64,000 nucleotides of DNA from a candidate division WOR-1 bacterium RIFOXYB2_FULL_46_45 (GTDB lineage: Bacteria; Margulisbacteria; WOR-1; XYC2-FULL-46-14). Below, piece by piece: positions 1 through 64,000 of the stretch; the first letter of the stretch is position 1, and each line of letters begins with the position of its first letter. The position numbers and the translations under genes are program-made. Where the stretch lies: NCBI GenBank assembly GCA_001771585.1, contig MEUE01000001.1:745984-809983 (forward strand), read 5' to 3'. The notes under the pieces are model-generated. The model ran no database searches, was not told where the DNA came from, and saw nothing but the letters and a program-made list of their open reading frames with translations.

Positions 1-1764
1 GTCTTTGGACTGGATTCAACCGTAAAATTATGGGATACCCTTTCAATCGATTCGGAATTCGCGATCTCGGATAAAAACCATAATCTGCTCGGGGTTGGGA
101 CGCGGGAAACAGGGACCGCCGGAAAAATTGCCGGGACCGGATACTGGGGACCTTTTATGCTGAAAGGAAACTACAAAAAAATCAATCCCGGGTTTGTTAC
201 CGCCGCGGTCGCCCTTCCCAAAACCAATTTGCTGGATTACGGCGGGACGATCGGTTTTACGCCATTCAATTTCTTCTCCGCCCAGGGAGATTACAATTAC
301 AACCGCTATACCGAAGCGGGGATAAATTACGAGATCTCGGGAAAGGCACTGAGAAGCAAATTGTCTCTTTCTCCTTTCCCGCGGCTTGACTACACTTTGT
401 CGGAAGACGAAAACAGCAACGATCCGGTCACCGGTTCCACGATAAGAAGGATAATAAACCGCAACCGCCTGCTGGCGAATTACGACAACATCGGAATCTT
501 CAACTTCTCCGCCAAAGGGGAGAAAGAAAGGCGACTCTATCGTTCCCCCTCGGAAGAGGTGATAACTTATGATACCGCCTCTGCCGGCATCAGCACCAAT
601 TCAAATTTAAAGATCTTTTCCGGTTCCGCCAACGCGGAATACAAAAGGACCACCGATACTCTTAACCCGGTTTTTTCGACCAAGACCTATGACTTAAAAT
701 TGTCGGCCAGCCCGAGCGAATCGTATCTTCTATCGACCAATGTCCACTATGTGGATGACGGGAAAGACGGAAAAAGCAACGTGACCGATTTAAGTTACAA
801 AATTTATCCGGTGCAAATGCTCGGCTCGGACGGCAATTACAGTATAAGTTCGGTCAAAGAGAGCTTCGGTTCGTCCGAAGCGCGGGTTTCAAAGCAGAGC
901 GGATCGTTTAAATTGGATTTCCGGCCGATCAAGCCCTTGCGCCTGCGTTATTATTTTAAGCCCAATTTTACGCTCTTTGACGCGACCGGAGCAAAGATTT
1001 ATAATAACGAAAATCAGCAGGCGGAAGCGACCTGGGCGGTTTTAAACGACGCGGTCCTCGGCTATTCCTACAAGACCATTGACAATTTCTCGATAGACAA
1101 AAGCAGTTATCCGCTCCTTGACCGCAAAAGCAGCGCGAGCTTCACCACTTCCAATCTTTATACCTTGAAGGCGGCTCCGCTCTCTTTCCTGTCAACCGAG
1201 TTCAATGTCGTCTCCGACAATTCAATCGGAGATACTTTGATTTCAACAACCGGAGCAAGCGCGGTTTACCGCCGGGACAACGCCCGGGTGTTGGAATATA
1301 ACGCCGCCATACGCACCTCTTTGACGCAGGTGATCGCCGTTGACACCAAATATTCGCATAAAACAACTTTGAAAGGAAGCGGCGAATCTTTTTCCGATTC
1401 CACTTATACAATCGACCAGACCGGCTCGATCAAGGGGACTTTGAATCCCAATCCGGACTGGAGCTTTTCGGCTAGCGGAGCCGCGACCTTCAGCCAGGAT
1501 CTGTTAAATAAAACCAAGACCTATATTCTCTCTCCGGGACTCGGATTCATTTACCGCTGGGGGACCGTTTTCAGGATTGACGGCGACTATGTTTATTCGC
1601 GCTCCTATTCCGCCCTGCGAAACTCGACCCACAAGTTCTCCCTCAAAGCCAAATATTCCCTTTCGCAGTACGTGAACGTCAGCTTTACCTATGAACACGA
1701 AAGAAGCGGAAATCCCTATTACCGCACCACCGACCTGGCCGGGATTGTCGAAATCAACATATGA
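1..1764 (+). CDS. Outer-membrane beta-barrel-like protein, 5' truncated by window
   Basis: The frame is open from base 1, so the real start lies outside the window; 587 codons are visible before the TGA stop. The protein is rich in Tyr, Ser, Asn and Thr, with long runs of alternating polar and hydrophobic residues (for example around NVSFTYEHERSGNPYY near the end), as in outer-membrane beta-barrels or surface beta-proteins. No catalytic motif or transmembrane helix is visible. The first ATG is at 157, but coding clearly continues upstream of it (VFGLDSTVKLWD is encoded at 1-36). The barrel assignment is inference from composition; I recognise no named family. Confidence 0.6.
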   Translation, partial: VFGLDSTVKLWDTLSIDSEFAISDKNHNLLGVGTRETGTAGKIAGTGYWGPFMLKGNYKKINPGFVTAAVALPKTNLLDYGGTIGFTPFNFFSAQGDYNYNRYTEAGINYEISGKALRSKLSLSPFPRLDYTLSEDENSNDPVTGSTIRRIINRNRLLANYDNIGIFNFSAKGEKERRLYRSPSEEVITYDTASAGISTNSNLKIFSGSANAEYKRTTDTLNPVFSTKTYDLKLSASPSESYLLSTNVHYVDDGKDGKSNVTDLSYKIYPVQMLGSDGNYSISSVKESFGSSEARVSKQSGSFKLDFRPIKPLRLRYYFKPNFTLFDATGAKIYNNENQQAEATWAVLNDAVLGYSYKTIDNFSIDKSSYPLLDRKSSASFTTSNLYTLKAAPLSFLSTEFNVVSDNSIGDTLISTTGASAVYRRDNARVLEYNAAIRTSLTQVIAVDTKYSHKTTLKGSGESFSDSTYTIDQTGSIKGTLNPNPDWSFSASGAATFSQDLLNKTKTYILSPGLGFIYRWGTVFRIDGDYVYSRSYSALRNSTHKFSLKAKYSLSQYVNVSFTYEHERSGNPYYRTTDLAGIVEINI

Positions 1765-1778
1765 TTATGGGGAGATAA

Positions 1779-1821
1779 GGCGGAGGCATAGGCGCAGGCA
1801 AAGGTAAGGCAGAGGAAAGGG
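1779..1821. repeat. Six-base periodic purine-rich tract
   Basis: Directly after the stop of the barrel gene the sequence runs as GGCGGA, GGCATA, GGCGCA, GGCAAA, then GGTAA, GGCAGA, GGAAA, GGG. It is a degenerate tandem tract with a period of about six, and fills most of the gap before the convergent PIN gene. No open frame or terminator stem is evident in it. Confidence 0.5.
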
Positions 1822-1834
1822 AAAAAAACTTTAA

Positions 1835-2233
1835 TTATTTTAGTGCTTCCAACATCTTTCTGGCGGTAATAATTTTAATATCGTTAATCGCTTCAAATTC
1901 GAGAAGGTGCTTATCGCCACTAACTATGAAATCGGCTTGACCTTCAATCGCGCATTCCAGGAATTTATTGTCGGAGGGGTCTTTTTTTATTAGGCTTATC
2001 TTTATCTGGGGATCCACTATTATTGCTTTTTCAATTATTTGGCTTCGCAGGTTGGCAATTTCTTCTTCCGGAACTTGCATCCTATTAAGAACTCTTTTTA
2101 TCTCTTCCATAATTTCTTTAGAAATAATTAGTTGAATCTTCCCTTTTATCCAAAGGTCGAGGATTTCTCCCGGTAAGCCCTGCCATGTGATTCCGGAAAC
2201 GAAGATATTGGTATCAAGTACTGCCTTAAACAC
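1835..2233 (-). CDS. PIN-domain toxin (putative ribonuclease, COG1569-like)
   Basis: 132 residues, a full PIN domain. The acidic residues expected for metal binding are in place: D7 (VLDTNIFVSG), E40/E44, D88 (KKDPSDNKFLECA) and D107 (FIVSGDKHLL). PIN toxins are Mg-dependent RNases that cleave tRNA or mRNA and are held inactive by a partner antitoxin. The gene starts with GTG directly after the TAA stop of the AbrB-like gene upstream, so the two are translationally coupled in antitoxin-toxin order. The family match is clear; the RNA target cannot be told from sequence. Confidence 0.85.
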   Translation of the reverse strand: MFKAVLDTNIFVSGITWQGLPGEILDLWIKGKIQLIISKEIMEEIKRVLNRMQVPEEEIANLRSQIIEKAIIVDPQIKISLIKKDPSDNKFLECAIEGQADFIVSGDKHLLEFEAINDIKIITARKMLEALK

Positions 2234-2506
2234 TTATTTTGTTTTTCTGACGGCTTTTATTGCCCTTTCTACTGCCGCCTTGGTGATTTTTTTCTCTTTC
2301 GCGATAGCCCTAATATTATCGATTGTTCTTTTTATCGTCTCTTCGGGAGCAGAATAAATTTTCCTTAAAGTTATACCGCCGGGAATACCCAAAACCATAA
2401 TTTTCCCGCCGCTCAATCCAAATCTTTTAAGATATGAGTCCGGAATTGTTATCCCTTCTTTTTGTTTTTCCTCGATTATTTTTATATCTTCCTTAAATTC
2501 CACCAT
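2234..2506 (-). CDS. AbrB/SpoVT-type antitoxin
   Basis: 90 residues. The N-terminal half resembles a swapped-hairpin AbrB DNA-binding domain (EGITIPDSYLKRFGLSGGK, then VLGIPGGITLRKI), and the C-terminal half is a basic helix likely to contact the toxin. It precedes the PIN toxin with no gap. A Shine-Dalgarno sequence GGGAGG lies 8 bases before the ATG. Such antitoxins usually repress their own operon; no operator palindrome was identified in the 93-base gap shared with ruvC. It could also be a stand-alone regulator, but the pairing makes an antitoxin role more likely. Confidence 0.75.
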   Translation of the reverse strand: MVEFKEDIKIIEEKQKEGITIPDSYLKRFGLSGGKIMVLGIPGGITLRKIYSAPEETIKRTIDNIRAIAKEKKITKAAVERAIKAVRKTK

Positions 2507-2584
2507 TATAATATCCTCCCGCTTTAATTTATAAGGTACTTTTTTATAGTATCATATTACATCCTTATATCCAACATCCAAAAC

Positions 2585-2593
2585 TGATATAAT
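2585..2593 (+). promoter_or_regulatory. Extended -10 promoter of ruvC, leaderless type
   Basis: TGA-TATAAT ends 6 bases before the ruvC ATG at 2600, so transcription should begin at or next to the start codon. There is no Shine-Dalgarno sequence and no good -35 box. Confidence 0.6.
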
Positions 2594-2599
2594 GCGACC

Positions 2600-3085
2600 A
2601 TGCTGGTACTTGGAATTGATCCGGGAATCGCCGCGACCGGTTTTGGATTGGTGGAAGAGGGAAACCGGGAACACGGCCTGCTTGATTACGGCTGTATCGT
2701 GACCGACAAGTCGCAAAGCACCGAAGAGCGCCTGCAGGAGCTCTATCACGAGATGGTCCACTTAATCAAAAAATCGGAACCGGATTGTGTTTCAATCGAA
2801 AAACTTTTCTTCGCCAAAAATACCCGCACCGCCATGCTGGTCAGCCAGGCGCGCGGGGTGGTCATTTTGGCGGCGGCTGAAGCCGGAATAAAAATCGCGG
2901 AATATACGCCGCTTGAAGTAAAGATGTCGCTGACCGGCTACGGTCGCGCGGATAAAAGGCAGATTCAGGAGATGGTCAAAATCCTATTAAGGCTAAAAGA
3001 AATCCCCAAGCCGGACGACGCGGCCGACGCTCTGGCGATCGCCATTTGCCATTTGAACTCCTATAAGATAAAATCGTTGGTATGA
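2600..3085 (+). CDS. ruvC: Holliday junction endonuclease RuvC
   Basis: 161 residues, normal for RuvC. It resolves Holliday junctions in recombination by symmetric nicking together with RuvAB. The four catalytic acids are visible: D7 (LGIDPGIAATGFG), E67 (SIEKLFF), D140 and D143 (PDDAADALAIAICH). The stop codon overlaps the ruvA start as ATGA, so the two genes are coupled. No ruvB is present in the window. The start has a promoter-like TATAAT six bases upstream and no ribosome binding site, pointing to a leaderless mRNA. Confidence 0.97.
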   Translation: MLVLGIDPGIAATGFGLVEEGNREHGLLDYGCIVTDKSQSTEERLQELYHEMVHLIKKSEPDCVSIEKLFFAKNTRTAMLVSQARGVVILAAAEAGIKIAEYTPLEVKMSLTGYGRADKRQIQEMVKILLRLKEIPKPDDAADALAIAICHLNSYKIKSLV

Positions 3086-3684
3086 TCTACAGCATCACGG
3101 GAAAATTGATTGGAATAGAAAAAGGGGCAGCAATAATTGAAACCGGCGGCGTCGGCTATTTAATAAAAATCCCGACCAATTTGTCCGACCGGCTGCCGTC
3201 AATCGGATCGGAATTAAAATTTTATACCCATCACATTGTGCGGGAAGATCTTGAAGCGCTTTACGGATTTTTAAACCGCGAAGAGCGAAGCTTGTTCGGA
3301 CTTTTGATCACCGTTTCGGGGGTGGGACCGAAAGCGGCTACCGCAATCATGTCAAATTTCGCGCTTGAGATGATTACTTCCGCGATTGTGAAAGGGAACT
3401 CCGAAATTCTCGCTTCCGCTCCGGGGGTCGGCAAAAAAACCGCGGAGAAGATCTGCATTGAACTGCGCGAAAAGCTGGCCAAGACCTTGGGAGTCAAGCC
3501 ATCGGAGATGCAGCAGGCCATCCCGAACGAAAAGGGGATCGTAAACGACGCCGTCGCCGCGCTGATGACGCTCGGTTATTCTCCCAAAGAAGCGCGGGAG
3601 GCGATTTTTAATTCTAAAATTGATCTTGAAAAGGCCGGAAGCGTTGAAGAGATTATAAAATCGTCGCTTAGGGCTCTAGTTTAG
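3082..3684 (+). CDS. ruvA: Holliday junction DNA-binding protein RuvA
   Basis: 200 residues, full length. RuvA tetramers bind the Holliday junction and load the RuvB motor. The OB-fold N-terminus (MIYSITGKLIGIEKGAAII), two helix-hairpin-helix motifs (VSGVGPKAATAIM and APGVGKKTAEKICIEL) and the C-terminal RuvB-contact domain (VNDAVAALMTLGYSPKEA) are all present. It overlaps ruvC by four bases. A second, damaged copy of the segment from codon 27 to the stop lies 2.2 kb downstream (5900-6186), beyond an inserted orphan gene. This upstream copy is the intact one. Confidence 0.97.
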   Translation: MIYSITGKLIGIEKGAAIIETGGVGYLIKIPTNLSDRLPSIGSELKFYTHHIVREDLEALYGFLNREERSLFGLLITVSGVGPKAATAIMSNFALEMITSAIVKGNSEILASAPGVGKKTAEKICIELREKLAKTLGVKPSEMQQAIPNEKGIVNDAVAALMTLGYSPKEAREAIFNSKIDLEKAGSVEEIIKSSLRALV

Positions 3685-4014
3685 CCAAAGCCACTTAACT
3701 TCCTCAATATTCTGATTAGCTGAAATCTGCCTCGGTTTTTAACGATATATATAGGAGATAGAAAGAGGAAGTCCCTAGAGATACTGAAAACAAAAAAGGA
3801 GATGACCTAAAATGAGTTACACCTCTTTGCTAATGCTAAAAAAAAACTAGTCCTTATTTTATGATAACAGTTAGTCCTGAGCAACCTAAACCAATTAGAT
3901 GGCGTGATGGAAATGCAATTAGTATCCGAGGTTTTAATCTTTCAATCATGGAACCCGATGATCATTGCTTATTATAACAAAAATGTTGAAATCTAATGAT
4001 CTATTAAACGATAT
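3685..4014 (+). other. 330-base AT-rich gap with two possible tiny ORFs
   Basis: This gap separates intact ruvA from the inserted 629-residue gene and is AT-richer than its surroundings. The first ten or so bases after the ruvA stop still resemble the yqeG 3' end found after the second ruvA copy, so the duplication runs slightly past ruvA. Two tiny frames exist: 12 codons at 3812-3850 with a good Shine-Dalgarno (AAGGAG), which could be a leader peptide, and 38 codons at 3861-3977 without one. Neither resembles anything I know. No tRNA, terminator or integrase is visible. Confidence 0.4.
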
Positions 4015-5904
4015 ATGGATATATTAAATATTTTTAAAATATTAGGGTTTAACGACCATCCTAGTTTGGGAAGGCGGGGCATAATAGAGCGTCGCCCTTG
4101 GTACGAAGTAAGCTGTAATCCCCTGCCGGAGGAAGGGTACCGTGAAGAAGTTGATGTAAATCGTGACGGATTAATTACAAAAGATGAAGCATGGAAATTT
4201 TTAATATCAAATAGAAGCCACTATCAGAATGTTCATAGAAGATTAATCCTGCAAACATTAACTAATAATCCCAATCATCCATATGCCAAAATGGCGTTAT
4301 TAGGCATGCAAGGAGAAAATTCGGATAATTTTATCCTAAATTTCTTTTTAAAAAAAACGATGTCTTCCGCGAATTTATCTGACAATGAAGAAGATGTTTT
4401 ACGGCTTATTCTTTATAAGTATATCAGTTCAGACTGCCCGCAAAGACTCGGGATATTGTTTAATGTGGCATATCCGTCTGCGAGAGCGATTTTAAGGCTG
4501 GCTGTTTTAAAATTAATTGCCTCTTCGAAAGAAACTTTTACGCTCCTAAAGGGGTGGAGCGTCATTGAGGCGTATATTCTGGATTGTATGAAAGACAAGT
4601 TGCTAAAGGTCCGTTTGGCGGCTGAAGTACTGGCAACGGATATTGGAATAAATTATTCTGTCCTTCCGGCTGATATGGCAAAACATATTGGCAAATACGG
4701 CAACGCGCCCGGGGATACTCCACATGCCAGGGCATCGACCGCAATAGCAATTAAAGAAAGGCTTTTCCTGCCTGATGAAATAAAAAATAAAAGTCCATTT
4801 TATGAGCTTGGGTTTTACCCGGGCCTTGTTGAACATTTTAGGAGCCATGAGGTTTTTTGGCTTCTTGCGAAGGAAGCGGCAAAGCTTCCAAGAGTAATAA
4901 GGGAGCGAGCAATCAGTTTAATTTATCCCGGCTCCGGATCTCATTTGGCTCCCCTTGATTTATTGCATAATTTAATACGGCAGAAAAAGATAGACAGAGC
5001 CGCAATAACATATACCGAAATAAGCGAAGAATCCCTAAAAAATACAAATAGATTGATACAAGGCTTGGCCCAAAAAGGGATCTATTCAGATCTTCGGATA
5101 ACAACAAAAGAGGAAAGAGATGCTCTTCGCCCAATAACTAAATCAGAAACGGTTTTCTTATTCAATTATCTTGGCAAAAAAATTGAGCTTAGATTTAAGT
5201 TAAATATGAGCGGATTTAATTATTATAATAGTGAAGATCTGGAAAGGGCGGATGTCTGGATTGTCCACGATCCAATAGGAGGAGCTCCGGAAGATTCTTT
5301 GGCTTTGTTGAGCTTATTTTTTCAGTCTTTATTCCGGCAAAAACAGCGCGGCGCGACACCACTAATTGTCATGGAAAATTTAAATGACGACATTTGGACG
5401 TTTTTGGATTTTGTAGACGATGCCATCTTTGTAGGCGATAAAGCTGTGATTCCTTTCCCATACGGGCATCGTGGAGAATTTATCAGTCGGGAATCCGGAA
5501 TTTCTCGGTATAGGTCGGCGCTTGCCTTTTGGCCGAAACTGGATTTTTGGCGGCAATTTTCTTTGGAAGAAATAGATTTTATCTTTAGATTTTCTCCTAT
5601 TGATATTGAGTCCGCCTCTATTAATTTTAAGGGAAAAGAAGTTAAGATTAAAGAGCCGGATGTGCCTGAAGATGAAATACCCGAATTTAAAAGGAGGCTT
5701 GAGAAATTAGTTTCAATTGCAGGCTCGGTTACGGCAAAACTCCAAAAAAGTCATCCTCATTTATCTGAAATCTTTGATAATAGGGCAAAGGTTATCCGCA
5801 AGTATCTTCAAGCCGCAATCGTGCCAAAAGATGATGGATCTGACCTTTGTATTAAGGCTTTGAAAGGGGTTAGGCGGGCAGAAAAGCAAATAAAGAAGAA
5901 ATAA
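4015..5904 (+). CDS. Orphan protein: EF-hand loop, helical repeats, Rossmann-like domain
   Basis: 629 residues of unknown function. Residues 47-58 (DVNRDGLITKDE) form a textbook 12-residue EF-hand calcium loop with D1, N3, D5, G6, I8 and E12. Residues about 65-300 are helix-rich and HEAT-like. From about 300 a Rossmann-like region follows: a glycine-rich turn (YPGSGSHLAPLDLL), an acidic strand end (ITYTEIS), ADVWIVHDP and PLIVMEN, arranged as in class I SAM-dependent methyltransferases. That reading is tentative. The C-terminus is basic (ends EKQIKKK). The TAA stop lies inside sequence homologous to ruvA, so the gene may have lost its native end when it joined there. It is AT-richer than its neighbours and is flanked by two ruvA copies, so it was probably acquired. 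Confidence 0.6.
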   Translation: MDILNIFKILGFNDHPSLGRRGIIERRPWYEVSCNPLPEEGYREEVDVNRDGLITKDEAWKFLISNRSHYQNVHRRLILQTLTNNPNHPYAKMALLGMQGENSDNFILNFFLKKTMSSANLSDNEEDVLRLILYKYISSDCPQRLGILFNVAYPSARAILRLAVLKLIASSKETFTLLKGWSVIEAYILDCMKDKLLKVRLAAEVLATDIGINYSVLPADMAKHIGKYGNAPGDTPHARASTAIAIKERLFLPDEIKNKSPFYELGFYPGLVEHFRSHEVFWLLAKEAAKLPRVIRERAISLIYPGSGSHLAPLDLLHNLIRQKKIDRAAITYTEISEESLKNTNRLIQGLAQKGIYSDLRITTKEERDALRPITKSETVFLFNYLGKKIELRFKLNMSGFNYYNSEDLERADVWIVHDPIGGAPEDSLALLSLFFQSLFRQKQRGATPLIVMENLNDDIWTFLDFVDDAIFVGDKAVIPFPYGHRGEFISRESGISRYRSALAFWPKLDFWRQFSLEEIDFIFRFSPIDIESASINFKGKEVKIKEPDVPEDEIPEFKRRLEKLVSIAGSVTAKLQKSHPHLSEIFDNRAKVIRKYLQAAIVPKDDGSDLCIKALKGVRRAEKQIKKK

Positions 5905-6186
5905 AAATCCCGACCAATTTGTCCGACCGGCTGCCGTCAATCGGATCGGAATTAAAATTTTATACCCACCACATTGTGCGGGAAGACCTTGGGGGTCAAG
6001 CCATCGGAGATGCAGCAGGCCATCCCGAACGAAAAAGGGATCGTAAACGACGCCGTCGCCGCGCTGATGACGCTCGGTTATTCTCCCAAAGAAGCGCGGG
6101 AGGCGATTTTTAATTCTAAAATTGATCTTGAAAAGGCCGGAAGCGTTGAAGAGATTATCAAGTCGTCGCTTAGAGCTCTAGTCTAG
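5900..6186 (+). pseudogene. ruvA fragment with internal 236-bp deletion
   Basis: These 287 bases match 3162-3684 of intact ruvA minus exactly 236 bases. The deletion junction falls in the shared sequence aagaYcttg (3245 and 3481 in the intact gene), and 236 is not a multiple of three, so the 3' part is frameshifted relative to the 5' part. There is no start codon region. The 7 base differences from intact ruvA all lie at third codon positions and are all synonymous. The end overlaps the 3' end of convergent yqeG, whose stop codon lies inside this fragment; this is presumably the original ruvA/yqeG junction. Confidence 0.93.
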
Positions 6187-6670
6187 CCAAAACCCATTGC
6201 TCCGCGGCACGCATCAGTTTGCGATACCATTTTATTTCACACCCGATCGGCTTGACCAAAATAGTATAAACCCCGGCGCGGTTGCCTCCCCAGATATCCA
6301 TAAAAAGCTGGTCGCCGATCGCGGCGATCCGGCGCGGCGGAAGCCCCAAAATCCGAATCGCCCGGTTATAGCCCCCGGAAAGCGGCTTGAAAGCCAAAGT
6401 GACGCAGGGAAGATTAAGCTCCCGCGCGAATTTTTCAACCCGCTCCGGGCTAAAATTGTTGGAGAGGATGCAAAGCTTAAAACCCCGGTCCTTAATCCCT
6501 TCGATAAAATTATAGATTAAAGGATTCAGCGTGTAATCCCGGCGCGGCAAAAGAGTATCGTCCAGATCTAAAATTATCCCCTCGATCCCTTTTTGTTTAA
6601 GGGCGTCAAAGTCGATATTGCGGATTGTGTCGCGGTACTCTTTGGGGCGAAAAATCTCAAGATCAAACAT
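6170..6670 (-). CDS. yqeG: YqeG-family HAD IIIA phosphatase
   Basis: 166 residues. HAD motifs are complete: motif I D35-L-D37-DTLLP, motif II S70-N-N, motif III lysine K95 (AFKPLSGG), motif IV GDQLFMD at 119-125. The nucleophile is D35 and the acid/base D37. YqeG-type proteins are phosphatases of about this length, often near ribosome-assembly or shikimate genes; the substrate is not settled. Its ATG directly follows the argB TAG, so it is the last gene of the arg operon. Its final codons overlap the ruvA fragment on the other strand. Confidence 0.85.
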   Translation of the reverse strand: MFDLEIFRPKEYRDTIRNIDFDALKQKGIEGIILDLDDTLLPRRDYTLNPLIYNFIEGIKDRGFKLCILSNNFSPERVEKFARELNLPCVTLAFKPLSGGYNRAIRILGLPPRRIAAIGDQLFMDIWGGNRAGVYTILVKPIGCEIKWYRKLMRAAEQWVLARLEL

Positions 6671-7537
6671 CTACTTTTGGACCATGGTGCCAATCCCATA
6701 GTCGGTGAAAATCTCAAGCAAGAGGGCATGCGGGATGCGGCCGTCGATAATATGAACTTTTTCTACTCCCTTGCGAAGAGCGTAAAGAGAACTTTTGATC
6801 TTTGGGATCATTCCGCCGGAAATTGAACCTGATTTGATCATCTTTTGCGCTTTGTAAGAATTTACTTCCGAGATAAGCTTTCCATCTTTATCCAAGACCC
6901 CTCTCACATCGGTCATCAAAATTAACTTTGAGGCCTTAAGGTAGGCGGCAATCGCCGCGGCCGCCTTGTCGGCATTGATGTTGTAGGTCTTGCCGGATTT
7001 GCCAACCCCGATTGAAGTCAAGACCGGAATATAGCCTAGCTTCATCCATTTGGCGAGATAACGATAGCGGATCCCCGCAACTTGTCCGGTAAAACCGAGA
7101 TCAATTCGGTTTCCTTTTTCGTCTTTTTTGTAATATTTTAACGCCTTGATGATCTTCCCCTTCTTCCCCCAGAACCCCTTCGCACGCCCACCCATTTTTT
7201 TTATCATCGAAACAATTTGGGTATTGATTTTTCCGCCCAGAACTTTTTCCACCACTTTAAGCGTGGCGGCATCGGTTACGCGGTAACCACCGATAAATTG
7301 GGGCTTGATCCCCTGTTTTTCAAGATATTTATTTATCTCGGGACCGCCCCCGTGGACCAAAATCGGGTTCATCCCGATAAATTTCAGGAGGACCACATCG
7401 CGCAGGACCGATTCTTTGAGCACCGGGTCTTTCATCGCCGCCCCGCCGTATTTTATGACAATCGTCTTCCCGTAAAAACGCATAATATACGGGAGCGCCT
7501 CCATCACTATCTTCGCTTTTTTGATCCGCTCTTCCAT
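6671..7537 (-). CDS. argB: Acetylglutamate kinase
   Basis: About 288 residues. It phosphorylates N-acetylglutamate, the second step of the acetylated arginine pathway. Visible motifs are KYGGAAM, the glycine-rich VHGGGPEI, NINADKAAAAIAAYL and GGMIPK, typical of the amino-acid kinase fold. An upstream in-frame GTG at 7543 exists, but AGGAG sits 5 bases before the ATG at 7537 and would overlap the GTG context, so I chose 7537. The argJ stop lies inside this ribosome-binding region, giving tight coupling in the order argC-argJ-argB. Confidence 0.95.
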   Translation of the reverse strand: MEERIKKAKIVMEALPYIMRFYGKTIVIKYGGAAMKDPVLKESVLRDVVLLKFIGMNPILVHGGGPEINKYLEKQGIKPQFIGGYRVTDAATLKVVEKVLGGKINTQIVSMIKKMGGRAKGFWGKKGKIIKALKYYKKDEKGNRIDLGFTGQVAGIRYRYLAKWMKLGYIPVLTSIGVGKSGKTYNINADKAAAAIAAYLKASKLILMTDVRGVLDKDGKLISEVNSYKAQKMIKSGSISGGMIPKIKSSLYALRKGVEKVHIIDGRIPHALLLEIFTDYGIGTMVQK

Positions 7538-7545
7538 GCCCACTC

Positions 7546-8634
7546 CTAAGTGTGATACTTCGCGTTGATATTAATATATTCTTCGGTCAAGTCGCAACCC
7601 CAGGCTGTCGCGGAATTCTTCCCAACCCCCAAGTCGCAAGTAACAACCGTCTCTTCTTTGCCAAATTTCATCCCGGTTTTGACCTTGTCAACATTCATGC
7701 GGGCAGAAGTGGTCCCGATCGCGGCGTAAATCCGCCCCGGGTTGTGGTCGCGCCCATAGACCGCGCATTTCAAAAGATCGGAATTGGCAATCGCCTTGGC
7801 CGCCAGGCGGGCCTCTTTTTCCGATGCCGCTCCGGTTACGCGAACCGTCATCAGCTGAGTTGCCCCTTCCCCATCCTTTGCAATCATCTTCGCCAGCTCG
7901 ACACAAACTTTTTCCAGCGCTTCTTTGAACCCCGCCTTTGCATTTGATAAACCGTTTGCCAGGACAAAGACGCAATCGTTGGTGCTCATGCAGGTATCAA
8001 CCGAGATCATATTAAAAGATTTATCGGCTGCTTCATCCAAAAGTTTTTGGAGGGTCTTCAAATCAATTGAGGCATCGGTTGCAATAAAAGCGTGCATGGT
8101 GGCATGGCGCATTTTAGGGTCGATCATTCCCGATCCCTTGGCGATCCCGGAGATAGTGTAGCCGCCGGTTTTTATCGTTACCTCTTTTGCAACTTTGTCG
8201 GTCGTTAAGATGGAAAGGGCGGCGTCATGTCCGCCGTCTTTTGAAATGGCGGCGGCGGTCTTTTTTATCCCCGCCTTTATCTTATCGATCGGCAAATATT
8301 TCCCGATAATTCCGGTTGAAGTGACCAGAACGCTTTCTTTTGGAATATTAAGCGCCCGGGCGGTCTCGGAAACCATCGTCCAGGCGTCTTTTATTCCCCG
8401 CTTTCCGGTGGCGGCATTGGCGTTCCCGGCATTGGCGACAATGGCTTGGATCTTCCCGTGTTTGATCTGTTTTTCGGAGACGATAATCGGGGCGGCTTTA
8501 AATTTGTTGGTTGTAAATACGGCGGCAGCGGCAGCCGGCACCTCCGAATAAATAATTGCCAAATCTTTCTTTCCCGATTTTTTTAATCCGCAGGCCAATC
8601 CGGCCGCTTTAAAACCCTTGGGAGAAGTAATCAT
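7546..8634 (-). CDS. argJ: Glutamate N-acetyltransferase / ornithine acetyltransferase
   Basis: 362 residues. ArgJ recycles the acetyl group from N-acetylornithine to glutamate and in some species also makes acetylglutamate from acetyl-CoA. The autocleavage site is recognisable: KGSGMIDPKM, then A178-T179-MHAF, with T179 as the nucleophile of the beta chain. Between PKM and ATM two extra residues (RH) appear compared with the usual PNMATM; this is read directly but its effect is unknown. The start codon overlaps the argC stop as ATGA. Confidence 0.95.
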   Translation of the reverse strand: MITSPKGFKAAGLACGLKKSGKKDLAIIYSEVPAAAAAVFTTNKFKAAPIIVSEKQIKHGKIQAIVANAGNANAATGKRGIKDAWTMVSETARALNIPKESVLVTSTGIIGKYLPIDKIKAGIKKTAAAISKDGGHDAALSILTTDKVAKEVTIKTGGYTISGIAKGSGMIDPKMRHATMHAFIATDASIDLKTLQKLLDEAADKSFNMISVDTCMSTNDCVFVLANGLSNAKAGFKEALEKVCVELAKMIAKDGEGATQLMTVRVTGAASEKEARLAAKAIANSDLLKCAVYGRDHNPGRIYAAIGTTSARMNVDKVKTGMKFGKEETVVTCDLGVGKNSATAWGCDLTEEYININAKYHT

Positions 8635-9674
8635 GGATAGACCGCCAGGCCGGTGAGTCCTTCGGTCTCGTCAAAACCGCAAATCAAGTTCATATTTTGC
8701 ACCGCCTGCCCGGCCGCCCCTTTGATCAAGTTATCAATCGCGGACATAACAATAACGGATCCGTTTTCTTCGTTGACCGCAACTCCGATGTCGCAATAAT
8801 TTGAATTGACGACATACTTCGTGCACGGTTCATGTTCAACCACTCTCACAAACGGCTGCCCCTTGTAGAATTCTTTATATTTAGCTGTTAGCTGTTCGCC
8901 GTTCGCCGTTCGCCGCAGTTTCGCATAGATAGTTACCAGTATCCCGCGTGTCATCGGCATCAAATGGGGAACAAAAGTAACTTTGGCACTCTGATCTCCT
9001 GATATCCTGATCACCTGGTATCCTATCTCTCCCATGTGCCGATGGTTGGTCACCGCGTAAGCCATAATACCGTCATTCCGTTCGCAAAAATGGGTTTTTA
9101 AATTGACGCCTCTTCCCGCTCCGGAGACCCCTGATTTCGCGTCAACAAAAATAGCGGAAGAATCGATCAGCCCGTTTTTCACCAGCGGCGCCAAGCCCAA
9201 AATTGACGCCGTCGGATAACAGCCGGGGTTCCCGATCAAACGCGCTTTCTTGATCTCATTTTTATAAAGCTCCGGCAAACCGAAAACCGCTTCGTCCAAA
9301 ACTTTTTTGTCCGAATGTTCGATCCCATACCATTTTTTGAAGACCGCTTCGTCATGGAAACGGTAATCCGCCCCCAGATCAACAACTTTCTTGCCCGCCT
9401 TGATTATTTTGGGGACATAATTTATGGCAATGCCATGGGGCAAAGCCAAAAAGACCAGATCGATCTCCGCTAATTTTTTGTCCAGATCGTCAAGGACAAA
9501 ACAGGGTAAGTCGCAAATCCCGTTTAAATGCGGATAGAGCTCCGAAATTTTCTTCCCCTGATGCGCCGGCTCCGACATCAGCCATTTTACTTCCGCTTTC
9601 GAATGCCTAAGCAATATCCCCAAAAGATTGACCCCCGCGTACCCGCCCGCCCCGATGATTCCGATTTTTATCAT
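8631..9674 (-). CDS. argC: N-acetyl-gamma-glutamyl-phosphate reductase
   Basis: 347 residues. It reduces N-acetylglutamyl phosphate with NADPH, the third arginine step. The N-terminal Rossmann motif is [14 protein letters not shown], the catalytic cysteine is C152 ([13 protein letters not shown]), and NHRHMGEI holds the conserved histidine. Two stretches, residues about 219-229 and 254-265, are encoded by short tandem DNA repeats (separate entries) and flank the conserved [15 protein letters not shown] core, so they probably are loop expansions. Start and stop overlap AMMECR1 and argJ by four bases each. Confidence 0.95.
8881..8915 (-). repeat. 7-bp tandem array inside argC
   Basis: Five heptamers in a row on the plus strand: TTAGCTG twice, then TTCGCCG three times. 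On the coding strand they encode [12 protein letters not shown] in ArgC, a stretch outside the conserved core. Phase is kept in the gene. Confidence 0.8.
8991..9022 (-). repeat. 8-bp tandem array inside argC
   Basis: Four octamers: CTGATCTC, CTGATATC, CTGATCAC, CTGGTATC on the plus strand. They encode [10 protein letters not shown] on the coding strand of argC, just before the conserved VTFVPHLMP segment. Confidence 0.75.
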
Positions 9675-10177
9675 TTGTAACGCCTCACTTCAAATCTGAA
9701 TAATTCGACCGGTTCTCGCCCTCCAATTCCCGCTTTTCTTCTGCAAATTTCAATCTGCTCTTCGGGCGTGTTTACTCCTTCCAAATCCGGAAGCAAAAGA
9801 CCCCTCTTTAACCCTGCTTTAACAATAACACCGTAACGCTTTGCATTCAACTCTTTTTCGGAGCCAACCCTTTCAGGAGCGGACAAGAGATCAACCGAAA
9901 TCACCAGGCTATCAAGCTCTTCCGGTTGAACCGGAGGGAAACGGGGATCGCGCGTTGCCGCTTCAATCGCGTTTCGAATAATCTCTTCCGCAACATTTGA
10001 TGTGGTCGGCTGAAAAGTCCCGATGCACCCTCTCAACTCACCCTGTTTTTTGATCGAAACAAAAACGCCGGCCTTATCCTTCATTTCCAAAGTGAGTTCC
10101 ACCGGCGGCTTGATAAGTTTGCCGTACTTCACGTATTCTTCAATCGTATTTTTGGCCAGTTGAACTAATTGGTGCAT
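9671..10177 (-). CDS. AMMECR1 domain protein (AmmeMemoRadiSam protein A-like)
   Basis: 168 residues covering one AMMECR1 domain. Family landmarks are [12 protein letters not shown] near residue 47, [15 protein letters not shown] and the [15 protein letters not shown] segment. The domain co-occurs with MEMO/LigB-type proteins and a radical SAM enzyme in many bacteria and archaea; the reaction is not established. It overlaps the LigB-like gene by 13 bases. In many bacteria these two are fused into one polypeptide, so the overlap fits a split version. No radical SAM partner is seen nearby. It heads directly into argC, which may be co-transcription only. Confidence 0.85.
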
Positions 10178-10944
10178 TTTTCAAAAGCCGCAACCATATA
10201 ACCGACCCCAAACGGCCCTTCATAAGACAAAAGTTCCGGTTTTAATTCCGTTTTATCCAGAGCTCCCAACAAGATCGCAATTGACCAGAGCGCGTCCTGT
10301 CCCGCCTCATCCGCCAGATCGGCCGGAAAATTTATAATCCCGGCAACATCGTATTTTTTTACAAGTTCAACCAGTTTCGAATCAAATTCTCTTCCTCTCT
10401 CTCTGTCCAAATGATGCGACAGATCCGCCGAAGCGATCACTGCAATCTTTTTTCCGGTTTTCTGCGCGGTCGCTTTGATTTTTTTGCCGAATTCAAACAG
10501 CTCTTTAAGCGATAAATAACCGATCGCCAACGGCACAATCGGAGTTTTTATTTTTTCCTGCAAAGGATAGTAAAGGGGAACAAGAAATCCGTGGTCGAGC
10601 ATCGTCTCCGGCGAACGGGAAGCGTATAATCCCCCTTCTTTGACCAGGGCAATCGCGAATTCGGGAAGTCCTTTCGCCTGTAAAGAAAGTTTTGGCGCTC
10701 CGAATTGACCGAAGTTCCCCTCAAAAACATGTCCGGTATAGACCGGAACCGTCGCGGGGGAATTTTCGCCGTGGGGACTGACAATTACGATCGCGTCAAG
10801 TTTTTTTTCAAGCGCTTTGAGCCGGCGGGCCACTTCTTTCATCGCTTGCTGGGTTTGGGCGGCCTGCTTGATCCTCTCTCCGCCAATCTGAGGGACAATG
10901 ATCGGGGGGTGGGGAAGAATTGCCCCAAATAAGATATCGTCCAT
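10165..10944 (-). CDS. LigB/MEMO-like class III extradiol dioxygenase fold protein
   Basis: 259 residues. The N-terminus [16 protein letters not shown], then [25 protein letters not shown] and [14 protein letters not shown] carry the histidines and acids expected for metal binding in the LigB (PF02900) family. Its overlap with the AMMECR1 gene and the frequent fusion of the two elsewhere point to the AmmeMemoRadiSam-type system rather than aromatic ring cleavage. It is the first gene of the arg-containing operon and is divergent from glmM, 36 bases apart. Confidence 0.8.
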
Positions 10945-10956
10945 TTCTTTTTATGA

Positions 10957-10975
10957 TATAATAATTTTTTATAAA
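10957..10975 (+). promoter_or_regulatory. Two candidate -10 boxes upstream of glmM
   Basis: TATAAT at 10957-10962 and TATAAA at 10970-10975 precede the ATG at 10981. The second leaves only 5 bases, a leaderless arrangement. No Shine-Dalgarno sequence is present. The 36-base gap also has to hold the divergent promoter of the LigB-like gene. Confidence 0.45.
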
Positions 10976-10980
10976 CTGCA

Positions 10981-12288
10981 ATGCTTAAAATAACAATTTC
11001 AGGAGTAAGAGGAAGAGTTGACGAAGGGTTGACCCCGGAGACCGTCCTTGATTTTGCCAGGGCCTTTGGGACCTACCTTAAAGGCGGCAAAGTGGTGGTC
11101 GGATGCGATACCCGCGCTTCGGGAGAATACCTCAAGGGGATCGTCTTCTCTGGTCTTCTATCTTGTGGTTGTAATGTCATTGATCTGGGAATTGCCACCA
11201 CCCCGACGGTTGGGATTATGACCAAACATTTGAAGGCCAAGGGGGGAATCGTCATCACCGCCTCCCACAACCCCAATCCGTGGAACGGACTAAAATTTAT
11301 CTCTTCCGACGGCTTGTTTCTGGTCCCCCTTGAATTTGAAAAGATGGTCAAAATTTATGAGAACAAAAAATTTAGTGAGCGGGACAAGGGGACCGTCGCA
11401 AAGTTCAATCACGCCAACCGGATCCATATTGATAAAGTTGCCAAAGCCATCAAACGTCCCCGGCGCCGTTTTACGGTGGTGGTTGACAGCTGTAACGGGG
11501 CGGGGAGCGTCATAACCCCCCTCCTGCTGAAAAAACTGGGCTGTAAAGTGATTGCCATAAATACAAACATGAAGCTCCCCTTCCCCCACGGGCCGGAGCC
11601 GACCCCGCATAATTTGAAAGAGTTAAGCGCCGCCGTTATAAAAAACAAGGCCGATATCGGTTTCGCGCAGGATCCCGACGCCGACCGCCTTTCAATCGTA
11701 ACTTCCGGCGGAAGGGCCATCTCGGAAGAGTACACCGTAGCACTCTGCGCCCTCTATGTCAGGCCGAAAAAGATCGTGATCAACCTCTCCACCAGTAGTC
11801 TGGTTGACGAGGTTGCGGCCAAAATTAACGCCCGGGTCTTTCGCACCAAAATCGGGGAGATCCATGTCGCCTCCGAAATGAAAAAAATAAAAGCCGAAAT
11901 CGGAGGGGAAGGGAACGGCGGGGTAATTTATCCGAAAGTTGGAATGAATCGCGACAGCCTGGCTGGGATCGGAATCATCCTGGCTCTGTTATCGGAAAGC
12001 GGCAAGAGCATTGACCAAATTGTCGGAGAATTGACCGAATATTTTCTGGCTAAAGACAAATTGGAATGCCAAACCGTGGCCGACGCCGAAAAAATACTGG
12101 AAAAAACCAAAGAGATTTTCAGAAACGAAAAAACGGATTCAACCGACGGGATAAAAGTTTATTTAAAAGAGGGCTGGATCCATCTGCGCGCGTCAAACAC
12201 CGAACCTATTTTGAGAATTTTCTGCGAAGCTAAAAACGAAGCCCAAGCCCAGGAACTGCTCCTAGGCATCAAGTCCAAGCTGCTCTAG
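10981..12288 (+). CDS. glmM: Phosphoglucosamine mutase / phosphohexomutase
   Basis: 435 residues. All alpha-D-phosphohexomutase landmarks are present: phosphoserine S95 in TASHNP, metal loop DPDADR at 231-236, sugar-binding GEGNGGVI, and phosphate-binding RASNTEPILRI. The likely role is glucosamine-6-P to glucosamine-1-P for UDP-GlcNAc, consistent with the GlmU-type uridylyltransferase 7 kb away, but phosphomannomutase activity is possible because a GDP-mannose-type pathway (51.9-54 kb) is also encoded. Its 3' end overlaps the convergent regulator gene by 27 bases. Confidence 0.85.
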   Translation: MLKITISGVRGRVDEGLTPETVLDFARAFGTYLKGGKVVVGCDTRASGEYLKGIVFSGLLSCGCNVIDLGIATTPTVGIMTKHLKAKGGIVITASHNPNPWNGLKFISSDGLFLVPLEFEKMVKIYENKKFSERDKGTVAKFNHANRIHIDKVAKAIKRPRRRFTVVVDSCNGAGSVITPLLLKKLGCKVIAINTNMKLPFPHGPEPTPHNLKELSAAVIKNKADIGFAQDPDADRLSIVTSGGRAISEEYTVALCALYVRPKKIVINLSTSSLVDEVAAKINARVFRTKIGEIHVASEMKKIKAEIGGEGNGGVIYPKVGMNRDSLAGIGIILALLSESGKSIDQIVGELTEYFLAKDKLECQTVADAEKILEKTKEIFRNEKTDSTDGIKVYLKEGWIHLRASNTEPILRIFCEAKNEAQAQELLLGIKSKLL

Positions 12289-13476
12289 CCGCTCGGTAAA
12301 AGTTTCTTTGGGAATATCCAAAAACCGGCAGGAGGAAGAAACATTGTCGTTGGCTTGCCGAAGAACCAGTCCAAAAAAAGCTTTTTCAAACTCAATCCTG
12401 GCTTGTTCCAGCCTTACTGTTCCACAGCCCAAAAACTCGTTTTTCTTCGCCCGCTTAAACATCTCCGCGGTCAAAGGAAGATCGGACAACCGCAGCGTTC
12501 CGCCGCTGCATTTGACAAGTCCGGCGGAAAGGAGCTCCTCAAGTTCGGCAAAGTTACCCGGAAAATCGTAATAGGTCAAAAACTGGACCAGGTCGGTTCC
12601 GATCCCGGCCGCGCGCCCTTCAATGCGGGCGGCAACCATTAGAAAAAGATCCTCTTTCCTGAACCGGAGCGCCGGCAGATGCAGGATTTTAAAAGCGGCC
12701 AGTTTTTCCTGGGGACTAATTGACTCAAGAATAACCCTAATCTCTTTATCAAACTTTATGTTGTTTTTTCTGGCGCTTAAAAATTGAACCAGGCTCTCCC
12801 TAAAGTGCTCCGGGATCGCGTCAAAGCCGCTCAAATAAACCGTTGCCGGAGCAAAGATGTTTTTGAAGGCCGCCCAGAAGCCCGGTTCGTCTTCCTCTTT
12901 CTGGAAAGCCGAAAGGTTGATCTCCTTGAATTTTCCTTTTTTGATCGAGTTGCGGTGGATCAGCTCGGCCGCCTCCCTTTTGTTGATCCCAATCTCCCCC
13001 GCGATATTAACGTCATCCAGGGATGCGGAAATAGAAAGGAGGTCTTCAAAAAGGGCCCTCCTGATAACGCTCCCCCCCTTAAGCCAGAGAATTGCATCGG
13101 AACCGGAAAGCGAGGCGGGGGTCTTTGTCCCCGCCAATGCGGCAGTGACCGCCGCGGAAAGCTTGTTGGGATCAAGCGGCTTCGCCAGAAAAGAGGCCGC
13201 CCCCATTTTGGTCGCGGCAACCACCAATGGAATATCGGGAGTCCCCGAAAGCATGATCGCCGGAATCAGGGGGTTTACCATTTTTATTTTACGGTAGATA
13301 TCAAGGGCGTTTTTTTCTTTGATGTCGCAGTCGATGACAACAAGGTCGGGAGCTTCCTGCGGTATTTTTAAAACAGCCAGCTGTGCCGAAAGGGTTTCAA
13401 TTTCGTAGCCGTCCAAAATATCATGAATGGACTTCTCTGTCTTGATATTGTCTGTAATTAAAAATATCTTATTCAT
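12262..13476 (-). CDS. NtrC-like response regulator with degenerate AAA+ domain
   Basis: 404 residues in NtrC layout. Receiver: acidic D9, phospho-acceptor D49, S77 and K99 are all intact. AAA+ region (about 140-320): the Walker A site reads GEIGINKR (160-167) instead of GESGTGKE, Walker B reads VYLSGFDAIP instead of LFLDEIGELP, and no GAFTGA loop is present, while LPALRFRKEDL and YDFPGNFAELEELL keep the sigma54-activator skeleton. A Fis-type helix-turn-helix ends the protein (NVSSSCRFLDIPKETFTERL). It probably cannot hydrolyse ATP or open sigma54 promoters; regulation by DNA binding is more likely. It follows the histidine kinase gene by 39 bases. Confidence 0.85.
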   Translation of the reverse strand: MNKIFLITDNIKTEKSIHDILDGYEIETLSAQLAVLKIPQEAPDLVVIDCDIKEKNALDIYRKIKMVNPLIPAIMLSGTPDIPLVVAATKMGAASFLAKPLDPNKLSAAVTAALAGTKTPASLSGSDAILWLKGGSVIRRALFEDLLSISASLDDVNIAGEIGINKREAAELIHRNSIKKGKFKEINLSAFQKEEDEPGFWAAFKNIFAPATVYLSGFDAIPEHFRESLVQFLSARKNNIKFDKEIRVILESISPQEKLAAFKILHLPALRFRKEDLFLMVAARIEGRAAGIGTDLVQFLTYYDFPGNFAELEELLSAGLVKCSGGTLRLSDLPLTAEMFKRAKKNEFLGCGTVRLEQARIEFEKAFFGLVLRQANDNVSSSCRFLDIPKETFTERLEQLGLDA

Positions 13477-13515
13477 TTTTCCCCGTTATAAGTTATTGGT
13501 TATAATTATAAGCCA

Positions 13516-16500
13516 TTATTGCTGTACCGGCAAATAGATCCGGAAGGTGGTCCCCTCCCCTATTTTGCTTAAGACCTTAATCTCCCCCTGGTGCGCCTCA
13601 ACCAAACTGTGCACAATAGTCAAGCCGAGCCCGGTCCCACCGTGTTTGGTAGTAAAAAACGGATCAAAAAGATGCGCCAGGTTCTCTTCCGAAATCCCGT
13701 GCCCAGTGTCCGAAATTTCAATCACAATCCCCTGGATAAAATTTTCCAACTGCCTGCCGATTTTGGTGGTCAGAGTGAGCGTCCCCCCCTCCGGCATCGC
13801 CTGGATGGCGTTTAAGATCAGATTGGTAAAAACCTGGGTAAATTGTTCGGGATCAAGCATTATTTCGGGGAGGCGGGAATAATTTTTTACGATTTTGACC
13901 TTGTTCTCCTCGGCCTGTTTTAGATAATCCTTAAGGATTCCTTCCAAATACTCTCCAATGTTCACCTTGGAAAGCTTCATCTCCGTGGTGCGGGCAAAGC
14001 GGAGGAGGTTTTCAACTATCCGGTCGATCCGGCCGACTTCGGTCGGAATGATCTCCAGCATTTTCTTCCTGAAGACCGGGTCGTCAAACTTGAGCGGCAA
14101 AATCTGCGCCATGATTCGAAGCGATGAAAGCGGATTCTTGATCTCATGCGCCATCCCGGCCGACATGATCCCCAGGGCCTTCAGCTTATCGGCCTGCCGG
14201 GCCTTGTTCTCAAGGTCGCGCACCTCGGTCATATCCCTGGCCGAAAGGAGCATCCCGGTCTTGTCGCGCGGGGTCCCCAGCAAAGTGGTGTTGATCAAAA
14301 GCGGAACAATCCCCTTCCTGGGATTTAAAATCCCGGCCTCAAAATTGTAGAGACATTTGTCCTTCAACGTGCTGGCAACCGCCCCATAGAGTGGGCTTTT
14401 GTCCGAAAAAATATCGGAATATTTTTTCCCTTCCAGTTCTTCGTATTTTTTGCCGATAATCTTTTCCATTGCCGGATTGCAGGTTACAATTTTACCTTCG
14501 TAGTCGGTGGTCAAGACGCCGGAGGGGAGAGAATCAAGCACCTCCTGGTTGTAATTTCTCATCTCCATGACTTCCTGATAGAGCCGAACGTTTTCAAGGG
14601 AAAGCGCAGTCTGGTTGGCCAGAGTTGAAAAAAGTCTCAGGTCTTCCGCGGAAAAACCCTCGTGGGACGATTTTTCGCCCAACGCGATGATTGCGGCCAA
14701 ACCGTTTTTGCCGATTACGGGGATCCACAATTTGAATTCAAAGGGATAAATTTCGGACAAGATCCGGGTTAATTCTTCCGCCCCGGCCTTGTTCCCTTCC
14801 GCTCCCCGCCGGACCACTTCTTCCTGCAGAGCTTCAATCGCCAAAGGACCGGGACTTGACAGGAAGAAATTGGCCAGGTTGTTGCCGGCCGAAAGCTCGA
14901 TTTTCTTGTATTTCCCCAATCCCGCCTTGCCGTGCAGGTTCACGGACTCAAAAGAACCGCTTTTGCGGTTAAAGACCAAAAACGAAATCTCCGAAATTTC
15001 AACCACATCGATAAAGGTGGAGACGATCAGCTGGGCAACATCTTCAAGTTTGATCCGGGAGAGGATGTCCTGGCTGACATTGCGCAAGGCCCTCTGATAA
15101 TCCAGCCGTTTTCGAACGAAAATCCGATCGGCCAGGTTCTGCGTAATTTTTAAAAGCGGCTGAAAAATGGCCGCGATCACAAAGACCAGAAAAGCGGTTG
15201 CCAAAACCGAGGTGTAGCCGAAAAATCCCTGCAAAAACTGTTCGGAGAGATAAACCCCCAGGACGTACAGGGCAATGATCAAAATCGAAGTGACGGTATA
15301 AACAAAACTTTTTTGGATCACAACCTCAATCGCCAGCAGGCGGTGCCTGATGATGGCGTATCCGGTAAAAGCCACCATAATAATTGCCGCGTTGGGCCCC
15401 ACAAAGGAATATTCCGAAATCCCCATAAACGGAAGGATTAGATTGGTGGCAACCGCAACTATGGCCGTCAAGAAAAAACCCACAAACAAATACTTCAACT
15501 GGTCAAGATAAAGGCCGGATAGGGTCCGGTAGCTTTTTAACAGGTTAAAAAATGCCCAGACCAAAAACAGCAGGATATAAAGTACAAACCAAAGATAGGC
15601 CATACCGTATCGGCTGACAAATCCGGCCGGGGTTATTATTACTTCGCTTATGACCTGGTTGTTCCAGATTAAAATCGGGAAGATCAGAAGCGGCAAAAAA
15701 ATCGCGGCTTTTTCGGCCCACAGGACAGCCCTCAATTCTTTCGGAAAAACCCGGCTGAAATAAAGCATCAAGGCGGGGATAAAAGAAGCCCCGGTAAAAG
15801 CGGCCTTCCCCCAAAAATCAACCAGCACGGGATCCTTGGAAGTCCAGACAACCGAAACCCCAAAGATCCAAACCGCCATGGCAAAAGCAATGAGGGAAAA
15901 AGAAAAGTTGATTCCGTTTTTATATCCCTGTAAAACGGCAAAGATTCCCATAAAAACAAGGGACAAAACAATATAAAAAGTCAGCAGAACGTTGGTGCTC
16001 CCTTCCGCCAGGATCAAAAAAGTCCCTATCGCCCCGGAAAGAAAAAACAAAAATACTATCGCCCTCCAAAGGAAGTCTTCCGAATTCAAAAGGCGATGCC
16101 TAATCATGGCGTAAGAAACCGAACCTGCCAGGATAAGCGTTGAGGCCGGCCCAAGAGCCGCCCATTCCGCCGTTTTAAAAAACTGCGGCAAAACAATGTT
16201 GGCCAACAACATTAAAACGGAGGTGGCTGCCACTCCAAATAAAACATACCAAACCTGAAGCCTTTCTCTTCCCCGGGAACCCAAATATTTTTTTGCCAAA
16301 ACCAAAAAGCCGATCAAAGCATAAAGCATCACGTACAAGCTGAAAAACGGCATAGCCGGACCATACTCGGGGGGCAGATAAAAAGGAAACCCCGCTTTTT
16401 TTTCAATCAATGGGGTAAAAGAGAGAAACAAAAAAAGAAAGGCGGGAGAAAAAATCAGCCAACTAACCGGCTCCGACAGGCCCTTTTTCGCGTCTTCGGT

Positions 16501-16761
16501 AAAAACCAGTGAAAAACACAAAAAGACCGCCGGAAGCAAAGAGGTGGCGGCGTAGGCGAATCTAACCCAATACAACAAGGTCAATTCGTCCCGCGCGGAA
16601 GAAGCCAAAAAAATCACAAGAGATAAAAGAGCCAAAAGTAAAAGCAAAGCGCTAAAAAAAATGTTTTCTTTTTTTTCTTTACCTCTTAAAAAGATAAAAA
16701 CCGAAAGGCCCGAATTGATCGTGGCAGCCGCCAACAGAACGATTCCCGTAGGGGATAACAT
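13516..16761 (-). CDS. Large membrane histidine kinase, two 7TM sensor modules + GAF + PAS
   Basis: About 1081 residues (residue numbers here count from the upstream ATG at 16770). Residues 1-230 and 235-480 each look like a seven-helix histidine-kinase sensor module; both end in the same motif (YAMIRHRLL near 220, YAIIRHRLL near 471), so the sensor seems duplicated. GAF-like region about 560-735, PAS about 740-850, HisKA with H875 (MAHEIKNPLSS), HATPase with N box (NLILNAIQAMP), DTGHGIS and GGTGLGLTIVHS. I prefer the ATG at 16761, since a TATAAT overlaps the upstream ATG and ends 7 bases before this one. Its partner is the regulator 39 bases downstream. Confidence 0.9.
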   Translation of the reverse strand: MLSPTGIVLLAAATINSGLSVFIFLRGKEKKENIFFSALLLLLALLSLVIFLASSARDELTLLYWVRFAYAATSLLPAVFLCFSLVFTEDAKKGLSEPVSWLIFSPAFLFLFLSFTPLIEKKAGFPFYLPPEYGPAMPFFSLYVMLYALIGFLVLAKKYLGSRGRERLQVWYVLFGVAATSVLMLLANIVLPQFFKTAEWAALGPASTLILAGSVSYAMIRHRLLNSEDFLWRAIVFLFFLSGAIGTFLILAEGSTNVLLTFYIVLSLVFMGIFAVLQGYKNGINFSFSLIAFAMAVWIFGVSVVWTSKDPVLVDFWGKAAFTGASFIPALMLYFSRVFPKELRAVLWAEKAAIFLPLLIFPILIWNNQVISEVIITPAGFVSRYGMAYLWFVLYILLFLVWAFFNLLKSYRTLSGLYLDQLKYLFVGFFLTAIVAVATNLILPFMGISEYSFVGPNAAIIMVAFTGYAIIRHRLLAIEVVIQKSFVYTVTSILIIALYVLGVYLSEQFLQGFFGYTSVLATAFLVFVIAAIFQPLLKITQNLADRIFVRKRLDYQRALRNVSQDILSRIKLEDVAQLIVSTFIDVVEISEISFLVFNRKSGSFESVNLHGKAGLGKYKKIELSAGNNLANFFLSSPGPLAIEALQEEVVRRGAEGNKAGAEELTRILSEIYPFEFKLWIPVIGKNGLAAIIALGEKSSHEGFSAEDLRLFSTLANQTALSLENVRLYQEVMEMRNYNQEVLDSLPSGVLTTDYEGKIVTCNPAMEKIIGKKYEELEGKKYSDIFSDKSPLYGAVASTLKDKCLYNFEAGILNPRKGIVPLLINTTLLGTPRDKTGMLLSARDMTEVRDLENKARQADKLKALGIMSAGMAHEIKNPLSSLRIMAQILPLKFDDPVFRKKMLEIIPTEVGRIDRIVENLLRFARTTEMKLSKVNIGEYLEGILKDYLKQAEENKVKIVKNYSRLPEIMLDPEQFTQVFTNLILNAIQAMPEGGTLTLTTKIGRQLENFIQGIVIEISDTGHGISEENLAHLFDPFFTTKHGGTGLGLTIVHSLVEAHQGEIKVLSKIGEGTTFRIYLPVQQ

Positions 16762-16768
16762 AAGCCAC

Positions 16769-16774
16769 ATTATA
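16769..16774 (-). promoter_or_regulatory. -10 box of the histidine kinase operon
   Basis: TATAAT on the minus strand ends 7 bases before the ATG at 16761 and overlaps the alternative ATG at 16770. No ribosome-binding site is seen, so a leaderless mRNA is likely. Confidence 0.55.
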
Positions 16775-16804
16775 GGTTGATTGAAACGTTCAAGTCAACA
16801 CCGC

Positions 16805-18838
16805 CTACAAAGATACTTTCCTCACAACCAAATTTCTCAGGCTGATCCATCTTTTTCCCATTCTATATTTAAGGTCGCGCCAAACGGATCTTCTCAACGC
16901 GGCGCCCGAAACATATCCCATTATTATAAAAGCATTCCCCTCTTCCGGATTACCAAGATGTTGCCTGCAAAAAGCATTTACCCTTTCATCACGGTGCCAT
17001 TGGATCTCTTCCGGAATAAAAGTAAACCCAAAGGTCTCTTTTAACGCTCCGTAGCTGACAAAGGTCCGCTGATCAAAAGTAGTTTCGCCGCTCCATTGTT
17101 TTGAAATCGCTTCGGCCGCCTCGGCAAAAAGATGAGCCGGTTCTCCTGTGGGCGTTAACGTGCCTTCTTCCACCATAAAAGGATTTGGCCACACCTCTTC
17201 CAACCCCTCAACCAAGGCTCCCAACAGTTTTGGGGTTGCCGTTCTGACAATAATAGGAATTCTGCCGTCGGGAAACTTATGCTTATTCTCCCTCCATGCT
17301 TCGGCAATTAATATTTTGTTGATTAAGACCGAAAGGCGCATATTCTGCAGGCGCGGATCAAGAGAAGTTAACCCAAGCGCATAAAAGGGCTTCCCGTTAT
17401 GATATTCTTCGGTAATCGTGGCAAATCCCAGTTTTTCCCCCGTCTTTTCATCCCTGACGATAATCAGCTTGTCGGCGGAATCAAGGCATTTTTTGGCAAG
17501 GTATTCTTCCATTCTCTGCTTATCAAGATTTTCGGGAGATGCGGTAACCACCGGGATCCAGGCCAATTTAAACATTTCCAAAAGGTCCGCAACCACCTGA
17601 TTTCTTATGTGTCGCAATGCCTTGCCGGGATCCTTTACTATTTCCAGCGCGATTTTGACCTCCCTGTCAAAAGAACTCCTTTTAATCCGCACCGGTCTAA
17701 CTCCCTCCAAGTATCGCGGCATCTGTACGGAAGGCAAAGAAGAAGCATTAAAAAACAACCGATGAAGACCTAATTCTCTTTTGTGTTTTTCCGCTTTTTC
17801 AAGGATGCTTTGTCCTTCCAACCCTTCCGCAATTTTATTTGCCGCCGGCCCAAGGATTTCTCCTTTAAGGGTTTCAATCGCTGTTTTTAAAGATCGCTCA
17901 TTAAACGGCGGGCGATAACTTAGGGCCGGATAGTTTCTTAACCTTTTGTCAGGCTCCGCCTGCCGTAAAACCCGGTTTGAAACATTGACAATTGCCACGA
18001 TTTGTCCGTTTGCCCTTATCACCAGTGTGGCAATTTTTCCGGGATTCCCTCTTTCCAAATAAAAAACACGGGAATCATTTTCAACCGCATCGGGACTGAC
18101 CCAGTTTTCTTGTTTTATTAATGAGCCCGTAATATCCCACACGCAAACATCTTCCCCTTCTTTCGCTCTTTTCAGCACTTCCGCGTACAACCCTTTAGGT
18201 TCGGACCAATCCTGTTGATAAGGCGAAAAAGAAGAGTAGCCGCCAACCGTTCTCTGCACCAACCTCATTGTATTTGAGCCGCTGTCGTAAAGATAGATGC
18301 TTGACGATTCCCATATGCTCGCCAGCGCGTTTTGCAATGCTTCCACAGACTGTAAAAAATCCGATCCACGAGTTTTTTGCCGTAAAAGATTGCCGGCGTT
18401 CCTAATATCCATCTCATCGTCATGCAGTTTAAATTTGGTTCTTTCATAAAATTTTGTTGGAATCTCATCAATATCCATCCTTGTAACCAAAACTCTTATC
18501 AAAGACCAAGAATCAAGCTTTTCTGGATTCCGGCTGGCCTCTATTACTCTTCTGCATGCCCCCTTTACTTCTCCCAAAGAAAAAAAGCCCCTTTCCTGAT
18601 ATAAGCGGTGCCGTGACATAGTTTGCAGTTCGGCATAAAGGTTATCGGCCGAGGTTAGAAGGATTGGATCATCGGGAAATCTGCGTCCACCGTAACTGCC
18701 GCCGGGACAAGCAACCAACGGGCTTCCCGCCAACATAGCATATGATGGGCGCAATGCATTTCTCTCTCCGGCAAACGCAAATTCCGGAGAAACAAGGGGA
18801 CTTTGAGCGTGTACTCGTGCTAATCGTGCGAAAACCAT
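16805..18838 (-). CDS. Orphan protein with GAF-like and GNAT-like regions
   Basis: 677 residues, not recognised as a named family. Residues about 150-320 look like a GAF sensor fold (SVEALQNALASIWESSSIYLYD ... ATLVIRANGQIVAIVNVSN, shown here in part). Residues about 470-570 look like an acetyltransferase fold (DKLIIVRDEKTGEKLGFA, then FYALGLTSLDPRLQN). No signal peptide or membrane helix is seen. The ATG has GGAG ten bases upstream. It stands alone between the histidine kinase promoter and the GlmU-type gene, so there is no functional context. Both domain readings are by eye and tentative. Confidence 0.5.
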   Translation of the reverse strand: MVFARLARVHAQSPLVSPEFAFAGERNALRPSYAMLAGSPLVACPGGSYGGRRFPDDPILLTSADNLYAELQTMSRHRLYQERGFFSLGEVKGACRRVIEASRNPEKLDSWSLIRVLVTRMDIDEIPTKFYERTKFKLHDDEMDIRNAGNLLRQKTRGSDFLQSVEALQNALASIWESSSIYLYDSGSNTMRLVQRTVGGYSSFSPYQQDWSEPKGLYAEVLKRAKEGEDVCVWDITGSLIKQENWVSPDAVENDSRVFYLERGNPGKIATLVIRANGQIVAIVNVSNRVLRQAEPDKRLRNYPALSYRPPFNERSLKTAIETLKGEILGPAANKIAEGLEGQSILEKAEKHKRELGLHRLFFNASSLPSVQMPRYLEGVRPVRIKRSSFDREVKIALEIVKDPGKALRHIRNQVVADLLEMFKLAWIPVVTASPENLDKQRMEEYLAKKCLDSADKLIIVRDEKTGEKLGFATITEEYHNGKPFYALGLTSLDPRLQNMRLSVLINKILIAEAWRENKHKFPDGRIPIIVRTATPKLLGALVEGLEEVWPNPFMVEEGTLTPTGEPAHLFAEAAEAISKQWSGETTFDQRTFVSYGALKETFGFTFIPEEIQWHRDERVNAFCRQHLGNPEEGNAFIIMGYVSGAALRRSVWRDLKYRMGKRWISLRNLVVRKVSL

Positions 18839-18888
18839 CTTTATTTTTCTCCACTATTATTTCATTTGAATTTGCCAAAAATTTCACA

Positions 18889-19626
18889 CTATTTTCGCAA
18901 ACAGTGTCTTTCAAGGTCTATCAATTCCTGCGGGGTGTTGATCCCTAATGTTTCGCAGTAGTCCGGAGCAAGACAGGCAAAAACCGGTTTTCCTTTTTGC
19001 CTCAAAATCCCTATTGTGTCAGTCAAATAATATTCCTTCTGCGCGTTGTCCGCTTTAACTTCTTTGAGGGTGAAAAAAAGGGCCTCGCTGTCAAAACAAA
19101 AAGTTCCGGTGTTGATCTCCTTAATCGCCAATTCTTCGGGAGTCGCGTCTTTCTTCTCGACAATCTTTACAATCCTGCCGTCCGAATCCCTCAAGATCCT
19201 CCCGTAATTTCCGGCATCCGGCAGTTCGGCGGTCAAGTCGGTGGCGGCGGCATTGTTTTTGATGTGAAAATCAATCAGGTTCCGCAAGGTTTTTGCTTTT
19301 AACAGGGGAACATCCCCGGCCAGGACCAAAACCGATCCGGTCGGGTTCTTCTTGAATTCTTCCTCACAGATCATAACCGCGTGACCGGTCCCAAGCTGTT
19401 CTTTTTGGTGGACAAAGGTGACCGGCCAATCCTTGAAATAATCTTCGATCACCTCTTTCTGGTGGCCGACTACGACATAGATATTTTTAATTCCGAGTTC
19501 TTTGATCGTTTCCAAAACATGCTGCAACAGAGGTTTGCCGGCAAGCTTGTGAAAGCATTTGGGGAGTGGAGAATTCATCCTGACCCCTTTTCCTGCCGCC
19601 AGCACTATCGCGGATAAATCACGCAT
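18889..19626 (-). CDS. GlmU-type N-acetylglucosamine-1-phosphate uridylyltransferase domain
   Basis: 245 residues, nucleotidyltransferase only. The signature LAAGKGVRMNSPLPKCFHKLAGKPL, read in two parts (LAAGKGVRM, then PKCFHKLAGKPL), together with VGHQKEVIEDYF, EQLGTGHAV, LAGDVPLL and NYGRILRD matches the uridylyltransferase half of GlmU. The left-handed beta-helix acetyltransferase half is absent, so acetylation of GlcN-1-P must come from another protein. With glmM it fits UDP-GlcNAc synthesis. A TATAAT ends 5 bases before the ATG. Confidence 0.88.
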   Translation of the reverse strand: MRDLSAIVLAAGKGVRMNSPLPKCFHKLAGKPLLQHVLETIKELGIKNIYVVVGHQKEVIEDYFKDWPVTFVHQKEQLGTGHAVMICEEEFKKNPTGSVLVLAGDVPLLKAKTLRNLIDFHIKNNAAATDLTAELPDAGNYGRILRDSDGRIVKIVEKKDATPEELAIKEINTGTFCFDSEALFFTLKEVKADNAQKEYYLTDTIGILRQKGKPVFACLAPDYCETLGINTPQELIDLERHCLRK

Positions 19627-19631
19627 GATTA

Positions 19632-19640
19632 ATTATAACA
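19632..19640 (-). promoter_or_regulatory. Extended -10 promoter of the GlmU-type gene
   Basis: TGT-TATAAT on the minus strand, 5 bases before the ATG at 19626. It overlaps the stop codon of the small ORF just upstream. Confidence 0.55.
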
Positions 19641-19764
19641 TTTTCTCCCAAGAAACTATCCTGCCCCGCAAAAAACGGTGTTTGATCCAGGCACGGAATT
19701 CGTTTTCCGACATGATCAAGGTCCTCATCGACTGCGCGGGAATCCGAAAGATTACTTTATACAT
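19633..19764 (-). CDS. 43-residue small protein downstream of comM
   Basis: The frame starts at an ATG inside the last codons of comM (overlap 8 bases) and is preceded by a near-perfect Shine-Dalgarno, AAAGGAGGTGA, seven bases before the ATG. It encodes MYKVIFRIPAQSMRTLIMSE followed by a basic, Trp-containing tail (RAWIKHRFLRGRIVSWEKML) and ends in TAA within the next gene's -10 box. No homologue is known to me. The strong ribosome-binding site and the coupling to comM are the reasons to believe it is translated. Confidence 0.55.
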   Translation of the reverse strand: MYKVIFRIPAQSMRTLIMSENEFRAWIKHRFLRGRIVSWEKML

Positions 19765-21292
19765 ACAGATCACCTCCTTTATCTAATGAACGATACTGTG
19801 TCGCTTCGGCAATATGTTTGGCCAAAATAATTTCCGATCCGTCAAGATCGGCAATGGTGCGGCTGACTTTGAGCAATCGGTCATAGGCCCGGCCGCTTAG
19901 CTTAAGGTGTAATATCGCTTCTTTTAAAATCCCTTCGGCTTCTTTGTCCATTTGGCAGAATTTTTTGGTCTGCGCCGGAAGCATCCGGGCGTTGGAATGA
20001 ACCCCCGACCCCTTAAACCTTTTTTCTTGGATCGTCCTCGCGGTTTTTATCCTCTCTCTTATGGTTTTTGAGCTTTCTCCCTGCGGCTTGTTAATCAAAT
20101 CATCTTTTTTGATCCGCGGAACTTCAATGTGCAGATCGATCCGGTCAAGGAGCGGACCGGAAAGTTTTTGCCAATATTTTTGCACCCGGGTCGGAGGGCA
20201 AACGCACTGTTTAAGAGGATCGCCAAAGTTTCCACAGGGACACGGGTTCATCGCCGCCACCAGCATAAATTCGGCAGGATATGTCAGGGAGGTGGCGGCG
20301 CGGGAAATGGTGACCATCCCGTCTTCCATCGGCTGGCGCAAAACCTCAAGCACTTGCCGGTCAAATTCTGCAAACTCGTCCAAAAATAAAATTCCCAGAT
20401 GCGCCAGGGATACTTCTCCGGGGCGGGGAATGCGGCCCCCGCCGACAATCCCAATGTCCGAAGTCGTGTGGTGGGGGGAACGAAAAGGACGCGAAGTGAC
20501 CAAAGCCCCCTTCCCCGCCAAAAGGCCGCTCACCGAATATAATTTGGTAACTTCCAGCGCCTCTTCAAGAGACAACTGCGGTAAGATGGTCGGCAGGCGG
20601 CGGGCGAGCATCGTTTTTCCGGACCCGGGAGGTCCGACCAAAAGGATATTATGCGAGCCCGCCGCCGCAATCTCAAGCGCCCGCTTGGCCTGTTCCTGCC
20701 CTTTGACGTCGGCAAAATCGATCCCAAATTCCGGTTCTTTGGGAAAAACTTTTTCCAGATCGATCTTATGAGGAGAAATCTCTTTTTCACCGTTTAGATA
20801 TAAAGCCGCTTCCTTTAAATTATCAACCGCAATAATATCTATTCCGGAAACCAGCGCCGCTTCGTCGGCATTTTCGGAAGGGACCAGAACTTTTTTTATC
20901 TTTTTTCCTCTCGATTCCATCACCATCGGCAAAATCCCGGGAACTCTCCTCAATTCGCCGTTTAAAGAAAGCTCCCCCAGGATTATGGTCCCACCGAAAC
21001 GATCTTCAATCTGTAAAGATGAAGAGAGCATCCCGAGCGCGATCGGCAGATCGTACATCGTCCCCTCTTTGCGGACATCTGCGGGAGCCAGGTTGATCGT
21101 AAAATTCCCGGGCGGGTATTCGAAGCCGGAGTTTTTGATGGCAAAGCGGACCCGGTCGCGGCTCTCTTTCACCGCCGCGTCGGGGAGCCCGACGATCGAT
21201 TGGCCGGGGATCCCTTTGAAAGAATCGACCTCCACTTCAACCAGATAGGCGTCCAATCCGATCACCGCGGCGCTTTGCAATTTAACCAGCAT
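19757..21292 (-). CDS. comM: YifB/ComM family Mg-chelatase-like AAA+ ATPase
   Basis: 511 residues, normal length. N-terminal Lon-like fold (AVIGLDAYLVEVEVDSFKG), Walker A GPPGSGKTML, the sensor segment RPFRSPHHTTSD, Walker B LFLDEFAEF and the cysteine motif MNPCPCGNFGD are all present. ComM is a hexameric helicase that promotes branch migration during natural transformation in some bacteria; whether it does so here is not shown. AGGAGG precedes the ATG, and yraN ends 11 bases upstream in the same operon, matching the usual comM-yraN-rnhB neighbourhood. Confidence 0.93.
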   Translation of the reverse strand: MLVKLQSAAVIGLDAYLVEVEVDSFKGIPGQSIVGLPDAAVKESRDRVRFAIKNSGFEYPPGNFTINLAPADVRKEGTMYDLPIALGMLSSSLQIEDRFGGTIILGELSLNGELRRVPGILPMVMESRGKKIKKVLVPSENADEAALVSGIDIIAVDNLKEAALYLNGEKEISPHKIDLEKVFPKEPEFGIDFADVKGQEQAKRALEIAAAGSHNILLVGPPGSGKTMLARRLPTILPQLSLEEALEVTKLYSVSGLLAGKGALVTSRPFRSPHHTTSDIGIVGGGRIPRPGEVSLAHLGILFLDEFAEFDRQVLEVLRQPMEDGMVTISRAATSLTYPAEFMLVAAMNPCPCGNFGDPLKQCVCPPTRVQKYWQKLSGPLLDRIDLHIEVPRIKKDDLINKPQGESSKTIRERIKTARTIQEKRFKGSGVHSNARMLPAQTKKFCQMDKEAEGILKEAILHLKLSGRAYDRLLKVSRTIADLDGSEIILAKHIAEATQYRSLDKGGDLYV

Positions 21293-21303
21293 AGCTTTCC
21301 TCC

Positions 21304-21672
21304 TTAGTTGCCATAAAACGCATCTTTGATATGGTCAAAATTCCGCTCCCCGAACCGGTCGTAATAGATTGAAAGGACATCAAAGCGGCAATTGACATCT
21401 TTGATATTATTTTTATAAAGATACGTTTTGGCGGCATGGATGATCGACTGGCGTTTGGCTTTGGTAATTGCGCCAAGGGGTGATCCGTAACTACGGAAGG
21501 AATAGCTTTTTACTTCTATGAAAACCAGGAACTCTTTGTCGTAGGCGACCAGATCGACTTCCCCCTGTTGCGAATGGTAGTTTTGCTCAAGAATCTTAAA
21601 TCCCTGCTGTTCCAGATAAATCCGGGCGGTCGCTTCTCCCTGTTTTCCTTTTTGGTAGCTTTCAAGTCCCAT
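21304..21672 (-). CDS. yraN: YraN/UPF0102 family endonuclease-like protein
   Basis: 122 residues. The restriction-endonuclease-like core is clear: GEVDLVAYDKEFLVFIEVK with the D and the E-x-K of the PD-(D/E)xK fold. Nuclease activity has been proposed for the family, but its cellular role is unclear. It lies just before comM in one operon. No good Shine-Dalgarno is seen before the ATG. Confidence 0.9.
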   Translation of the reverse strand: MGLESYQKGKQGEATARIYLEQQGFKILEQNYHSQQGEVDLVAYDKEFLVFIEVKSYSFRSYGSPLGAITKAKRQSIIHAAKTYLYKNNIKDVNCRFDVLSIYYDRFGERNFDHIKDAFYGN

Positions 21673-21723
21673 ATATTACTGTCCCAGCAATTTTGGCGCC
21701 AATTTTGCGTCTGAGGGGGAATA

Positions 21724-21890
21724 GTCTCGAATTTTTATCTCAAATCAACCTCTCGAATCAATGCGAATAGGACAGGTCCCGAATTAAGAACTCAAATGCC
21801 CGAATCGATTCTCGAATCCTTTCAATTTTCGAGACTAAATTCGAGGATTCGGGACTTTTATTCGAGACCCTTTCATTCGAATTCATTCGG
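21724..21890. repeat. Dense array of YYCGAAT / ATTCGRR half-sites in yraN-rnhB gap
   Basis: The 299-base gap between yraN and rnhB holds no gene. Its left half carries five direct copies of CTCGAAT or CCCGAAT (near 21726, 21752, 21778, 21800, 21811) and its right half carries the inverse, ATTCGAG, ATTCGGG or close variants (near 21829, 21838, 21847, 21860, 21875, 21884). Several arms pair over longer stretches, e.g. GTCTCGAAT with ATTCGAGAC. The whole block can fold into a long branched hairpin on either strand. Confidence 0.75.
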
Positions 21891-21971
21891 GATTATTGAT
21901 TTGTGATAAAATTTGAGTCTCTCTTTTTATCCCTACCAAGTGTATGGTCAGAGTGCTTCGGACTTAATCTT

Positions 21972-22574
21972 CTATATCAGTTCTTTAACCGGCGCGAAAC
22001 TTACTCGATGAATCGGGGAAGGCCCATGTTTTTCGAGACATTCAAGATGAAGCTGTGTCCCGTAACCTTTGTGGCGGTCAAACTGGTATTGGGGGAATTT
22101 TTTGTGGTAGCGCAGCATCATGCGGTCGCGGGTAACTTTTGCCACCACCGACGCCGCGGCGATTGAATAACACCTTTTGTCTCCGGCAATAATCGCCGTC
22201 TGCGGAAAATCAACGTCAATTTTAAATTTGCCGTCAACCAAAAGATAGTCGGGATAGTAGACGAGGTTCAAAACCGCCTGCTTCATCGCCAATAAAGTGG
22301 CGCAATGGATATTGATCCGATCAATTACCTTGTGGGAAACAACGCCAATCCCGATCGCCAGCGCTTCTTTGGCTATGATCTTGAAAATTTTTTCTCTCTC
22401 GGAGGAAGATAAAAGTTTGGAGTCATCCAACCCCTCCACCCTGCTGGTCAAAATTACCGCGGCGGCAACTAGCGGTCCGGCCAACGGTCCCCTGCCAGCT
22501 TCATCCACCCCCGCAACCAGCCGGCAGCCTTTTTTGTAAAGCGCCTGTTCATAGCGGAAAGATGGAGGCGTCAT
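21972..22574 (-). CDS. rnhB: Ribonuclease HII
   Basis: 200 residues. RNase HII removes ribonucleotides from DNA. The catalytic D24-E25 pair sits in AGVDEAGRGPLAGPLVAAA; DDSKLLSSSEREKI, LLVDGKF and ASVVAKVTRDRMM complete the family pattern. It follows lepB in the genomic order but has its own -10 box 7 bases before the ATG, so it probably has a separate leaderless transcript. Confidence 0.95.
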   Translation of the reverse strand: MTPPSFRYEQALYKKGCRLVAGVDEAGRGPLAGPLVAAAVILTSRVEGLDDSKLLSSSEREKIFKIIAKEALAIGIGVVSHKVIDRINIHCATLLAMKQAVLNLVYYPDYLLVDGKFKIDVDFPQTAIIAGDKRCYSIAAASVVAKVTRDRMMLRYHKKFPQYQFDRHKGYGTQLHLECLEKHGPSPIHRVSFAPVKELI

Positions 22575-22581
22575 GCTGGAG

Positions 22582-22590
22582 ATTATAACA
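22582..22590 (-). promoter_or_regulatory. Extended -10 promoter of rnhB
   Basis: TGT-TATAAT on the minus strand, 7 bases before the rnhB ATG at 22574, immediately after the lepB stop at 22594. Confidence 0.55.
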
Positions 22591-22593
22591 GAT

Positions 22594-23112
22594 CTAGCGA
22601 ATAATTCCTACTTCCCAAATCGGCCAGATCTTTAGAAAGGCGGGGCCGTAGATATTCTTGCGCGGGACAAAACCCCAAACGCGCGAATCGGCGGAGCGGG
22701 GACGGTTGTCTCCCAGGCAAAGGTACGCTTTGGCGGGGATTTTGACCGGACCAAAATAAGAAAAATCGGAATTCATCGAATGATTTTCGGTCAAGGGAAC
22801 TCCGTTAATAAAAACGCGGCCGTTTTTTATTTCAAGTTTTTCACCGGGGAGCCCGATCACCCTCTTTATAAAATCTTTCTTTGGTCCCGAACCCGGGTAA
22901 CGGAAAACAATGACATCAAAACGCTCCGGCTCTTTGAAACGATAAATGAATTTATTTACAATGATGCGGTCCTGGATGTTTAAGGTCGGCTCCATCGAGG
23001 CGGAAGGGATCCAAAAGACCTGGACGACCAAGGCGCGAATTATGAGGGCTAAAAGAAGCGCGACAACAATTGTCTCAACCCAATCCCAGAGCCAGCGCTT
23101 GAAATTGCTCAC
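22594..23112 (-). CDS. lepB: Signal peptidase I
   Basis: 172 residues, a short type I signal peptidase. One N-terminal membrane helix (about 13-33), nucleophile S39 in the motif S-A-S-M-EPTL, and general base K83 in DFIKRVIGLPG, then CLGDNRPRSADSR box. It cuts signal peptides from exported proteins at the membrane. It overlaps the rplS stop by four bases and ends the rpsP operon. Confidence 0.95.
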   Translation of the reverse strand: MSNFKRWLWDWVETIVVALLLALIIRALVVQVFWIPSASMEPTLNIQDRIIVNKFIYRFKEPERFDVIVFRYPGSGPKKDFIKRVIGLPGEKLEIKNGRVFINGVPLTENHSMNSDFSYFGPVKIPAKAYLCLGDNRPRSADSRVWGFVPRKNIYGPAFLKIWPIWEVGIIR

Positions 23113-23465
23113 TTAGCCTCTTCGATTCTGGTAGCTGCCGATCCGATCCTCTTCCTTAAATAATAAAGCTTGGCACGGCGGACTCTTCCTTTTTTCATGA
23201 CTTTGACCTGCCCGACTTTGGGAGAATGGAGAGGAAAAGTCCTCTCAACCCCCACCCCTTGCACCAGGCGGCGGACAACAAAGGTGGCGCGGCTCCCTGT
23301 CCCACCCTGTCTTTTTATGACGATCCCCTCAAATCCCTGCATCCTCTTTTTGTCCCCTTCGCGGATTTCGGAAAACACCTTGACCGTGTCGCCGACGTTG
23401 AATTCCGGGATCTCTTTCTTCATCTCTTTTTGTTCAATCTCTTTAATCGCGTTCTTGTTTAACAT
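23109..23465 (-). CDS. rplS: Ribosomal protein bL19
   Basis: 118 residues, usual size. The pattern FNVGDTVKVFSEIREGDKKR, FEGIVIKRQGG, ERTFPLHSPKV and RRAKLYYLRKR is diagnostic of L19, which sits at the subunit interface. It follows a SPOUT methyltransferase gene by two bases and overlaps lepB. Confidence 0.96.
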   Translation of the reverse strand: MLNKNAIKEIEQKEMKKEIPEFNVGDTVKVFSEIREGDKKRMQGFEGIVIKRQGGTGSRATFVVRRLVQGVGVERTFPLHSPKVGQVKVMKKGRVRRAKLYYLRKRIGSAATRIEEAK

Positions 23466-23467
23466 TA

Positions 23468-24007
23468 TTATCTCCCTCCAAACAATCTGTCTAAAATTAT
23501 CGCTGCGGCGGACCGGACCGACAGGTGGTTATATTCTCCCGGCCCGTTCACCGGCTCAAGGATATAATCCGCTTTTTTTATCACTTCGTCGCTTAATCCC
23601 CATCCGGTCCCAAAAACAATTAAAAAATCATCGCTTGATTCTTTAATTTTTTTGCGCAGGGTTTGAAACCCCACGCTGTTATCGGTTTTCTTGGCCGAAG
23701 TTACAATCACTTTTGCTCCGGGGCATTCGGCCAACACCTGCTCCAAATCTTCTTTTAATTCTATAAGCGCCAGCGCCTCGGCCCTGGTCCAATTGTGGAC
23801 AAAACTCTCTTCGGATTTCCAGCAATTTATGATCCTGCCGGCAAATTCAAGCTGTGCCTTCGCCGGATTTACAACGTAATATTTGGAAATCCCGTAGGTC
23901 AAAGCGGACCTGGCAATATCATGGAGATCCATCCCGGTGATGCTGGTTACAACCGTATCTCCTTTCTTATTATACACCGGATGGTGCAAAAGAGCAATTG
24001 AGATCAC
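23468..24007 (-). CDS. SPOUT RNA methyltransferase-like protein (PF09936 type)
   Basis: 179 residues. Start ISIALLHHPVYNKKG, middle GISKYYVVNPAKAQ, then LIVFGTGWGLSDEVI and the knot-like end GPGEYNHLSVRSAAAIILDRL match the DUF2168/Methyltrn_RNA_4 family of trefoil-knot SAM-dependent enzymes. The RNA target is unknown. The gene overlaps trmD by four bases and lies between trmD and rplS, a placement also known in Thermotogae and Aquificae. Confidence 0.85.
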   Translation of the reverse strand: MISIALLHHPVYNKKGDTVVTSITGMDLHDIARSALTYGISKYYVVNPAKAQLEFAGRIINCWKSEESFVHNWTRAEALALIELKEDLEQVLAECPGAKVIVTSAKKTDNSVGFQTLRKKIKESSDDFLIVFGTGWGLSDEVIKKADYILEPVNGPGEYNHLSVRSAAAIILDRLFGGR

Positions 24008-24741
24008 TCTAAAATCAGCTCCTCAAGAAGCTTTTTGTCTTCTTCTTTCAATCCCGCGGAAGCCAAAAGTTCCGGCCGGTTTAACAGGGTCCTTTTGAGC
24101 GCTTCTTTTCTCCGCCAGCGCGCGATTTCGCGATGGTTCCCCGATTTGAGGACCTCCGGGATTTTTATCCCTTCAAATTCTTCCGGGCGGGTGTAAGAGG
24201 GATAATCGAGCAGGCCGTTGTAGAAAGAGTCGTTCACAATCGAGTCCGCCTCTTTTACCACTCCGGGAATGAGCCGGCAGACCGCGTCGATCAAGACCAG
24301 CGCCGGAAGTTCTCCTCCGGTTAAAACATAATCGCCGATTGAAAGCTCTTCATCAACATATTTATCGACAAACCGCTGGTCTACCCCTTCATAATGCCCG
24401 CAGATAATGGTCAAATGTTTTTCTCTCGCCAGTCTTTTCGCGGTCTCCTGATCAATTTTTTTTCCTGAAGGTGTCATCAGAATTACTTGACCCTTGACCC
24501 CTGCCTTGCCGGCAGGCAGGCTTGACCCTAAGGCCATAATCAGCGGCTCCGCCTTCATAACCATACCCGATCCTCCGCCAAAGGGAGAATCATCGGCAGT
24601 TTTATGTTTATCCAATGTAAAATCGCGGATGTTTACGATATTAATTTCAACCAGTTTTTTTTCTTGCGCTTTTTTTAGCAGGCTGAATTGCAGGGGAGAA
24701 ACGAACATCTCCGGGAAGAGAGTCAGAAGGTCGATTTTCAT
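24004..24741 (-). CDS. trmD: tRNA (guanine37-N1)-methyltransferase TrmD
   Basis: 245 residues. It makes m1G37, which prevents +1 frameshifting. MKIDLLTLFPEMF, DDSPFGGGSGMVMKAEP, ICGHYEGVDQRF and IGDYVLTGGELPAL are the conserved blocks, including the deep trefoil knot. Residues 71-86 (GSSLPAGKAGVKGQ) are encoded by a repeat-derived insert in a loop that is variable in the family. It overlaps the SPOUT gene by four bases. Confidence 0.96.
   Translation of the reverse strand: MKIDLLTLFPEMFVSPLQFSLLKKAQEKKLVEINIVNIRDFTLDKHKTADDSPFGGGSGMVMKAEPLIMALGSSLPAGKAGVKGQVILMTPSGKKIDQETAKRLAREKHLTIICGHYEGVDQRFVDKYVDEELSIGDYVLTGGELPALVLIDAVCRLIPGVVKEADSIVNDSFYNGLLDYPSYTRPEEFEGIKIPEVLKSGNHREIARWRRKEALKRTLLNRPELLASAGLKEEDKKLLEELILE
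24486..24528 (-). repeat. Repeat-derived insert with near-palindrome inside trmD
   Basis: Three CTTGACCC-type units (24486, about 24493 and 24521) enclose the near-palindrome CCTGCCTTGCCGGCAGGCAG. On the coding strand the block encodes LPAGKAG and its flanks. The same peptide, LPAGKAG, occurs in unrelated proteins of uncultured bacteria as far as I recall, suggesting a dispersed element. Confidence 0.7.
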
Positions 24742-24750
24742 TGAAAGGGA

Positions 24751-25230
24751 TTATTCTACGCCGCGAATATCCTGGATAATCCCGTCTTTTACGATTATTT
24801 CGGCTCCGCCGACTTTTTTATAAAGGTTGTCGCCGATCGCGACATCAACCGGACCTTCCAGCGGCCCCTGGACAAATTCGGAACCGACGGTTAAATTTTG
24901 CGCTTCCTGTATTTTCATCTGGAGGTCGGCCTTGGCCTGTGCCTGGCGCGCCCGTTCGTCTTCTACCTGATTGCGGATAGCGGCCACCTTTTGCATCAGC
25001 CCTTTTTGTTTCAAATCTTCCATGTAAGCGCGGCTCTGGGTCTCCATGCGGGCAAGCTGGTCTTCCATATTCTTTACCGCCCGTTCAAGTTCGCGGACCA
25101 AATTGTCTTTGAAGGCCTGGGTCACGATCGCCTTCACCATAACCACCCTTTTTAACTCTACGCTTCTTTTTGATCCTTCCGGCTTCACCTGTTTTATCGG
25201 CGGCCTTGGATGCTGTTGCGGTTCTGCCAT
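24751..25230 (-). CDS. ylqD: YlqD family protein
   Basis: 159 residues. A central coiled coil (about 45-115, KNMEDQLARMETQSRAYMED and onward) is followed by the YlqD tail GSEFVQGPLEGPVDVAIGDN and EIIVKDGIIQDIR. In Bacillus ylqD lies in the same rpsP-ylqC-ylqD-rimM-trmD order. Function is unknown; the position suggests ribosome biogenesis. Here it directly precedes trmD and rimM is absent from its usual place. Confidence 0.85.
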   Translation of the reverse strand: MAEPQQHPRPPIKQVKPEGSKRSVELKRVVMVKAIVTQAFKDNLVRELERAVKNMEDQLARMETQSRAYMEDLKQKGLMQKVAAIRNQVEDERARQAQAKADLQMKIQEAQNLTVGSEFVQGPLEGPVDVAIGDNLYKKVGGAEIIVKDGIIQDIRGVE

Positions 25231-25232
25231 GA

Positions 25233-25475
25233 TTATCTCTCCTCCTTGGTTATAATTTCCAATGAAACCCGTTTCATCTCTTTGGCTCCGGCCGCTTTGG
25301 CAATGGTACGCAGGGCATTGACGATGCGCCCTTCTTTGCCGATCACTTTGCCGGCTTCGTCTTCGGCAACGCTGATCCCGATGCTTGTGGAAGATTCTCC
25401 GGAAAGTTCTTTTACTTCAACTTCTTCCGGCTTGTCAACGAGGTTTTTTACGATATATTCGATCAGCTCTTTCAA
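25233..25475 (-). CDS. khpA: KhpA-type KH-domain RNA-binding protein
   Basis: 80 residues with a single KH domain; the GxxG loop is in GKVIGKEGRIVNALRTIAK. KhpA (YlqC) pairs with KhpB/Jag in Firmicutes and binds many RNAs. It lies one base after rpsP and two before ylqD, the usual place. Confidence 0.93.
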   Translation of the reverse strand: MKELIEYIVKNLVDKPEEVEVKELSGESSTSIGISVAEDEAGKVIGKEGRIVNALRTIAKAAGAKEMKRVSLEIITKEER

Positions 25476-25476
25476 T

Positions 25477-25845
25477 TTAGGCCGCTTCCTTGGCTGCCGG
25501 CGCCGCTTCGGCTTTGGGCGCCTCCGCTTTTGGTGCTTCTGTGGCCGGAGCGTCTCCGGATTCTTTTTTCTTTTTCTTTGGAAGGGCGGCGAGGTCGATT
25601 GGAGACATGACCCCCGCTTTCCCGAGGAGGATGCGGACCTTTTCGGTCGGCTGTGCTCCTTTTTTTATCCAGGCGGACGCTTTTTCTTTGTCGATTTCAA
25701 AGCGGGTTGGTTCTTCAAGCGGATGATATACGCCAAGAATTTCGATAACCTTCCCGCCGAGTTTTTCCCTTTCTTCCTGTATGACTACGCGATACTTGGG
25801 CTGGTTCTTGGTCCCGACACGTTGTAATTTGATTTTTGGTGCCAC
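25477..25845 (-). CDS. rpsP: Ribosomal protein bS16 with Ala/Pro/Lys-rich tail
   Basis: 122 residues; the S16 core is the first 85 or so (MAPKIKLQRVGTKNQPKYRV, ILGVYHPLEEP). The remaining third is a low-complexity tail with repeats of AEAPKAEAP type, absent from most S16 proteins. The start codon is GTG with AAGGAGA nine bases before it, and a TATAAT promoter lies 22 bases upstream. First gene of the operon rpsP-khpA-ylqD-trmD-SPOUT-rplS-lepB. Confidence 0.95.
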   Translation of the reverse strand: MAPKIKLQRVGTKNQPKYRVVIQEEREKLGGKVIEILGVYHPLEEPTRFEIDKEKASAWIKKGAQPTEKVRILLGKAGVMSPIDLAALPKKKKKESGDAPATEAPKAEAPKAEAAPAAKEAA

Positions 25846-25867
25846 AGTTAGTTTCTCCTTCTTTTAC

Positions 25868-25876
25868 ATTATACCA
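25868..25876 (-). promoter_or_regulatory. Extended -10 promoter of the rpsP operon
   Basis: TGG-TATAAT on the minus strand, followed by AAGGAGA and the GTG start at 25845. Unlike most promoters in this window it has a normal leader. The -35 region would fall at the 3' end of the tRNA-Arg gene. Confidence 0.6.
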
Positions 25877-25891
25877 TAAATATTGAAAAAG

Positions 25892-25965
25892 TGCGCCTGA
25901 CAGGAATTGAACCTGCAACCTTTTGCTCCGGAGGCAAACGCTCTATCCAGTTGAGCTACAGGCGC
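25892..25965 (-). tRNA. tRNA-Arg (anticodon CCG)
   Basis: 74 bases fold into a full cloverleaf: acceptor GCGCCTG with CAGGCGC, D stem GCTC/GAGC, anticodon stem TTTGC/GCAAA with loop CTCCGGA (anticodon CCG, reads CGG), T arm GCAGG-TTCAATT-CCTGT. The CCA end is not encoded. Its first ten bases are also the last ten of aroC on the same strand. Confidence 0.95.
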
Positions 25966-26966
25966 CAGCGTATCTCTTCGAGCGAATCGCCGCCGAATTT
26001 TTGGAGGAAGGCGTCGGTTAAGACAAACGCGGCCATCGCTTCGCCAATCACCGCGGCCGCTTCTACCGCGCAGGTATCGGCACGTTCAATATGAGCGGAA
26101 GTCGCTTTTTTACTCTTAAAATCAACCGACTTGAGCGGTTTGACCAGAGTCGCAATCGGCTTCATCGCCGCTTTCAATATAATAGGTTCGCCGTTGGTCA
26201 TCCCACCTTCAATCCCGCCGGCATTATTGGTTTTGTGGACAAATTTCCCTTTTTCATAAAAAATCTCATCATGGACCTTTGACCCTCGATGCCTTGATGC
26301 CTCGAAACCCAATCCCACTTCCACCCCCTTGATTGCCGGGATGCTCATCAGTGCAGAGGCCAAAAGAGCGTTCAAGCGGCGGTCGTAGTGGACGTGGGAA
26401 CCGAGTCCTGCCGGAACATTCACGATTTTAATTTCAAAGATCCCGCCGACCGAATCAAGGGCCTCTTTGGCCTCGTCGATAACGGCATTAAAACGCGGTT
26501 TGTTCTTTTCGCCGCCGATCTCTTCCACTTTTGAAGAGACAATCACCTTAAACTGCGCCAAAAACTTTTTACAAATCGCGCCGATCGCGACCCGCATTGC
26601 CGTCTCACGGGCGGAAGAGCGCTCTAAAATATTGCGGATATCTCCTGTATTGTATTTTAAGGCCCCCGCCAAATCCGCGTGTCCGGGACGGAGCTTGGTG
26701 ACGACTTGATCAAAAAATTCGGTGCTCTTGTTGTTGATCATTAGAGCGATCGGACTGCCGATCGTTTTCCCTTTGCGCAGGCCGGAGAGGATTTCAACCG
26801 TATCTTTTTCGATCTTCATCCGCTCCCCTCTTCCATACCCTTCCTGCCTGCGGGCCAGTTCTTTGTTGATGTCGGCTTCGGATAAAGGGAGATTGGAGAC
26901 CATTCCTTCAAGGATGCCGATCAGGCATTTTCCGTGTGATTCTCCGGCGGTTAAAAAGCGCAACAT
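25956..26966 (-). CDS. aroC: Chorismate synthase
   Basis: 336 residues. It converts EPSP to chorismate, the last common step to aromatic amino acids. MLRFLTAGESHGKCLIGILEG, RPGHADLAGALKYNTGDIRN, SSARETAMRVAIGA and GFEASRHRGSKVHDEI are family blocks. The last codons and the TAG stop lie inside tRNA-Arg (stop = tRNA positions 8-10). A TGC-TATAAT -10 box ends nine bases before the ATG and contains the mutM stop codon. Confidence 0.95.
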   Translation of the reverse strand: MLRFLTAGESHGKCLIGILEGMVSNLPLSEADINKELARRQEGYGRGERMKIEKDTVEILSGLRKGKTIGSPIALMINNKSTEFFDQVVTKLRPGHADLAGALKYNTGDIRNILERSSARETAMRVAIGAICKKFLAQFKVIVSSKVEEIGGEKNKPRFNAVIDEAKEALDSVGGIFEIKIVNVPAGLGSHVHYDRRLNALLASALMSIPAIKGVEVGLGFEASRHRGSKVHDEIFYEKGKFVHKTNNAGGIEGGMTNGEPIILKAAMKPIATLVKPLKSVDFKSKKATSAHIERADTCAVEAAAVIGEAMAAFVLTDAFLQKFGGDSLEEIRWRL

Positions 26967-26975
26967 TATGGGGAA

Positions 26976-26984
26976 ATTATAGCA
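26976..26984 (-). promoter_or_regulatory. Extended -10 promoter of aroC
   Basis: TGC-TATAAT on the minus strand, ending 9 bases before the aroC ATG; it overlaps the end of mutM. The leader would be only two or three bases. Confidence 0.55.
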
Positions 26985-27774
26985 TATGCTGGCATTTTGG
27001 GCAAAAATAGGTTCCGCGCTGGCCGAGGGTGATTTTGTCTACGGAGCCTTCGCACTTTTTGCACGGCTTACCCTTGCGCCCATATACATATAGATAGTTC
27101 TGGTTCTTCCCCTCCTCCCCGATCGCCCCGACAAAATCGGTGACGGAGGTCCCTTTGTGCATGATCCCTGATTTGAGAGCCTTTTGAATCCCTTGATATA
27201 ATTTGGAGATTTCAGAATCGGTCAATGATTCGATTCGTCTTTTTGGGTGAATCCCAGCAAGGAACAACGCTTCGGCAGCGTAGATGTTGCCGATTCCGGC
27301 TATAAACTTTTGGTCCATCAAAATAATTTTGATGTTACCTTTTCTGCTTTTTATCAACTCTTTGAATTTCTTGAGCGTGAAAGATTTTTCGAGAGGTTCC
27401 GGCCCCAATTTTAGCTCCGGATATTTATCATATAACCAAATTTTTCCAAATAATCTGGTGTCCGAAAAATACAGCTTCTTTCTGCCGGAGAGATTGAAGA
27501 TTATTTTTACATATTTATCGGGCTTCAACAAAACTCTTCCGGCCATCCCCAGATGGACAACCATGTAACGGCCGGATTTTAATTTAAAGAGAAGATATTT
27601 TGCCCGTCTTTCTATGTTAAGGATCTTGTCGCCGGAAACCAATTGTTTGAATTTTTCAAAGGAGATCTTTTTAATGTTGCGTGAATCTTTTGATTCGATT
27701 GAGAGAATGGTCCGTCCTTTTACGGCGGGTGAAATTTGGCGTTTTACGGTTTCGACTTCCGGAAGTTCAGGCAT
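26977..27774 (-). CDS. mutM: Formamidopyrimidine-DNA glycosylase
   Basis: 265 residues. It excises 8-oxoguanine and FaPy lesions and nicks the strand. The catalytic N-terminus PELPEVETVKRQ (P1/E2 after Met removal), lysine in RRAKYLLFKL, the H2TH segment GIGNIYAAEALFLAGIHP and a C-terminal four-cysteine zinc finger (CKKC and CPKC) are complete. It overlaps the preceding metallopeptidase gene by eight bases. Confidence 0.96.
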   Translation of the reverse strand: MPELPEVETVKRQISPAVKGRTILSIESKDSRNIKKISFEKFKQLVSGDKILNIERRAKYLLFKLKSGRYMVVHLGMAGRVLLKPDKYVKIIFNLSGRKKLYFSDTRLFGKIWLYDKYPELKLGPEPLEKSFTLKKFKELIKSRKGNIKIILMDQKFIAGIGNIYAAEALFLAGIHPKRRIESLTDSEISKLYQGIQKALKSGIMHKGTSVTDFVGAIGEEGKNQNYLYVYGRKGKPCKKCEGSVDKITLGQRGTYFCPKCQHML

Positions 27775-28255
27775 GATGTCCCACCCCCATTAAAAAACCC
27801 CGCGCCCTTTCGGAGAGTTCGTAGCGGTTGACCAACTGCCAAAAAGAACTGCTGTGGTTTGGTTCTATTATATGCGCCAGCTCGTGCACAATCACATAAT
27901 CCCTGACCCACTCCGGCATCCCGGCCAGACGGTGCGAAATGCGGATTGTCCTTTTTTTGTAGCTGCAGCTGCCGTGGACACTGTTTTGGTTCGTCGAATA
28001 TTCAATCGATTCTATTTTAAGCTCGCCGCCAAAATATTTCTGGTTTAATTTTTGCGCCACGGCATAAAGATCGGCCGGAGAGGCCAACCCTCTTTTTTGC
28101 AAGCGCTTCTCAATTCTCTCTTTCAGCTTCGCGGCAGCTTCAGCAAGCTTTTCCTCCGACATTCCGGCCGGGGCGTTGACTTGTATTATATTGTTTACCA
28201 ACCTGGCGCTGATTGTCTTTCGGCGGTTTTGACTGCGGATGATTTTTACTTCCAT
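27767..28255 (-). CDS. YgjP-like M48-type metallopeptidase (DUF45)
   Basis: 162 residues, short for this family. The zinc motif is in VIVHELAHIIEPNHSSSFW (HExxH plus a third histidine). The N-terminus VKIIRSQNRRKTISARL is typical of the DUF45 family, which is widespread and has no settled substrate. It lies between the lipoprotein gene (6-base gap) and mutM (overlap). Confidence 0.85.
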   Translation of the reverse strand: MEVKIIRSQNRRKTISARLVNNIIQVNAPAGMSEEKLAEAAAKLKERIEKRLQKRGLASPADLYAVAQKLNQKYFGGELKIESIEYSTNQNSVHGSCSYKKRTIRISHRLAGMPEWVRDYVIVHELAHIIEPNHSSSFWQLVNRYELSERARGFLMGVGHHA

Positions 28256-28261
28256 GTCAGC

Positions 28262-29092
28262 TCAATAGGTCGTCGCCGCAAAGGTACGGGTAACTATGGT
28301 TTGGTCGGTGGCTGGAGGGTTAAACAACACCGAAAAAGACTTGGCTTGCCCCGGACTCATCGTGCCAATAGAGGAATATCCTGATCCGGATGGTTGGCCA
28401 AGAGCATTTAGACAACTATAGGTAATTATGACTCCTGTTGCTTCTGTTGTCCCATTATTTATTGCTGTTCCCGTTGCGGACGAAAGATTGACTGAATCGG
28501 ATTGGACTGAAAACCTATCCCCTAAAACAATCCCTCCATTAGCCGCTTCGCCGGTTGCGACAGTTACTTCTTTGGTTGTTGAAAGATATATGTCGGTTCC
28601 CGCTGTCCTGACTTCCCAACTGCCGGCCGGAACCCCCGAAATAGTATAATTCCCTCCACTGGAAGTAGCCCAAAAAGTTGGAGTAGAAGTTAAAAAAACC
28701 GCTATCCCGGAAATTTTATTTCCGGACGAATTGGTGATTGTCCCAGCGATTGAACCGGTGCTGACCAAGGAAGCGGTCGTTGAACCGGTGATCCCCCCGG
28801 AAGCGGCCTGGATAACAATTGTCCCTGTCGTCCCCCCTGCCGTAAACAATCCGTTGGAATCGATTGTGCCAAGCGAACCATTCACACTCCAGGTAAAAGT
28901 CGCCGTGATCTGCGTCCCGGCGGAGTCATAGGCCGCGGCAGTAAACTGCTGGGTCTTGTTGATCCCAATTGAAGGAGTGGCAGGAGAAATAACAATAGAA
29001 GAGACGGTCGGATCGCCGCCGCAACCGGATAGGAAAATGACAAATGTCAAATGACAAATGACAAATGATCGAAAGAAAAAATGCTTAAGCAT
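28262..29092 (-). CDS. Lipoprotein with BIG2-, carboxypeptidase-regulatory- and FxLYD-like domains
   Basis: 276 residues from the ATG at 29092; a longer TTG start at 29104 would only overlap pyrC more. Lipobox LSGC near residue 24. Then a bacterial Ig-like domain (SSIVISPATPSIGINKTQQF), a carboxypeptidase-regulatory-like fold (GSIAGTITNSSGNKISGIAV, NYTISGVPAGSWEV) and a last beta-domain resembling FxLYD. It is probably a surface or periplasmic lipoprotein with structural or adhesive role. The hydrophobic core of its signal peptide is encoded by a 7-bp tandem repeat. Confidence 0.8.
   Translation of the reverse strand: MLKHFFFRSFVICHLTFVIFLSGCGGDPTVSSIVISPATPSIGINKTQQFTAAAYDSAGTQITATFTWSVNGSLGTIDSNGLFTAGGTTGTIVIQAASGGITGSTTASLVSTGSIAGTITNSSGNKISGIAVFLTSTPTFWATSSGGNYTISGVPAGSWEVRTAGTDIYLSTTKEVTVATGEAANGGIVLGDRFSVQSDSVNLSSATGTAINNGTTEATGVIITYSCLNALGQPSGSGYSSIGTMSPGQAKSFSVLFNPPATDQTIVTRTFAATTY
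29037..29071 (-). repeat. 7-bp tandem array encoding the lipoprotein signal peptide
   Basis: ATGACAA, ATGTCAA, ATGACAA, ATGACAA, ATGATCG in a row on the plus strand. Read on the coding strand it gives SFVICHLTFVIF, i.e. the hydrophobic core just before the lipobox cysteine. Confidence 0.8.
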
Positions 29093-30365
29093 TTGAATAG
29101 ACAATTTTACCAGAAACTATCGTATATGCAACTTGTCCTTTTACTTTGCGGCCGTTAAACGGGGTGTTTTTACTTTTTGACAAAAATTGCGAAGCGTCAA
29201 CCACAGCTTCGGCCAAAGGATCAATGATCGTAACATCCGCGTCCCACCCCTCTTTGAACGCCCCTTTATGAAGATTGAGAATGCGCGCCGGATTAACGGT
29301 CATTTTCGCGAAGGCCTCTTTGCGGGTTAAGATCTTTTTGTCGATCAGTTCGGTGACAACCAGAGAGAGCGCCGTTTCAAACCCGACCAAACCGGTCGCC
29401 GCCGCCTGGAATTCGACTTTTTTCTTTTCCAATTTATGCGGCGCGTGGTCGGTGGCGATGACATCAATCGTCCCGTCCGCCAGTCCTCTTAAAATTGCCT
29501 TGACATCCCGCTCGGACCTTAGCGGCGGATTGACCTTGGCGTTGGTATCGTATTTTAAGAGCGCCTCTTCGGTTAAAGTAAAATAGTGCGGACAAGTTTC
29601 GGCGGTGACTTTAACACCCTTGTCTTTCGCTTTCCTGATCAGGTCAACCGATTTTTCGGTCGAAACATGGGCGATGTGAAGATGCCCCTTGAATTCTTTC
29701 GCCAGCATCAAGTCGCGGCTAACCATAATCTCTTCGGCCAAAGCGGGGATCCCCTTTAGTCCGAGGATCGTTGAAAAATATCCTTCGTTCATCTGTCCGC
29801 CTTCGGCAAGCGCCGGATCTTCGCAGTGGGAAATTATGACGACCCCGAACTGACGCGCGTATTCGAGGGCATGGCGCATCATCCCCGAATTTGTAACCGG
29901 ACGGCCGTCGTCGGAAAAGGCCCGCGCCCCCTCCTCGATCATCCGCCCCATCTCCGTAAGCTCTGCTCCAAGCAGCCCTTTGGTTACCGCTCCGATCGGG
30001 AAGACATTTATCTTCGCTTCCGCGGCCGCTTTATCTTTGACATATTTAACCATCGCCGGATTGTCAATTGGTGGTTTGGTATTGGCCATGCAGGCAATTG
30101 ATGTGAAACCGCCGGCCGCGGCGGAGGCGCTTCCCGAAGCGATCGTCTCTTCTTCCGGATCGCCCGGATCGCGCAGGTGGCAGTGCAAGTCAATTAGGCC
30201 GGGAACAACCCACATTCCTTTGGCGTTGATGACTTTGACTTTTGAACGGGGACGGAGCGTTGATTTTACCGCGGAGATCTTTTCTCCCTGGATCAAAAGA
30301 TCGGCGATACCGTCAAAATTATTGGCGGGATCGATGATCCTCCCCTGTTTTATTAAAATATCCAT
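29085..30365 (-). CDS. pyrC: Dihydroorotase (class I)
   Basis: 426 residues. It closes carbamoyl-aspartate to dihydroorotate in pyrimidine synthesis. Metal ligands H61 and H63 in LIDLHCHLRDPG, plus ISHCEDP, HIAHVSTEKS and ATDHAPH, match the class I amidohydrolase type. It overlaps rnc by 13 bases upstream and the lipoprotein gene by 8 downstream. No other pyrimidine gene is nearby. Confidence 0.95.
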   Translation of the reverse strand: MDILIKQGRIIDPANNFDGIADLLIQGEKISAVKSTLRPRSKVKVINAKGMWVVPGLIDLHCHLRDPGDPEEETIASGSASAAAGGFTSIACMANTKPPIDNPAMVKYVKDKAAAEAKINVFPIGAVTKGLLGAELTEMGRMIEEGARAFSDDGRPVTNSGMMRHALEYARQFGVVIISHCEDPALAEGGQMNEGYFSTILGLKGIPALAEEIMVSRDLMLAKEFKGHLHIAHVSTEKSVDLIRKAKDKGVKVTAETCPHYFTLTEEALLKYDTNAKVNPPLRSERDVKAILRGLADGTIDVIATDHAPHKLEKKKVEFQAAATGLVGFETALSLVVTELIDKKILTRKEAFAKMTVNPARILNLHKGAFKEGWDADVTIIDPLAEAVVDASQFLSKSKNTPFNGRKVKGQVAYTIVSGKIVYSNA

Positions 30366-31117
30366 TTTGTCTTGGTAACCTTTTTAACGATCCCTTTTAC
30401 CCTGGCGGCGACCCCTTCTTCTTTTTTCTTCAAGACAGCCAGCGCCTGCGTCGCCGCTTTCTGTTCCGCCTCTTTTTTGTTCGGGCCGCTCCCCTTCCCC
30501 AAAATCCGCCCGCGGATCTTGACCCCGATGTTAAAGGTTTTGTTGTGTCGGGGACCGGTCTCCGATAAAACAATGTAGCGGGGAAGTTCCCATTTTCTCT
30601 TCTGGGCAAATTCCTGGAGCGTTGATTTGAAATCGACGATGTAGCCGACCTGGCTCACCGTCTCTATTTCGGAGCTCAAGTGGTGGACCAAAAAATCGCG
30701 CGACTTGCCGATCCCCGCATCAAGATACATTGCCCCGATCAACGCCTCAAAGGCATTGGCAATGTTGGATTTCCTTCGCGCCCCTCCCCCCGCCCGTTCA
30801 TTCTCGCTGATGGAGAGATATTCGCCAAGGTTAATTTTTTCGGCAATTTTGGCAAGCGTGTCGTCGGAGATCACCGCCGCCCGGATTTTGGTTAGGTCCC
30901 CTTCGGGGCGGGTGGGGAATTTATTGAAGAGATATTCGGAGATCGCCAGTTTGATCACCGCATCCCCCAAAAATTCGAGCCGTTCGTTGTCGGGAACGTT
31001 CGCTTCGTTGGCAAAAGAAGAGTGGGTTAGCGATTGGCTTAAGAGGGTCTTATTAAAAAAAGAAAGGCCTAATTTCTGCTGAAGTTCATCTAGCCGTTTA
31101 TCACGATCCATTGACAT
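30353..31117 (-). CDS. rnc: Ribonuclease III
   Basis: 254 residues. The signature NERLEFLGDAVIKLAISEYL holds the catalytic acids; a second acidic cluster is in NAFEALIGAMYLDAG; a double-strand RNA-binding domain follows (DFKSTLQEFAQKRKW, ILGKGSGPNKKEAEQKAA). The C-terminus has a short basic tail. It processes rRNA and structured mRNAs. It is the first gene of the rnc-pyrC-lipoprotein-metallopeptidase-mutM run. Confidence 0.95.
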   Translation of the reverse strand: MSMDRDKRLDELQQKLGLSFFNKTLLSQSLTHSSFANEANVPDNERLEFLGDAVIKLAISEYLFNKFPTRPEGDLTKIRAAVISDDTLAKIAEKINLGEYLSISENERAGGGARRKSNIANAFEALIGAMYLDAGIGKSRDFLVHHLSSEIETVSQVGYIVDFKSTLQEFAQKRKWELPRYIVLSETGPRHNKTFNIGVKIRGRILGKGSGPNKKEAEQKAATQALAVLKKKEEGVAARVKGIVKKVTKTKWIF

Positions 31118-31133
31118 AACATCTTATCACATT

Positions 31134-31154
31134 TATAATGAAACTTCAAGGGAG
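31134..31154 (+). promoter_or_regulatory. Promoter and ribosome-binding site of the TPR-like gene
   Basis: TATAAT at 31134-31139 overlaps a spurious ATG at 31138. AAGGGAG at 31148-31154 lies 4 bases before the ATG at 31159, which decides the start. Confidence 0.6.
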
Positions 31155-31158
31155 TTTA

Positions 31159-32091
31159 ATGAGCAGCGTACCATCATCAATGTCCGATTTTATTTTTAAC
31201 GCAGAAGACCAGGAGGGCTTTCCTTCGCCCTCCGAAAAAGATAAGCTCAAAAAAGCGATTGAACGGGCCGAGTTTATCATCGGTAAGTTCGGCAACCGCC
31301 CGGATATAATTGAAGAAAAATTCCATTTGGCCGATCTGCTGGTCGGCCGCGGCCATCCGGGCGATTATGAAAGAGCCGGAAAGATTTATGATGAGATCTT
31401 GAGCATCCGCCCCTACCCCTACCTTAAAGCGCGCTGTTTGATCGGAAAGGCCGAGCTGGCGATCCCTGAAATTAAAAAAGAACAGATCCCAACCGCGATC
31501 GACCTGGTCCGGTCGGCATTGGAAATTTTACACAAGCTCCCGAAAGAAGAACAGGCGCTCCCCTCCTTCCCCTTCTTCAGAAATAAGGCGGTGGTGATCG
31601 AGGCGGAGCTTTGCGTGACCCGCGACGAAGGGAAAGACCACGATCATGCGCAAAAACTTTACGAAGGGATAATCAAGGACCGCAAATCGCACTGGTATTT
31701 TAGGGCGCGCGCGGAGCTGGGGAAAGCGGAGTTGCTCTCTTTTCATTTTCCCAAAAAGACCGGGGAGGGGATCAAGTTGGCGGAGCGGGCCGCCCATCTG
31801 ATGAAGAACCGCCCCCATGATTATTTTTCGCAGAAGGCATTGATAATAGAAGCCGAATTGAGGATCAACCGCGGCAAGTCCGACGACATCAAAAAGGCAC
31901 AGAATTCTTTAAATGACCTTTTGAAACGCGGCGAAATTTATCCGGACCTGGCCGCCCGGGCGAAACTGAACCTGGTCCAAATTTCAAAACACCCCAAGGC
32001 CCAGAAGCTCTTTGACGAGGTTCAGGAGATGGAGGGGCTTGATCCTTACATCATCAAGAAGAGCAAGCAGATTAGGGAAAGATTCTTTTAA
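31159..32091 (+). CDS. Helical-repeat (TPR-like) orphan protein
   Basis: 310 residues from the ATG at 31159. The body is a series of paired helices with TPR-like spacing: LADLLVGRGHPGDYERAGKI, ARCLIGKAELAIPEI, ARAELGKAELLSFHFPKKTG, ALIIEAELRINRGKSDDIKK. No signal peptide. Probably a scaffold or binding protein; no partner can be named. A separate promoter and Shine-Dalgarno support an independent gene, divergent from rnc. Confidence 0.6.
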   Translation: MSSVPSSMSDFIFNAEDQEGFPSPSEKDKLKKAIERAEFIIGKFGNRPDIIEEKFHLADLLVGRGHPGDYERAGKIYDEILSIRPYPYLKARCLIGKAELAIPEIKKEQIPTAIDLVRSALEILHKLPKEEQALPSFPFFRNKAVVIEAELCVTRDEGKDHDHAQKLYEGIIKDRKSHWYFRARAELGKAELLSFHFPKKTGEGIKLAERAAHLMKNRPHDYFSQKALIIEAELRINRGKSDDIKKAQNSLNDLLKRGEIYPDLAARAKLNLVQISKHPKAQKLFDEVQEMEGLDPYIIKKSKQIRERFF

Positions 32092-32151
32092 GGTCCCATA
32101 AAGGCTAAAATCCCCTGCAATTTTTCAAAGCCCCGACCGATAAATAAACAT

Positions 32152-33114
32152 ATGATGTATCGAGTCCCTAATTTAATCTATTCAACAACCGTCGGGGCGC
32201 AACAAAATAAAAAAAGCTGGGAACAAATTCTTCCCGGAAATGTTATCGTTGGCGACAGAACTTTTGGAAAATCCTTGCCGGTTGAAAACCGGGATCGGAT
32301 AGCCGTTTATTGCATGAACGGAGGAAAAACGTTTCTCGGATTTGCCAGCCGCCGTGATTTGCCGGATTGTTCCTGGTTTGCTTCCGACCTATGCGAAAAC
32401 AGGGTTGCCTATGTAAAAAAAATGTTATCGGATCCCAAATTTCGATTTTCCCAAATCATACGAGAGGTTGAGCTGTGCTGGAAAAAAGTCGATGGACGGG
32501 AGAATACAGAATTAATCCGGCAAGAATTGGCGGACGATGCATTATTCTTGAAAGATAGAGCTATTTCAATAACAACTCAAGACGCAAATGATATTGATCC
32601 GCTAAAAACAGTCGATTGGTCTTTTTCCGCGGAACACGTGCTTTATTCGGGCATTCCTTTCATCCTGGGAATGATGGCAACCTCCAAAAAAGGAATCATA
32701 TTCGCGACTTCTTTTGGAGTTAGATTCGAAAGCGATTATGAAATGCTTTACCGGATAGCGCAAAAATACGGTCATACAATTACATTTCAATCCGCCAACG
32801 AAAGATGCCTTTATGGCAGCGACTTTTATGATTCCGGGGTCGGCTTTATTGGACAATCTTCAAGGATTTATTATGCTTTGATTGCAGGATATTCTTTTAA
32901 CGCGTCGTTTGACTGGAAATTGCTTGTTTTCTTGAAGGAATACATGAACAAAGGCGCCATAACCATTGACGCAAGCAGGTTGGGAGACGAATTAAGCACT
33001 TCTCCTTATAACATAAAGGAAGCATTGGAACGAATTGACGGTATTTATGCTTTACCTTGTAGATGGCGTTTATCTGATGATTCTCCCTACCTTAATTTAA
33101 CTCTCTTGCAATAA
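32152..33114 (+). CDS. Orphan protein, 320 residues
   Basis: I do not recognise the family. There is no signal peptide, membrane helix or obvious catalytic motif. The last 65 residues (LLVFLKEYMNKGAITIDASR, then NIKEALERIDGIYALP) could form a winged helix. The stretch GIIFATSFGVRFESDYEMLY suggests an alpha/beta fold. It sits between the TPR-like gene and a toxin-antitoxin pair, which is typical of accessory genes. Confidence 0.5.
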   Translation: MMYRVPNLIYSTTVGAQQNKKSWEQILPGNVIVGDRTFGKSLPVENRDRIAVYCMNGGKTFLGFASRRDLPDCSWFASDLCENRVAYVKKMLSDPKFRFSQIIREVELCWKKVDGRENTELIRQELADDALFLKDRAISITTQDANDIDPLKTVDWSFSAEHVLYSGIPFILGMMATSKKGIIFATSFGVRFESDYEMLYRIAQKYGHTITFQSANERCLYGSDFYDSGVGFIGQSSRIYYALIAGYSFNASFDWKLLVFLKEYMNKGAITIDASRLGDELSTSPYNIKEALERIDGIYALPCRWRLSDDSPYLNLTLLQ

Positions 33115-33151
33115 TCAAAAATCAAACCCCGCCGGGATAGCAATGGGAATG

Positions 33152-33172
33152 TGATATAATAAGTCGGGAGGG
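33152..33172 (+). promoter_or_regulatory. Promoter and RBS of the toxin-antitoxin operon
   Basis: TGA-TATAAT at 33152-33160 followed by GGGAGGG at 33166-33172, six bases before the ATG at 33178. The short distance means the leader is only about ten bases. Confidence 0.6.
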
Positions 33173-33177
33173 AAAAA

Positions 33178-33420
33178 ATGAACTACATATCAACTAAAGA
33201 AGCTAAAAATAAATTGCCCTTTTTATTAAAAGAAATCTCTTATTCTCATGAACCGGTAATCATTACCGACAAAAATACCAGCGGGGTTCTTCTTTCGGAA
33301 GACGACTGGGAAGCAATCCAGGAAACCCTCTACCTTCTCGCTATTCCCAAGATGCGGGAATCAATAAAAATAGGTCTAAAAACTCCAATCAGCCGCTGTT
33401 CCAAAAAAATAAAATGGTAA
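33178..33420 (+). CDS. Phd/YefM-family antitoxin
   Basis: 80 residues. MNYISTKEAKNKLPFLLKEI, PVIITDKNTSGVLLSEDDWE match the YefM/Phd DNA-binding N-terminal fold; the C-terminal segment would wrap the toxin. It overlaps the YoeB-like gene by seven bases in antitoxin-toxin order. Confidence 0.88.
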   Translation: MNYISTKEAKNKLPFLLKEISYSHEPVIITDKNTSGVLLSEDDWEAIQETLYLLAIPKMRESIKIGLKTPISRCSKKIKW

Positions 33421-33680
33421 ATTGGGAAATTTTATTTACCAAACAGGCCCAAAAAGACGCAAAGAAATTATCTTCTTCAAATCTTAGGGGAAAAGCGGAA
33501 GGTTTGCTTGAAATCCTAAAAAAGAATCCCCTGCAAACGCCACCCCCATTTGAAAAACTGGTTGGAGAATTGGAAGGCGCCTACTCTCGAAGAATTAACA
33601 TTCAACATCGGCTGGTATATCAGATTTTGGAAAAAGAAAGAATCGTCAAAATTATTCGTATGTGGACTCATTACGAATAA
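33414..33680 (+). CDS. YoeB/Txe-family mRNA interferase toxin
   Basis: 88 residues. YSRRINIQHRLVYQ with H65-R66 and the end MWTHYE with H86-Y87 reproduce the YoeB active-site pattern. YoeB toxins cut mRNA in the ribosomal A site. It follows its antitoxin with overlap; leuC starts 20 bases later with its own -10 box. Confidence 0.9.
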   Translation: MVNWEILFTKQAQKDAKKLSSSNLRGKAEGLLEILKKNPLQTPPPFEKLVGELEGAYSRRINIQHRLVYQILEKERIVKIIRMWTHYE

Positions 33681-33685
33681 CTTTG

Positions 33686-33694
33686 TGCTAAAAT
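33686..33694 (+). promoter_or_regulatory. Extended -10 promoter of leuCD, leaderless type
   Basis: TGC-TAAAAT ends 6 bases before the leuC ATG at 33701. There is no Shine-Dalgarno sequence. Confidence 0.6.
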
Positions 33695-33700
33695 ATATTT

Positions 33701-34954
33701 ATGACTAAAACCATTTCAGAAAAAATCTTGTCAAACCACTCCGGTACCGATGCGCATGCCGGAGACATCGTCATTGCCAATCTTGACTACATGATGGGCC
33801 AGGACGGGACCTCGGGGGTCGCGATTGATTCATTCAATAAGATGGGGGCCAAAAAAGTTTTTGACTCATCTAAAATATCGATCGTAATCGACCACTCCTC
33901 CCCCTCCCCCAACATCGGAGTATCGACAATCCACAAAAAAATACGCGAATTCGCGAAACAGACCGGCGTAAATCTTTACGACATCGGCTGCGGGGTCTGC
34001 CACCAGCTTCTCCCCGAACAGGGGCATGTCGTCCCGGGAGATTTGGTGATCGGAGCGGATTCGCACACCTGCACTTACGGCGCGATTAATGTTTTTTCAA
34101 CCGGGATCGGCTCAACCGACCTGGCAGCGGCGTGGATCTCCGGAAAACTATGGTTCAAAGTCCCGGAAACCTTAAAATTAATTTACACCAACAAACTGCC
34201 AAAGGGCGTTTTTTCAAAAGACCTGATCTTATATACGATCGGCAAGCTCGGCGCCGGCGGAGCGACCTATCTGGCATTGGAAATTGAGGGAGAAGTCATC
34301 AACGAAATGTCAATTGACGCCAGGATGACGATCTCCAACATGGCGATTGAATGCGGGGCCAAGGCCGGATTGATGCGAGCCGACCAAAAGACCCTTGATT
34401 GGGTCGGAAAACACTCCACTCGAAAACCGAACCCGATTGAACCGGATAAAGACGCGGTTTATAAAGACGTGGTTGAATTTGATTTGAAACAGATCGAGCC
34501 CCAAGTCGCCAAACCGCACACCGTTGATAACGTTTCTCCGATTTCGGAAGTAGCAGGGACCCCGATCCAAATGGGACTGATCGGCACCTGCACCAACGGG
34601 CGGCTGGAAGATTTGCGGGTTGCCGCGCAGATTTTGAAAGGGAAAAAAGTGCACAAGGATTGCCGGCTGATCGTAGCTCCGGCGTCAAAGACCATTTTTC
34701 TTGACGCGATTAAAGAAGGAATTATCGAAACCTTTATCGACGCAAATGTCGCGGTGGTAACCCCCGGCTGCGGACCGTGCGTCGGGACCCACAACGGGGT
34801 GCCGGCTAACGGAGAAAATGTCATTTCAACCGCCAACAGGAACTTTAAGGGGCGGATGGGCAACCCGGAGGCGTTTATATATCTTGGATCCCCCGCTACC
34901 GTCGCCGCGTCGGTTTTAAATGGAAAGATTACCGATCCTAGGAAGTATTTATGA
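33701..34954 (+). CDS. leuC: 3-isopropylmalate dehydratase large subunit (short LeuC/HACN type)
   Basis: 417 residues, the length of the archaeal-type enzyme rather than the longer proteobacterial LeuC. The [4Fe-4S] cysteines are in IGTCTNGR and PGCGPCVGTHNG; GADSHTCTYGAINVF is the conserved aconitase-family block. With LeuD it isomerises isopropylmalate in leucine synthesis; homoaconitase activity is possible for this subgroup and cannot be excluded. No leuA or leuB lies in the window. Confidence 0.9.
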   Translation: MTKTISEKILSNHSGTDAHAGDIVIANLDYMMGQDGTSGVAIDSFNKMGAKKVFDSSKISIVIDHSSPSPNIGVSTIHKKIREFAKQTGVNLYDIGCGVCHQLLPEQGHVVPGDLVIGADSHTCTYGAINVFSTGIGSTDLAAAWISGKLWFKVPETLKLIYTNKLPKGVFSKDLILYTIGKLGAGGATYLALEIEGEVINEMSIDARMTISNMAIECGAKAGLMRADQKTLDWVGKHSTRKPNPIEPDKDAVYKDVVEFDLKQIEPQVAKPHTVDNVSPISEVAGTPIQMGLIGTCTNGRLEDLRVAAQILKGKKVHKDCRLIVAPASKTIFLDAIKEGIIETFIDANVAVVTPGCGPCVGTHNGVPANGENVISTANRNFKGRMGNPEAFIYLGSPATVAASVLNGKITDPRKYL

Positions 34955-35460
34955 AACTAAAAGGGAAAGCATTAAAATTCGCAAAGCAGAATGACGACAT
35001 AAATACCGATTATATTATATCGGGCCGCTATAAATTTAAAATCCAAGACCCGGTTGAACTTGCCAAGCATGTCATGGAAGATTTGGAGCCGGATTTTTAT
35101 AAAAGAGTAAGCAAAGGCGATTTTATTGTTGCCGGAGAGAATTTCGGCTGCGGCTCCAGCCGCGAACAGGCCCCGATGGCGATCAAATATGCCGGAATTT
35201 CGGCCGTTCTTGCAAAATCCTTCGCCAGGATATTTTATCGCAATTGTTTTAATCTCGGATTACCCGCGATTGAAGTAAATACCGATCAATTTCAAGATGG
35301 GGATGAGATCGAGGTTGATTTGGATAATGGCATCATAAAAAATCTATCTAAAAAGATAGACATAAAGATTCCTGCACTCCCAAAAACCATGCAGACGCTA
35401 TTGTCGGACGGCGGCTTAGTCGAACACTTCAAAAAACATGGCGGGTTTAAGCTGGACTAA
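34951..35460 (+). CDS. leuD: 3-isopropylmalate dehydratase small subunit
   Basis: 169 residues. [20 protein letters not shown] and [20 protein letters not shown] are the swivel-domain signature. The start overlaps the leuC stop by four bases, and the stop overlaps the end of the convergent phoU2 gene by four. Confidence 0.92.
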
Positions 35461-36125
35461 GTTTTCGGCCTTCCTAAATGTTTGACCACTTTCCCTTCTA
35501 CCATATAGGTTACGTCTTCGGCAATGTTGGTGGCGTGGTCGCTGATCCGCTCAAGATGGCGGGAAACCAAAAGTAACGGGAGGGCTCGGGAGACGGTTTT
35601 GGCATCTTTTCCCATTATTTCGGTCAGCTCCAGCTGGACCGCGTCGCGCAGACGGTCAACCTCTTTTTCTTTGTCCCAGACCGATTCCAAAGCGGAAGAA
35701 TCCCTTTTTACAAAAGCATCAAGAGCCGCAGCCACACCCTCTTCCGCCAATTTTGCCATCTTGGGGATGTCAACCAGCGGTTTCAAGAGCGGTTCCGATG
35801 AAAGATCGACGGTTCGTTCGGCAATATCTTCCGCTAGGTCGCCGATTCTCTCCAAGTCGGTTGCGATCCGCATCCCGGTGGTCAAAAAGCGAAGGTCGGA
35901 GGCCTCCGGCTGGCGCAGCGCTATCAGCTGGATCGATTTTTCGTCGATCTCCAGCTCCATCTGATCGACATGTTCATCTTCTTCAATCACTGCCTGAGCC
36001 AGTTTGGTATCCTGATTCTTGAGCGCCTCGACCGATTTGCGGATCAATCCCTGAACCATAACCCCCATCTTGAGGATCAGGTCCGAAAGCTCGGCCAATT
36101 CATGGTCAAAAATTCTTTCTATCAT
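35457..36125 (-). CDS. phoU: PhoU phosphate-signalling protein of the second Pst operon
   Basis: 222 residues, two three-helix PhoU repeats with the conserved metal-binding acids (ERIGDLAEDIAER, LERISDHATNIAEDV). PhoU links Pst transport to PhoR and represses the pho regulon when phosphate is plentiful. Last gene of pstS2-C2-A2-B2-B3-phoU2. It is closely similar to the other PhoU at 40.3 kb, so the two operons are probably paralogous. Confidence 0.93.
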   Translation of the reverse strand: MIERIFDHELAELSDLILKMGVMVQGLIRKSVEALKNQDTKLAQAVIEEDEHVDQMELEIDEKSIQLIALRQPEASDLRFLTTGMRIATDLERIGDLAEDIAERTVDLSSEPLLKPLVDIPKMAKLAEEGVAAALDAFVKRDSSALESVWDKEKEVDRLRDAVQLELTEIMGKDAKTVSRALPLLLVSRHLERISDHATNIAEDVTYMVEGKVVKHLGRPKT

Positions 36126-36127
36126 TA

Positions 36128-36877
36128 TTATCCATACCTCCCGGTTATATAATCTTCGGTCCGCCTGTCCCGCGGAGCCGTAAAAATCCGCCCGGTTATA
36201 TCAAATTCTATCAGCTTCCCCAGCAAAAAGAAACCGGTAAACCCGGAAACCCGCGCCGCCTGCTGCATATTGTGGGTCACAATCAGGATCGAATAATCTT
36301 GTTTTAATATCTGCATCAGCTCTTCCACCCTCTGGGTTGAGACCGGATCGAGAGCCGAACAGGGCTCATCCATCAATAAGATGTCGGGCTTCACCGCGAT
36401 CAGCCGGGCGATGCAGAGGCGCTGCTGTGCTTCAAGCGACAGGGTCAGCGCATTGCGGCTCAATTGGTCTTTCAGTTTGTCCCACAAGAGGACCGCTTCC
36501 AAACTCTGCCGGACTATTTCTTCGAGCTCCTTCCCTTTTGCCAGATGATGCACTCTGGGTCCGAAAGCGATATTTTCAAAAACGGAAAGAGGGAACGGAT
36601 TGGGGCGTTGGAAAACCATCCCGACTTTCTTGCGGAGCTTGACCAGGTCGGTGTTTGGATCAAGGATATTTTCTCCTTCGACAAAAATTTCACCCGTAGT
36701 CCTGGTCCCTTCGATCAGATCGTTCATCCGGTTCAAACAGCGCAGAAAGGTCGATTTCCCGCAGCCGGAAGGTCCGATCAAGGCGGTAATCTCGTTCTTT
36801 TTCGCTTCCAAATTAACGTCGATTAGCGCCTGGAACTTGCCGTAATAAAAATCTAGCTTGTTTACTTTAACTATCAT
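36128..36877 (-). CDS. PstB-type ATPase lacking the LSGGQ signature (here PstB3)
   Basis: 249 residues. Walker [10 protein letters not shown] (35-43), Q-loop Q90 (VGMVFQRPNPFP), Walker B LLMDEP with E171, D-loop SALDP and switch histidine H202 ([11 protein letters not shown]) are intact. The ABC signature reads LSLEA (146-150) instead of LSGGQ, although the following QQRLCIAR is unchanged. A homodimer would therefore have two defective sites. The neighbouring PstB2 has exactly the missing element and lacks what this one has, so a heterodimer is likely. It overlaps pstB2 by four bases. Confidence 0.92.
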   Translation of the reverse strand: MIVKVNKLDFYYGKFQALIDVNLEAKKNEITALIGPSGCGKSTFLRCLNRMNDLIEGTRTTGEIFVEGENILDPNTDLVKLRKKVGMVFQRPNPFPLSVFENIAFGPRVHHLAKGKELEEIVRQSLEAVLLWDKLKDQLSRNALTLSLEAQQRLCIARLIAVKPDILLMDEPCSALDPVSTQRVEELMQILKQDYSILIVTHNMQQAARVSGFTGFFLLGKLIEFDITGRIFTAPRDRRTEDYITGRYG

Positions 36878-37623
36878 CCGAATCTCCCCGCAATGTAATC
36901 GTCGGTCCTTTTGTCTGAAGGGGAGGTAAACATTTTAGTCGTGTCGCCGATTTCAACCAATTCCCCCATCAAAAAAAATGCGGTCCGGTCTGCGACGCGC
37001 GCCGCCTGCTTGGTGTTGTTGGTAACCAAAATCTGCGTGTAATTTTTTTTCAGGTCGCGCATCGCCTCTTCCACCTTGGCGGTTGAGATCGGGTCCAGCC
37101 CCGAACAGGGCTCGTCGTAGAGTATTATTTCCGGCTCGTTCGCCAGGGTGCGCGAGATACAAAGCCGCTGCTGCTGCCCGCCGGAAAGGTTGAAAGCGGA
37201 AGTGTTAAGCCGGTCTTTCACTTCGTCAAAGAGATAAGAAGCTTTGAGCGACTTCTCGACAATTCCGTCAAGCTTGGATTTGTTCTTTTCGCCGCGGAGG
37301 CGGGGGCCGTAGGCGATATTGTCGTAAATTGAGAGAGGAAGCGGGAGCGGCAGGGCAAAAACAATCCCAACCAGTTTGCGCAGCGATAATAAATCGATCT
37401 CTTTAAAAATACTCTTGCCGTCAAGCTGGATTTCCCCTTCGGTTTTACAGTTGGATGTAAGTTCGTTCAAGCGGTTGAGCGTCCGCAAAAAGGAGGTCTT
37501 GCCGCTGTTGGAAGGCCCGATAATCCCCAGAATTTCTTTCTCTGAAACCTGCAAAGAAAGGTTTTTGATCGCCGTCTGTTCATCGTACCAAATGCTTAGT
37601 CCGGCAACCGTTATCTTTACCAC
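36874..37623 (-). CDS. PstB-type ATPase lacking Q-loop Gln and switch His (here PstB2)
   Basis: 249 residues, same length and register as PstB3. Walker A GPSNSGKTS, signature LSGGQ (146-150), Walker B LYDEP with E171 are present. The Q-loop position is A90 (VGIVFALPLPLPLS) and the switch histidine is N202 (VTNNTKQAARV); both changes would stop hydrolysis at the site formed with this subunit's Walker motifs. The start is GTG with GGAGGA 5 bases upstream. It overlaps pstA2 by seven bases. Confidence 0.92.
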   Translation of the reverse strand: MVKITVAGLSIWYDEQTAIKNLSLQVSEKEILGIIGPSNSGKTSFLRTLNRLNELTSNCKTEGEIQLDGKSIFKEIDLLSLRKLVGIVFALPLPLPLSIYDNIAYGPRLRGEKNKSKLDGIVEKSLKASYLFDEVKDRLNTSAFNLSGGQQQRLCISRTLANEPEIILYDEPCSGLDPISTAKVEEAMRDLKKNYTQILVTNNTKQAARVADRTAFFLMGELVEIGDTTKMFTSPSDKRTDDYIAGRFG

Positions 37624-38468
37624 GTCTTCCTCCTCCGAAATTTCGCCCTGATATAGGCGGCGGCGATATTCAAAATAAAGACCATCAGCACCAGCACCAG
37701 AACGGTGCTGTACTGAGTCCTCAAGCTGACGTTGGGAACCTGCGTGGATAGGACATAGATGTGATAAGGAAGCGCCATCGCCTGGTCAAAGGGCGACTGC
37801 GGCAGGCGCGGCAGGTAAAAAGCGGCAACGGTAAAAAGGATCGGGGCGGTCTCCCCTGCCGCGCGGGAAAGCCCTAGTATTGTTCCCGTTAAAATTCCGG
37901 GGATCGCATTGGGCAAGACCACCCGGGAAACGGTCTGCCAGCGGGAAGCGCCAAGCGAAAAGCTGACTTCGCGAAAGGCCATCGGAACCGCGGAGAGCGC
38001 TTCACGCGTGGCGGTAATTATTACCGGAAGGGTCATGATCGACAGGGTGAGCGACCCGGCCAAAATCGATGCTCCAAAGCCAAAAAAGGTTACAAACAAT
38101 CCCAGGCCGAACAAGCCGTAGACGATCGACGGGATCCCCGCCAAATTGATGATTGAAATTTCAAAGAGCCGGGTCAGCCAGTTTCTGCCGGCGTATTCGT
38201 TTAAATAAATCGCGGCCAAAATCCCGACCGGAATCGAAAAAGCCGCCGTGCCGACCGTTAAGACCAGGGTTCCAACAATCGCCGGAAAAATCCCCCCGGC
38301 TCGCATCCCCTCCCTCGGCATCGAAAAGATAAATTCAAAGCTCAACCCGGGGAGCCCGTGCCACAAAACAATAAACAAAATTATTCCGACCGGGGCAATA
38401 ATGATCAGAGTTGCCAGCCCCAGGATCGCGAACGCCAACTTTTCAATGACTTTGGTATTTTCTCTCAT
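37617..38468 (-). CDS. pstA: Phosphate ABC transporter permease PstA (second system)
   Basis: 283 residues with six predicted membrane helices. GIPSIVYGLFGLGLFV, and the EAA loop region REALSAVPMAFREVSFSLGA, are typical of PstA. It forms the phosphate channel with PstC2. It overlaps pstC2 by four bases and pstB2 by seven. Confidence 0.92.
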   Translation of the reverse strand: MRENTKVIEKLAFAILGLATLIIIAPVGIILFIVLWHGLPGLSFEFIFSMPREGMRAGGIFPAIVGTLVLTVGTAAFSIPVGILAAIYLNEYAGRNWLTRLFEISIINLAGIPSIVYGLFGLGLFVTFFGFGASILAGSLTLSIMTLPVIITATREALSAVPMAFREVSFSLGASRWQTVSRVVLPNAIPGILTGTILGLSRAAGETAPILFTVAAFYLPRLPQSPFDQAMALPYHIYVLSTQVPNVSLRTQYSTVLVLVLMVFILNIAAAYIRAKFRRRKTW

Positions 38469-39349
38469 TTTTTACGCCTTTTCATCGCTTTGGAACGGTG
38501 CAAAAAGATGTCGGCAAAAATGTTGATGATAAAGCTGATGATAAAAAGGACGATCCCGATCGCGAAGAGGGAATAATAGTGGGAGCTCCCCGAAACCGCC
38601 TCCCCCATCTCCGCGGCGACAGTCGCGGTCAAAGTCCTGACCGGTTGTAGCAGCGAGGTCGGCATGATCGCGGCATTGCCGGTGATCATTAGAACCGCCA
38701 TCGTCTCTCCGACCACCCGCCCGATCCCAAGCATCACCGCCGCTAAAATTCCGGAGGCGGCCGCCGGAATAGTCACCCGATAAATTGCCTGCCAATGAGT
38801 GGCGCCAAGCGCCAGCGCTCCTTCTTTATAACTGCGCGGGACCGAAACAATCGCGTCCTCAATGATTGAAACAATCGTCGGCAGAGCCATAAAAGCGAGC
38901 ATGATGGAGCCGGCCAGCGCGGTTAAGCCGCTTCCCAAATGAAAAATGTTTTTCAAAAGGGGGGCCAGGAAAATTATACCGATAAATCCGAGTACAATAC
39001 TGGGGATGGCGGCCAAAAGTTCGATCCCCGATTTTAAAAATCCGCGGATAGAATGGGGAGCAACCTCCGAAATATAAATTGCGGCCGCCAGACCGAGCGG
39101 GACCGCGATAACAATCGCCCCGAAAGTGACAAAGACCGATCCCATAATAAGGGGGAGGATCCCGAATTGGGGCGGGTCAGAGATCGGATACCAGTTTTGG
39201 CCAAAAAGAAAGGCAAAAAAATTGACCTCTCCAAAAAGGGCCAATCCCTCTTTGAGGAGGAAAATAAAGATCAAAACAACAAAGATAATCGAGGCGGCCC
39301 CCGAAAGAAAAATGGCCTTCTCGACTATAAATTCGAACAGGTTCTTCAT
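38465..39349 (-). CDS. pstC: Phosphate ABC transporter permease PstC (second system)
   Basis: 294 residues, six membrane helices. FLFGQNWYPISDPPQFGILP, LAAIPSIVLGFIGIIFL and the EAA motif (VPRSYKEGALALGATHW) mark PstC. It overlaps pstS2 upstream and pstA2 downstream by four bases each. Confidence 0.93.
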   Translation of the reverse strand: MKNLFEFIVEKAIFLSGAASIIFVVLIFIFLLKEGLALFGEVNFFAFLFGQNWYPISDPPQFGILPLIMGSVFVTFGAIVIAVPLGLAAAIYISEVAPHSIRGFLKSGIELLAAIPSIVLGFIGIIFLAPLLKNIFHLGSGLTALAGSIMLAFMALPTIVSIIEDAIVSVPRSYKEGALALGATHWQAIYRVTIPAAASGILAAVMLGIGRVVGETMAVLMITGNAAIMPTSLLQPVRTLTATVAAEMGEAVSGSSHYYSLFAIGIVLFIISFIINIFADIFLHRSKAMKRRKK

Positions 39350-40182
39350 CTTATAGGCACAAAATCCATCTTCAGGACAATCTCCTGTCCTTTTTTGCTC
39401 ATCGCAAAATCGATAAACGATTTCACTTTTTCGTTCGGCTCATCGTTGGTATAAAAAAGGAGGGAGCGGGAAATCGGATATTGCCCTAAAGTAACCGTCT
39501 TTACACTCGGCAAAACACCGTTCACTGCCACCGCTTTTTGCTTATTCGTCAAATATCCAAGCCCAAAATAACCGATCGCCGCCGTGTTCCCGTTAATTTC
39601 TTCGACAATCGCCTGGGAAGAGGGCATCATAAGGACACAAGGAGCAAATTCATTCGGCGATTTTTTATCGCCTAACTTTACCACATGTTCAAGAAAGAAT
39701 ACGTGCGTCCCCGAATTCCTCTCGCGCGACAAGACAACAATATCTTCGTTTTTACCGCCGACCTCTTTCCAGTTTTTGATTTTTCCGTTAAAGATGTCCG
39801 ACAATTGCCTGGTTGAAAGTTTGTTTACCTTGTTGGCCGGGTTAACTACCACCACAATCCCGTCGTTGGCAACGTGGAATTCTTTGGGGTTTATGCCTTT
39901 CTTCTTGGCAAGCGCGATTTCTTTCGGCTCAATCTGGCGGGAACACTGGGCAATGTCGGTTGAATTGGATAAAAGCGCGGCGATTCCGGTCCCCGACCCG
40001 CCGCCGGTCACCGCTACCGGAACTGCCGGATATTCTTTCATAAATTCTTCCGCCCAGGCCTGGCCCAGATTTACCATGGTGTCGGAACCTTTGATCTGGA
40101 TCGCCTTGCCCCCGCCGGCACAACCAAAGATAAAAACAGGAAGAGAGAGAACCAAAAAAAGAGAGAAAACTTTCTTTAACAT
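39346..40182 (-). CDS. pstS: Phosphate-binding lipoprotein PstS (second system, Clostridia-like type)
   Basis: 278 residues. Lipobox IFGC at about residue 21, then the binding domain IKGSDTMVNLGQAWAEEF, VTGGGSGTGIAAL and RERNSGTHVFF, whose Ser, Thr, Arg and Asp would hold phosphate. This is the lipid-anchored PstS type seen in Firmicutes, different from PstS1 (43.5 kb), which has a cleavable signal. A PHO box starts about 65 bases upstream. Confidence 0.92.
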   Translation of the reverse strand: MLKKVFSLFLVLSLPVFIFGCAGGGKAIQIKGSDTMVNLGQAWAEEFMKEYPAVPVAVTGGGSGTGIAALLSNSTDIAQCSRQIEPKEIALAKKKGINPKEFHVANDGIVVVVNPANKVNKLSTRQLSDIFNGKIKNWKEVGGKNEDIVVLSRERNSGTHVFFLEHVVKLGDKKSPNEFAPCVLMMPSSQAIVEEINGNTAAIGYFGLGYLTNKQKAVAVNGVLPSVKTVTLGQYPISRSLLFYTNDEPNEKVKSFIDFAMSKKGQEIVLKMDFVPIR

Positions 40183-40230
40183 GAACTTCCTCCTATAGCA
40201 ACCTACTACTGCTGTTGCCTGTTGTTACTA

Positions 40231-40286
40231 TTATGTTAAAGAAATGTTACATGAATATTACAAAAATGTTACAAAGAGGTTACAGA
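40231..40286 (-). promoter_or_regulatory. PHO box and -10 of the pstS2 operon
   Basis: TTACA occurs at 40248, 40259, 40270 and 40281, exactly 11 bases apart (TGTAA on the coding strand). A -10 box CATAAT (40236 to 40231, minus strand) lies 11 bases from the nearest unit, so the repeats replace the -35 region, as in PhoB/PhoP-activated promoters. Confidence 0.85.
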
Positions 40287-40301
40287 GATTCATTTGTGAA
40301 T

Positions 40302-40976
40302 TCAACCGCTTAGTGCGCCTTGATGCTTTACTACTTTTCCTTCTGTCATAAATACCACATCTTCAATTATGTTGGTGGCATGGTCTCCGATCCGCTCAAG
40401 GTGGCGCGCCACCAAAAGCAGAGGGAGTGCGCGGGTAACGGTTTTACTGTCTCTCTCCATAATCTCTATTAATTCATCCTGAACCAAATCGCGCAGGCGG
40501 TCGATCTCTTTTTCTTTTTTCCAAACCTCTTCCACCCTGCCGGAATCACGATTCACAAAAGAGTCAATCGTTAAAGAGAGCGCGTCTTCCGCCAGTTTTG
40601 CCATACGCGGAATATCAATCAACGGCTTTAAGGGCTTTTGGTCCGCCAGCTCGATTGAACGTTCCGCAATATCTTCTGCCAGGTCCCCCACCCGCTCCAG
40701 GTCGGTGGCAATGCGCATGGCGGTGGTTATGAAACGCAGATCGGATGCCTTGGGCTGGCGCAAGGCAATCAGGTTAATGCATTTTTCATCCACCTCAAGC
40801 TCCAAACGGTCGATTTCGACATCCTGCTTGATTACTTCTTTGGCCAACTCGTTATCGCGGTTTTTAAGCGATTCGACCGATTTGCGGATCAACCCGGAAA
40901 CCAGGATTCCCATCCTTAAAATGGTATCTTTTAAATCTTTTAATTCTTCGTCAAAAGCGGCATGCTGTTCTACCAT
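40302..40976 (-). CDS. phoU: PhoU phosphate-signalling protein of the first Pst operon
   Basis: 224 residues from the ATG at 40976; a TTG at 40985 overlapping pstB1 is possible but less likely. Helical repeats with ERVGDLAEDIAERS and LERIGDHATNIIEDV carry the metal-cluster acids. The segment RQPKASDLRFITTAMRIATD is nearly the same as in the other PhoU. It ends the pstS1-C1-A1-B1-phoU1 operon. Confidence 0.93.
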   Translation of the reverse strand: MVEQHAAFDEELKDLKDTILRMGILVSGLIRKSVESLKNRDNELAKEVIKQDVEIDRLELEVDEKCINLIALRQPKASDLRFITTAMRIATDLERVGDLAEDIAERSIELADQKPLKPLIDIPRMAKLAEDALSLTIDSFVNRDSGRVEEVWKKEKEIDRLRDLVQDELIEIMERDSKTVTRALPLLLVARHLERIGDHATNIIEDVVFMTEGKVVKHQGALSG

Positions 40977-40977
40977 A

Positions 40978-41748
40978 TTACCCAAACCTCCCTGTTACGT
41001 AATCTTCGGTCCGCTTGTCGGACGGATTAGTAAATATTTTACTGGTTACGTCAAACTCAATCAGTGCTCCCAAAAGAAAAAAGGCCGTATAATCGGCCAC
41101 CCGCGCCGCCTGCTGCATATTATGGGTTACAATAACAATAGTGTAATCTTCCTTTAATTCATGGATCAGCTCTTCAATCTTTCCGGTTGAGATCGGGTCA
41201 AGCGCGGAGCAGGGCTCGTCCAAAAGCAAGATTTTGGGATTGACCGCCAGCGCCCGGGCGATGCAGAGCCGCTGCTGCTGCCCGCCGGACAAGCTGGTCC
41301 CCGGCTTGTGCAAAACATCTTTTACTTCGTTCCAGAGAGCCGATTGCTTTAAACTCTTTTCGACTATTTCGTCAAGCTTCTCTTTGCCGATTCTGCCGTA
41401 AAGCTTTATCCCGGCGGCGACATTGTCGTAAACGGTCATCGTCGGGAACGGAGTCGCTTTTTGAAAAACCATCCCAACCTCGCGCCGCAAGGTAACCGCG
41501 TCAAATTTTTTTTCAAAAATATCGCGGCCGTCCAAAAGGACGCTTCCTTCGGCTCTAGCTCCCTGTACAGTTTCGTGCATCCGATTCAAATTCCGGATAA
41601 AAGTCGACTTTCCGCAGCCGCTTGGCCCGATAATCGCCGTAACCTTTTTTTCATAAATATCCATGTTAATATTAAACAGCGCCTGCTTGTCGCAAAACCA
41701 GGCGTTTAGGTCCGTCGTTTTTATTTTAATCTTAACTTCATTTGTCAT
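40978..41748 (-). CDS. pstB: Phosphate ABC transporter ATPase PstB (first system)
   Basis: 256 residues with every motif intact: [10 protein letters not shown]-loop [39 protein letters not shown] and [11 protein letters not shown]. It should work as the usual homodimer and serves as the internal standard against which PstB2 and PstB3 look degenerate. The start overlaps the pstA1 stop by one base (TAATG). Confidence 0.96.
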
Positions 41749-42602
41749 TATGTATAAACCACCCTCTTTGAGAATTTTCTAACCAGCAACGTTATACTCA
41801 ACACAATAAAAACCAGAGTCAACGATCCGGCCCAGGCCTGGGCGTGCCACTCCGCGAAGGGAGAAATGGCGTAATTGTAAATTGTAACCGTCATCGAAGC
41901 CATCGGCTGGTCGACTCTAAGACTCCAATACGGCGTATTAAACGCGGTAAAAATTAACGGCGCGGTCTCTCCCATAATCCTGGCGACCGAGAGCATGACA
42001 CCGGTAAAAATACCGTTCCAGGCGGTCCGGAAAACAATATGCAGCGTAACTTTCCATTCCGGAATACCCAGCGCCAGCCCCGCCTCATAAAGATTTCTCG
42101 GAACCATCTTAACCATCTCTTCGGTGGTGCGGGTAACGGTTGGAATCATAATAATGCCAAGCGCAAAACCGCCGGCAACGGCGGAAAAGTGTTTAAGCGT
42201 CGCGACCAAAAGGACATAGGCAAAAATACCGATAACAATCGTCGGGATGGAAGAGAGGACATCGGCGGAATAGCGGATAAAGAAGCCGCGTTTTCCTTTG
42301 CCAAACTGGGCCAGCCAGATTCCGCCAAAAATTCCGACCGGCAGGCCGACCAGGCAGGCAATGCCGGATAAAATAAAAGTTCCGACAATCGCGTTCCCCA
42401 TCCCCCCACCAATATCCCCCACCGGCACCGGCAGTTTGGTAAAAAAATCAAGATTAACCGCGCTGATCCCTTTAATAAAAACATAACCGATTACCGAAAA
42501 GAGCGGAACCACCGCGATCAGGGCACAGAGAACCACGGCGGCAAGAAAAAACCGCTCTTTGATTTTTCTTAATTTGGATTGTATTTCAGTGTTGTTTTCC
42601 AT
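41748..42602 (-). CDS. pstA: Phosphate ABC transporter permease PstA (first system)
   Basis: 284 residues, six membrane helices. [39 protein letters not shown] and the EAA region ([17 protein letters not shown]) identify it. The only usable ATG overlaps pstC1 by 34 bases, longer than other overlaps here. Confidence 0.93.
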
Positions 42603-43438
42603 ACCAATAACCTGGCAATCCCGTTAACAATAATTGTCAAAACCAAAAGTATAAGCGCCAGTTCGATCAAGGCGGACAAATTTAAGCTCGAGGTCGCCTC
42701 CGCAAATTCGTTAGCGATCACCGAAGCCAAAGTATAAGAAGGTTCAAATAGAGAGGCCGAAATCTCCGGCCGGTTGCCGATCACCATCGTCACCGCCATC
42801 GTCTCTCCCAGCGCGCGGCCAAGCCCCAAAATTATCGCGCCGACAATTCCCGAAAGAGCCGGCCCAAAAACCGCCAGCCGGAAAGTCTCCCAGCGGGTGG
42901 CTCCCAGCGCCAAAGCCGATTCGCGCAGACTGTTCGGAACCGCCTGAAAAACCTCCCGTGAAATAGCGGTGATCGTCGGCAAAATCATTATCGCCAGAAT
43001 CACGCCGCCGGTTAAAAGGCAGGAACCATATTTCATCCCCGGAATAACCCTTGTAAGCCACGGCCCCAGAACAAAAATTCCCCATAATCCATAAACGACC
43101 GACGGAATCGCCGCTAGAAGTTCTACCATTACAGCAATATACTCTTTAACTTTTGAATGAGAAATTTCCGACAAGTAAATTGCACAACCCATCCCCAAGG
43201 GAACAGCAATGGCCAAAGCAATTAACGAAGAGACCAGCGTTCCGTAGATAAAAGGGAGGGCGCTAAATTTATCCGCTAAAGGATCCCAAACATTTCCAAA
43301 AATAAAACCGAAACCAAAATGAGAGATAGAAGACCAGGATTGGATAAGAAGGATAAGGATAAGAATGAGAAGCAAGAAAGGGATACTCAATGCAAAGCCG
43401 AAAGTTACGGCCTTGAACCAAGCATCCCCTTTTTTCAT
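42569..43438 (-). CDS. pstC: Phosphate ABC transporter permease PstC (first system)
   Basis: About 289 residues from the ATG at 43438 (MKKGDAWFKAVTFGFALSIP); an upstream ATG at 43456 lies inside a perfect palindrome. FGFGFIFGNVWDPLADKFSA, LLAAIPSVVYGLWGIFVLGP and the EAA loop (VPNSLRESALALGATRW) are PstC landmarks. The first membrane helix is encoded by a stretch with GGATAA-type repeats (plus strand). Confidence 0.93.
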   Translation of the reverse strand: MKKGDAWFKAVTFGFALSIPFLLLILILILLIQSWSSISHFGFGFIFGNVWDPLADKFSALPFIYGTLVSSLIALAIAVPLGMGCAIYLSEISHSKVKEYIAVMVELLAAIPSVVYGLWGIFVLGPWLTRVIPGMKYGSCLLTGGVILAIMILPTITAISREVFQAVPNSLRESALALGATRWETFRLAVFGPALSGIVGAIILGLGRALGETMAVTMVIGNRPEISASLFEPSYTLASVIANEFAEATSSLNLSALIELALILLVLTIIVNGIARLLVWKTTLKYNPN

Positions 43439-43446
43439 TTCGATTC

Positions 43447-43470
43447 TACCCCACATTTAAATGTGGGGTA
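43447..43470. promoter_or_regulatory. 24-bp perfect palindrome between pstS1 and pstC1
   Basis: TACCCCACATTT followed by its exact reverse complement. It lies in the 46-base gap after the pstS1 stop and would form a 12-bp stem in the mRNA. It has no U-run, so it more likely protects or partially terminates the pstS1 message; a protein-binding operator is the alternative. Confidence 0.7.
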
Positions 43471-43484
43471 TTCACTCCTATTCA

Positions 43485-44513
43485 CTATATCTTTATCCCA
43501 TTAACCGCGTTCAAAACCTTACTTCTTACCGAAGAAGGCAGAGGGGCGTAAAGCAGTTCGGAAACGTACTGCTGGCCGTCGGACAGGATCCATTTTAAAT
43601 AATCAACCAATGCCCTCCCTTTTTCCGCGTCCTTCTGGTTCTTGTGCACCAAAATCCAGGTCATTCCGACAATCGGGTAAGAATCCACTCCGGGAGCATT
43701 GTTCAGGTTCAAACGAAAATCTCCGGAAGAAATCATCTTCTTTATTTTAGAAGATGCCATAGCCCCGTCGGCCGCTGCAGAGGTAGAATCAAGCGTCGGA
43801 ACAATGTATCTTCCGGCCTTGTTTTTTAAGGCGGCAACCGAAAGGTTGTTGGTCATGGCGTAAGAAAGTTCAACATACCCGATCGCTCCGTCGTTAACCT
43901 TGATCTGTCCGGCAACTCCGGCATTCCCTTTGCCGCCGACTCCGGCCGGCCAGGAGACCGCCGTTCCAGCTCCAACCTGTGAAGCCCATTTTAAACTAAC
44001 CTTTGCCAGGTAATCGGTAAAAATTGAAGTTGTACCGGAACCGTCGCTCCGATGAGCCACTAAAATAGCTTTATCTGGAAAATTTTCTCCCGGGTTTAAA
44101 GCGGCAACTGCCGGATCGTTCCAGTTCTTTATTTTTCCAAGAAAGATCCCTGCCAATACATCCGAATCTAATTTTAAACCGGAAACCCCTTGAAGGTTAT
44201 AACTTACCACCACCGCCCCCATGACGGTCGGGATATGCAAAACATCTCCGCCCGCGGCATCAATTTGCGCTTCGGTCAACGGAGCATCGGAGCCGCCAAA
44301 ATCAACCACTCCGGAGGAAAACTGACGGATCCCGCCGCCGGAACCGATCCCCTGATAATTTACCTGAACTCCTGTCTTATTTGAGTATATGCTGTTCCAT
44401 TTCACGTAAATCGGGTACGGAAAGGTTGCTCCCGCACCATTTAAAGTCGCCGCAAATGCGGCTCCGGACAACAGCGCCGTTGAAATTAAAACCGCTAAAA
44501 ATTTTTTTATCAT
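43485..44513 (-). CDS. pstS: Periplasmic phosphate-binding protein PstS (first system)
   Basis: 342 residues with a cleavable signal peptide (MIKKFLAVLISTALLSGAAFA). LNGAGATFPYPIYVKWNSIY, GIGSGGGIRQFSSGVVDFGG and VAHRSDGSGTTSIFTDYL are the phosphate-binding segments seen in enterobacterial PstS. It follows the porin gene by 19 bases. Confidence 0.95.
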   Translation of the reverse strand: MIKKFLAVLISTALLSGAAFAATLNGAGATFPYPIYVKWNSIYSNKTGVQVNYQGIGSGGGIRQFSSGVVDFGGSDAPLTEAQIDAAGGDVLHIPTVMGAVVVSYNLQGVSGLKLDSDVLAGIFLGKIKNWNDPAVAALNPGENFPDKAILVAHRSDGSGTTSIFTDYLAKVSLKWASQVGAGTAVSWPAGVGGKGNAGVAGQIKVNDGAIGYVELSYAMTNNLSVAALKNKAGRYIVPTLDSTSAAADGAMASSKIKKMISSGDFRLNLNNAPGVDSYPIVGMTWILVHKNQKDAEKGRALVDYLKWILSDGQQYVSELLYAPLPSSVRSKVLNAVNGIKI

Positions 44514-44532
44514 CTTTTTTTCCTCCTTATTA

Positions 44533-45843
44533 TTAATACGCTATCATCGAATGCAGGTAGAAAATGCTGGTTGTAGTCCCCTTGCTGGTGGACGCAGCCG
44601 ATCCGCCGGTGGCGGTTTGAATATCGGCAGAAAGCTTCACGTCCTTATTGACATCGTAGGTCACCCCGTAAAAAGTCCGGTCAATTTTTTTGGTGGTGCC
44701 GGAGGTGTCGGGATTATAGTTGTCTACCCTCAAAAAAGCGTTTACTCCGGCGTAGACCTCGCATTTTCCGCCGACACTAAATCCTGAAATATTCTTACTG
44801 CTGGTTTGGCCGCCAAGATATTCAACATAGAGTGTATAGATCGGCGCCTTCCATCCGACCATTCCCCCAAACAGGTTGTTGTCACCTCCCAGGTTGGAAC
44901 TTGTTATTCCCCTTACATTCCCCCATAATCCGACCTGTAAATTCCCGATTCCTTTGCTTTCAAGGACCGTTGAGTTAAGCCGCAGAGCCGCGTCTTTACT
45001 GCTGTTTGTCTCTGCCGCGCCATAACCGGTGCCGTTCATTGCCGTCGCGTGGTATTCGACTTCCGGGAAATTACCGGTGGTAATTTTACCGACCGCCCCC
45101 AACCCAAAGTCGGCCGAACTCATGACGCTCTCGTTATCAACCAAACTCTTGGCAATCCAGCGCTGACCCAGCATCTTGTCCGCCCAGTCAATCCAGACGG
45201 TATGCTGTAACCCGATTTTCCCGGTCAGTGTTACCGGCATCGCCCCCAGTCCGAGCGGGATGTCGGCATAGGCATATTTTAAATAGTCGAACAGGTTCTT
45301 TTTACTGTCGTTGCTTAATCTGGAAACATCAAGCACAACCCTGGCAGAAGCACCACCGCTTAGCTTCTTTTTAAGATCAATGTACGCCCGCTCAACATCA
45401 AAATTGTTGGGGGTGGAGGCCGTTCCGTTCGCCAAATATTTCTGCCAGCGGAAAAAGATTACCCCGCTCACTTTCGCGTCCTTGTTGTCTGACGCTACTT
45501 TGCCGATCTCCGCTTTCATTTGGGCAAAAGCGGCGTTGACCTCTTCTTTGTAATCGGAAAGTTCGTCCGGAGCACTTACCACCGGAACGCTTTGGACGGC
45601 AGCTTTTGGTTTGGCTGCCATCAACATTCCCTGATCTTGATCGCTAACCATATCCAAAGAATTTTCGGCATCCGCCAAAAGCCGGTAAAGCTTATCGGCT
45701 TTCGCGCCGTTATTTTTCTTTTCCGCGGCCGCGATCTTTTTCTCCAAGCTGTTGATGTACGCCTTTATCTTACCGGATGAAACCGCCTGGGAGCCGGAAA
45801 CAAAGAGGCCAAGACACAAAACTGAAACCAAGATTCTTTTCAT
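44533..45843 (-). CDS. Porin-like outer-membrane protein, likely phosphate-starvation induced
   Basis: 436 residues: signal peptide (MKRILVSVLCLGLFVSGSQA), an N-terminal coiled coil (KIKAYINSLEKKIAAAEKKN), then about 320 residues of beta-barrel with alternating pattern and an aromatic end (YLHSMIAY). It resembles OprO/OprP-type porins in layout. It heads the first pst operon and has a PHO box upstream, so phosphate or polyphosphate uptake across the outer membrane is a reasonable inference. GGAGGAG precedes the ATG. Confidence 0.75.
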   Translation of the reverse strand: MKRILVSVLCLGLFVSGSQAVSSGKIKAYINSLEKKIAAAEKKNNGAKADKLYRLLADAENSLDMVSDQDQGMLMAAKPKAAVQSVPVVSAPDELSDYKEEVNAAFAQMKAEIGKVASDNKDAKVSGVIFFRWQKYLANGTASTPNNFDVERAYIDLKKKLSGGASARVVLDVSRLSNDSKKNLFDYLKYAYADIPLGLGAMPVTLTGKIGLQHTVWIDWADKMLGQRWIAKSLVDNESVMSSADFGLGAVGKITTGNFPEVEYHATAMNGTGYGAAETNSSKDAALRLNSTVLESKGIGNLQVGLWGNVRGITSSNLGGDNNLFGGMVGWKAPIYTLYVEYLGGQTSSKNISGFSVGGKCEVYAGVNAFLRVDNYNPDTSGTTKKIDRTFYGVTYDVNKDVKLSADIQTATGGSAASTSKGTTTSIFYLHSMIAY

Positions 45844-45878
45844 TTTTTCTCCTCCTTTTTTATCTTTAACTTAACTTT

Positions 45879-45933
45879 ATTATACGGTCGGATTGTTAAC
45901 CTCTTATGAAACAAATGTTACAAACGGGTAAAT
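45879..45933 (-). promoter_or_regulatory. PHO box and -10 of the porin-pst1 operon
   Basis: TTAAC at 45896, TTACA at 45918 and TAAAT at 45929 keep an 11-base register (the unit at 45907 is degenerate). TATAAT (45884 to 45879, minus strand) again lies 11 bases from the nearest unit. ATGTTACAA and GGTAAA are shared with the box at 47.4 kb. Confidence 0.75.
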
Positions 45934-45935
45934 TC

Positions 45936-47348
45936 TTAATACGAGAATTTGGCCTCCGCAAAATCAATCTGCCATAGGTCCTGGGGATCGCCGTTTTCGG
46001 TGCGGTCCGCTCGAAAATAAGCCGCTCCAGCACAGACCGAAACATACTTGTTCTTATAGTAGGTCCCTTTAATTTTTACCCTGTGCCCTAAAACTCCGGT
46101 TCCGCCGAAATAAAAATCGGAATCGGGAAAAATGTCCGGCACCGCGTCCCTTTGCAGTTTGCGATAGCCGTACTCAAAGTTTAACCGCCTGTCAAACAAC
46201 TCAAGCTTCGCTCCCAATAAAAAACCGAGCGTATTTTGGGACGAGTTAAATGATTTGATGATTTCTCCGAAGTGGGCGATCCGATGTTTTACCGGCAAAC
46301 GGAATAAGTCCGCGTACCCTATTTCCCAGTCGGCGGTAAAAGCGTCATAGCCGTATTTATAGCCGTCGTATTTTTCCTGTTTTTCGGTTGTGTTTTCTTT
46401 GTATTTGCTCCGGTTTTCAAAGACCGGTCCCCCTTCTATCCCCGAAAAAATAAAAGGACCGGCCCCAACCCTATAATCAAACCCTTCAATTTTACCTTTA
46501 AACCCAAGCTGAAATGGAAAAAGCAATGCGGGATTATCCTTTGAGGCCCTCAAAAGCAAAACCGCGGCACTAAAAAAGACGGAAAGATTACCCCCTAAAA
46601 CAGGATAGTCAATCTTAGCCGACAGACCGTCCCAGGAGAGATCTTTGTCGATTGCCAGGTCGGAAGACAAATATAATGGAAAAGCTATTCTCCCTCCGGA
46701 AATCAAAATTTCGGGAATAGGCGTAAATTCCAAATTAGCGCGGTCAAGGCCAAAGCTCTGATCCCCTCCGGCGGTATTGTTGGGAGAGCGGGGGGAATCG
46801 CCCGTAATCATCCCCAAATTTATCCTTAAATAATCTTCAATCAGATCCACTCCGATGCCAAAATCAATCTTATATCTGAAACGGTGATACGGATCTTCCT
46901 CCGTTTCCCTTTTTTCTCCCTGATAGCGAAGCCGAAAGCTTCCGCCAAGATGGACCCTTCGCGCCAGTTCTCCCCAAAACGACCTGCACTCCCCGCCAAT
47001 TTTCTCTTCCGCTTTTTTAAGATCGGAATCGTCTTCGGGAACAGAAAGAATTTTGTCGATTATCGTCTGATAGGTCAGTTCTCCTTCGATGCCAAAATCG
47101 AGACGAAGCGTCTCCCTGTCTTGGGCTGAAAGTGAAATCAAAAGCCGCCCGATAAATTCACCGATGTTTTCGCCGTTTTTTTGGGCGTTATCCAGTTCTT
47201 TTTTTAGTCGACCGGAAAGTTTTTCTTTAACCGAAGGGCCTTCCAATGCTTTTTGGGGATTATTTCTTTTAAACCAAACCGCGTAATTCAAGCGGTCGCA
47301 GATCGCCAGAATTCCTTTTATATCGTTTCCGTTAACATAACAGGACAT
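45936..47348 (-). CDS. Second porin-like protein, no visible signal peptide
   Basis: 470 residues. From about residue 130 the protein looks like a beta-barrel (LARRVHLGGSFRLRYQGEKR, FRYKIDFGIGVDLIEDYLRI, ending IDFAEAKFSY) like the putative porin family PF16930. The first 120 residues are soluble-looking (MSCYVNGNDIKGILAICDRL) and no signal peptide is seen, which is odd for a porin; the start may be mis-set or export may use another route. It has its own PHO box and lies between phoR and the first porin. Confidence 0.65.
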   Translation of the reverse strand: MSCYVNGNDIKGILAICDRLNYAVWFKRNNPQKALEGPSVKEKLSGRLKKELDNAQKNGENIGEFIGRLLISLSAQDRETLRLDFGIEGELTYQTIIDKILSVPEDDSDLKKAEEKIGGECRSFWGELARRVHLGGSFRLRYQGEKRETEEDPYHRFRYKIDFGIGVDLIEDYLRINLGMITGDSPRSPNNTAGGDQSFGLDRANLEFTPIPEILISGGRIAFPLYLSSDLAIDKDLSWDGLSAKIDYPVLGGNLSVFFSAAVLLLRASKDNPALLFPFQLGFKGKIEGFDYRVGAGPFIFSGIEGGPVFENRSKYKENTTEKQEKYDGYKYGYDAFTADWEIGYADLFRLPVKHRIAHFGEIIKSFNSSQNTLGFLLGAKLELFDRRLNFEYGYRKLQRDAVPDIFPDSDFYFGGTGVLGHRVKIKGTYYKNKYVSVCAGAAYFRADRTENGDPQDLWQIDFAEAKFSY

Positions 47349-47394
47349 ATCCCAACCTCCCTTTTCGCTGGTTCTATGACCTGTCTATAACAAT

Positions 47395-47449
47395 ATTATG
47401 CTTTAACCGCGTTAATTTTTCGGGAAGAAGATGTTACAAGCCGGTAAAA
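47395..47449 (-). promoter_or_regulatory. PHO box and -10 of the second porin gene
   Basis: TTAAT at 47412, TTACA at 47434 and TAAAA at 47445 fall on an 11-base register (47423 degenerate). The -10 box CATAAT (47400 to 47395, minus strand) lies 11 bases from the nearest unit, as in the other two boxes. Confidence 0.75.
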
Positions 47450-47453
47450 TTAT

Positions 47454-48461
47454 TTAACGGGGCAGGATTATAGTGAAGCTGGATCCTTTTTCAATTTCAC
47501 TTTTTACTTCAACTCTTCCATGATGGAGCTGGGCAACGTGTTTCACAATCGCGAGGCCAAGCCCGGTCCCTCCCAGGTCTCTGGAGCGGGCCTTGTCTAC
47601 CCGGTAAAAACGCTCAAAAACGCGGGGGAGATGTTTTTCTTCGATTCCGATACCGTTATCCGTTACCGAAAGGATCGCTTCATTGTTTTCGGCCGCCAGC
47701 GTAATTTCAACCTTCCCTCCGGCTAAGGTATATTTGACCGCGTTGTCTAAAAGATTCAAGATTGCCCGATAAAGATGGTCTTCCATCCCGCGGATAACGC
47801 AGCTTTCGGGAACGGTCTTTTTGATAAAAATCCTTTTCTTTTGCGCCTTTGGAGAAACGGCCTCGATCGCGTGGCCGATGACCGGGACCAGATCCACTTC
47901 GGTAAAAAGTCCGGCCTCCATCTTTGATTCCAACCGCGAAAGTTCGAGGATGTCGTCGATTAAGCCCGAAAGGTTAAGGGCGTTCTTTTCAATCTTGCGC
48001 AAGAATTCCAGATTGTGTTCCTTGTCGTCAATCGCGCCGTTCAAAAGGGTTTCGACATAACTGTGGATGGAAGTTAGCGGCGTTTTCAGCTCATGAGAAA
48101 TGTTGGCGACAAATTCGGAGCGGTACCGCTCCAGTCTTCTAAGTTCGGTAATGTCGTGCAAAACGCAAACGACCCCCGACTGTTCCTCCATCTGGCCGGC
48201 ACGGGCGATAAAGGTCCCTTCAAAAGGGACAATCGTCTCAAATTCTTTTTCAATCGGATTGGCGGCGGTTTTTGCCTCCAGGACCAGGTCGGCAATTTCA
48301 TTGTTGCGGATCGCTTCGCGGACGGTCTTCCCCAGAATTTCGGGCTCCGTCACGGAGAACATTTTTTCAATCGCCGGATTGGCCAGGATAATTTTGGAAT
48401 TTTTGTCGACCGCCAAAACCCCCTCCGCCATCCCCGACAAAACCTTGGATAGGTCAAACAT
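47454..48461 (-). CDS. phoR: PhoR-type sensor histidine kinase without membrane helices
   Basis: 335 residues from the ATG at 48461, which overlaps the phoB stop by 8 bases. PAS domain (LSGMAEGVLAVDKNSKIILA), HisKA with H in FVANISHELKTPLTSI, and HATPase (NLLDNAVKYT, DNGIGIEEKHL, GGTGLGLAIVKH). E. coli-type PhoR has N-terminal membrane helices; this one begins directly with the PAS domain, so it is probably soluble and must be recruited to Pst/PhoU otherwise. Confidence 0.92.
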   Translation of the reverse strand: MFDLSKVLSGMAEGVLAVDKNSKIILANPAIEKMFSVTEPEILGKTVREAIRNNEIADLVLEAKTAANPIEKEFETIVPFEGTFIARAGQMEEQSGVVCVLHDITELRRLERYRSEFVANISHELKTPLTSIHSYVETLLNGAIDDKEHNLEFLRKIEKNALNLSGLIDDILELSRLESKMEAGLFTEVDLVPVIGHAIEAVSPKAQKKRIFIKKTVPESCVIRGMEDHLYRAILNLLDNAVKYTLAGGKVEITLAAENNEAILSVTDNGIGIEEKHLPRVFERFYRVDKARSRDLGGTGLGLAIVKHVAQLHHGRVEVKSEIEKGSSFTIILPR

Positions 48462-49137
48462 TTTCGATAAACCTGTAGCCGACCCCGCGCAGCGTCTTAA
48501 TATGTTTTCCGGCTTTGCCCAGCTTCTCGCGCAAGCGGCGGATGTGGACGTCGACTGTGCGGGTTTCAATTGCAACGTCAATTCCCCAGACCGCATCAAG
48601 CAGGCGCTCGCGGCCGACAACTTTCCCTTTGTTCGAAGCCAGATAATGCAGGAGCGAAAATTCCTTGGCGGTCAGTTCAACCGGTTTTCCGCCGGCCTTC
48701 ACTTCGTGATTGTCGCTGTTAATTTCAAGCGTCCCGAATTTAAGGGTTGGAGACATCGGTTCCGACTTGACGCCATATCTTTTTAAGACCGTTTTCACCC
48801 GTGCGATCAATTCACGCACGCTAAACGGTTTGGTAATGTAATCGTCGGCGCCAAGTTCCAGTCCGACCACCCGGTCGGCTTCCTGGCTTTTCGCAGTTAA
48901 AATGATAACCGGGATATTTTCGGTTTTAGGTTCTTTTTTTGCTCTTCTTAATATCTCCAGGCCGTCGATTCCGGGGAGCATCAGGTCAAGCAGAATGATA
49001 TCGGGCAGAAGAGAAGCAATAAGCTTTGACCCCTGTAAACCGTCATAGGCCTTTGATACCTCAAACCCCTCTTTTTTTAAATTGTATTCAAGCGCCTGGA
49101 CAATGTCCTTTTCGTCTTCTATAATTAGTATCTTCAT
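48454..49137 (-). CDS. phoB: PhoB-type response regulator
   Basis: 227 residues, OmpR/PhoB family. Receiver with acidic pocket (IIEDEKD), phospho-acceptor D51 (DIILLDLMLPGIDG) and DDYITKPFSVRELIARV; winged helix with RERLLDAVWGIDVAIETRTV and DVHIRRLREKLG. It should bind the PHO boxes listed here. Its start codon overlaps the miaA start on the other strand (CATG). Confidence 0.95.
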   Translation of the reverse strand: MKILIIEDEKDIVQALEYNLKKEGFEVSKAYDGLQGSKLIASLLPDIILLDLMLPGIDGLEILRRAKKEPKTENIPVIILTAKSQEADRVVGLELGADDYITKPFSVRELIARVKTVLKRYGVKSEPMSPTLKFGTLEINSDNHEVKAGGKPVELTAKEFSLLHYLASNKGKVVGRERLLDAVWGIDVAIETRTVDVHIRRLREKLGKAGKHIKTLRGVGYRFIENV

Positions 49138-49999
49138 GGCTCTCTCTGAAAATTATACCACAATTATACTCGGACCCACCGCGGTCGGGAAAACGCGATA
49201 CGCTATCGAATACGCCAAAGAACACGACGGCGAAATCATCTCTGCCGATTCGATGCAGGTCTACCGCGGAATGGATATCGGGACCGCCAAGCCGACACTT
49301 GAAGAGCGGCAAGGAATCCCGCATCACTTAATTGATATAAGGAACCCGGATGAAGAATGGACGGTCTCTGACTTCATAGAAGAAGCTCAAAGCGCAAAAA
49401 TCAAAGTGCAAAATAAAGGTAGAATTCCGATCATCGTCGGCGGGACCGGGTTGTATCTTTGGTCGTTAATTGAGGGGTTCTCGTTTCCGATTGTAAAGGC
49501 GGACACTGAAGTCCGTGAAAAATTGGAGAAACTTCCACTTTCCACTCTTAACGAACGCCTTTCGACTGTCGATCCGGAAGCCGCAAAAAAGATCCATCCA
49601 AACGACAAGAAACGAATCATTCGGGCGCTGGAGGTTTATGAGTTGACCGGAAAGCCGATTTCAAAATTACAAGGTTCTAGGTTCAAGGTTCTAGGGTCAA
49701 GTAAAATTATCGGATTAAACTTGCCTCGGGAGAAGTTGTATGAACGCATCGACGCGCGGGTTGATTCTATGTTTAAGAAAGGACTCGTTGATGAAGTAAA
49801 GGAACTCCTGTCAAAAGGATATTCTAACGGCCTAAATTCCATGCAGGCGCTGGGATATAAAGAGGTTATCGATTATCTGGAAAATAAATATTCGTATGAT
49901 GAGATGGTCGCGCTCCTAAAACAAAAAACCCGCAATTTCGCCCGCCGCCAGATGACCTGGTTCCGCCGTTTTGACAAGGTAGAGTGGATTGCGGTATGA
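49136..49999 (+). CDS. miaA: tRNA dimethylallyltransferase MiaA
   Basis: 287 residues from the ATG at 49136. It prenylates A37 of tRNAs reading U-starting codons. P-loop GPTAVGKT, EIISADSMQVYRGMDIGTAK, GIPHHLIDIRNPDEE, IIVGGTGLYLW and QALGYKEVIDYL are diagnostic. The ATG shares bases with the divergent phoB start, so the genes have no gap; a TATAAT at 49120-49125 lies inside phoB. A 14-bp tandem repeat codes for a variable loop. Confidence 0.95.
   Translation: MALSENYTTIILGPTAVGKTRYAIEYAKEHDGEIISADSMQVYRGMDIGTAKPTLEERQGIPHHLIDIRNPDEEWTVSDFIEEAQSAKIKVQNKGRIPIIVGGTGLYLWSLIEGFSFPIVKADTEVREKLEKLPLSTLNERLSTVDPEAAKKIHPNDKKRIIRALEVYELTGKPISKLQGSRFKVLGSSKIIGLNLPREKLYERIDARVDSMFKKGLVDEVKELLSKGYSNGLNSMQALGYKEVIDYLENKYSYDEMVALLKQKTRNFARRQMTWFRRFDKVEWIAV
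49671..49698 (+). repeat. 14-bp tandem repeat inside miaA
   Basis: AAGGTTCTAGGTTC followed by AAGGTTCTAGGGTC (one mismatch) and a further AAG. It encodes QGSRFKVLGSS before the conserved IIGLNLPRE block. Confidence 0.75.
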
Positions 50000-50000
50000 T
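49995..50000 (+). promoter_or_regulatory. -10 box of the PHP gene, leaderless type
   Basis: TATGAT ends exactly 6 bases before the ATG at 50007 and contains the miaA stop codon. No Shine-Dalgarno sequence is seen. Confidence 0.45.
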
Positions 50001-50006
50001 TAAAGC

Positions 50007-50678
50007 ATGAAAGACCTTGGCCCCCGCTATGATTTTCATATGCACACCATCTTCTCCGACGGGAAGCTCTTGCCGGCGGCAATCGTGAGAGAGGCGGAGA
50101 TCCGCGGAGCAAAGACGATCGCGCTGACCGACCACGTTGACCCATCCAATATAAATATCGCCATCCCGGCGATCATGCAGTTTTTAATCGAGATGAAAGG
50201 AAAACTTCCAATCAATGTCCTCTGCGGAGCGGAGGTCAGCTACCTCCTCCCCGAACATATCGCCGAATATTGCAAAAAAGCGCGCGCCCTGGGGGCAAAA
50301 ATAATCATCGTCCACGGCGAATCGGTCGTTGAAAATGTTTACCCCGGGACCAACCATGCGGCGGTCCAGCTTAAGGGGCTGGTCGACATTCTGGCGCATC
50401 CGGGAAAGATTACGGAAGAGGATGTGAAGCTGGCGGCAAAAAATGAGATTTTTCTGGAACTCTCCGCCCGCGCCGGCCATGGAAAAGGGAATGCCCATGT
50501 CGCCAAACTGGCAAAAAAATATGGGGCAAAAATGCTCTTAAATACCGACGCGCACACCGAAAACGATCTGGTCACCCAGGAAGAGGCCTTTAAGATCGCC
50601 CTGGCGGCAGGATTGTCCGAAAAAGACGCCCTCACGGTAATATCCGAAAACCCGCTGGAACTGCTTAAGAGAATCTGA
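50007..50678 (+). CDS. PHP-domain metal-dependent phosphatase-like protein
   Basis: 223 residues. Metal-binding motifs of the PHP fold are intact: DFHMHTIFSDGK, ALTDHVDP, GAEVSYL, VHGES, LAHPGK and NTDAHTEND. Proteins like this include histidinol-phosphate phosphatases; hisD lies next door on the other strand, overlapping its 3' end by 14 bases, which makes histidine biosynthesis plausible but not shown. Confidence 0.8.
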   Translation: MKDLGPRYDFHMHTIFSDGKLLPAAIVREAEIRGAKTIALTDHVDPSNINIAIPAIMQFLIEMKGKLPINVLCGAEVSYLLPEHIAEYCKKARALGAKIIIVHGESVVENVYPGTNHAAVQLKGLVDILAHPGKITEEDVKLAAKNEIFLELSARAGHGKGNAHVAKLAKKYGAKMLLNTDAHTENDLVTQEEAFKIALAAGLSEKDALTVISENPLELLKRI

Positions 50679-51939
50679 TGTCGATCGCCCGCGCGTGGGC
50701 GTCCAAACCCTCAATTTCAGCCAGAGTAACCGCCGAATCGCGGTCGGTGCGCAGGGCCTCTTTTGAATAGCCGGTAACACTCTGGTGCTTTAAAAAATCA
50801 TAAACGGTAAGGAGCGAAGAAAAGCGCGAAGTCCCGGCGGTCGGCAGGGTGTGGTTGGGTCCGGCCAGATAGTCGCCGATCGCGACCGGCGAATAGGGTC
50901 CGATAAAGACCGCTCCGGCATTCCGGACCGTATCCAAAATCAACTGCGGATCGGAGACAATTATTTCAAGATGCTCCGGAGCTATCCGGTTCGCCAGTAC
51001 GGCGGCGATCTCCAAAGATTCAACGCAAAAAATTCTACCGTTCTCCTTAAAAGACGCTTCGATAATTTTTTTTCGTTCAAACTCTTTAACCAGCTCTGTT
51101 GCGGCCGCGTCTATTTCGGAGGCCAGCTTTTCGGAGGTAGTTATAACAATCGCCGAAGCGTCGGAATCATGTTCGGCCTGGGCGATCAGGTCAATCGCGA
51201 CATAGCGGGCGTTGGCCGATTCGTCGGCGACAATTAAAACATCGGAGGGTCCCGCCAGAGAATCGATTCCCACCACCCCATACAAAAGTTTTTTTGCCAG
51301 CATAACATAGATATTTCCCGGCCCGACAATTTTGTCCACTGCCGGAATAATTTCAGTACCAAAAGCCATCGCCGCAATTGCCTGCGCCCCTCCCGCCCTG
51401 TAAATATCGGTTATTCCCAATTCCGAAGCGGCAACCAGAATCGACGAAGCAATCGGGGGAGGAGAACATAAAATTATCTGCGGAACTCCGGCAATCTGCG
51501 CCGGAATAACATTCATCAAAACAGAACTGGGATAGGAGGCTTTTCCTCCGGGAACATAAACCCCCACCCTCCCCAAAGCCAAACTGCGCAGGGTCAAAAG
51601 TTTGTCGTTGGTCTGTATTTTTACCGGAGAAATCTTTTGCCGTTCGTGATAGGCGCCGATGTTGCGGATGGCATCTTTTAAGGCTTCAAGATAGGCCGAA
51701 TTAACTTTACCGTAGGCCTCTTTGATCTCCTGTTCGCTTACTTTGATCTCGTCGGCTTCCAGAGAAACTTTGTCGAATTTTTTGGTGTATTCGATCAGCG
51801 CGCGGTCTTTTTTGTCGCGGACATTCCTGATGATCTCCCTCACCGCTTTTTCCTGCGGCAAATCAAGCTGTATCCCCGATTTTTCTTTCAGCAATTTTAT
51901 TTCGGCTTCTATCTTATCTTTTTTAATTATCTTTAGCAT
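50665..51939 (-). CDS. hisD: Histidinol dehydrogenase
   Basis: 424 residues. It oxidises histidinol to histidine in two NAD steps. GRVGVYVPGGKASYPSSVLM, GAQAIAAMAFGTEIIPAVDK, PGNIYVMLAKK, SDVLIVADE, QAEHDSDASAIVI and GPNHTLPTAGTSRF hold the zinc ligands and catalytic residues. It is the last gene of the envC-ctp-pgi-NTase-hisD run; no other his gene is nearby except perhaps the PHP protein. Confidence 0.96.
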   Translation of the reverse strand: MLKIIKKDKIEAEIKLLKEKSGIQLDLPQEKAVREIIRNVRDKKDRALIEYTKKFDKVSLEADEIKVSEQEIKEAYGKVNSAYLEALKDAIRNIGAYHERQKISPVKIQTNDKLLTLRSLALGRVGVYVPGGKASYPSSVLMNVIPAQIAGVPQIILCSPPPIASSILVAASELGITDIYRAGGAQAIAAMAFGTEIIPAVDKIVGPGNIYVMLAKKLLYGVVGIDSLAGPSDVLIVADESANARYVAIDLIAQAEHDSDASAIVITTSEKLASEIDAAATELVKEFERKKIIEASFKENGRIFCVESLEIAAVLANRIAPEHLEIIVSDPQLILDTVRNAGAVFIGPYSPVAIGDYLAGPNHTLPTAGTSRFSSLLTVYDFLKHQSVTGYSKEALRTDRDSAVTLAEIEGLDAHARAIDIRFS

Positions 51940-51940
51940 G

Positions 51941-52993
51941 CTAGAACTTTGACCCCTTTTTGATTATACTATGGTCCCCTATGATCGCGCCATCCAAATT
52001 CACAAAATCCTCAATGATGCAGTTCGCTCCGATTAGGCAATCCTCCAAATTAACCTGTTCGCCGATAATCGTATTGCGCCAGATGACCGTCCCTTCGATG
52101 CGGCTCTCCGCTCCGATCCGTACCTTGTCCCCCAAAACCGTTTCGTCGTGCAAAACCACTTTTTTCTCAAGCACTACCGAATCACCCAAAAGAACCGGAC
52201 CCTCCAGGCGGGCCGAAGGATCGATTAGGCAGCCGCTTCCGATCCAGTTTTGTCCCTCTTTTTTACCGTGCATCATCACTTTGACCCTTTCTCTTAAAAT
52301 ATCTTTGTGCACCAGAGCGTATTTTTCGGGATTCCCGATATCAATCCAATAGGCATCCGAAGTATAGGCGTAAAAAGGGACCCGATTCTTGATCAGGTCG
52401 GGGAAGAGCTGGCGTTCAAAAGAATAATTCTGCCCTTTCGGAACTTTAGATAAAAGCTCCGGCTCCAAAACATAAATCCCGGCATTGATCGTGTTTATCC
52501 CGCCTTTCTGGAAGGCCGGTTTTTCCAGAAACTCCTTTATTCTCCCTTCCTGGTCGGTGATCACCAGTCCGAATAAGCTGGGATCGGGGACCCGGGTCAA
52601 GGTCAGGGTCGCTTTCGCCCGTTTTTTCTTGTGGAATTCGATCAGCTCGGTCAAATCGACATCCGACAGGGTGTCGCCGTTAAAAATCAAGAGCGGCTCT
52701 TTGTCAAAAAATTCTTCCGCGTTCTTAACCGCCCCGCAGGTGCCGAGCGGTTTTTCTTCGATTGAAAAATGGAGATTGATTCCCAGCTCATGCTCCTGGG
52801 ATAGGATCATTTTAATTGAAGCGGGAAGATAGTGCAGGTTTAAGATAATATCCCGGATCCCGTGCTTGACCAAAAGATTGATCTGGTGGATAACCAAAGG
52901 GATATTTACCACCGGGACGATCGGTTTGGGAACGTTGTAGGTCAAAGGGCGAAGCCGGGTCCCGAACCCTCCGGCAATGATGACCGCTTTCAT
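51941..52993 (-). CDS. Sugar-1-phosphate nucleotidylyltransferase with beta-helix tail
   Basis: 350 residues. MKAVIIAGGFGTRLRPLTYN and PKPIVPVVNIPLVIHQ are the nucleotide-binding signature, FNGDTLSDVDLTELI holds the metal aspartate, and hexapeptide repeats form the C-terminal 110 residues. Likely a mannose-1-P guanylyltransferase or glucose-1-P type enzyme (COG1208). It overlaps the PGI/PMI gene by four bases, which favours a GDP-mannose pathway. Confidence 0.85.
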   Translation of the reverse strand: MKAVIIAGGFGTRLRPLTYNVPKPIVPVVNIPLVIHQINLLVKHGIRDIILNLHYLPASIKMILSQEHELGINLHFSIEEKPLGTCGAVKNAEEFFDKEPLLIFNGDTLSDVDLTELIEFHKKKRAKATLTLTRVPDPSLFGLVITDQEGRIKEFLEKPAFQKGGINTINAGIYVLEPELLSKVPKGQNYSFERQLFPDLIKNRVPFYAYTSDAYWIDIGNPEKYALVHKDILRERVKVMMHGKKEGQNWIGSGCLIDPSARLEGPVLLGDSVVLEKKVVLHDETVLGDKVRIGAESRIEGTVIWRNTIIGEQVNLEDCLIGANCIIEDFVNLDGAIIGDHSIIKKGSKF

Positions 52994-53976
52994 TTTAACG
53001 CCTCCTTGAGTTTCTCGATCACATAAACTTCCCGTGGATCAACTTTTTTGGCCAAAGCCAGATGATAGGTCACAAGATCGCCAAAATAAACCAGAGAGAG
53101 CATCCGACAGAGGCGCCCCTCCCCTTCCGATCTTATTTCGGCCGACTCTTTTATGCTTTTGCCGATCAGCTCCTTGGTAATTTTAATCCTTTTTTTGATC
53201 CGTTCATGATCCTCCTCGTCTTTTAAGATCAATAAAAATAAGGAGGCGGCGCTCTCCAAACGCGCGAGGTTGACAATCTCGTTGTGGTCAAGTTCCGGAA
53301 AAACACACAAATGAGCGGTTGCTTTGCTGTTCTCGTTAAACTGGCATTTTAGACGATAACCGCACGCTTCGGTGGTTCCGACTGACGAAAAAATTATCGG
53401 AATTTTTCCGATCAGTTTTTTGGCCAGCCTCTTGGCTTTGGTATCATAGATCTTTTTTCTCGCCGAAAGAAATTTAGACGCTTCAAGGATCGCGCGGTCC
53501 TGTAAAGGAAGAACCTCGGCCTTCTCAAGAACTTTCAGGAGTGAAATCAACAGATAAGGAAGAGCCGAACGGGGAGCCAAGCCCGCAGGGACCACAACCG
53601 TCGGGATTTGTTCCTTTAGTGCGCGCCGGTGTATTTCTCCTCCGGAGGTAATAATGGCAATATTAATCCCTTTTTCCAGGGCCGACTTAAAAACAGAAAG
53701 GGCCTCTTCGGTATTCCCCGAGTAACTTACACAAATTAAAAGGTCCTCTTTTTTTATGGAAGAGGGAAGAAGATAATCCCTCACCACCGTTATCGGTATT
53801 GCGATCTTGTCTCGTAAATAATTTTTGACCAGATCGCCGCCGATCGCGGAGCCCCCCAGCCCTGAAATATAAATCGCGGAGGGCTTCTTGATTTTTGGAA
53901 GCTCTTTTGAAAAGGCCAACGCCGCTTTCAACATCAGCGGAAAGTCGGAAACTTGTTTAAAAAAACTATCTCCCAT
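52990..53976 (-). CDS. Bifunctional phosphoglucose/phosphomannose isomerase
   Basis: 328 residues with two SIS domains. YISGLGGSAIGGDLVKNYL, LICVSYSGNTEEALSVF, PAGLAPRSALPYLL and PELDHNEIV match the archaeal-type PGI/PMI family. It interconverts glucose-6-P or mannose-6-P with fructose-6-P and so feeds the nucleotidyltransferase that follows. It overlaps the ctp gene by 11 bases. Confidence 0.9.
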   Translation of the reverse strand: MGDSFFKQVSDFPLMLKAALAFSKELPKIKKPSAIYISGLGGSAIGGDLVKNYLRDKIAIPITVVRDYLLPSSIKKEDLLICVSYSGNTEEALSVFKSALEKGINIAIITSGGEIHRRALKEQIPTVVVPAGLAPRSALPYLLISLLKVLEKAEVLPLQDRAILEASKFLSARKKIYDTKAKRLAKKLIGKIPIIFSSVGTTEACGYRLKCQFNENSKATAHLCVFPELDHNEIVNLARLESAASLFLLILKDEEDHERIKKRIKITKELIGKSIKESAEIRSEGEGRLCRMLSLVYFGDLVTYHLALAKKVDPREVYVIEKLKEALK

Positions 53977-55138
53977 TTAGCATCCCCTTCACCAGCGCCA
54001 GCGCTTTATCAAGCTGGTGGTCGTTATCTTTCTCCTGATTGATAAAGATCGCCTCGGCCTCTTCGGTCGATATTTTAACCTCTACCTCCGGGCTGATCCC
54101 GTGTTTTGAAATATCTTCACCGTTTGGGGTCAGATATTTCGCGATCGTCAAAAGCAAGGCCGAATTGTCTTCCAGCTTCCTAACCGACTGTACCGAGGCC
54201 TTGCCGAACGACCGCTCCCCCACCAAGGTCGCGATATTGTTGTCGCGGAGCGCCCCCGCTAAAATCTCCGAAGCCGAAGCGGAGGCCTCATTGATCAAAA
54301 GGACCATCGGACCGGCCCAAAGGATCTGTCCGGTTGAATATTTTACTTCACGCATCCCTTCCCGGTCAACCGTCTGCACGATCGCTCCGGAGGGGATAAA
54401 CATCGAGCCGATCTCAATCGCGTTATCCAGCAGTCCGCCGCCGTTCCCCCGCACGTCAAGGATCAATCCTTTGGCCCCGTTATACCTGATCTCGTTAAGC
54501 GCCTTTTTCATCTCTTCCGCGGCGGAACGGTTTTCAAAAGTATTTAGTTTTATGTAGCCGATCTCCGGCGCGATGATTTTGGAGCTGACCGCTTTGATCG
54601 CGATCTTGTCGCGCTTAATCGCGATATCTTTCTCTTTATTCTTCCCGCGGACAATCGTTAAAGTAACTTTTGACCCTCTCCTCCCGCGGATATGCGAAAC
54701 CGCTTCGTCAAGCGCCATGTCTTTGGTCGATTTGCCGTCGATCTTTATTATTTTATCTTTGCTTTTTAATCCGGCCGAATATCCCGGAGTTCCTTCAATT
54801 GGAGAGATGACCGTCAATTGTTTGTCGCGCATCCCGATATAAATTCCGATGCCGCTATATTCGCCGCTTAGGCGGATCGCCATCTCCTTGTAGGCCTTCG
54901 GTTCCATAAAGCGGGTGTAGGGGTCGTCCAGTGAATCAAGCATCCCGCGGATCGACCCATAGACCAGTTTGGTATCGTCCAATTTCTTGACCACATAATG
55001 ATTTTTTACCAGCGACAGGGTCTCAAGGAAAACATCAAGCTTCCTCTCCAGCGCTTCTTCCGCGGAACCGCGTCCGTAAATAAATCCGACCCCAAAGAAC
55101 ATGAAAACAACCATCGCAACCATTATTTTCTTTTTCAT
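53966..55138 (-). CDS. C-terminal processing peptidase, S41 family
   Basis: 390 residues: N-terminal membrane anchor or signal (KKIMVAMVVFMFFGVGFIYG), PDZ domain (about 95-170), and the S41 core with the catalytic serine in NEASASASEILAGALRD and lysine in GERSFGKASVQ. It cuts periplasmic proteins at their C-termini. The gene lies 18 bases after envC, an arrangement found in many bacteria, with GGAAGGG before the ATG. Confidence 0.93.
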   Translation of the reverse strand: MKKKIMVAMVVFMFFGVGFIYGRGSAEEALERKLDVFLETLSLVKNHYVVKKLDDTKLVYGSIRGMLDSLDDPYTRFMEPKAYKEMAIRLSGEYSGIGIYIGMRDKQLTVISPIEGTPGYSAGLKSKDKIIKIDGKSTKDMALDEAVSHIRGRRGSKVTLTIVRGKNKEKDIAIKRDKIAIKAVSSKIIAPEIGYIKLNTFENRSAAEEMKKALNEIRYNGAKGLILDVRGNGGGLLDNAIEIGSMFIPSGAIVQTVDREGMREVKYSTGQILWAGPMVLLINEASASASEILAGALRDNNIATLVGERSFGKASVQSVRKLEDNSALLLTIAKYLTPNGEDISKHGISPEVEVKISTEEAEAIFINQEKDNDHQLDKALALVKGMLNGR

Positions 55139-55156
55139 TTTTTTCCCTTCCTTGCC

Positions 55157-56284
55157 TTACGGCAGATAATTCATCGGGTTTTTCGGTTTCCCGTTTTCCC
55201 GGACTTCAAAATGCAAATGCGGACCGGTGGAATAACCGGTACTGCCGACCAACCCGATCACCTGCCCCTTCGCGACGCTTGTCCCCTCCTGGGCGTAAAT
55301 GCGCGACATATGGCCGTAGACCGTCTGGATGTTTTTTCCGTGGTTTATGACGACCGCTTTGCCGTAGCCGTCCCACCACTTTGACAAGATGACCTCTCCG
55401 CCGTCGGCCGCCTTGATCGGGGTACCGCTTGGAGCGGCAATGTCCAAGCCGGTATGCATGTTCCGGCCGCCCCATAAAGGATGGCGGCGGTAACCAAAGC
55501 GGGAAGTAATCCTCCCCCTAAGCGGCCAATCGATACTACCGGTCCCGCCGACGATAACCTTCTTCCCCTGCTTAGCCAATTTCTGCTGGATGATCTGGGT
55601 CAATTCTTCGGAGCTCTTCTCCAGCATGGCGATCCTTTTCTCATAATCTTCCCGCCGCTCCTTGAGAGATACCAGGACCTCCTGCTCTTTTTTCTGCTGT
55701 TCGGTTATCTCCTGTTTCTTTTCCGCGATCGTCTGCGCCAAATCCTTTATTTCCGAGGTAACTACCTGCAGAGTTTCTTTTTTCTTGGTGGTCTCGCGGT
55801 GTTTCCGGTTGATTACGTCGATTAAGTCGACATCGGACTCAACCAGTTTAGAGAAAAAATAGCTCCGGTTGATGAAGTCGGACATGTTGCGGGAGCTGAA
55901 GAGAAGGTCAAGGTAATTGACCGAGCTGTTTTTGAAAATTTCGCGGACCCGGCGGCGCAGTTTGGCCTCTTTCTGCTGCAGCAAAACCGCCGCTTCGTTG
56001 ATCTCCACCCGAAGTTTGGTAATTTGGACTTCGTTCACCGTAATTTTGCGGTTAGCGTTGTTCAGTTTCTGTTTGGCCTGCTTCAGATTGGTCTTGATCT
56101 GGAAAAGCTGAAAAAGGCTCTGCTGTTCCTGTTTTTTGGTCTCAATCAGCTTACTCTTTTTCTCTTGCAGTTCCTGTTCGATTTTTTGGAGTTTAAGCTG
56201 TTCCGGCAAAACTTCCTTCGCTTCTTTTTGCGCGAGCGCGGGAGGAGATAATAAGAGTAAAAGAATTAGGGGATAAAGAAACAT
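55157..56284 (-). CDS. EnvC-like murein hydrolase activator with M23 domain
   Basis: 375 residues. Signal peptide, two long coiled coils (about 25-110 and 160-240), then an M23 (LytM) domain with all zinc ligands: NMHTGLDIAAPSG and GPHLHFEVR, plus YGHMSRIY. With intact ligands it may itself cut peptidoglycan rather than only activate amidases, as EnvC does. It starts the five-gene operon ending in hisD. Confidence 0.9.
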   Translation of the reverse strand: MFLYPLILLLLLSPPALAQKEAKEVLPEQLKLQKIEQELQEKKSKLIETKKQEQQSLFQLFQIKTNLKQAKQKLNNANRKITVNEVQITKLRVEINEAAVLLQQKEAKLRRRVREIFKNSSVNYLDLLFSSRNMSDFINRSYFFSKLVESDVDLIDVINRKHRETTKKKETLQVVTSEIKDLAQTIAEKKQEITEQQKKEQEVLVSLKERREDYEKRIAMLEKSSEELTQIIQQKLAKQGKKVIVGGTGSIDWPLRGRITSRFGYRRHPLWGGRNMHTGLDIAAPSGTPIKAADGGEVILSKWWDGYGKAVVINHGKNIQTVYGHMSRIYAQEGTSVAKGQVIGLVGSTGYSTGPHLHFEVRENGKPKNPMNYLP

Positions 56285-56293
56285 TATCTGGCG

Positions 56294-56302
56294 ATTTTAC
56301 CA
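56294..56302 (-). promoter_or_regulatory. Extended -10 promoter of the envC operon
   Basis: TGG-TAAAAT on the minus strand, 9 bases before the ATG at 56284; no Shine-Dalgarno sequence. Confidence 0.5.
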
Positions 56303-56403
56303 TATTTTTGAGAGGGCTTCAAATCACTCTTCTTCTCTTGCTCGGAGCAGCGACGCGGCAACCCGCCCGCGCAGAGCGTTGATATTGCCAATTTTGCAAA
56401 TCA

Positions 56404-56412
56404 TGATAAAAT
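56404..56412 (+). promoter_or_regulatory. Extended -10 promoter of the small export protein gene
   Basis: TGA-TAAAAT ends exactly 6 bases before the ATG at 56419; leaderless arrangement. Confidence 0.55.
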
Positions 56413-56418
56413 TACCTA

Positions 56419-56898
56419 ATGTTTCTCTTGGAATTATTAAAAGGCCTCCCAAAATGGCTGATTATTCTGATTACGTCAGCCACACCGGTAATTGAAGTCC
56501 GCGGCGCGGTTCCGCTTGGAATCGCGGTATTGAAAATGCCTGCCGTTGAAGTGGTAATCTTAAGCGTAATCGGAAGCTTAATCCCGGTCTTCCCAATTTT
56601 GTGGGCTTTAAATACCCTGATCGAACATTTTAGAAAGGTAAGTATGCTTGACCGCTTTATCGGCTGGCTCTTTGAGCGGACAAAAAGAAAAAGCAAAATA
56701 ATTGACGACTTGAAATTGGTCGGACTAACCTTATTTATCGGCATCCCCTTCCCCGGGACCGGGGTCTGGACCGGCTGTGTCGCTGCCTATCTTCTTGGAC
56801 TAAAACCTGTTCCGACTTTTATCGCGGCCTTGATCGGAACCATTATTGCCTCGCTTCTGATGACCGCGGCGAGCCTTGGCATAATACATCTTTTCTAA
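56419..56898 (+). CDS. Small multidrug export-like membrane protein (COG2426)
   Basis: 159 residues with about four membrane helices. SATPVIEVRGAVPLGIAVLK and FIGIPFPGTGVWTGCVAAYL are the duplicated re-entrant motifs of the PF06695 family. The drug-export name is historical; substrate unknown. Single gene, divergent from envC. Confidence 0.85.
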   Translation: MFLLELLKGLPKWLIILITSATPVIEVRGAVPLGIAVLKMPAVEVVILSVIGSLIPVFPILWALNTLIEHFRKVSMLDRFIGWLFERTKRKSKIIDDLKLVGLTLFIGIPFPGTGVWTGCVAAYLLGLKPVPTFIAALIGTIIASLLMTAASLGIIHLF

Positions 56899-57000
56899 GA
56901 CCAATTCTAATTCGTGTGAAATTTTTTTCAAGAAGTGCGGATATATATTCAATGAGAATTTATGGCGCGGAAAAAAGACCGGCGGCACTAAAAAAAAACC

Positions 57001-58596
57001 TTGCCGGAATTATTGACTGATCTTACTATCTCCGGAAACCGGGGGGCCTTGATCGGGATAAGGGTTGATGTAGCGGCGATACAAACTGCCGTTGCAAGGC
57101 ATAATATAATAGCCGTAGTTATTGGCTCCGATTTGCGTTCGGGTCCGCTTAATCTGCGGTTGGCAAACCCGGCATGCATTACCGAAACCTTTTCCAAAAA
57201 CTCAATTGCCGGGACGCTCTATCTTTTTGGGGAAGATGCGAAAAAAATTGTCCCCCGCGCGACAACCTTTCTGTTTAACCCGGGAAACTTTCAAAAAGCC
57301 CTGCGGCTAAGGGGAGAAAACCATTCGGATTATAAGGAAGAGATTGAAACATTAATAGAAACCGCCGCAAAGGAAGATCGCCATGACGACGCGGTTGAGG
57401 CGCTTGAGTTCTTTATCACACAATTCCCGGAAGAAACTTATTATTCGCCGCGTTTAGTAAAATTGCTGGCGGAGGCCTGGGCAATTGAACCGGCGAGAGA
57501 AGCCCTTAAAAAAGTCCCTGCCGGAACTCCGGGACTTAAAAGCTTAAAACAATTAATAAACAAGGAAGAAAGAGCGAAGCAAACAGATATAAGGAACCGA
57601 TGGCAACAAGCACAAGAAGGAAACTTTTTGCCCCTGCAAGCGATCGGATATCTTGATCCGTTCTTGGCCGCCCGGATCCAATGTCCGGCATCCGATATGG
57701 ACCTGGTCACGATTTGCCGGCTTACAAAAGAAGAAAAATATAGCGCCTTTCATCTTATGGCCCTAGGAAAACTATACGAAAGGGTTTGGGAGCGCAAAAT
57801 TGCCGATCGCAGAGTTGTTGGTTTTTTAGAGGAAGTCGCTTTAAATGATGAATACATAATGGTATGGGATGAAAAAAAGAAAGCGGAAGCACTGAAAAGA
57901 ACCCTCAAAAACCAAGAACTCCTATTGAGGTTTTATGACCACAATTTTCAGGGACATCTAAATTTGGGAATCGGTTTAGCCGTTCGCAGGGATTTTTATC
58001 GCGCCGAAAAAGAGTTCGAACTGGCCCTCGAAGCTTTTCCGGGAAATGCCGAAGTGCTGGGTAATTTGTCCCTTTGCCGTGGAAGGATGGGATATGCACC
58101 GCTGGAACAGGCCAGAAAAACAAGAAAAAAGCCCGAACAAACAGATTTAATTAAAGAAGCGCAAGATTGTTTTGAAAGGTCTTTGCATTATAATCCCAAC
58201 AACATAGAAACCTTGGGCTGGTACCTGGTTGCCGATACGCTTACCGGAAATTATTATTCAATGGAAGCGCACAGCAGAGCCTTAATTGAAATAATCGGAG
58301 ACGGCAGGCTTGCAAATGACCCCAGTTTTAAAAAGGTAGATCCTTCTCGGCTTAAAATAACGGCATTATTCCATCTTGGACAGGCGTTGCTGGGAAGATT
58401 CGCGGCCGAGGGCAATCCCGATCTGCTTGAAGAAGCGGACAACACGCTAACCCCTCTTGCGACACAAGAACTCCAGGTTGCCAAGACAATTCTTGCGTTT
58501 GTAAAGATTGTGAAAGGGGAAAAAGGAACAATAACAAAAGAATTATTAGACAAAGCTCCCCCTTCTATTCGGGAAATGCTAAGCAGATATCTTTAA
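57001..58596 (+). CDS. Orphan TPR-like protein with TTG start
   Basis: 531 residues, family not recognised. A stop codon at 56989 limits the frame, so TTG at 57001 is the first possible start; there is no convincing Shine-Dalgarno. The first 100 residues look like an alpha/beta domain (GALIGIRVDVAAIQTAVARH, AGTLYLFGEDAKKIVPR). The rest is helical with TPR-type repeats, clearest at FQGHLNLGIGLAVRRDFYRA, EVLGNLSLCRGRMGY and AQDCFERSLHYNPNNIETLG. No signal peptide. Function unknown. Confidence 0.55.
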   Translation: MPELLTDLTISGNRGALIGIRVDVAAIQTAVARHNIIAVVIGSDLRSGPLNLRLANPACITETFSKNSIAGTLYLFGEDAKKIVPRATTFLFNPGNFQKALRLRGENHSDYKEEIETLIETAAKEDRHDDAVEALEFFITQFPEETYYSPRLVKLLAEAWAIEPAREALKKVPAGTPGLKSLKQLINKEERAKQTDIRNRWQQAQEGNFLPLQAIGYLDPFLAARIQCPASDMDLVTICRLTKEEKYSAFHLMALGKLYERVWERKIADRRVVGFLEEVALNDEYIMVWDEKKKAEALKRTLKNQELLLRFYDHNFQGHLNLGIGLAVRRDFYRAEKEFELALEAFPGNAEVLGNLSLCRGRMGYAPLEQARKTRKKPEQTDLIKEAQDCFERSLHYNPNNIETLGWYLVADTLTGNYYSMEAHSRALIEIIGDGRLANDPSFKKVDPSRLKITALFHLGQALLGRFAAEGNPDLLEEADNTLTPLATQELQVAKTILAFVKIVKGEKGTITKELLDKAPPSIREMLSRYL

Positions 58597-58617
58597 ATTG
58601 TTTTATTGCCGCTACTT

Positions 58618-58626
58618 TGCTAAAAT
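58618..58626 (+). promoter_or_regulatory. Extended -10 promoter of dxr, leaderless type
   Basis: TGC-TAAAAT ends exactly 6 bases before the ATG at 58633. No ribosome-binding site. Confidence 0.6.
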
Positions 58627-58632
58627 TGTCTA

Positions 58633-59724
58633 ATGAAAAAGAATCTCTCCATCCTCGGTTCCACCGGCTCGATTGGGAAACAAACTTTAGAGATTGCCGC
58701 CGCCTATCCGAGCAGTTTTAATGTCGTGGCAATTGCCGCGAAAGACGAAGTTGATTTGATTGTCGAACAAATTAAGAAATTCAATCCGTTGTTGGTCTCG
58801 GTTGAAAATGAAAAAGTAAAGGCCAAAGTAGAAGAAAAGCTGGCGGGACACAAAGTTGAGCTCGTCTTTGGCGAAGAAGGATTGAAAAAAGCGGCAACGC
58901 TCCCGCAGGCGCAAACGGTCGTTGTCGCTATCCCCGGAACAATAAGCCTCATTCCCGCCATGGAAGCGATTGCCGCGAAAAAAGATATCGCTTTGGCCAG
59001 CAAAGAGGTTTTGGTAACTGCGGGGGGGGAATTCATGGAAGAGGCCGGGAAAAATAAAGTAAAAATCTTCCCGATCGATTCGGAACATTCGGCCATCGCC
59101 CAATGTCTGGCCGGAGAAGACCACAAAAAAATTAAAAAAATAATTTTGACCGCTTCGGGAGGACCGTTTTTAAAAACTCCAATTGAAAAACTGGCCAAGA
59201 TGACCGCCAAAGAGGCGCTGGCGCATCCCACCTGGAACATGGGTCCGAAAATTACGATCGATTCGGCAACCTTGATGAATAAGGGGCTTGAAGTGATCGA
59301 GGCGCATTATCTTTTTGATCTGGATTATTCCAAAATCGACGTTATTGTCCATCCGCAGAGCATTATCCACTCGATGGTGGAATTTGTTGACGGCTCAATC
59401 AAGGCACAATTGGGCGCTCCCGATATGCGGGTCCCGATCCAATACGCCCTGTTCGGGATGGGGCGCCTGCCCAACATGTGGAAGAAGCTTGATTTTACCA
59501 AACTGGCCGCTTTGACTTTTGAAAAACCGGACAAAGAAAAGTTCTCCTGCCTCGATCTGGCCTATCAGGCCGGCCGGACCGGAGGAACGATGCCGGCGGT
59601 CATGAACGCCGCCAACGACGAAGCGGTCAACCAATTTTTAAGAGGAAAAATCGGCTATCTTGATATCGCGATCCTGGTTAGGGAAGCGATGGCTTCAAAC
59701 TCTCTGCTGTGTCCCAAAAGCTGA
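58633..59724 (+). CDS. dxr: 1-deoxy-D-xylulose-5-phosphate reductoisomerase, short C-terminus
   Basis: 363 residues. It makes MEP, the committed step of the non-mevalonate isoprenoid pathway. ILGSTGSIGKQTLEI (NADPH), ALASKEVLVTAG, PIDSEHSAIAQCL, TASGGPF and HPTWNMGPKITIDSATLMNK are all intact. The protein stops soon after GKIGYLDIAILVREAMA; family members continue about 25-35 residues with a further helix. The final codons overlap the convergent membrane-protein gene by 30 bases, so a small deletion may have removed the end. Confidence 0.93.
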   Translation: MKKNLSILGSTGSIGKQTLEIAAAYPSSFNVVAIAAKDEVDLIVEQIKKFNPLLVSVENEKVKAKVEEKLAGHKVELVFGEEGLKKAATLPQAQTVVVAIPGTISLIPAMEAIAAKKDIALASKEVLVTAGGEFMEEAGKNKVKIFPIDSEHSAIAQCLAGEDHKKIKKIILTASGGPFLKTPIEKLAKMTAKEALAHPTWNMGPKITIDSATLMNKGLEVIEAHYLFDLDYSKIDVIVHPQSIIHSMVEFVDGSIKAQLGAPDMRVPIQYALFGMGRLPNMWKKLDFTKLAALTFEKPDKEKFSCLDLAYQAGRTGGTMPAVMNAANDEAVNQFLRGKIGYLDIAILVREAMASNSLLCPKS

Positions 59725-60531
59725 ATAGGCAACCGCGCCTAATCCCGCGATCATTAGCAGCCCTTTGATGATCCCGCCAAGAACAGGAATCATGGCAACA
59801 ATGCAGATTAAGACAAACCCGAGCATAACCTCAATCAGCATCGATTTATTTCTCATGCGCAGCGCGATCAGGCATTTCTTGCCCACCAATTGCGCCGCCG
59901 CGACATAGGCCAAAATAAAGGCGGCGACCACCACCAATCCCAAAACCGGGATCAGCGGGATACCAATTATCGTCAATAGGAACAGGACCAGCACAAAAGG
60001 AATCAGCGCCACCGCCAAAAGGCCGATTAAAAAGCTGGCCAGCGGCTTTTTCTCCATCGTATAGGAAGAGAGCCCCACTTGTTTGGTAAAGAGGGAAGCG
60101 ACAATTATTGCAAGGACAAAGAAAGCCAGGATAGAAGTTTCTTTCCAGAGGATCATTGCCGTCTTGGCCTGATCAACGGATTGAATTTGTTCATCGCCGA
60201 ATTCAATCGGAGGAACCGCATATATTACTATGTCTTTTTGAACCGTGGCTCCCGGGTTTTTATCAACCTGCCCCCCGATTGAAATCGCGTTCCCCTGCAC
60301 CAGCGCCCCGTTTTTTAAAATGACGTCGTCGCCAACAGAAACCACATCCTGCCGGACCACGCCCAGCACCGTGACCGAGCCGCCGATCGCCACCGCGCGG
60401 TCAACGATCGTCCCGCGGGGAATTAAAACATCCCCGCCGATTTTAACGAGATTTTTGGAGGTGGAAGCATGGACGGCAAGAGGTAAAAACAAGACCAGCG
60501 CCAAAGCAAGAATCAAGGTTCTTTTTAACAT
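59695..60531 (-). CDS. Exported polymer-forming (bactofilin-like) membrane protein
   Basis: 278 residues. Signal peptide (MLKRTLILALALVLFLPLAVHA), then short beta repeats of bactofilin-like type (VKIGGDVLIPRGTIVDRAVA, VVSVGDDVILKNGALVQGNA), then about four membrane helices in the C-terminal half. Probably a cell-envelope structural protein. A CTCCTTT-complement Shine-Dalgarno precedes the ATG. The 3' end overlaps dxr by 30 bases. Confidence 0.7.
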   Translation of the reverse strand: MLKRTLILALALVLFLPLAVHASTSKNLVKIGGDVLIPRGTIVDRAVAIGGSVTVLGVVRQDVVSVGDDVILKNGALVQGNAISIGGQVDKNPGATVQKDIVIYAVPPIEFGDEQIQSVDQAKTAMILWKETSILAFFVLAIIVASLFTKQVGLSSYTMEKKPLASFLIGLLAVALIPFVLVLFLLTIIGIPLIPVLGLVVVAAFILAYVAAAQLVGKKCLIALRMRNKSMLIEVMLGFVLICIVAMIPVLGGIIKGLLMIAGLGAVAYSAFGTQQRV

Positions 60532-60581
60532 AGTAGTCCTCCTTTAAAGGAATTTTGGAAAATTATACCTCGCGGAAAAAC

Positions 60582-61877
60582 TTATGTCAACTTCTTCTTG
60601 GCCAATTTTATCAGCTGTACGATATCTCGCCGGCTCCCGCAAATATAAGAACAACAGCCGCACTCGATGCAGTTTAGGGCTCCCAGCTCTTTGCACTTTT
60701 TCCAGTCGCCGCGTTCGGCATAGTCGGCCAAAAAATTCGGGTTAAGATTCATCGGGCAAACTTGCGAGCATTTGCCGCAGCGGATGCAAACCTCCGGGAC
60801 CATTTCCGCAATCTCTTCTTTGGTAAAAACGATAATCCCCGAGGTCCCCTTCTGCACCGGAACATCAAGAGAGGGGACGGCGATTCCCATCATCGGTCCG
60901 CCGCAGACCACCTTTGCCAATTCCCCGTCCACCCCGCCGCATTGTTCAATTATTTCCTTATAAAGGGTACCGATCCGAACTTTTAGGTTGGACGGTTTTC
61001 TTAAATGTTTTCCGGAGACCGTAACCACTCTCTCAATCAAAGGAAACCCGGTCTTTAGTGTTTTCGCGATTTGGGCGCAGGTCGCAACATTAAAGGCCGC
61101 CACTCCCACATCCGCCGGTAAGCCCCCCATCGGAACCTCACGATTCAAGATCGTTTTTATGATCTGTTTTTCTCCCCCCTGCGGATACTTGGTGTGTAAT
61201 TTGACAATTTCAACGCGGTTTAGTTTTTTTGCGAGATAATCAATAGCGATCGGCTTGTTGTCTTCTACTCCGACATAAACTTTGGTAACCGCCAAGACCT
61301 TTTTTATGACGTCGATCCCGTAGGCGATATTGAAAACATCTTCCAGCATCAGGCGATAGTCGGCATTAAGATAGGGTTCGCATTCGGCGGCATTAATTAT
61401 AATAGAATCTATTTTCTTTCCGGGGGGAGGAGAAAGCTTGACATAAGTCGGGAACGCCGCCCCTCCCATTCCCACAATCCCCGCTTCGCGAACCGCTTTT
61501 ATAATCTCATCCGCACTGATTTTTTCTAAGACCGGATAGGGTTTGATCGAATCAAAAACATCCTGCTTGCCGTCGCTGTCAATTATGACCGAATCTGTTT
61601 TTTGGCCGGAAAAGACCAAATGTTTTTCAACCGCTTTGACCGTTCCCGAAATGCTGGAATGGACCGGCGCGGAAATAAATTTGTCGGAATCGCCGATCTT
61701 CTGCCCGACTTTGACCAAATCCCCCTTTTGGACCAGCGGGCGGCAGGGAGCGCCGACATGCTGGGAGAGCGGAATAACAACCTGCTTGGGAAGATTGGTC
61801 TCTTCAATCGGCTGGTTGATAGCTAAATCTTTTTCCCCGCGCGGATGAACTCCGCCTTTAAAAGTTTTTTGAAGCAT
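60582..61877 (-). CDS. rnfC: RnfC subunit of a Na+/H+-translocating ferredoxin:NAD oxidoreductase
   Basis: 431 residues from the ATG at 61877; a TTG at 61886 would fall inside the promoter. N-terminal barrel-sandwich domain (PVHSSISGTVKAVEKHLVFS), FMN/NADH domain (VGMGGAAFPTYVKL, AAECEPYLNADYRLM), and two [4Fe-4S] clusters (CIRCGKCSQVCP, CIECGCCSYIC). RnfC docks NADH to the membrane complex. No rnfD, G, E, A or B follows; downstream is an unrelated gene. It could serve a complex encoded elsewhere. Confidence 0.92.
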   Translation of the reverse strand: MLQKTFKGGVHPRGEKDLAINQPIEETNLPKQVVIPLSQHVGAPCRPLVQKGDLVKVGQKIGDSDKFISAPVHSSISGTVKAVEKHLVFSGQKTDSVIIDSDGKQDVFDSIKPYPVLEKISADEIIKAVREAGIVGMGGAAFPTYVKLSPPPGKKIDSIIINAAECEPYLNADYRLMLEDVFNIAYGIDVIKKVLAVTKVYVGVEDNKPIAIDYLAKKLNRVEIVKLHTKYPQGGEKQIIKTILNREVPMGGLPADVGVAAFNVATCAQIAKTLKTGFPLIERVVTVSGKHLRKPSNLKVRIGTLYKEIIEQCGGVDGELAKVVCGGPMMGIAVPSLDVPVQKGTSGIIVFTKEEIAEMVPEVCIRCGKCSQVCPMNLNPNFLADYAERGDWKKCKELGALNCIECGCCSYICGSRRDIVQLIKLAKKKLT

Positions 61878-61885
61878 TATTTGCA

Positions 61886-61894
61886 ATTATAACA
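61886..61894 (-). promoter_or_regulatory. Extended -10 promoter of rnfC
   Basis: TGT-TATAAT on the minus strand, 8 bases before the ATG at 61877; decides against the TTG start at 61886. Confidence 0.55.
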
Positions 61895-61900
61895 TACCGG

Positions 61901-62980
61901 CTAACGCGGAAACAAAATTCTTATTTCTTCAACATCCCTTAAGAATGTATTCGCCTCGGGAGGCAGATCCGCCAGGGGGTTCATCGCGAAGATCGGCATC
62001 GGACGCCAATGGCCGTTGATCTTTACGTCCACCAAAAAACGGCCCAAGAATTTTTTCTTCCATTCCGGATCAAAGATATCCTCTTCCGAATAATTCGGCC
62101 TAAGGTAGGAATTAAAAAGCGGAGCCACCCCTTCAAGCGACCGGCTGGAAAGAGAAAGCGGCCCAACAATCATCCACTGGCTGGCGGTTTGGCTTGATTT
62201 CATCTCGGGGCTCTCGGAATGGGTGGAAGGGATAATCTGGAATCCGCCGACTTTGCCGGAGACCGAGGTTGAAATATCAATCACCCCCGGATGGTTGGCG
62301 CGGATCCTTCCGGCATTCAAAAACCGGCTCCCGCTGAAACGGCCGACCCCGATTACTCTCCGGCGCACGGAAGCGACCGTCTCTTCTCTCCCGTCTTTAT
62401 AAAGCAGCCGGACCCTCCCCCCGACCCTGTTTTCAAAAATGAGCGCTTCGGGATAATCGAGCGGACGGGAAACAAAAATCGAAAAGACATCTCCGATCGC
62501 GGGATTGTATCCCGGCTTCATTGTCATTGAATTGACCAGAACCCTGCTCCCTACCGTCGGTGAAAACGAGCCGCCGAAGATCGAATGATTGGACTCTATG
62601 TCGGTATAAAGGGAGGTCCTGGAATTAAAATAAGAACGGTATCTCTTTTGTTGTTTTTGGAATTCAAAGGGCAAAATCGAAAAGATCGTCTTGGGAGAAG
62701 CGGTCTTGATGTGGATCGCGTTCACTGCCGCCGCCGCCACCTCCCCCGTTGAAATCCATTGGCTGGCGGTATACCCTTTGGTGTTGACCGATGTTACAGG
62801 CGATAAAACCTTTCCTTGCGGAATCCATTTTTTACCGACATCCCGGCTGACTGCGATCTGTCCCCCTTCTTTGTTTTCAATCCGGATCACGTAGTCGTCG
62901 ATAAACTTATCGGATGCGTAAGATATGGAAAAAAACAAACAAAGGAAGGCGAGGATATATATCCTCGCCTTCCTCATCAT
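61901..62980 (-). CDS. Exported protein of unknown function
   Basis: 359 residues from the ATG at 62980, which overlaps the pepA stop as ATGA. Signal peptide MMRKARIYILAFLCLFFSIS with cleavage near YAS. The mature part is beta-rich (DDYVIRIENKEGGQIAVSRD, SRVLVNSMTMKPGYNPAIGD, RVRLLYKDGREETVASVRRR) and lacks a catalytic motif I know. The first codons contain a 32-bp perfect palindrome. Not recognised as a family. Confidence 0.6.
   Translation of the reverse strand: MMRKARIYILAFLCLFFSISYASDKFIDDYVIRIENKEGGQIAVSRDVGKKWIPQGKVLSPVTSVNTKGYTASQWISTGEVAAAAVNAIHIKTASPKTIFSILPFEFQKQQKRYRSYFNSRTSLYTDIESNHSIFGGSFSPTVGSRVLVNSMTMKPGYNPAIGDVFSIFVSRPLDYPEALIFENRVGGRVRLLYKDGREETVASVRRRVIGVGRFSGSRFLNAGRIRANHPGVIDISTSVSGKVGGFQIIPSTHSESPEMKSSQTASQWMIVGPLSLSSRSLEGVAPLFNSYLRPNYSEEDIFDPEWKKKFLGRFLVDVKINGHWRPMPIFAMNPLADLPPEANTFLRDVEEIRILFPR
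62943..62974. promoter_or_regulatory. 32-bp perfect palindrome at the pepA / exported-protein junction
   Basis: AGGAAGGCGAGGATAT followed by its exact reverse complement, 16 pairs. It starts three bases after the pepA stop and covers codons 3-13 of the next gene. In mRNA it would be a very stable hairpin just inside the coding region; there is no U-run, so simple intrinsic termination is not obvious. Confidence 0.75.
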
Positions 62981-64000
62981 TTGCACAACCATTCTACAAG
63001 AGTTCGGACAGGAGTCCCGGTAGCGCCGTTGTTTTTGAACGCGGTTCCGGCAATATCAATATGCGCCCAGGGTGTGTCTCCCACCGCCTCCCGGATGAAA
63101 ATCCCGCCGGTTGAGGGAGAAGCGCCTCTTCCATCCGTGCAGTTTTTCATGTCGGCGATATTGGACTTTAAGTATTCTTTATATTCGTCAAAAAGCGGCA
63201 GCTCCCACATTTTTTCGCCGGTTTTTTTGGAGGCCTCAATAATCTCGGAAGAGAGTTTTCCCATGACTCCGGAAGCGGCATCCCCCAGCGCCACTACGCA
63301 GCCGCCGGTTAGTGTGGCAACATCGACAATCTTTTGTGCACCAAGCTCACGGACATAGCCGACGGCATCAATCAGAAGCATCCGCCCTTCGGCATCGGTT
63401 GAAATAATCTCAATTGTTTTTCCGGAATACGAGGCAACCACATCCCCAGGCCGGGACGCTTTGCCGTCCGGCATATTTTCGCAGATAGGAATAACCGCGA
63501 TGATGTTTTTCTTTAGTTTTAACTCCGCCGCCGCGCGCATAGTTTCAATTACCACCGCCGCCCCCGCCATATCGGTCTTCATCTCCCACATCTTTTTCTC
63601 CGGCTTAAGCGATATTCCTCCGGAATCGAAGGTAACCCCCTTCCCTACCAATCCCATTGTCTCCGCCTTTCCTCCGTGAAGGTATTTTAGAACAACCACC
63701 CTCCCGGGCTCATCGCTCCCCTCGGCGACCGAAAGCATCGCACCGAACCCGAGTTTTTTGGGATCCGTTATCTGGCAGGAGATGCCATGCGCCTTTGCCA
63801 TCTTTTGCGCGTAATGGGCCAAAACAATAGGTGTCATCTTGTTGGCCGGGGTGTTTACCAGGTCGCGGGCGTTGTTCTGCGCGCGGGCGACAATTTCGCC
63901 GACACGGATTTCTTCTTTAATTTTTGAAAATCGGTTGGGATCGCGGGTTAGGACAATAAATTCGGAAACGGCGAAATTTTTATCCTCTTTTTTATACCCC
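62977..64000 (-). CDS. pepA: Leucyl aminopeptidase PepA, 5' truncated by window
   Basis: 341 codons are visible; the frame is open to the window edge. ARDLVNTPANKMTPIVLAHY, GKGVTFDSGGISLKPEKKMW, KTDMAGAA and STDAEGRMLLIDAV are the M17 metal-binding and catalytic blocks (the usual NTDAEGR reads STDAEGR). C-terminal end HIDIAGTAFKNNGATGTPVR. A cytosolic hexameric dizinc peptidase for peptide turnover. The N-terminal regulatory domain lies beyond the window. Confidence 0.95.
   Translation of the reverse strand, partial: GYKKEDKNFAVSEFIVLTRDPNRFSKIKEEIRVGEIVARAQNNARDLVNTPANKMTPIVLAHYAQKMAKAHGISCQITDPKKLGFGAMLSVAEGSDEPGRVVVLKYLHGGKAETMGLVGKGVTFDSGGISLKPEKKMWEMKTDMAGAAVVIETMRAAAELKLKKNIIAVIPICENMPDGKASRPGDVVASYSGKTIEIISTDAEGRMLLIDAVGYVRELGAQKIVDVATLTGGCVVALGDAASGVMGKLSSEIIEASKKTGEKMWELPLFDEYKEYLKSNIADMKNCTDGRGASPSTGGIFIREAVGDTPWAHIDIAGTAFKNNGATGTPVRTLVEWLCK

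Follow-up and report, generated by a model that had tools for sequence, protein, structure and literature searches.

Silent divergence between the copies of a duplicated ruvA end around an integrase-free insert in a WOR-1 bacterium, and similar gene-end duplications in the same genome

The minimal mobile elements of Neisseria are integrase-free accessory genes that lie between conserved genes and are swapped through the homology of their flanks. The ruvA locus described here is likewise integrase-free, but a clean exchange would be expected from such swaps, whereas gene-end remnants are found at sites of the ruvA type. Insertion with long target duplication was described in Helicobacter pylori by Nobusato et al. 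2000 (as related in PMC1643837 and PMC4978471). In so far as these accounts characterise it, the ruvA locus shares with it an accessory gene between long target repeats, an empty site in relatives and the lack of a transposase. The cargo of such insertions is frequently, if not by strict definition, a restriction-modification system, which the ruvA cargo is not. Relative to what the accounts describe, the ruvA locus also differs in having a decaying remnant, in the position of the repeats at gene ends and at many loci, and in the silent differences between its copies, which point to a donor strain. Of 60 Escherichia coli integrants of a conjugated plasmid, 56 had part of the target end duplicated (109-950 bp where sequenced), which was ascribed to a circular molecule recombining by a single crossover; true homology-facilitated illegitimate recombination (HFIR) was rarer (PMC3240628). 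The partial duplication of a target gene end beside foreign DNA is common to those integrants and to ruvA; the former, however, come from an experiment with selected plasmid DNA (PMC3240628), whereas the ruvA case is natural and would involve a diverged donor. HFIR itself is known from Acinetobacter, Streptococcus and Pseudomonas, and an anchor model akin to it has been proposed for Vibrio T6SS cargo (PMC5361080). As in HFIR, one-sided homology would anchor a non-homologous cargo, with the displaced resident parts staying behind it, but typical HFIR products delete resident DNA and the ruvA site duplicates it.

The window, a stretch of 64,000 nucleotides, covers positions 745,984-809,983 of a 1.03-Mb contig, in a genome of 1.70 Mb on four contigs that is estimated to be 99.5% complete and 0.3% contaminated. 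An intact ruvC (2600-3085, plus strand; open reading frame with a Pfam RuvC match at 1.6e-53) forms the native left context. It is followed by the first copy of ruvA (copy 1; 3082-3684, plus strand), which is complete, encodes 200 residues and has the Pfam domains RuvA_N, HHH_5 and RuvA_C. Its product is 67% identical to the RuvA of the nearest relative, Candidatus Saganbacteria bacterium bin.294 (G001; ruvA locus on JABMQY010000115), the only other genome of the same family that was compared. On the right, yqeG (6170-6670, minus strand) is native context according to its reading frame and the gene order of G001; it overlaps the ruvA remnant by 17 bp, and its overlap with the intact ruvA of G001 is also 17 bp. 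A sequence-only reading of this DNA had proposed comparing the ruvA-yqeG junctions of related genomes, and empty sites were indeed present: ruvA faces yqeG with no insert in G001 and in seven others (L005, L006, L007, L008, L009, L013 and L015), none of the same genus. The insert-free sites and the 17-bp overlap in G001 show that the native context has been kept on the left by copy 1 and on the right by copy 2.

The left copy of the target duplication (3162-3692, plus strand) recurs as copy 2 (5900-6194, plus strand), a ruvA remnant with no start. The blocks 3162-3253/5900-5991 and 3481-3692/5983-6194 constitute a single direct repeat from which 236 bp are absent in copy 2 (deletion at 5985-5991). 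This bears out the earlier description of copy 2 as ruvA minus 236 bp and extends the repeat to 3692/6194, 8 bp beyond the ruvA stop. Copy 2 lacks the first 26 ruvA codons and, since 236 is not a multiple of three, is frameshifted too. The deletion ends within a near-identical 7-mer (GATCTTG at 3247-3253, GACCTTG at 3483-3489), and an apparent difference at 3249/5987 falls in the deletion junction and is uninformative. Alignment of the copies confirmed seven coding differences (3231, 3492, 3534, 3657, 3660, 3672 and 3681), all at the third codon position and all silent, as the same reading had claimed; one further difference (3690, G/A) lies 3' of the ruvA stop. Random mutations in the covered ruvA codons would be silent in a fraction of 0.24-0.31, and the probability of seven out of seven silent changes by random mutation in copy 2 is 4e-5 to 2.6e-4 (transition weights 1 to 8). 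Changes were found at none of 195 non-third positions, against eight of 97 third-position columns. The former figure limits drift since the insertion to about 1.5% or less (95%), and with this bound the silent differences must be mostly older than the insertion.

The variable sites give a mixed picture when compared with G001, which is matched by copy 2 at 3660, 3681 and 3690 and by copy 1 at 3492 and 3534. The matches of copy 2 would fit a resident 3' end in that copy. Copy 1 is probably a hybrid of a resident 5' end and a donor 3' end. Five of the eight differences lie within the final 38 aligned bases (Fisher P = 0.001), a stretch that in copy 2 overlaps yqeG on the opposite strand. This clustering at the 3' end is left unexplained by the simplest version of a single crossover; it could reflect a mosaic crossover, gene conversion or a release from the overlap with yqeG.

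Between the ruvA copies lies an insert of 2207 bp (3693-5899), with a G+C content of 38.5% against 46.4% in the genome sample. Neither an integrase, as previously noted, nor a transposase was found among its open reading frames and their Pfam matches. A small broken reading frame (3812-3977, plus strand), read from the sequence, has a ribosome-binding-like site and loses its frame at an A9 tract (3838-3846). The cargo gene (4015-5904, plus strand) encodes 629 residues and is defined by its open reading frame, a family alignment and weak fold matches. Its stop codon (5902-5904) sits in ruvA-derived sequence; truncation of the gene at the junction is conceivable, with 43 against 53 unaligned tail residues in a comparison with L027. 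The term orphan gene that had been applied to it is wrong, because two further members of its family exist in the same genome and two in G001. No member turned up in searches of 72 further genomes from the phylum, of GTDB contigs and of IMG/VR viral contigs, and sequence searches of Pfam, NCBIfam, PADLOC and PDB assigned the gene to no family. All members have a common core of approximately 350 residues with a motif like YPGSGSHLAPLD; the N-terminal part of the cargo protein is EF-hand-like and helical. Its AlphaFold model is weak (pLDDT 64), and SAM methyltransferases (EgtD, histamine methyltransferase, M.BseCI) predominate among the best PDB fold matches (E values of 0.009-0.1, low TM-scores), a hint that the predicted core is possibly methyltransferase-like.

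A paralog of 575 residues is found elsewhere in the genome (L024), together with a gene of 381 residues, between rnfD and priA. To the left of this insert, positions 5170-5205 repeat the start of priA (8236-8271). All five differences from the ATG onward are at third positions and silent, and one more precedes the ATG. The site mirrors ruvA, since here the remnant precedes the insert and the intact gene follows it.

Stretches amounting to 894 kb of the genome (53%, the window included) were scanned for direct repeats with one copy inside an open reading frame and the other outside such frames. Nine clear duplications around small inserts were identified, of which eight differ mainly at third positions and one is exact. 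The differences at third and other positions, counted automatically, are 8/0 at ruvA in the window (including the uninformative junction site), 6/0 at priA (L024), 5/0 at aroA (L082), 8/2 at an ntrC-like gene (L043), 9/5 at a glycosyltransferase gene (L088), 6/4 at pmbA (L083), 5/2 at a gene of 410 residues (L082) and 2/1 at glnB (L091); the exact case is a 28-bp repeat of guaA around an MNT/HEPN pair (L025). Remnants of mscS (2/7, L048), an ATPase gene (2/6, L048) and mutS (2/3, L036) are probably older, and are decayed by non-silent changes and indels. Repeats in L048, L036, L041 and L087 were rejected as clear silent cases because they have no third-position bias. Eleven events have differences, 85 in all, and 55 of these fall on third positions (P = 3e-9 against one third, a value that is only approximate since sites were chosen by similarity and frames assigned automatically). 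Cargo at the other sites includes a SIR2-like gene, a 23S_rRNA_IVP four-helix protein and an alpha/beta hydrolase, and the inserts have 37-42% G+C, except that at mscS. In the controls, 1,053 kb from G001, G007, G011 and G016, third-position differences outnumber the others in a single weak case (L242 in G007, 3/2); some of these assemblies are fragmented and may hide such repeats, G011 being one contig.

Both copies of the ntrC-like gene are cut short by an identical early stop, while in G001 the gene encodes 468 residues and overlaps the patatin gene. The truncation, being in both copies and absent from G001, predates the duplication and was common to donor and recipient, which indicates that the two were close kin. 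The ruvA locus is one case of a genome-wide pattern and not a one-off, with at least eight other scarred sites in the sampled half of the genome. These sites, priA among them, also support the earlier proposals that the ruvA copies diverged while functional, one of them most likely having come in along with the insert from a related strain, and that the 236-bp deletion is later. The gene-end scars look like a repeated route of gene gain that uses neither transposase nor integrase.

We consider it fairly probable that the ruvA insert was gained by recombination with the DNA of a close relative, with ruvA as the anchor, and that a circularised fragment and one crossover are the likeliest form of this event. 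The donor would be a close relative carrying the cargo gene directly behind ruvA. A fragment with the end of ruvA and the cargo would be circularised by end joining and would integrate by a single RecA-type crossover in the ruvA homology, giving the order complete hybrid ruvA, cargo, 5'-truncated resident ruvA, yqeG. The truncated ruvA, being redundant, would then decay, the 236-bp deletion being the first visible step. HFIR of a linear fragment could lead to the same product by another route. The anatomy of a single crossover, with a complete gene on one side and a truncated gene beside the native neighbour, is found at ruvA and mirrored at priA; we infer the donor, the circle and the direction of transfer. 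ComEC and DprA are encoded in the genome, although both are common in bacteria and no proof of competence. Ku, which could serve end joining, is absent from the genome, and other ligation routes exist.

Silent-only differences would likewise result if the assembler had joined haplotypes with and without the insert, so that the second ruvA piece were the allele of another strain. The assembly is probably metagenome-derived, and such mixing would agree with the abundance of similar sites in a single genome. Nevertheless, copy 2, with its missing 26 codons and frameshifting deletion, cannot be any strain's only ruvA, the mutS, mscS and ATPase remnants carry non-silent changes and indels, and the contigs are long with an estimated contamination of 0.3%, all of which makes a strain mixture unlikely. 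Site-specific integration is harder still to credit. A degenerate element could have brought a substitute 3' end for ruvA and pushed the resident one aside, in the manner of phages integrating at the ends of protein-coding genes, leaving the same kind of anatomy (a hybrid gene with a replaced end, a displaced remnant and silent differences), and the exact guaA repeat would suit it. The 2.2-kb insert has no integrase, however, and the duplications vary in length and junction position from site to site, ranging from 28 to more than 500 bp at the 5' and 3' ends of unrelated genes; inspection of the inner boundaries at ruvA, priA, guaA, ntrC, pmbA and the glycosyltransferase gene revealed no common core sequence. 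With no integrase and no common site, this model was set aside.

An old tandem duplication of ruvA within the lineage, with both copies functional for a while, a later insert and then the loss of copy 2, appears equally improbable. Functional paralogs too diverge silently, but every one of many loci would require two separate events, the second copies consist of gene ends rather than whole genes, and no tandem ruvA was found in any relative whose ruvA locus was compared. It is also conceivable, and very improbable, that copy 2 is itself under selection: an open frame of 70 codons (5974-6186) spans the C-terminal domain, the differences inside it are silent, and its product would be a free RuvA domain III that could bind and modulate RuvB. 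This frame, however, has a TTG start and no clear ribosome-binding site, and the untranslated part upstream is likewise near-identical, so that simple youth suffices.

The locus belongs to a kind already known, insertion with long target duplication, and the likeness proposed by the sequence-only reading is supported by the long target repeat, the empty sites and the lack of a transposase. What looks new is the signature of silent divergence, the recurrence and the cargo with sigma28-like promoters. Where a live gene and its own scar differ only silently, acquisition from a relative can be told apart from plain duplication within one genome, with no need of the donor genome. The scar also provides a relative age, by silent divergence before the insertion and decay after it. 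Should the genome-wide count hold, host recombination at the ends of core genes accounts for a large part of the defence-like, toxin-antitoxin and lineage-specific genes that this uncultured lineage acquires.

Two pattern matches to a recurring, putative promoter motif occur in the insert, TGAAAT...ACGATAT at 3721-3748 and a second at 3987-4014, directly before the 629-codon frame (both plus strand); chance alone would give 0.03 for the pair. The pattern TGAAAT-N13-17-ACGATA has 27 occurrences in the genome sample, against 0-1 for permuted patterns, and mostly lies a few to approximately 130 bp upstream of lineage-specific-looking reading frames. The sigma28 consensus is TAAAGTTT-N11-GCCGATAA, which the pattern resembles, and we hypothesise a sigma28-type regulon that would include cargo genes. 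A wider picture, which we regard as doubtful, is that accessory genes of the Saganbacteria lineage, some of them lineage-specific with their own promoters of the sigma28 (flagellar sigma) type, are integrase-free cassettes that pass between related strains by homologous recombination into core-gene ends, leave datable scars, and are co-expressed with, and possibly exported by, the flagellar system. The best FliA-like gene scores 143 bits, below the family cut-off, and the genes adjoining it are read as putative flagellar genes (flgB/flgC/fliE-like).

The bipartite sigma28-like motif TGAAATTT-N12-AACGATATATATATAG is repeatedly found upstream of large lineage-specific ORFs, some of which encode kinase, HD or AAA domains. 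It occurs twice in the ruvA insert (window 3721-3748 and 3987-4014), and further sites lie in the sampled stretches L024, L041, L043, L044, L046, L050, L082, L091 and others. A total of 27 sites were counted in 888 kb of this genome, against 0-1 for permuted control patterns; among the relatives, 253 kb of Candidatus Saganbacteria bacterium bin.294 hold 12 and 400 kb of a second comparison genome (G007) nine. The neighbours of the FliA-like sigma gene are flagellar-looking genes. The lineage-specific proteins preceded by the motif may constitute a sigma28 regulon.

Window 3721-3753, which takes in this motif, is almost identical over approximately 33 bp to the minus strand of L091 near 15733, a distant region of the genome upstream of an unrelated 440-aa ORF.

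The ruvA insert also contains a small reading frame (window 3812-3977) with a good ribosome-binding-like site, whose frame is lost through a single base at the A9 tract of 3838-3846; were this tract one A shorter, approximately 54 aa would be encoded. Phase variation, gene decay or an error in the homopolymer could each account for this break.

At the guaA site (L025), an MNT/HEPN toxin-antitoxin-like pair is flanked by exact 28-bp direct repeats of the guaA 3' end (4620-4647 and 5372-5399) and adjoins a further member of the 629-aa cargo family. The NtrC-like regulator in L043 (16683-17840) has lost its C-terminal region, having 385 aa compared with open frames of 394-525 aa in relatives. In L048 (8157-9682 and 14481-14554), a hydrolase gene is surrounded by a cluster of pieces derived from mscS, the end of an ATPase gene and an upstream region, an arrangement reminiscent of a duplication several kb long that has been eroded by deletions.
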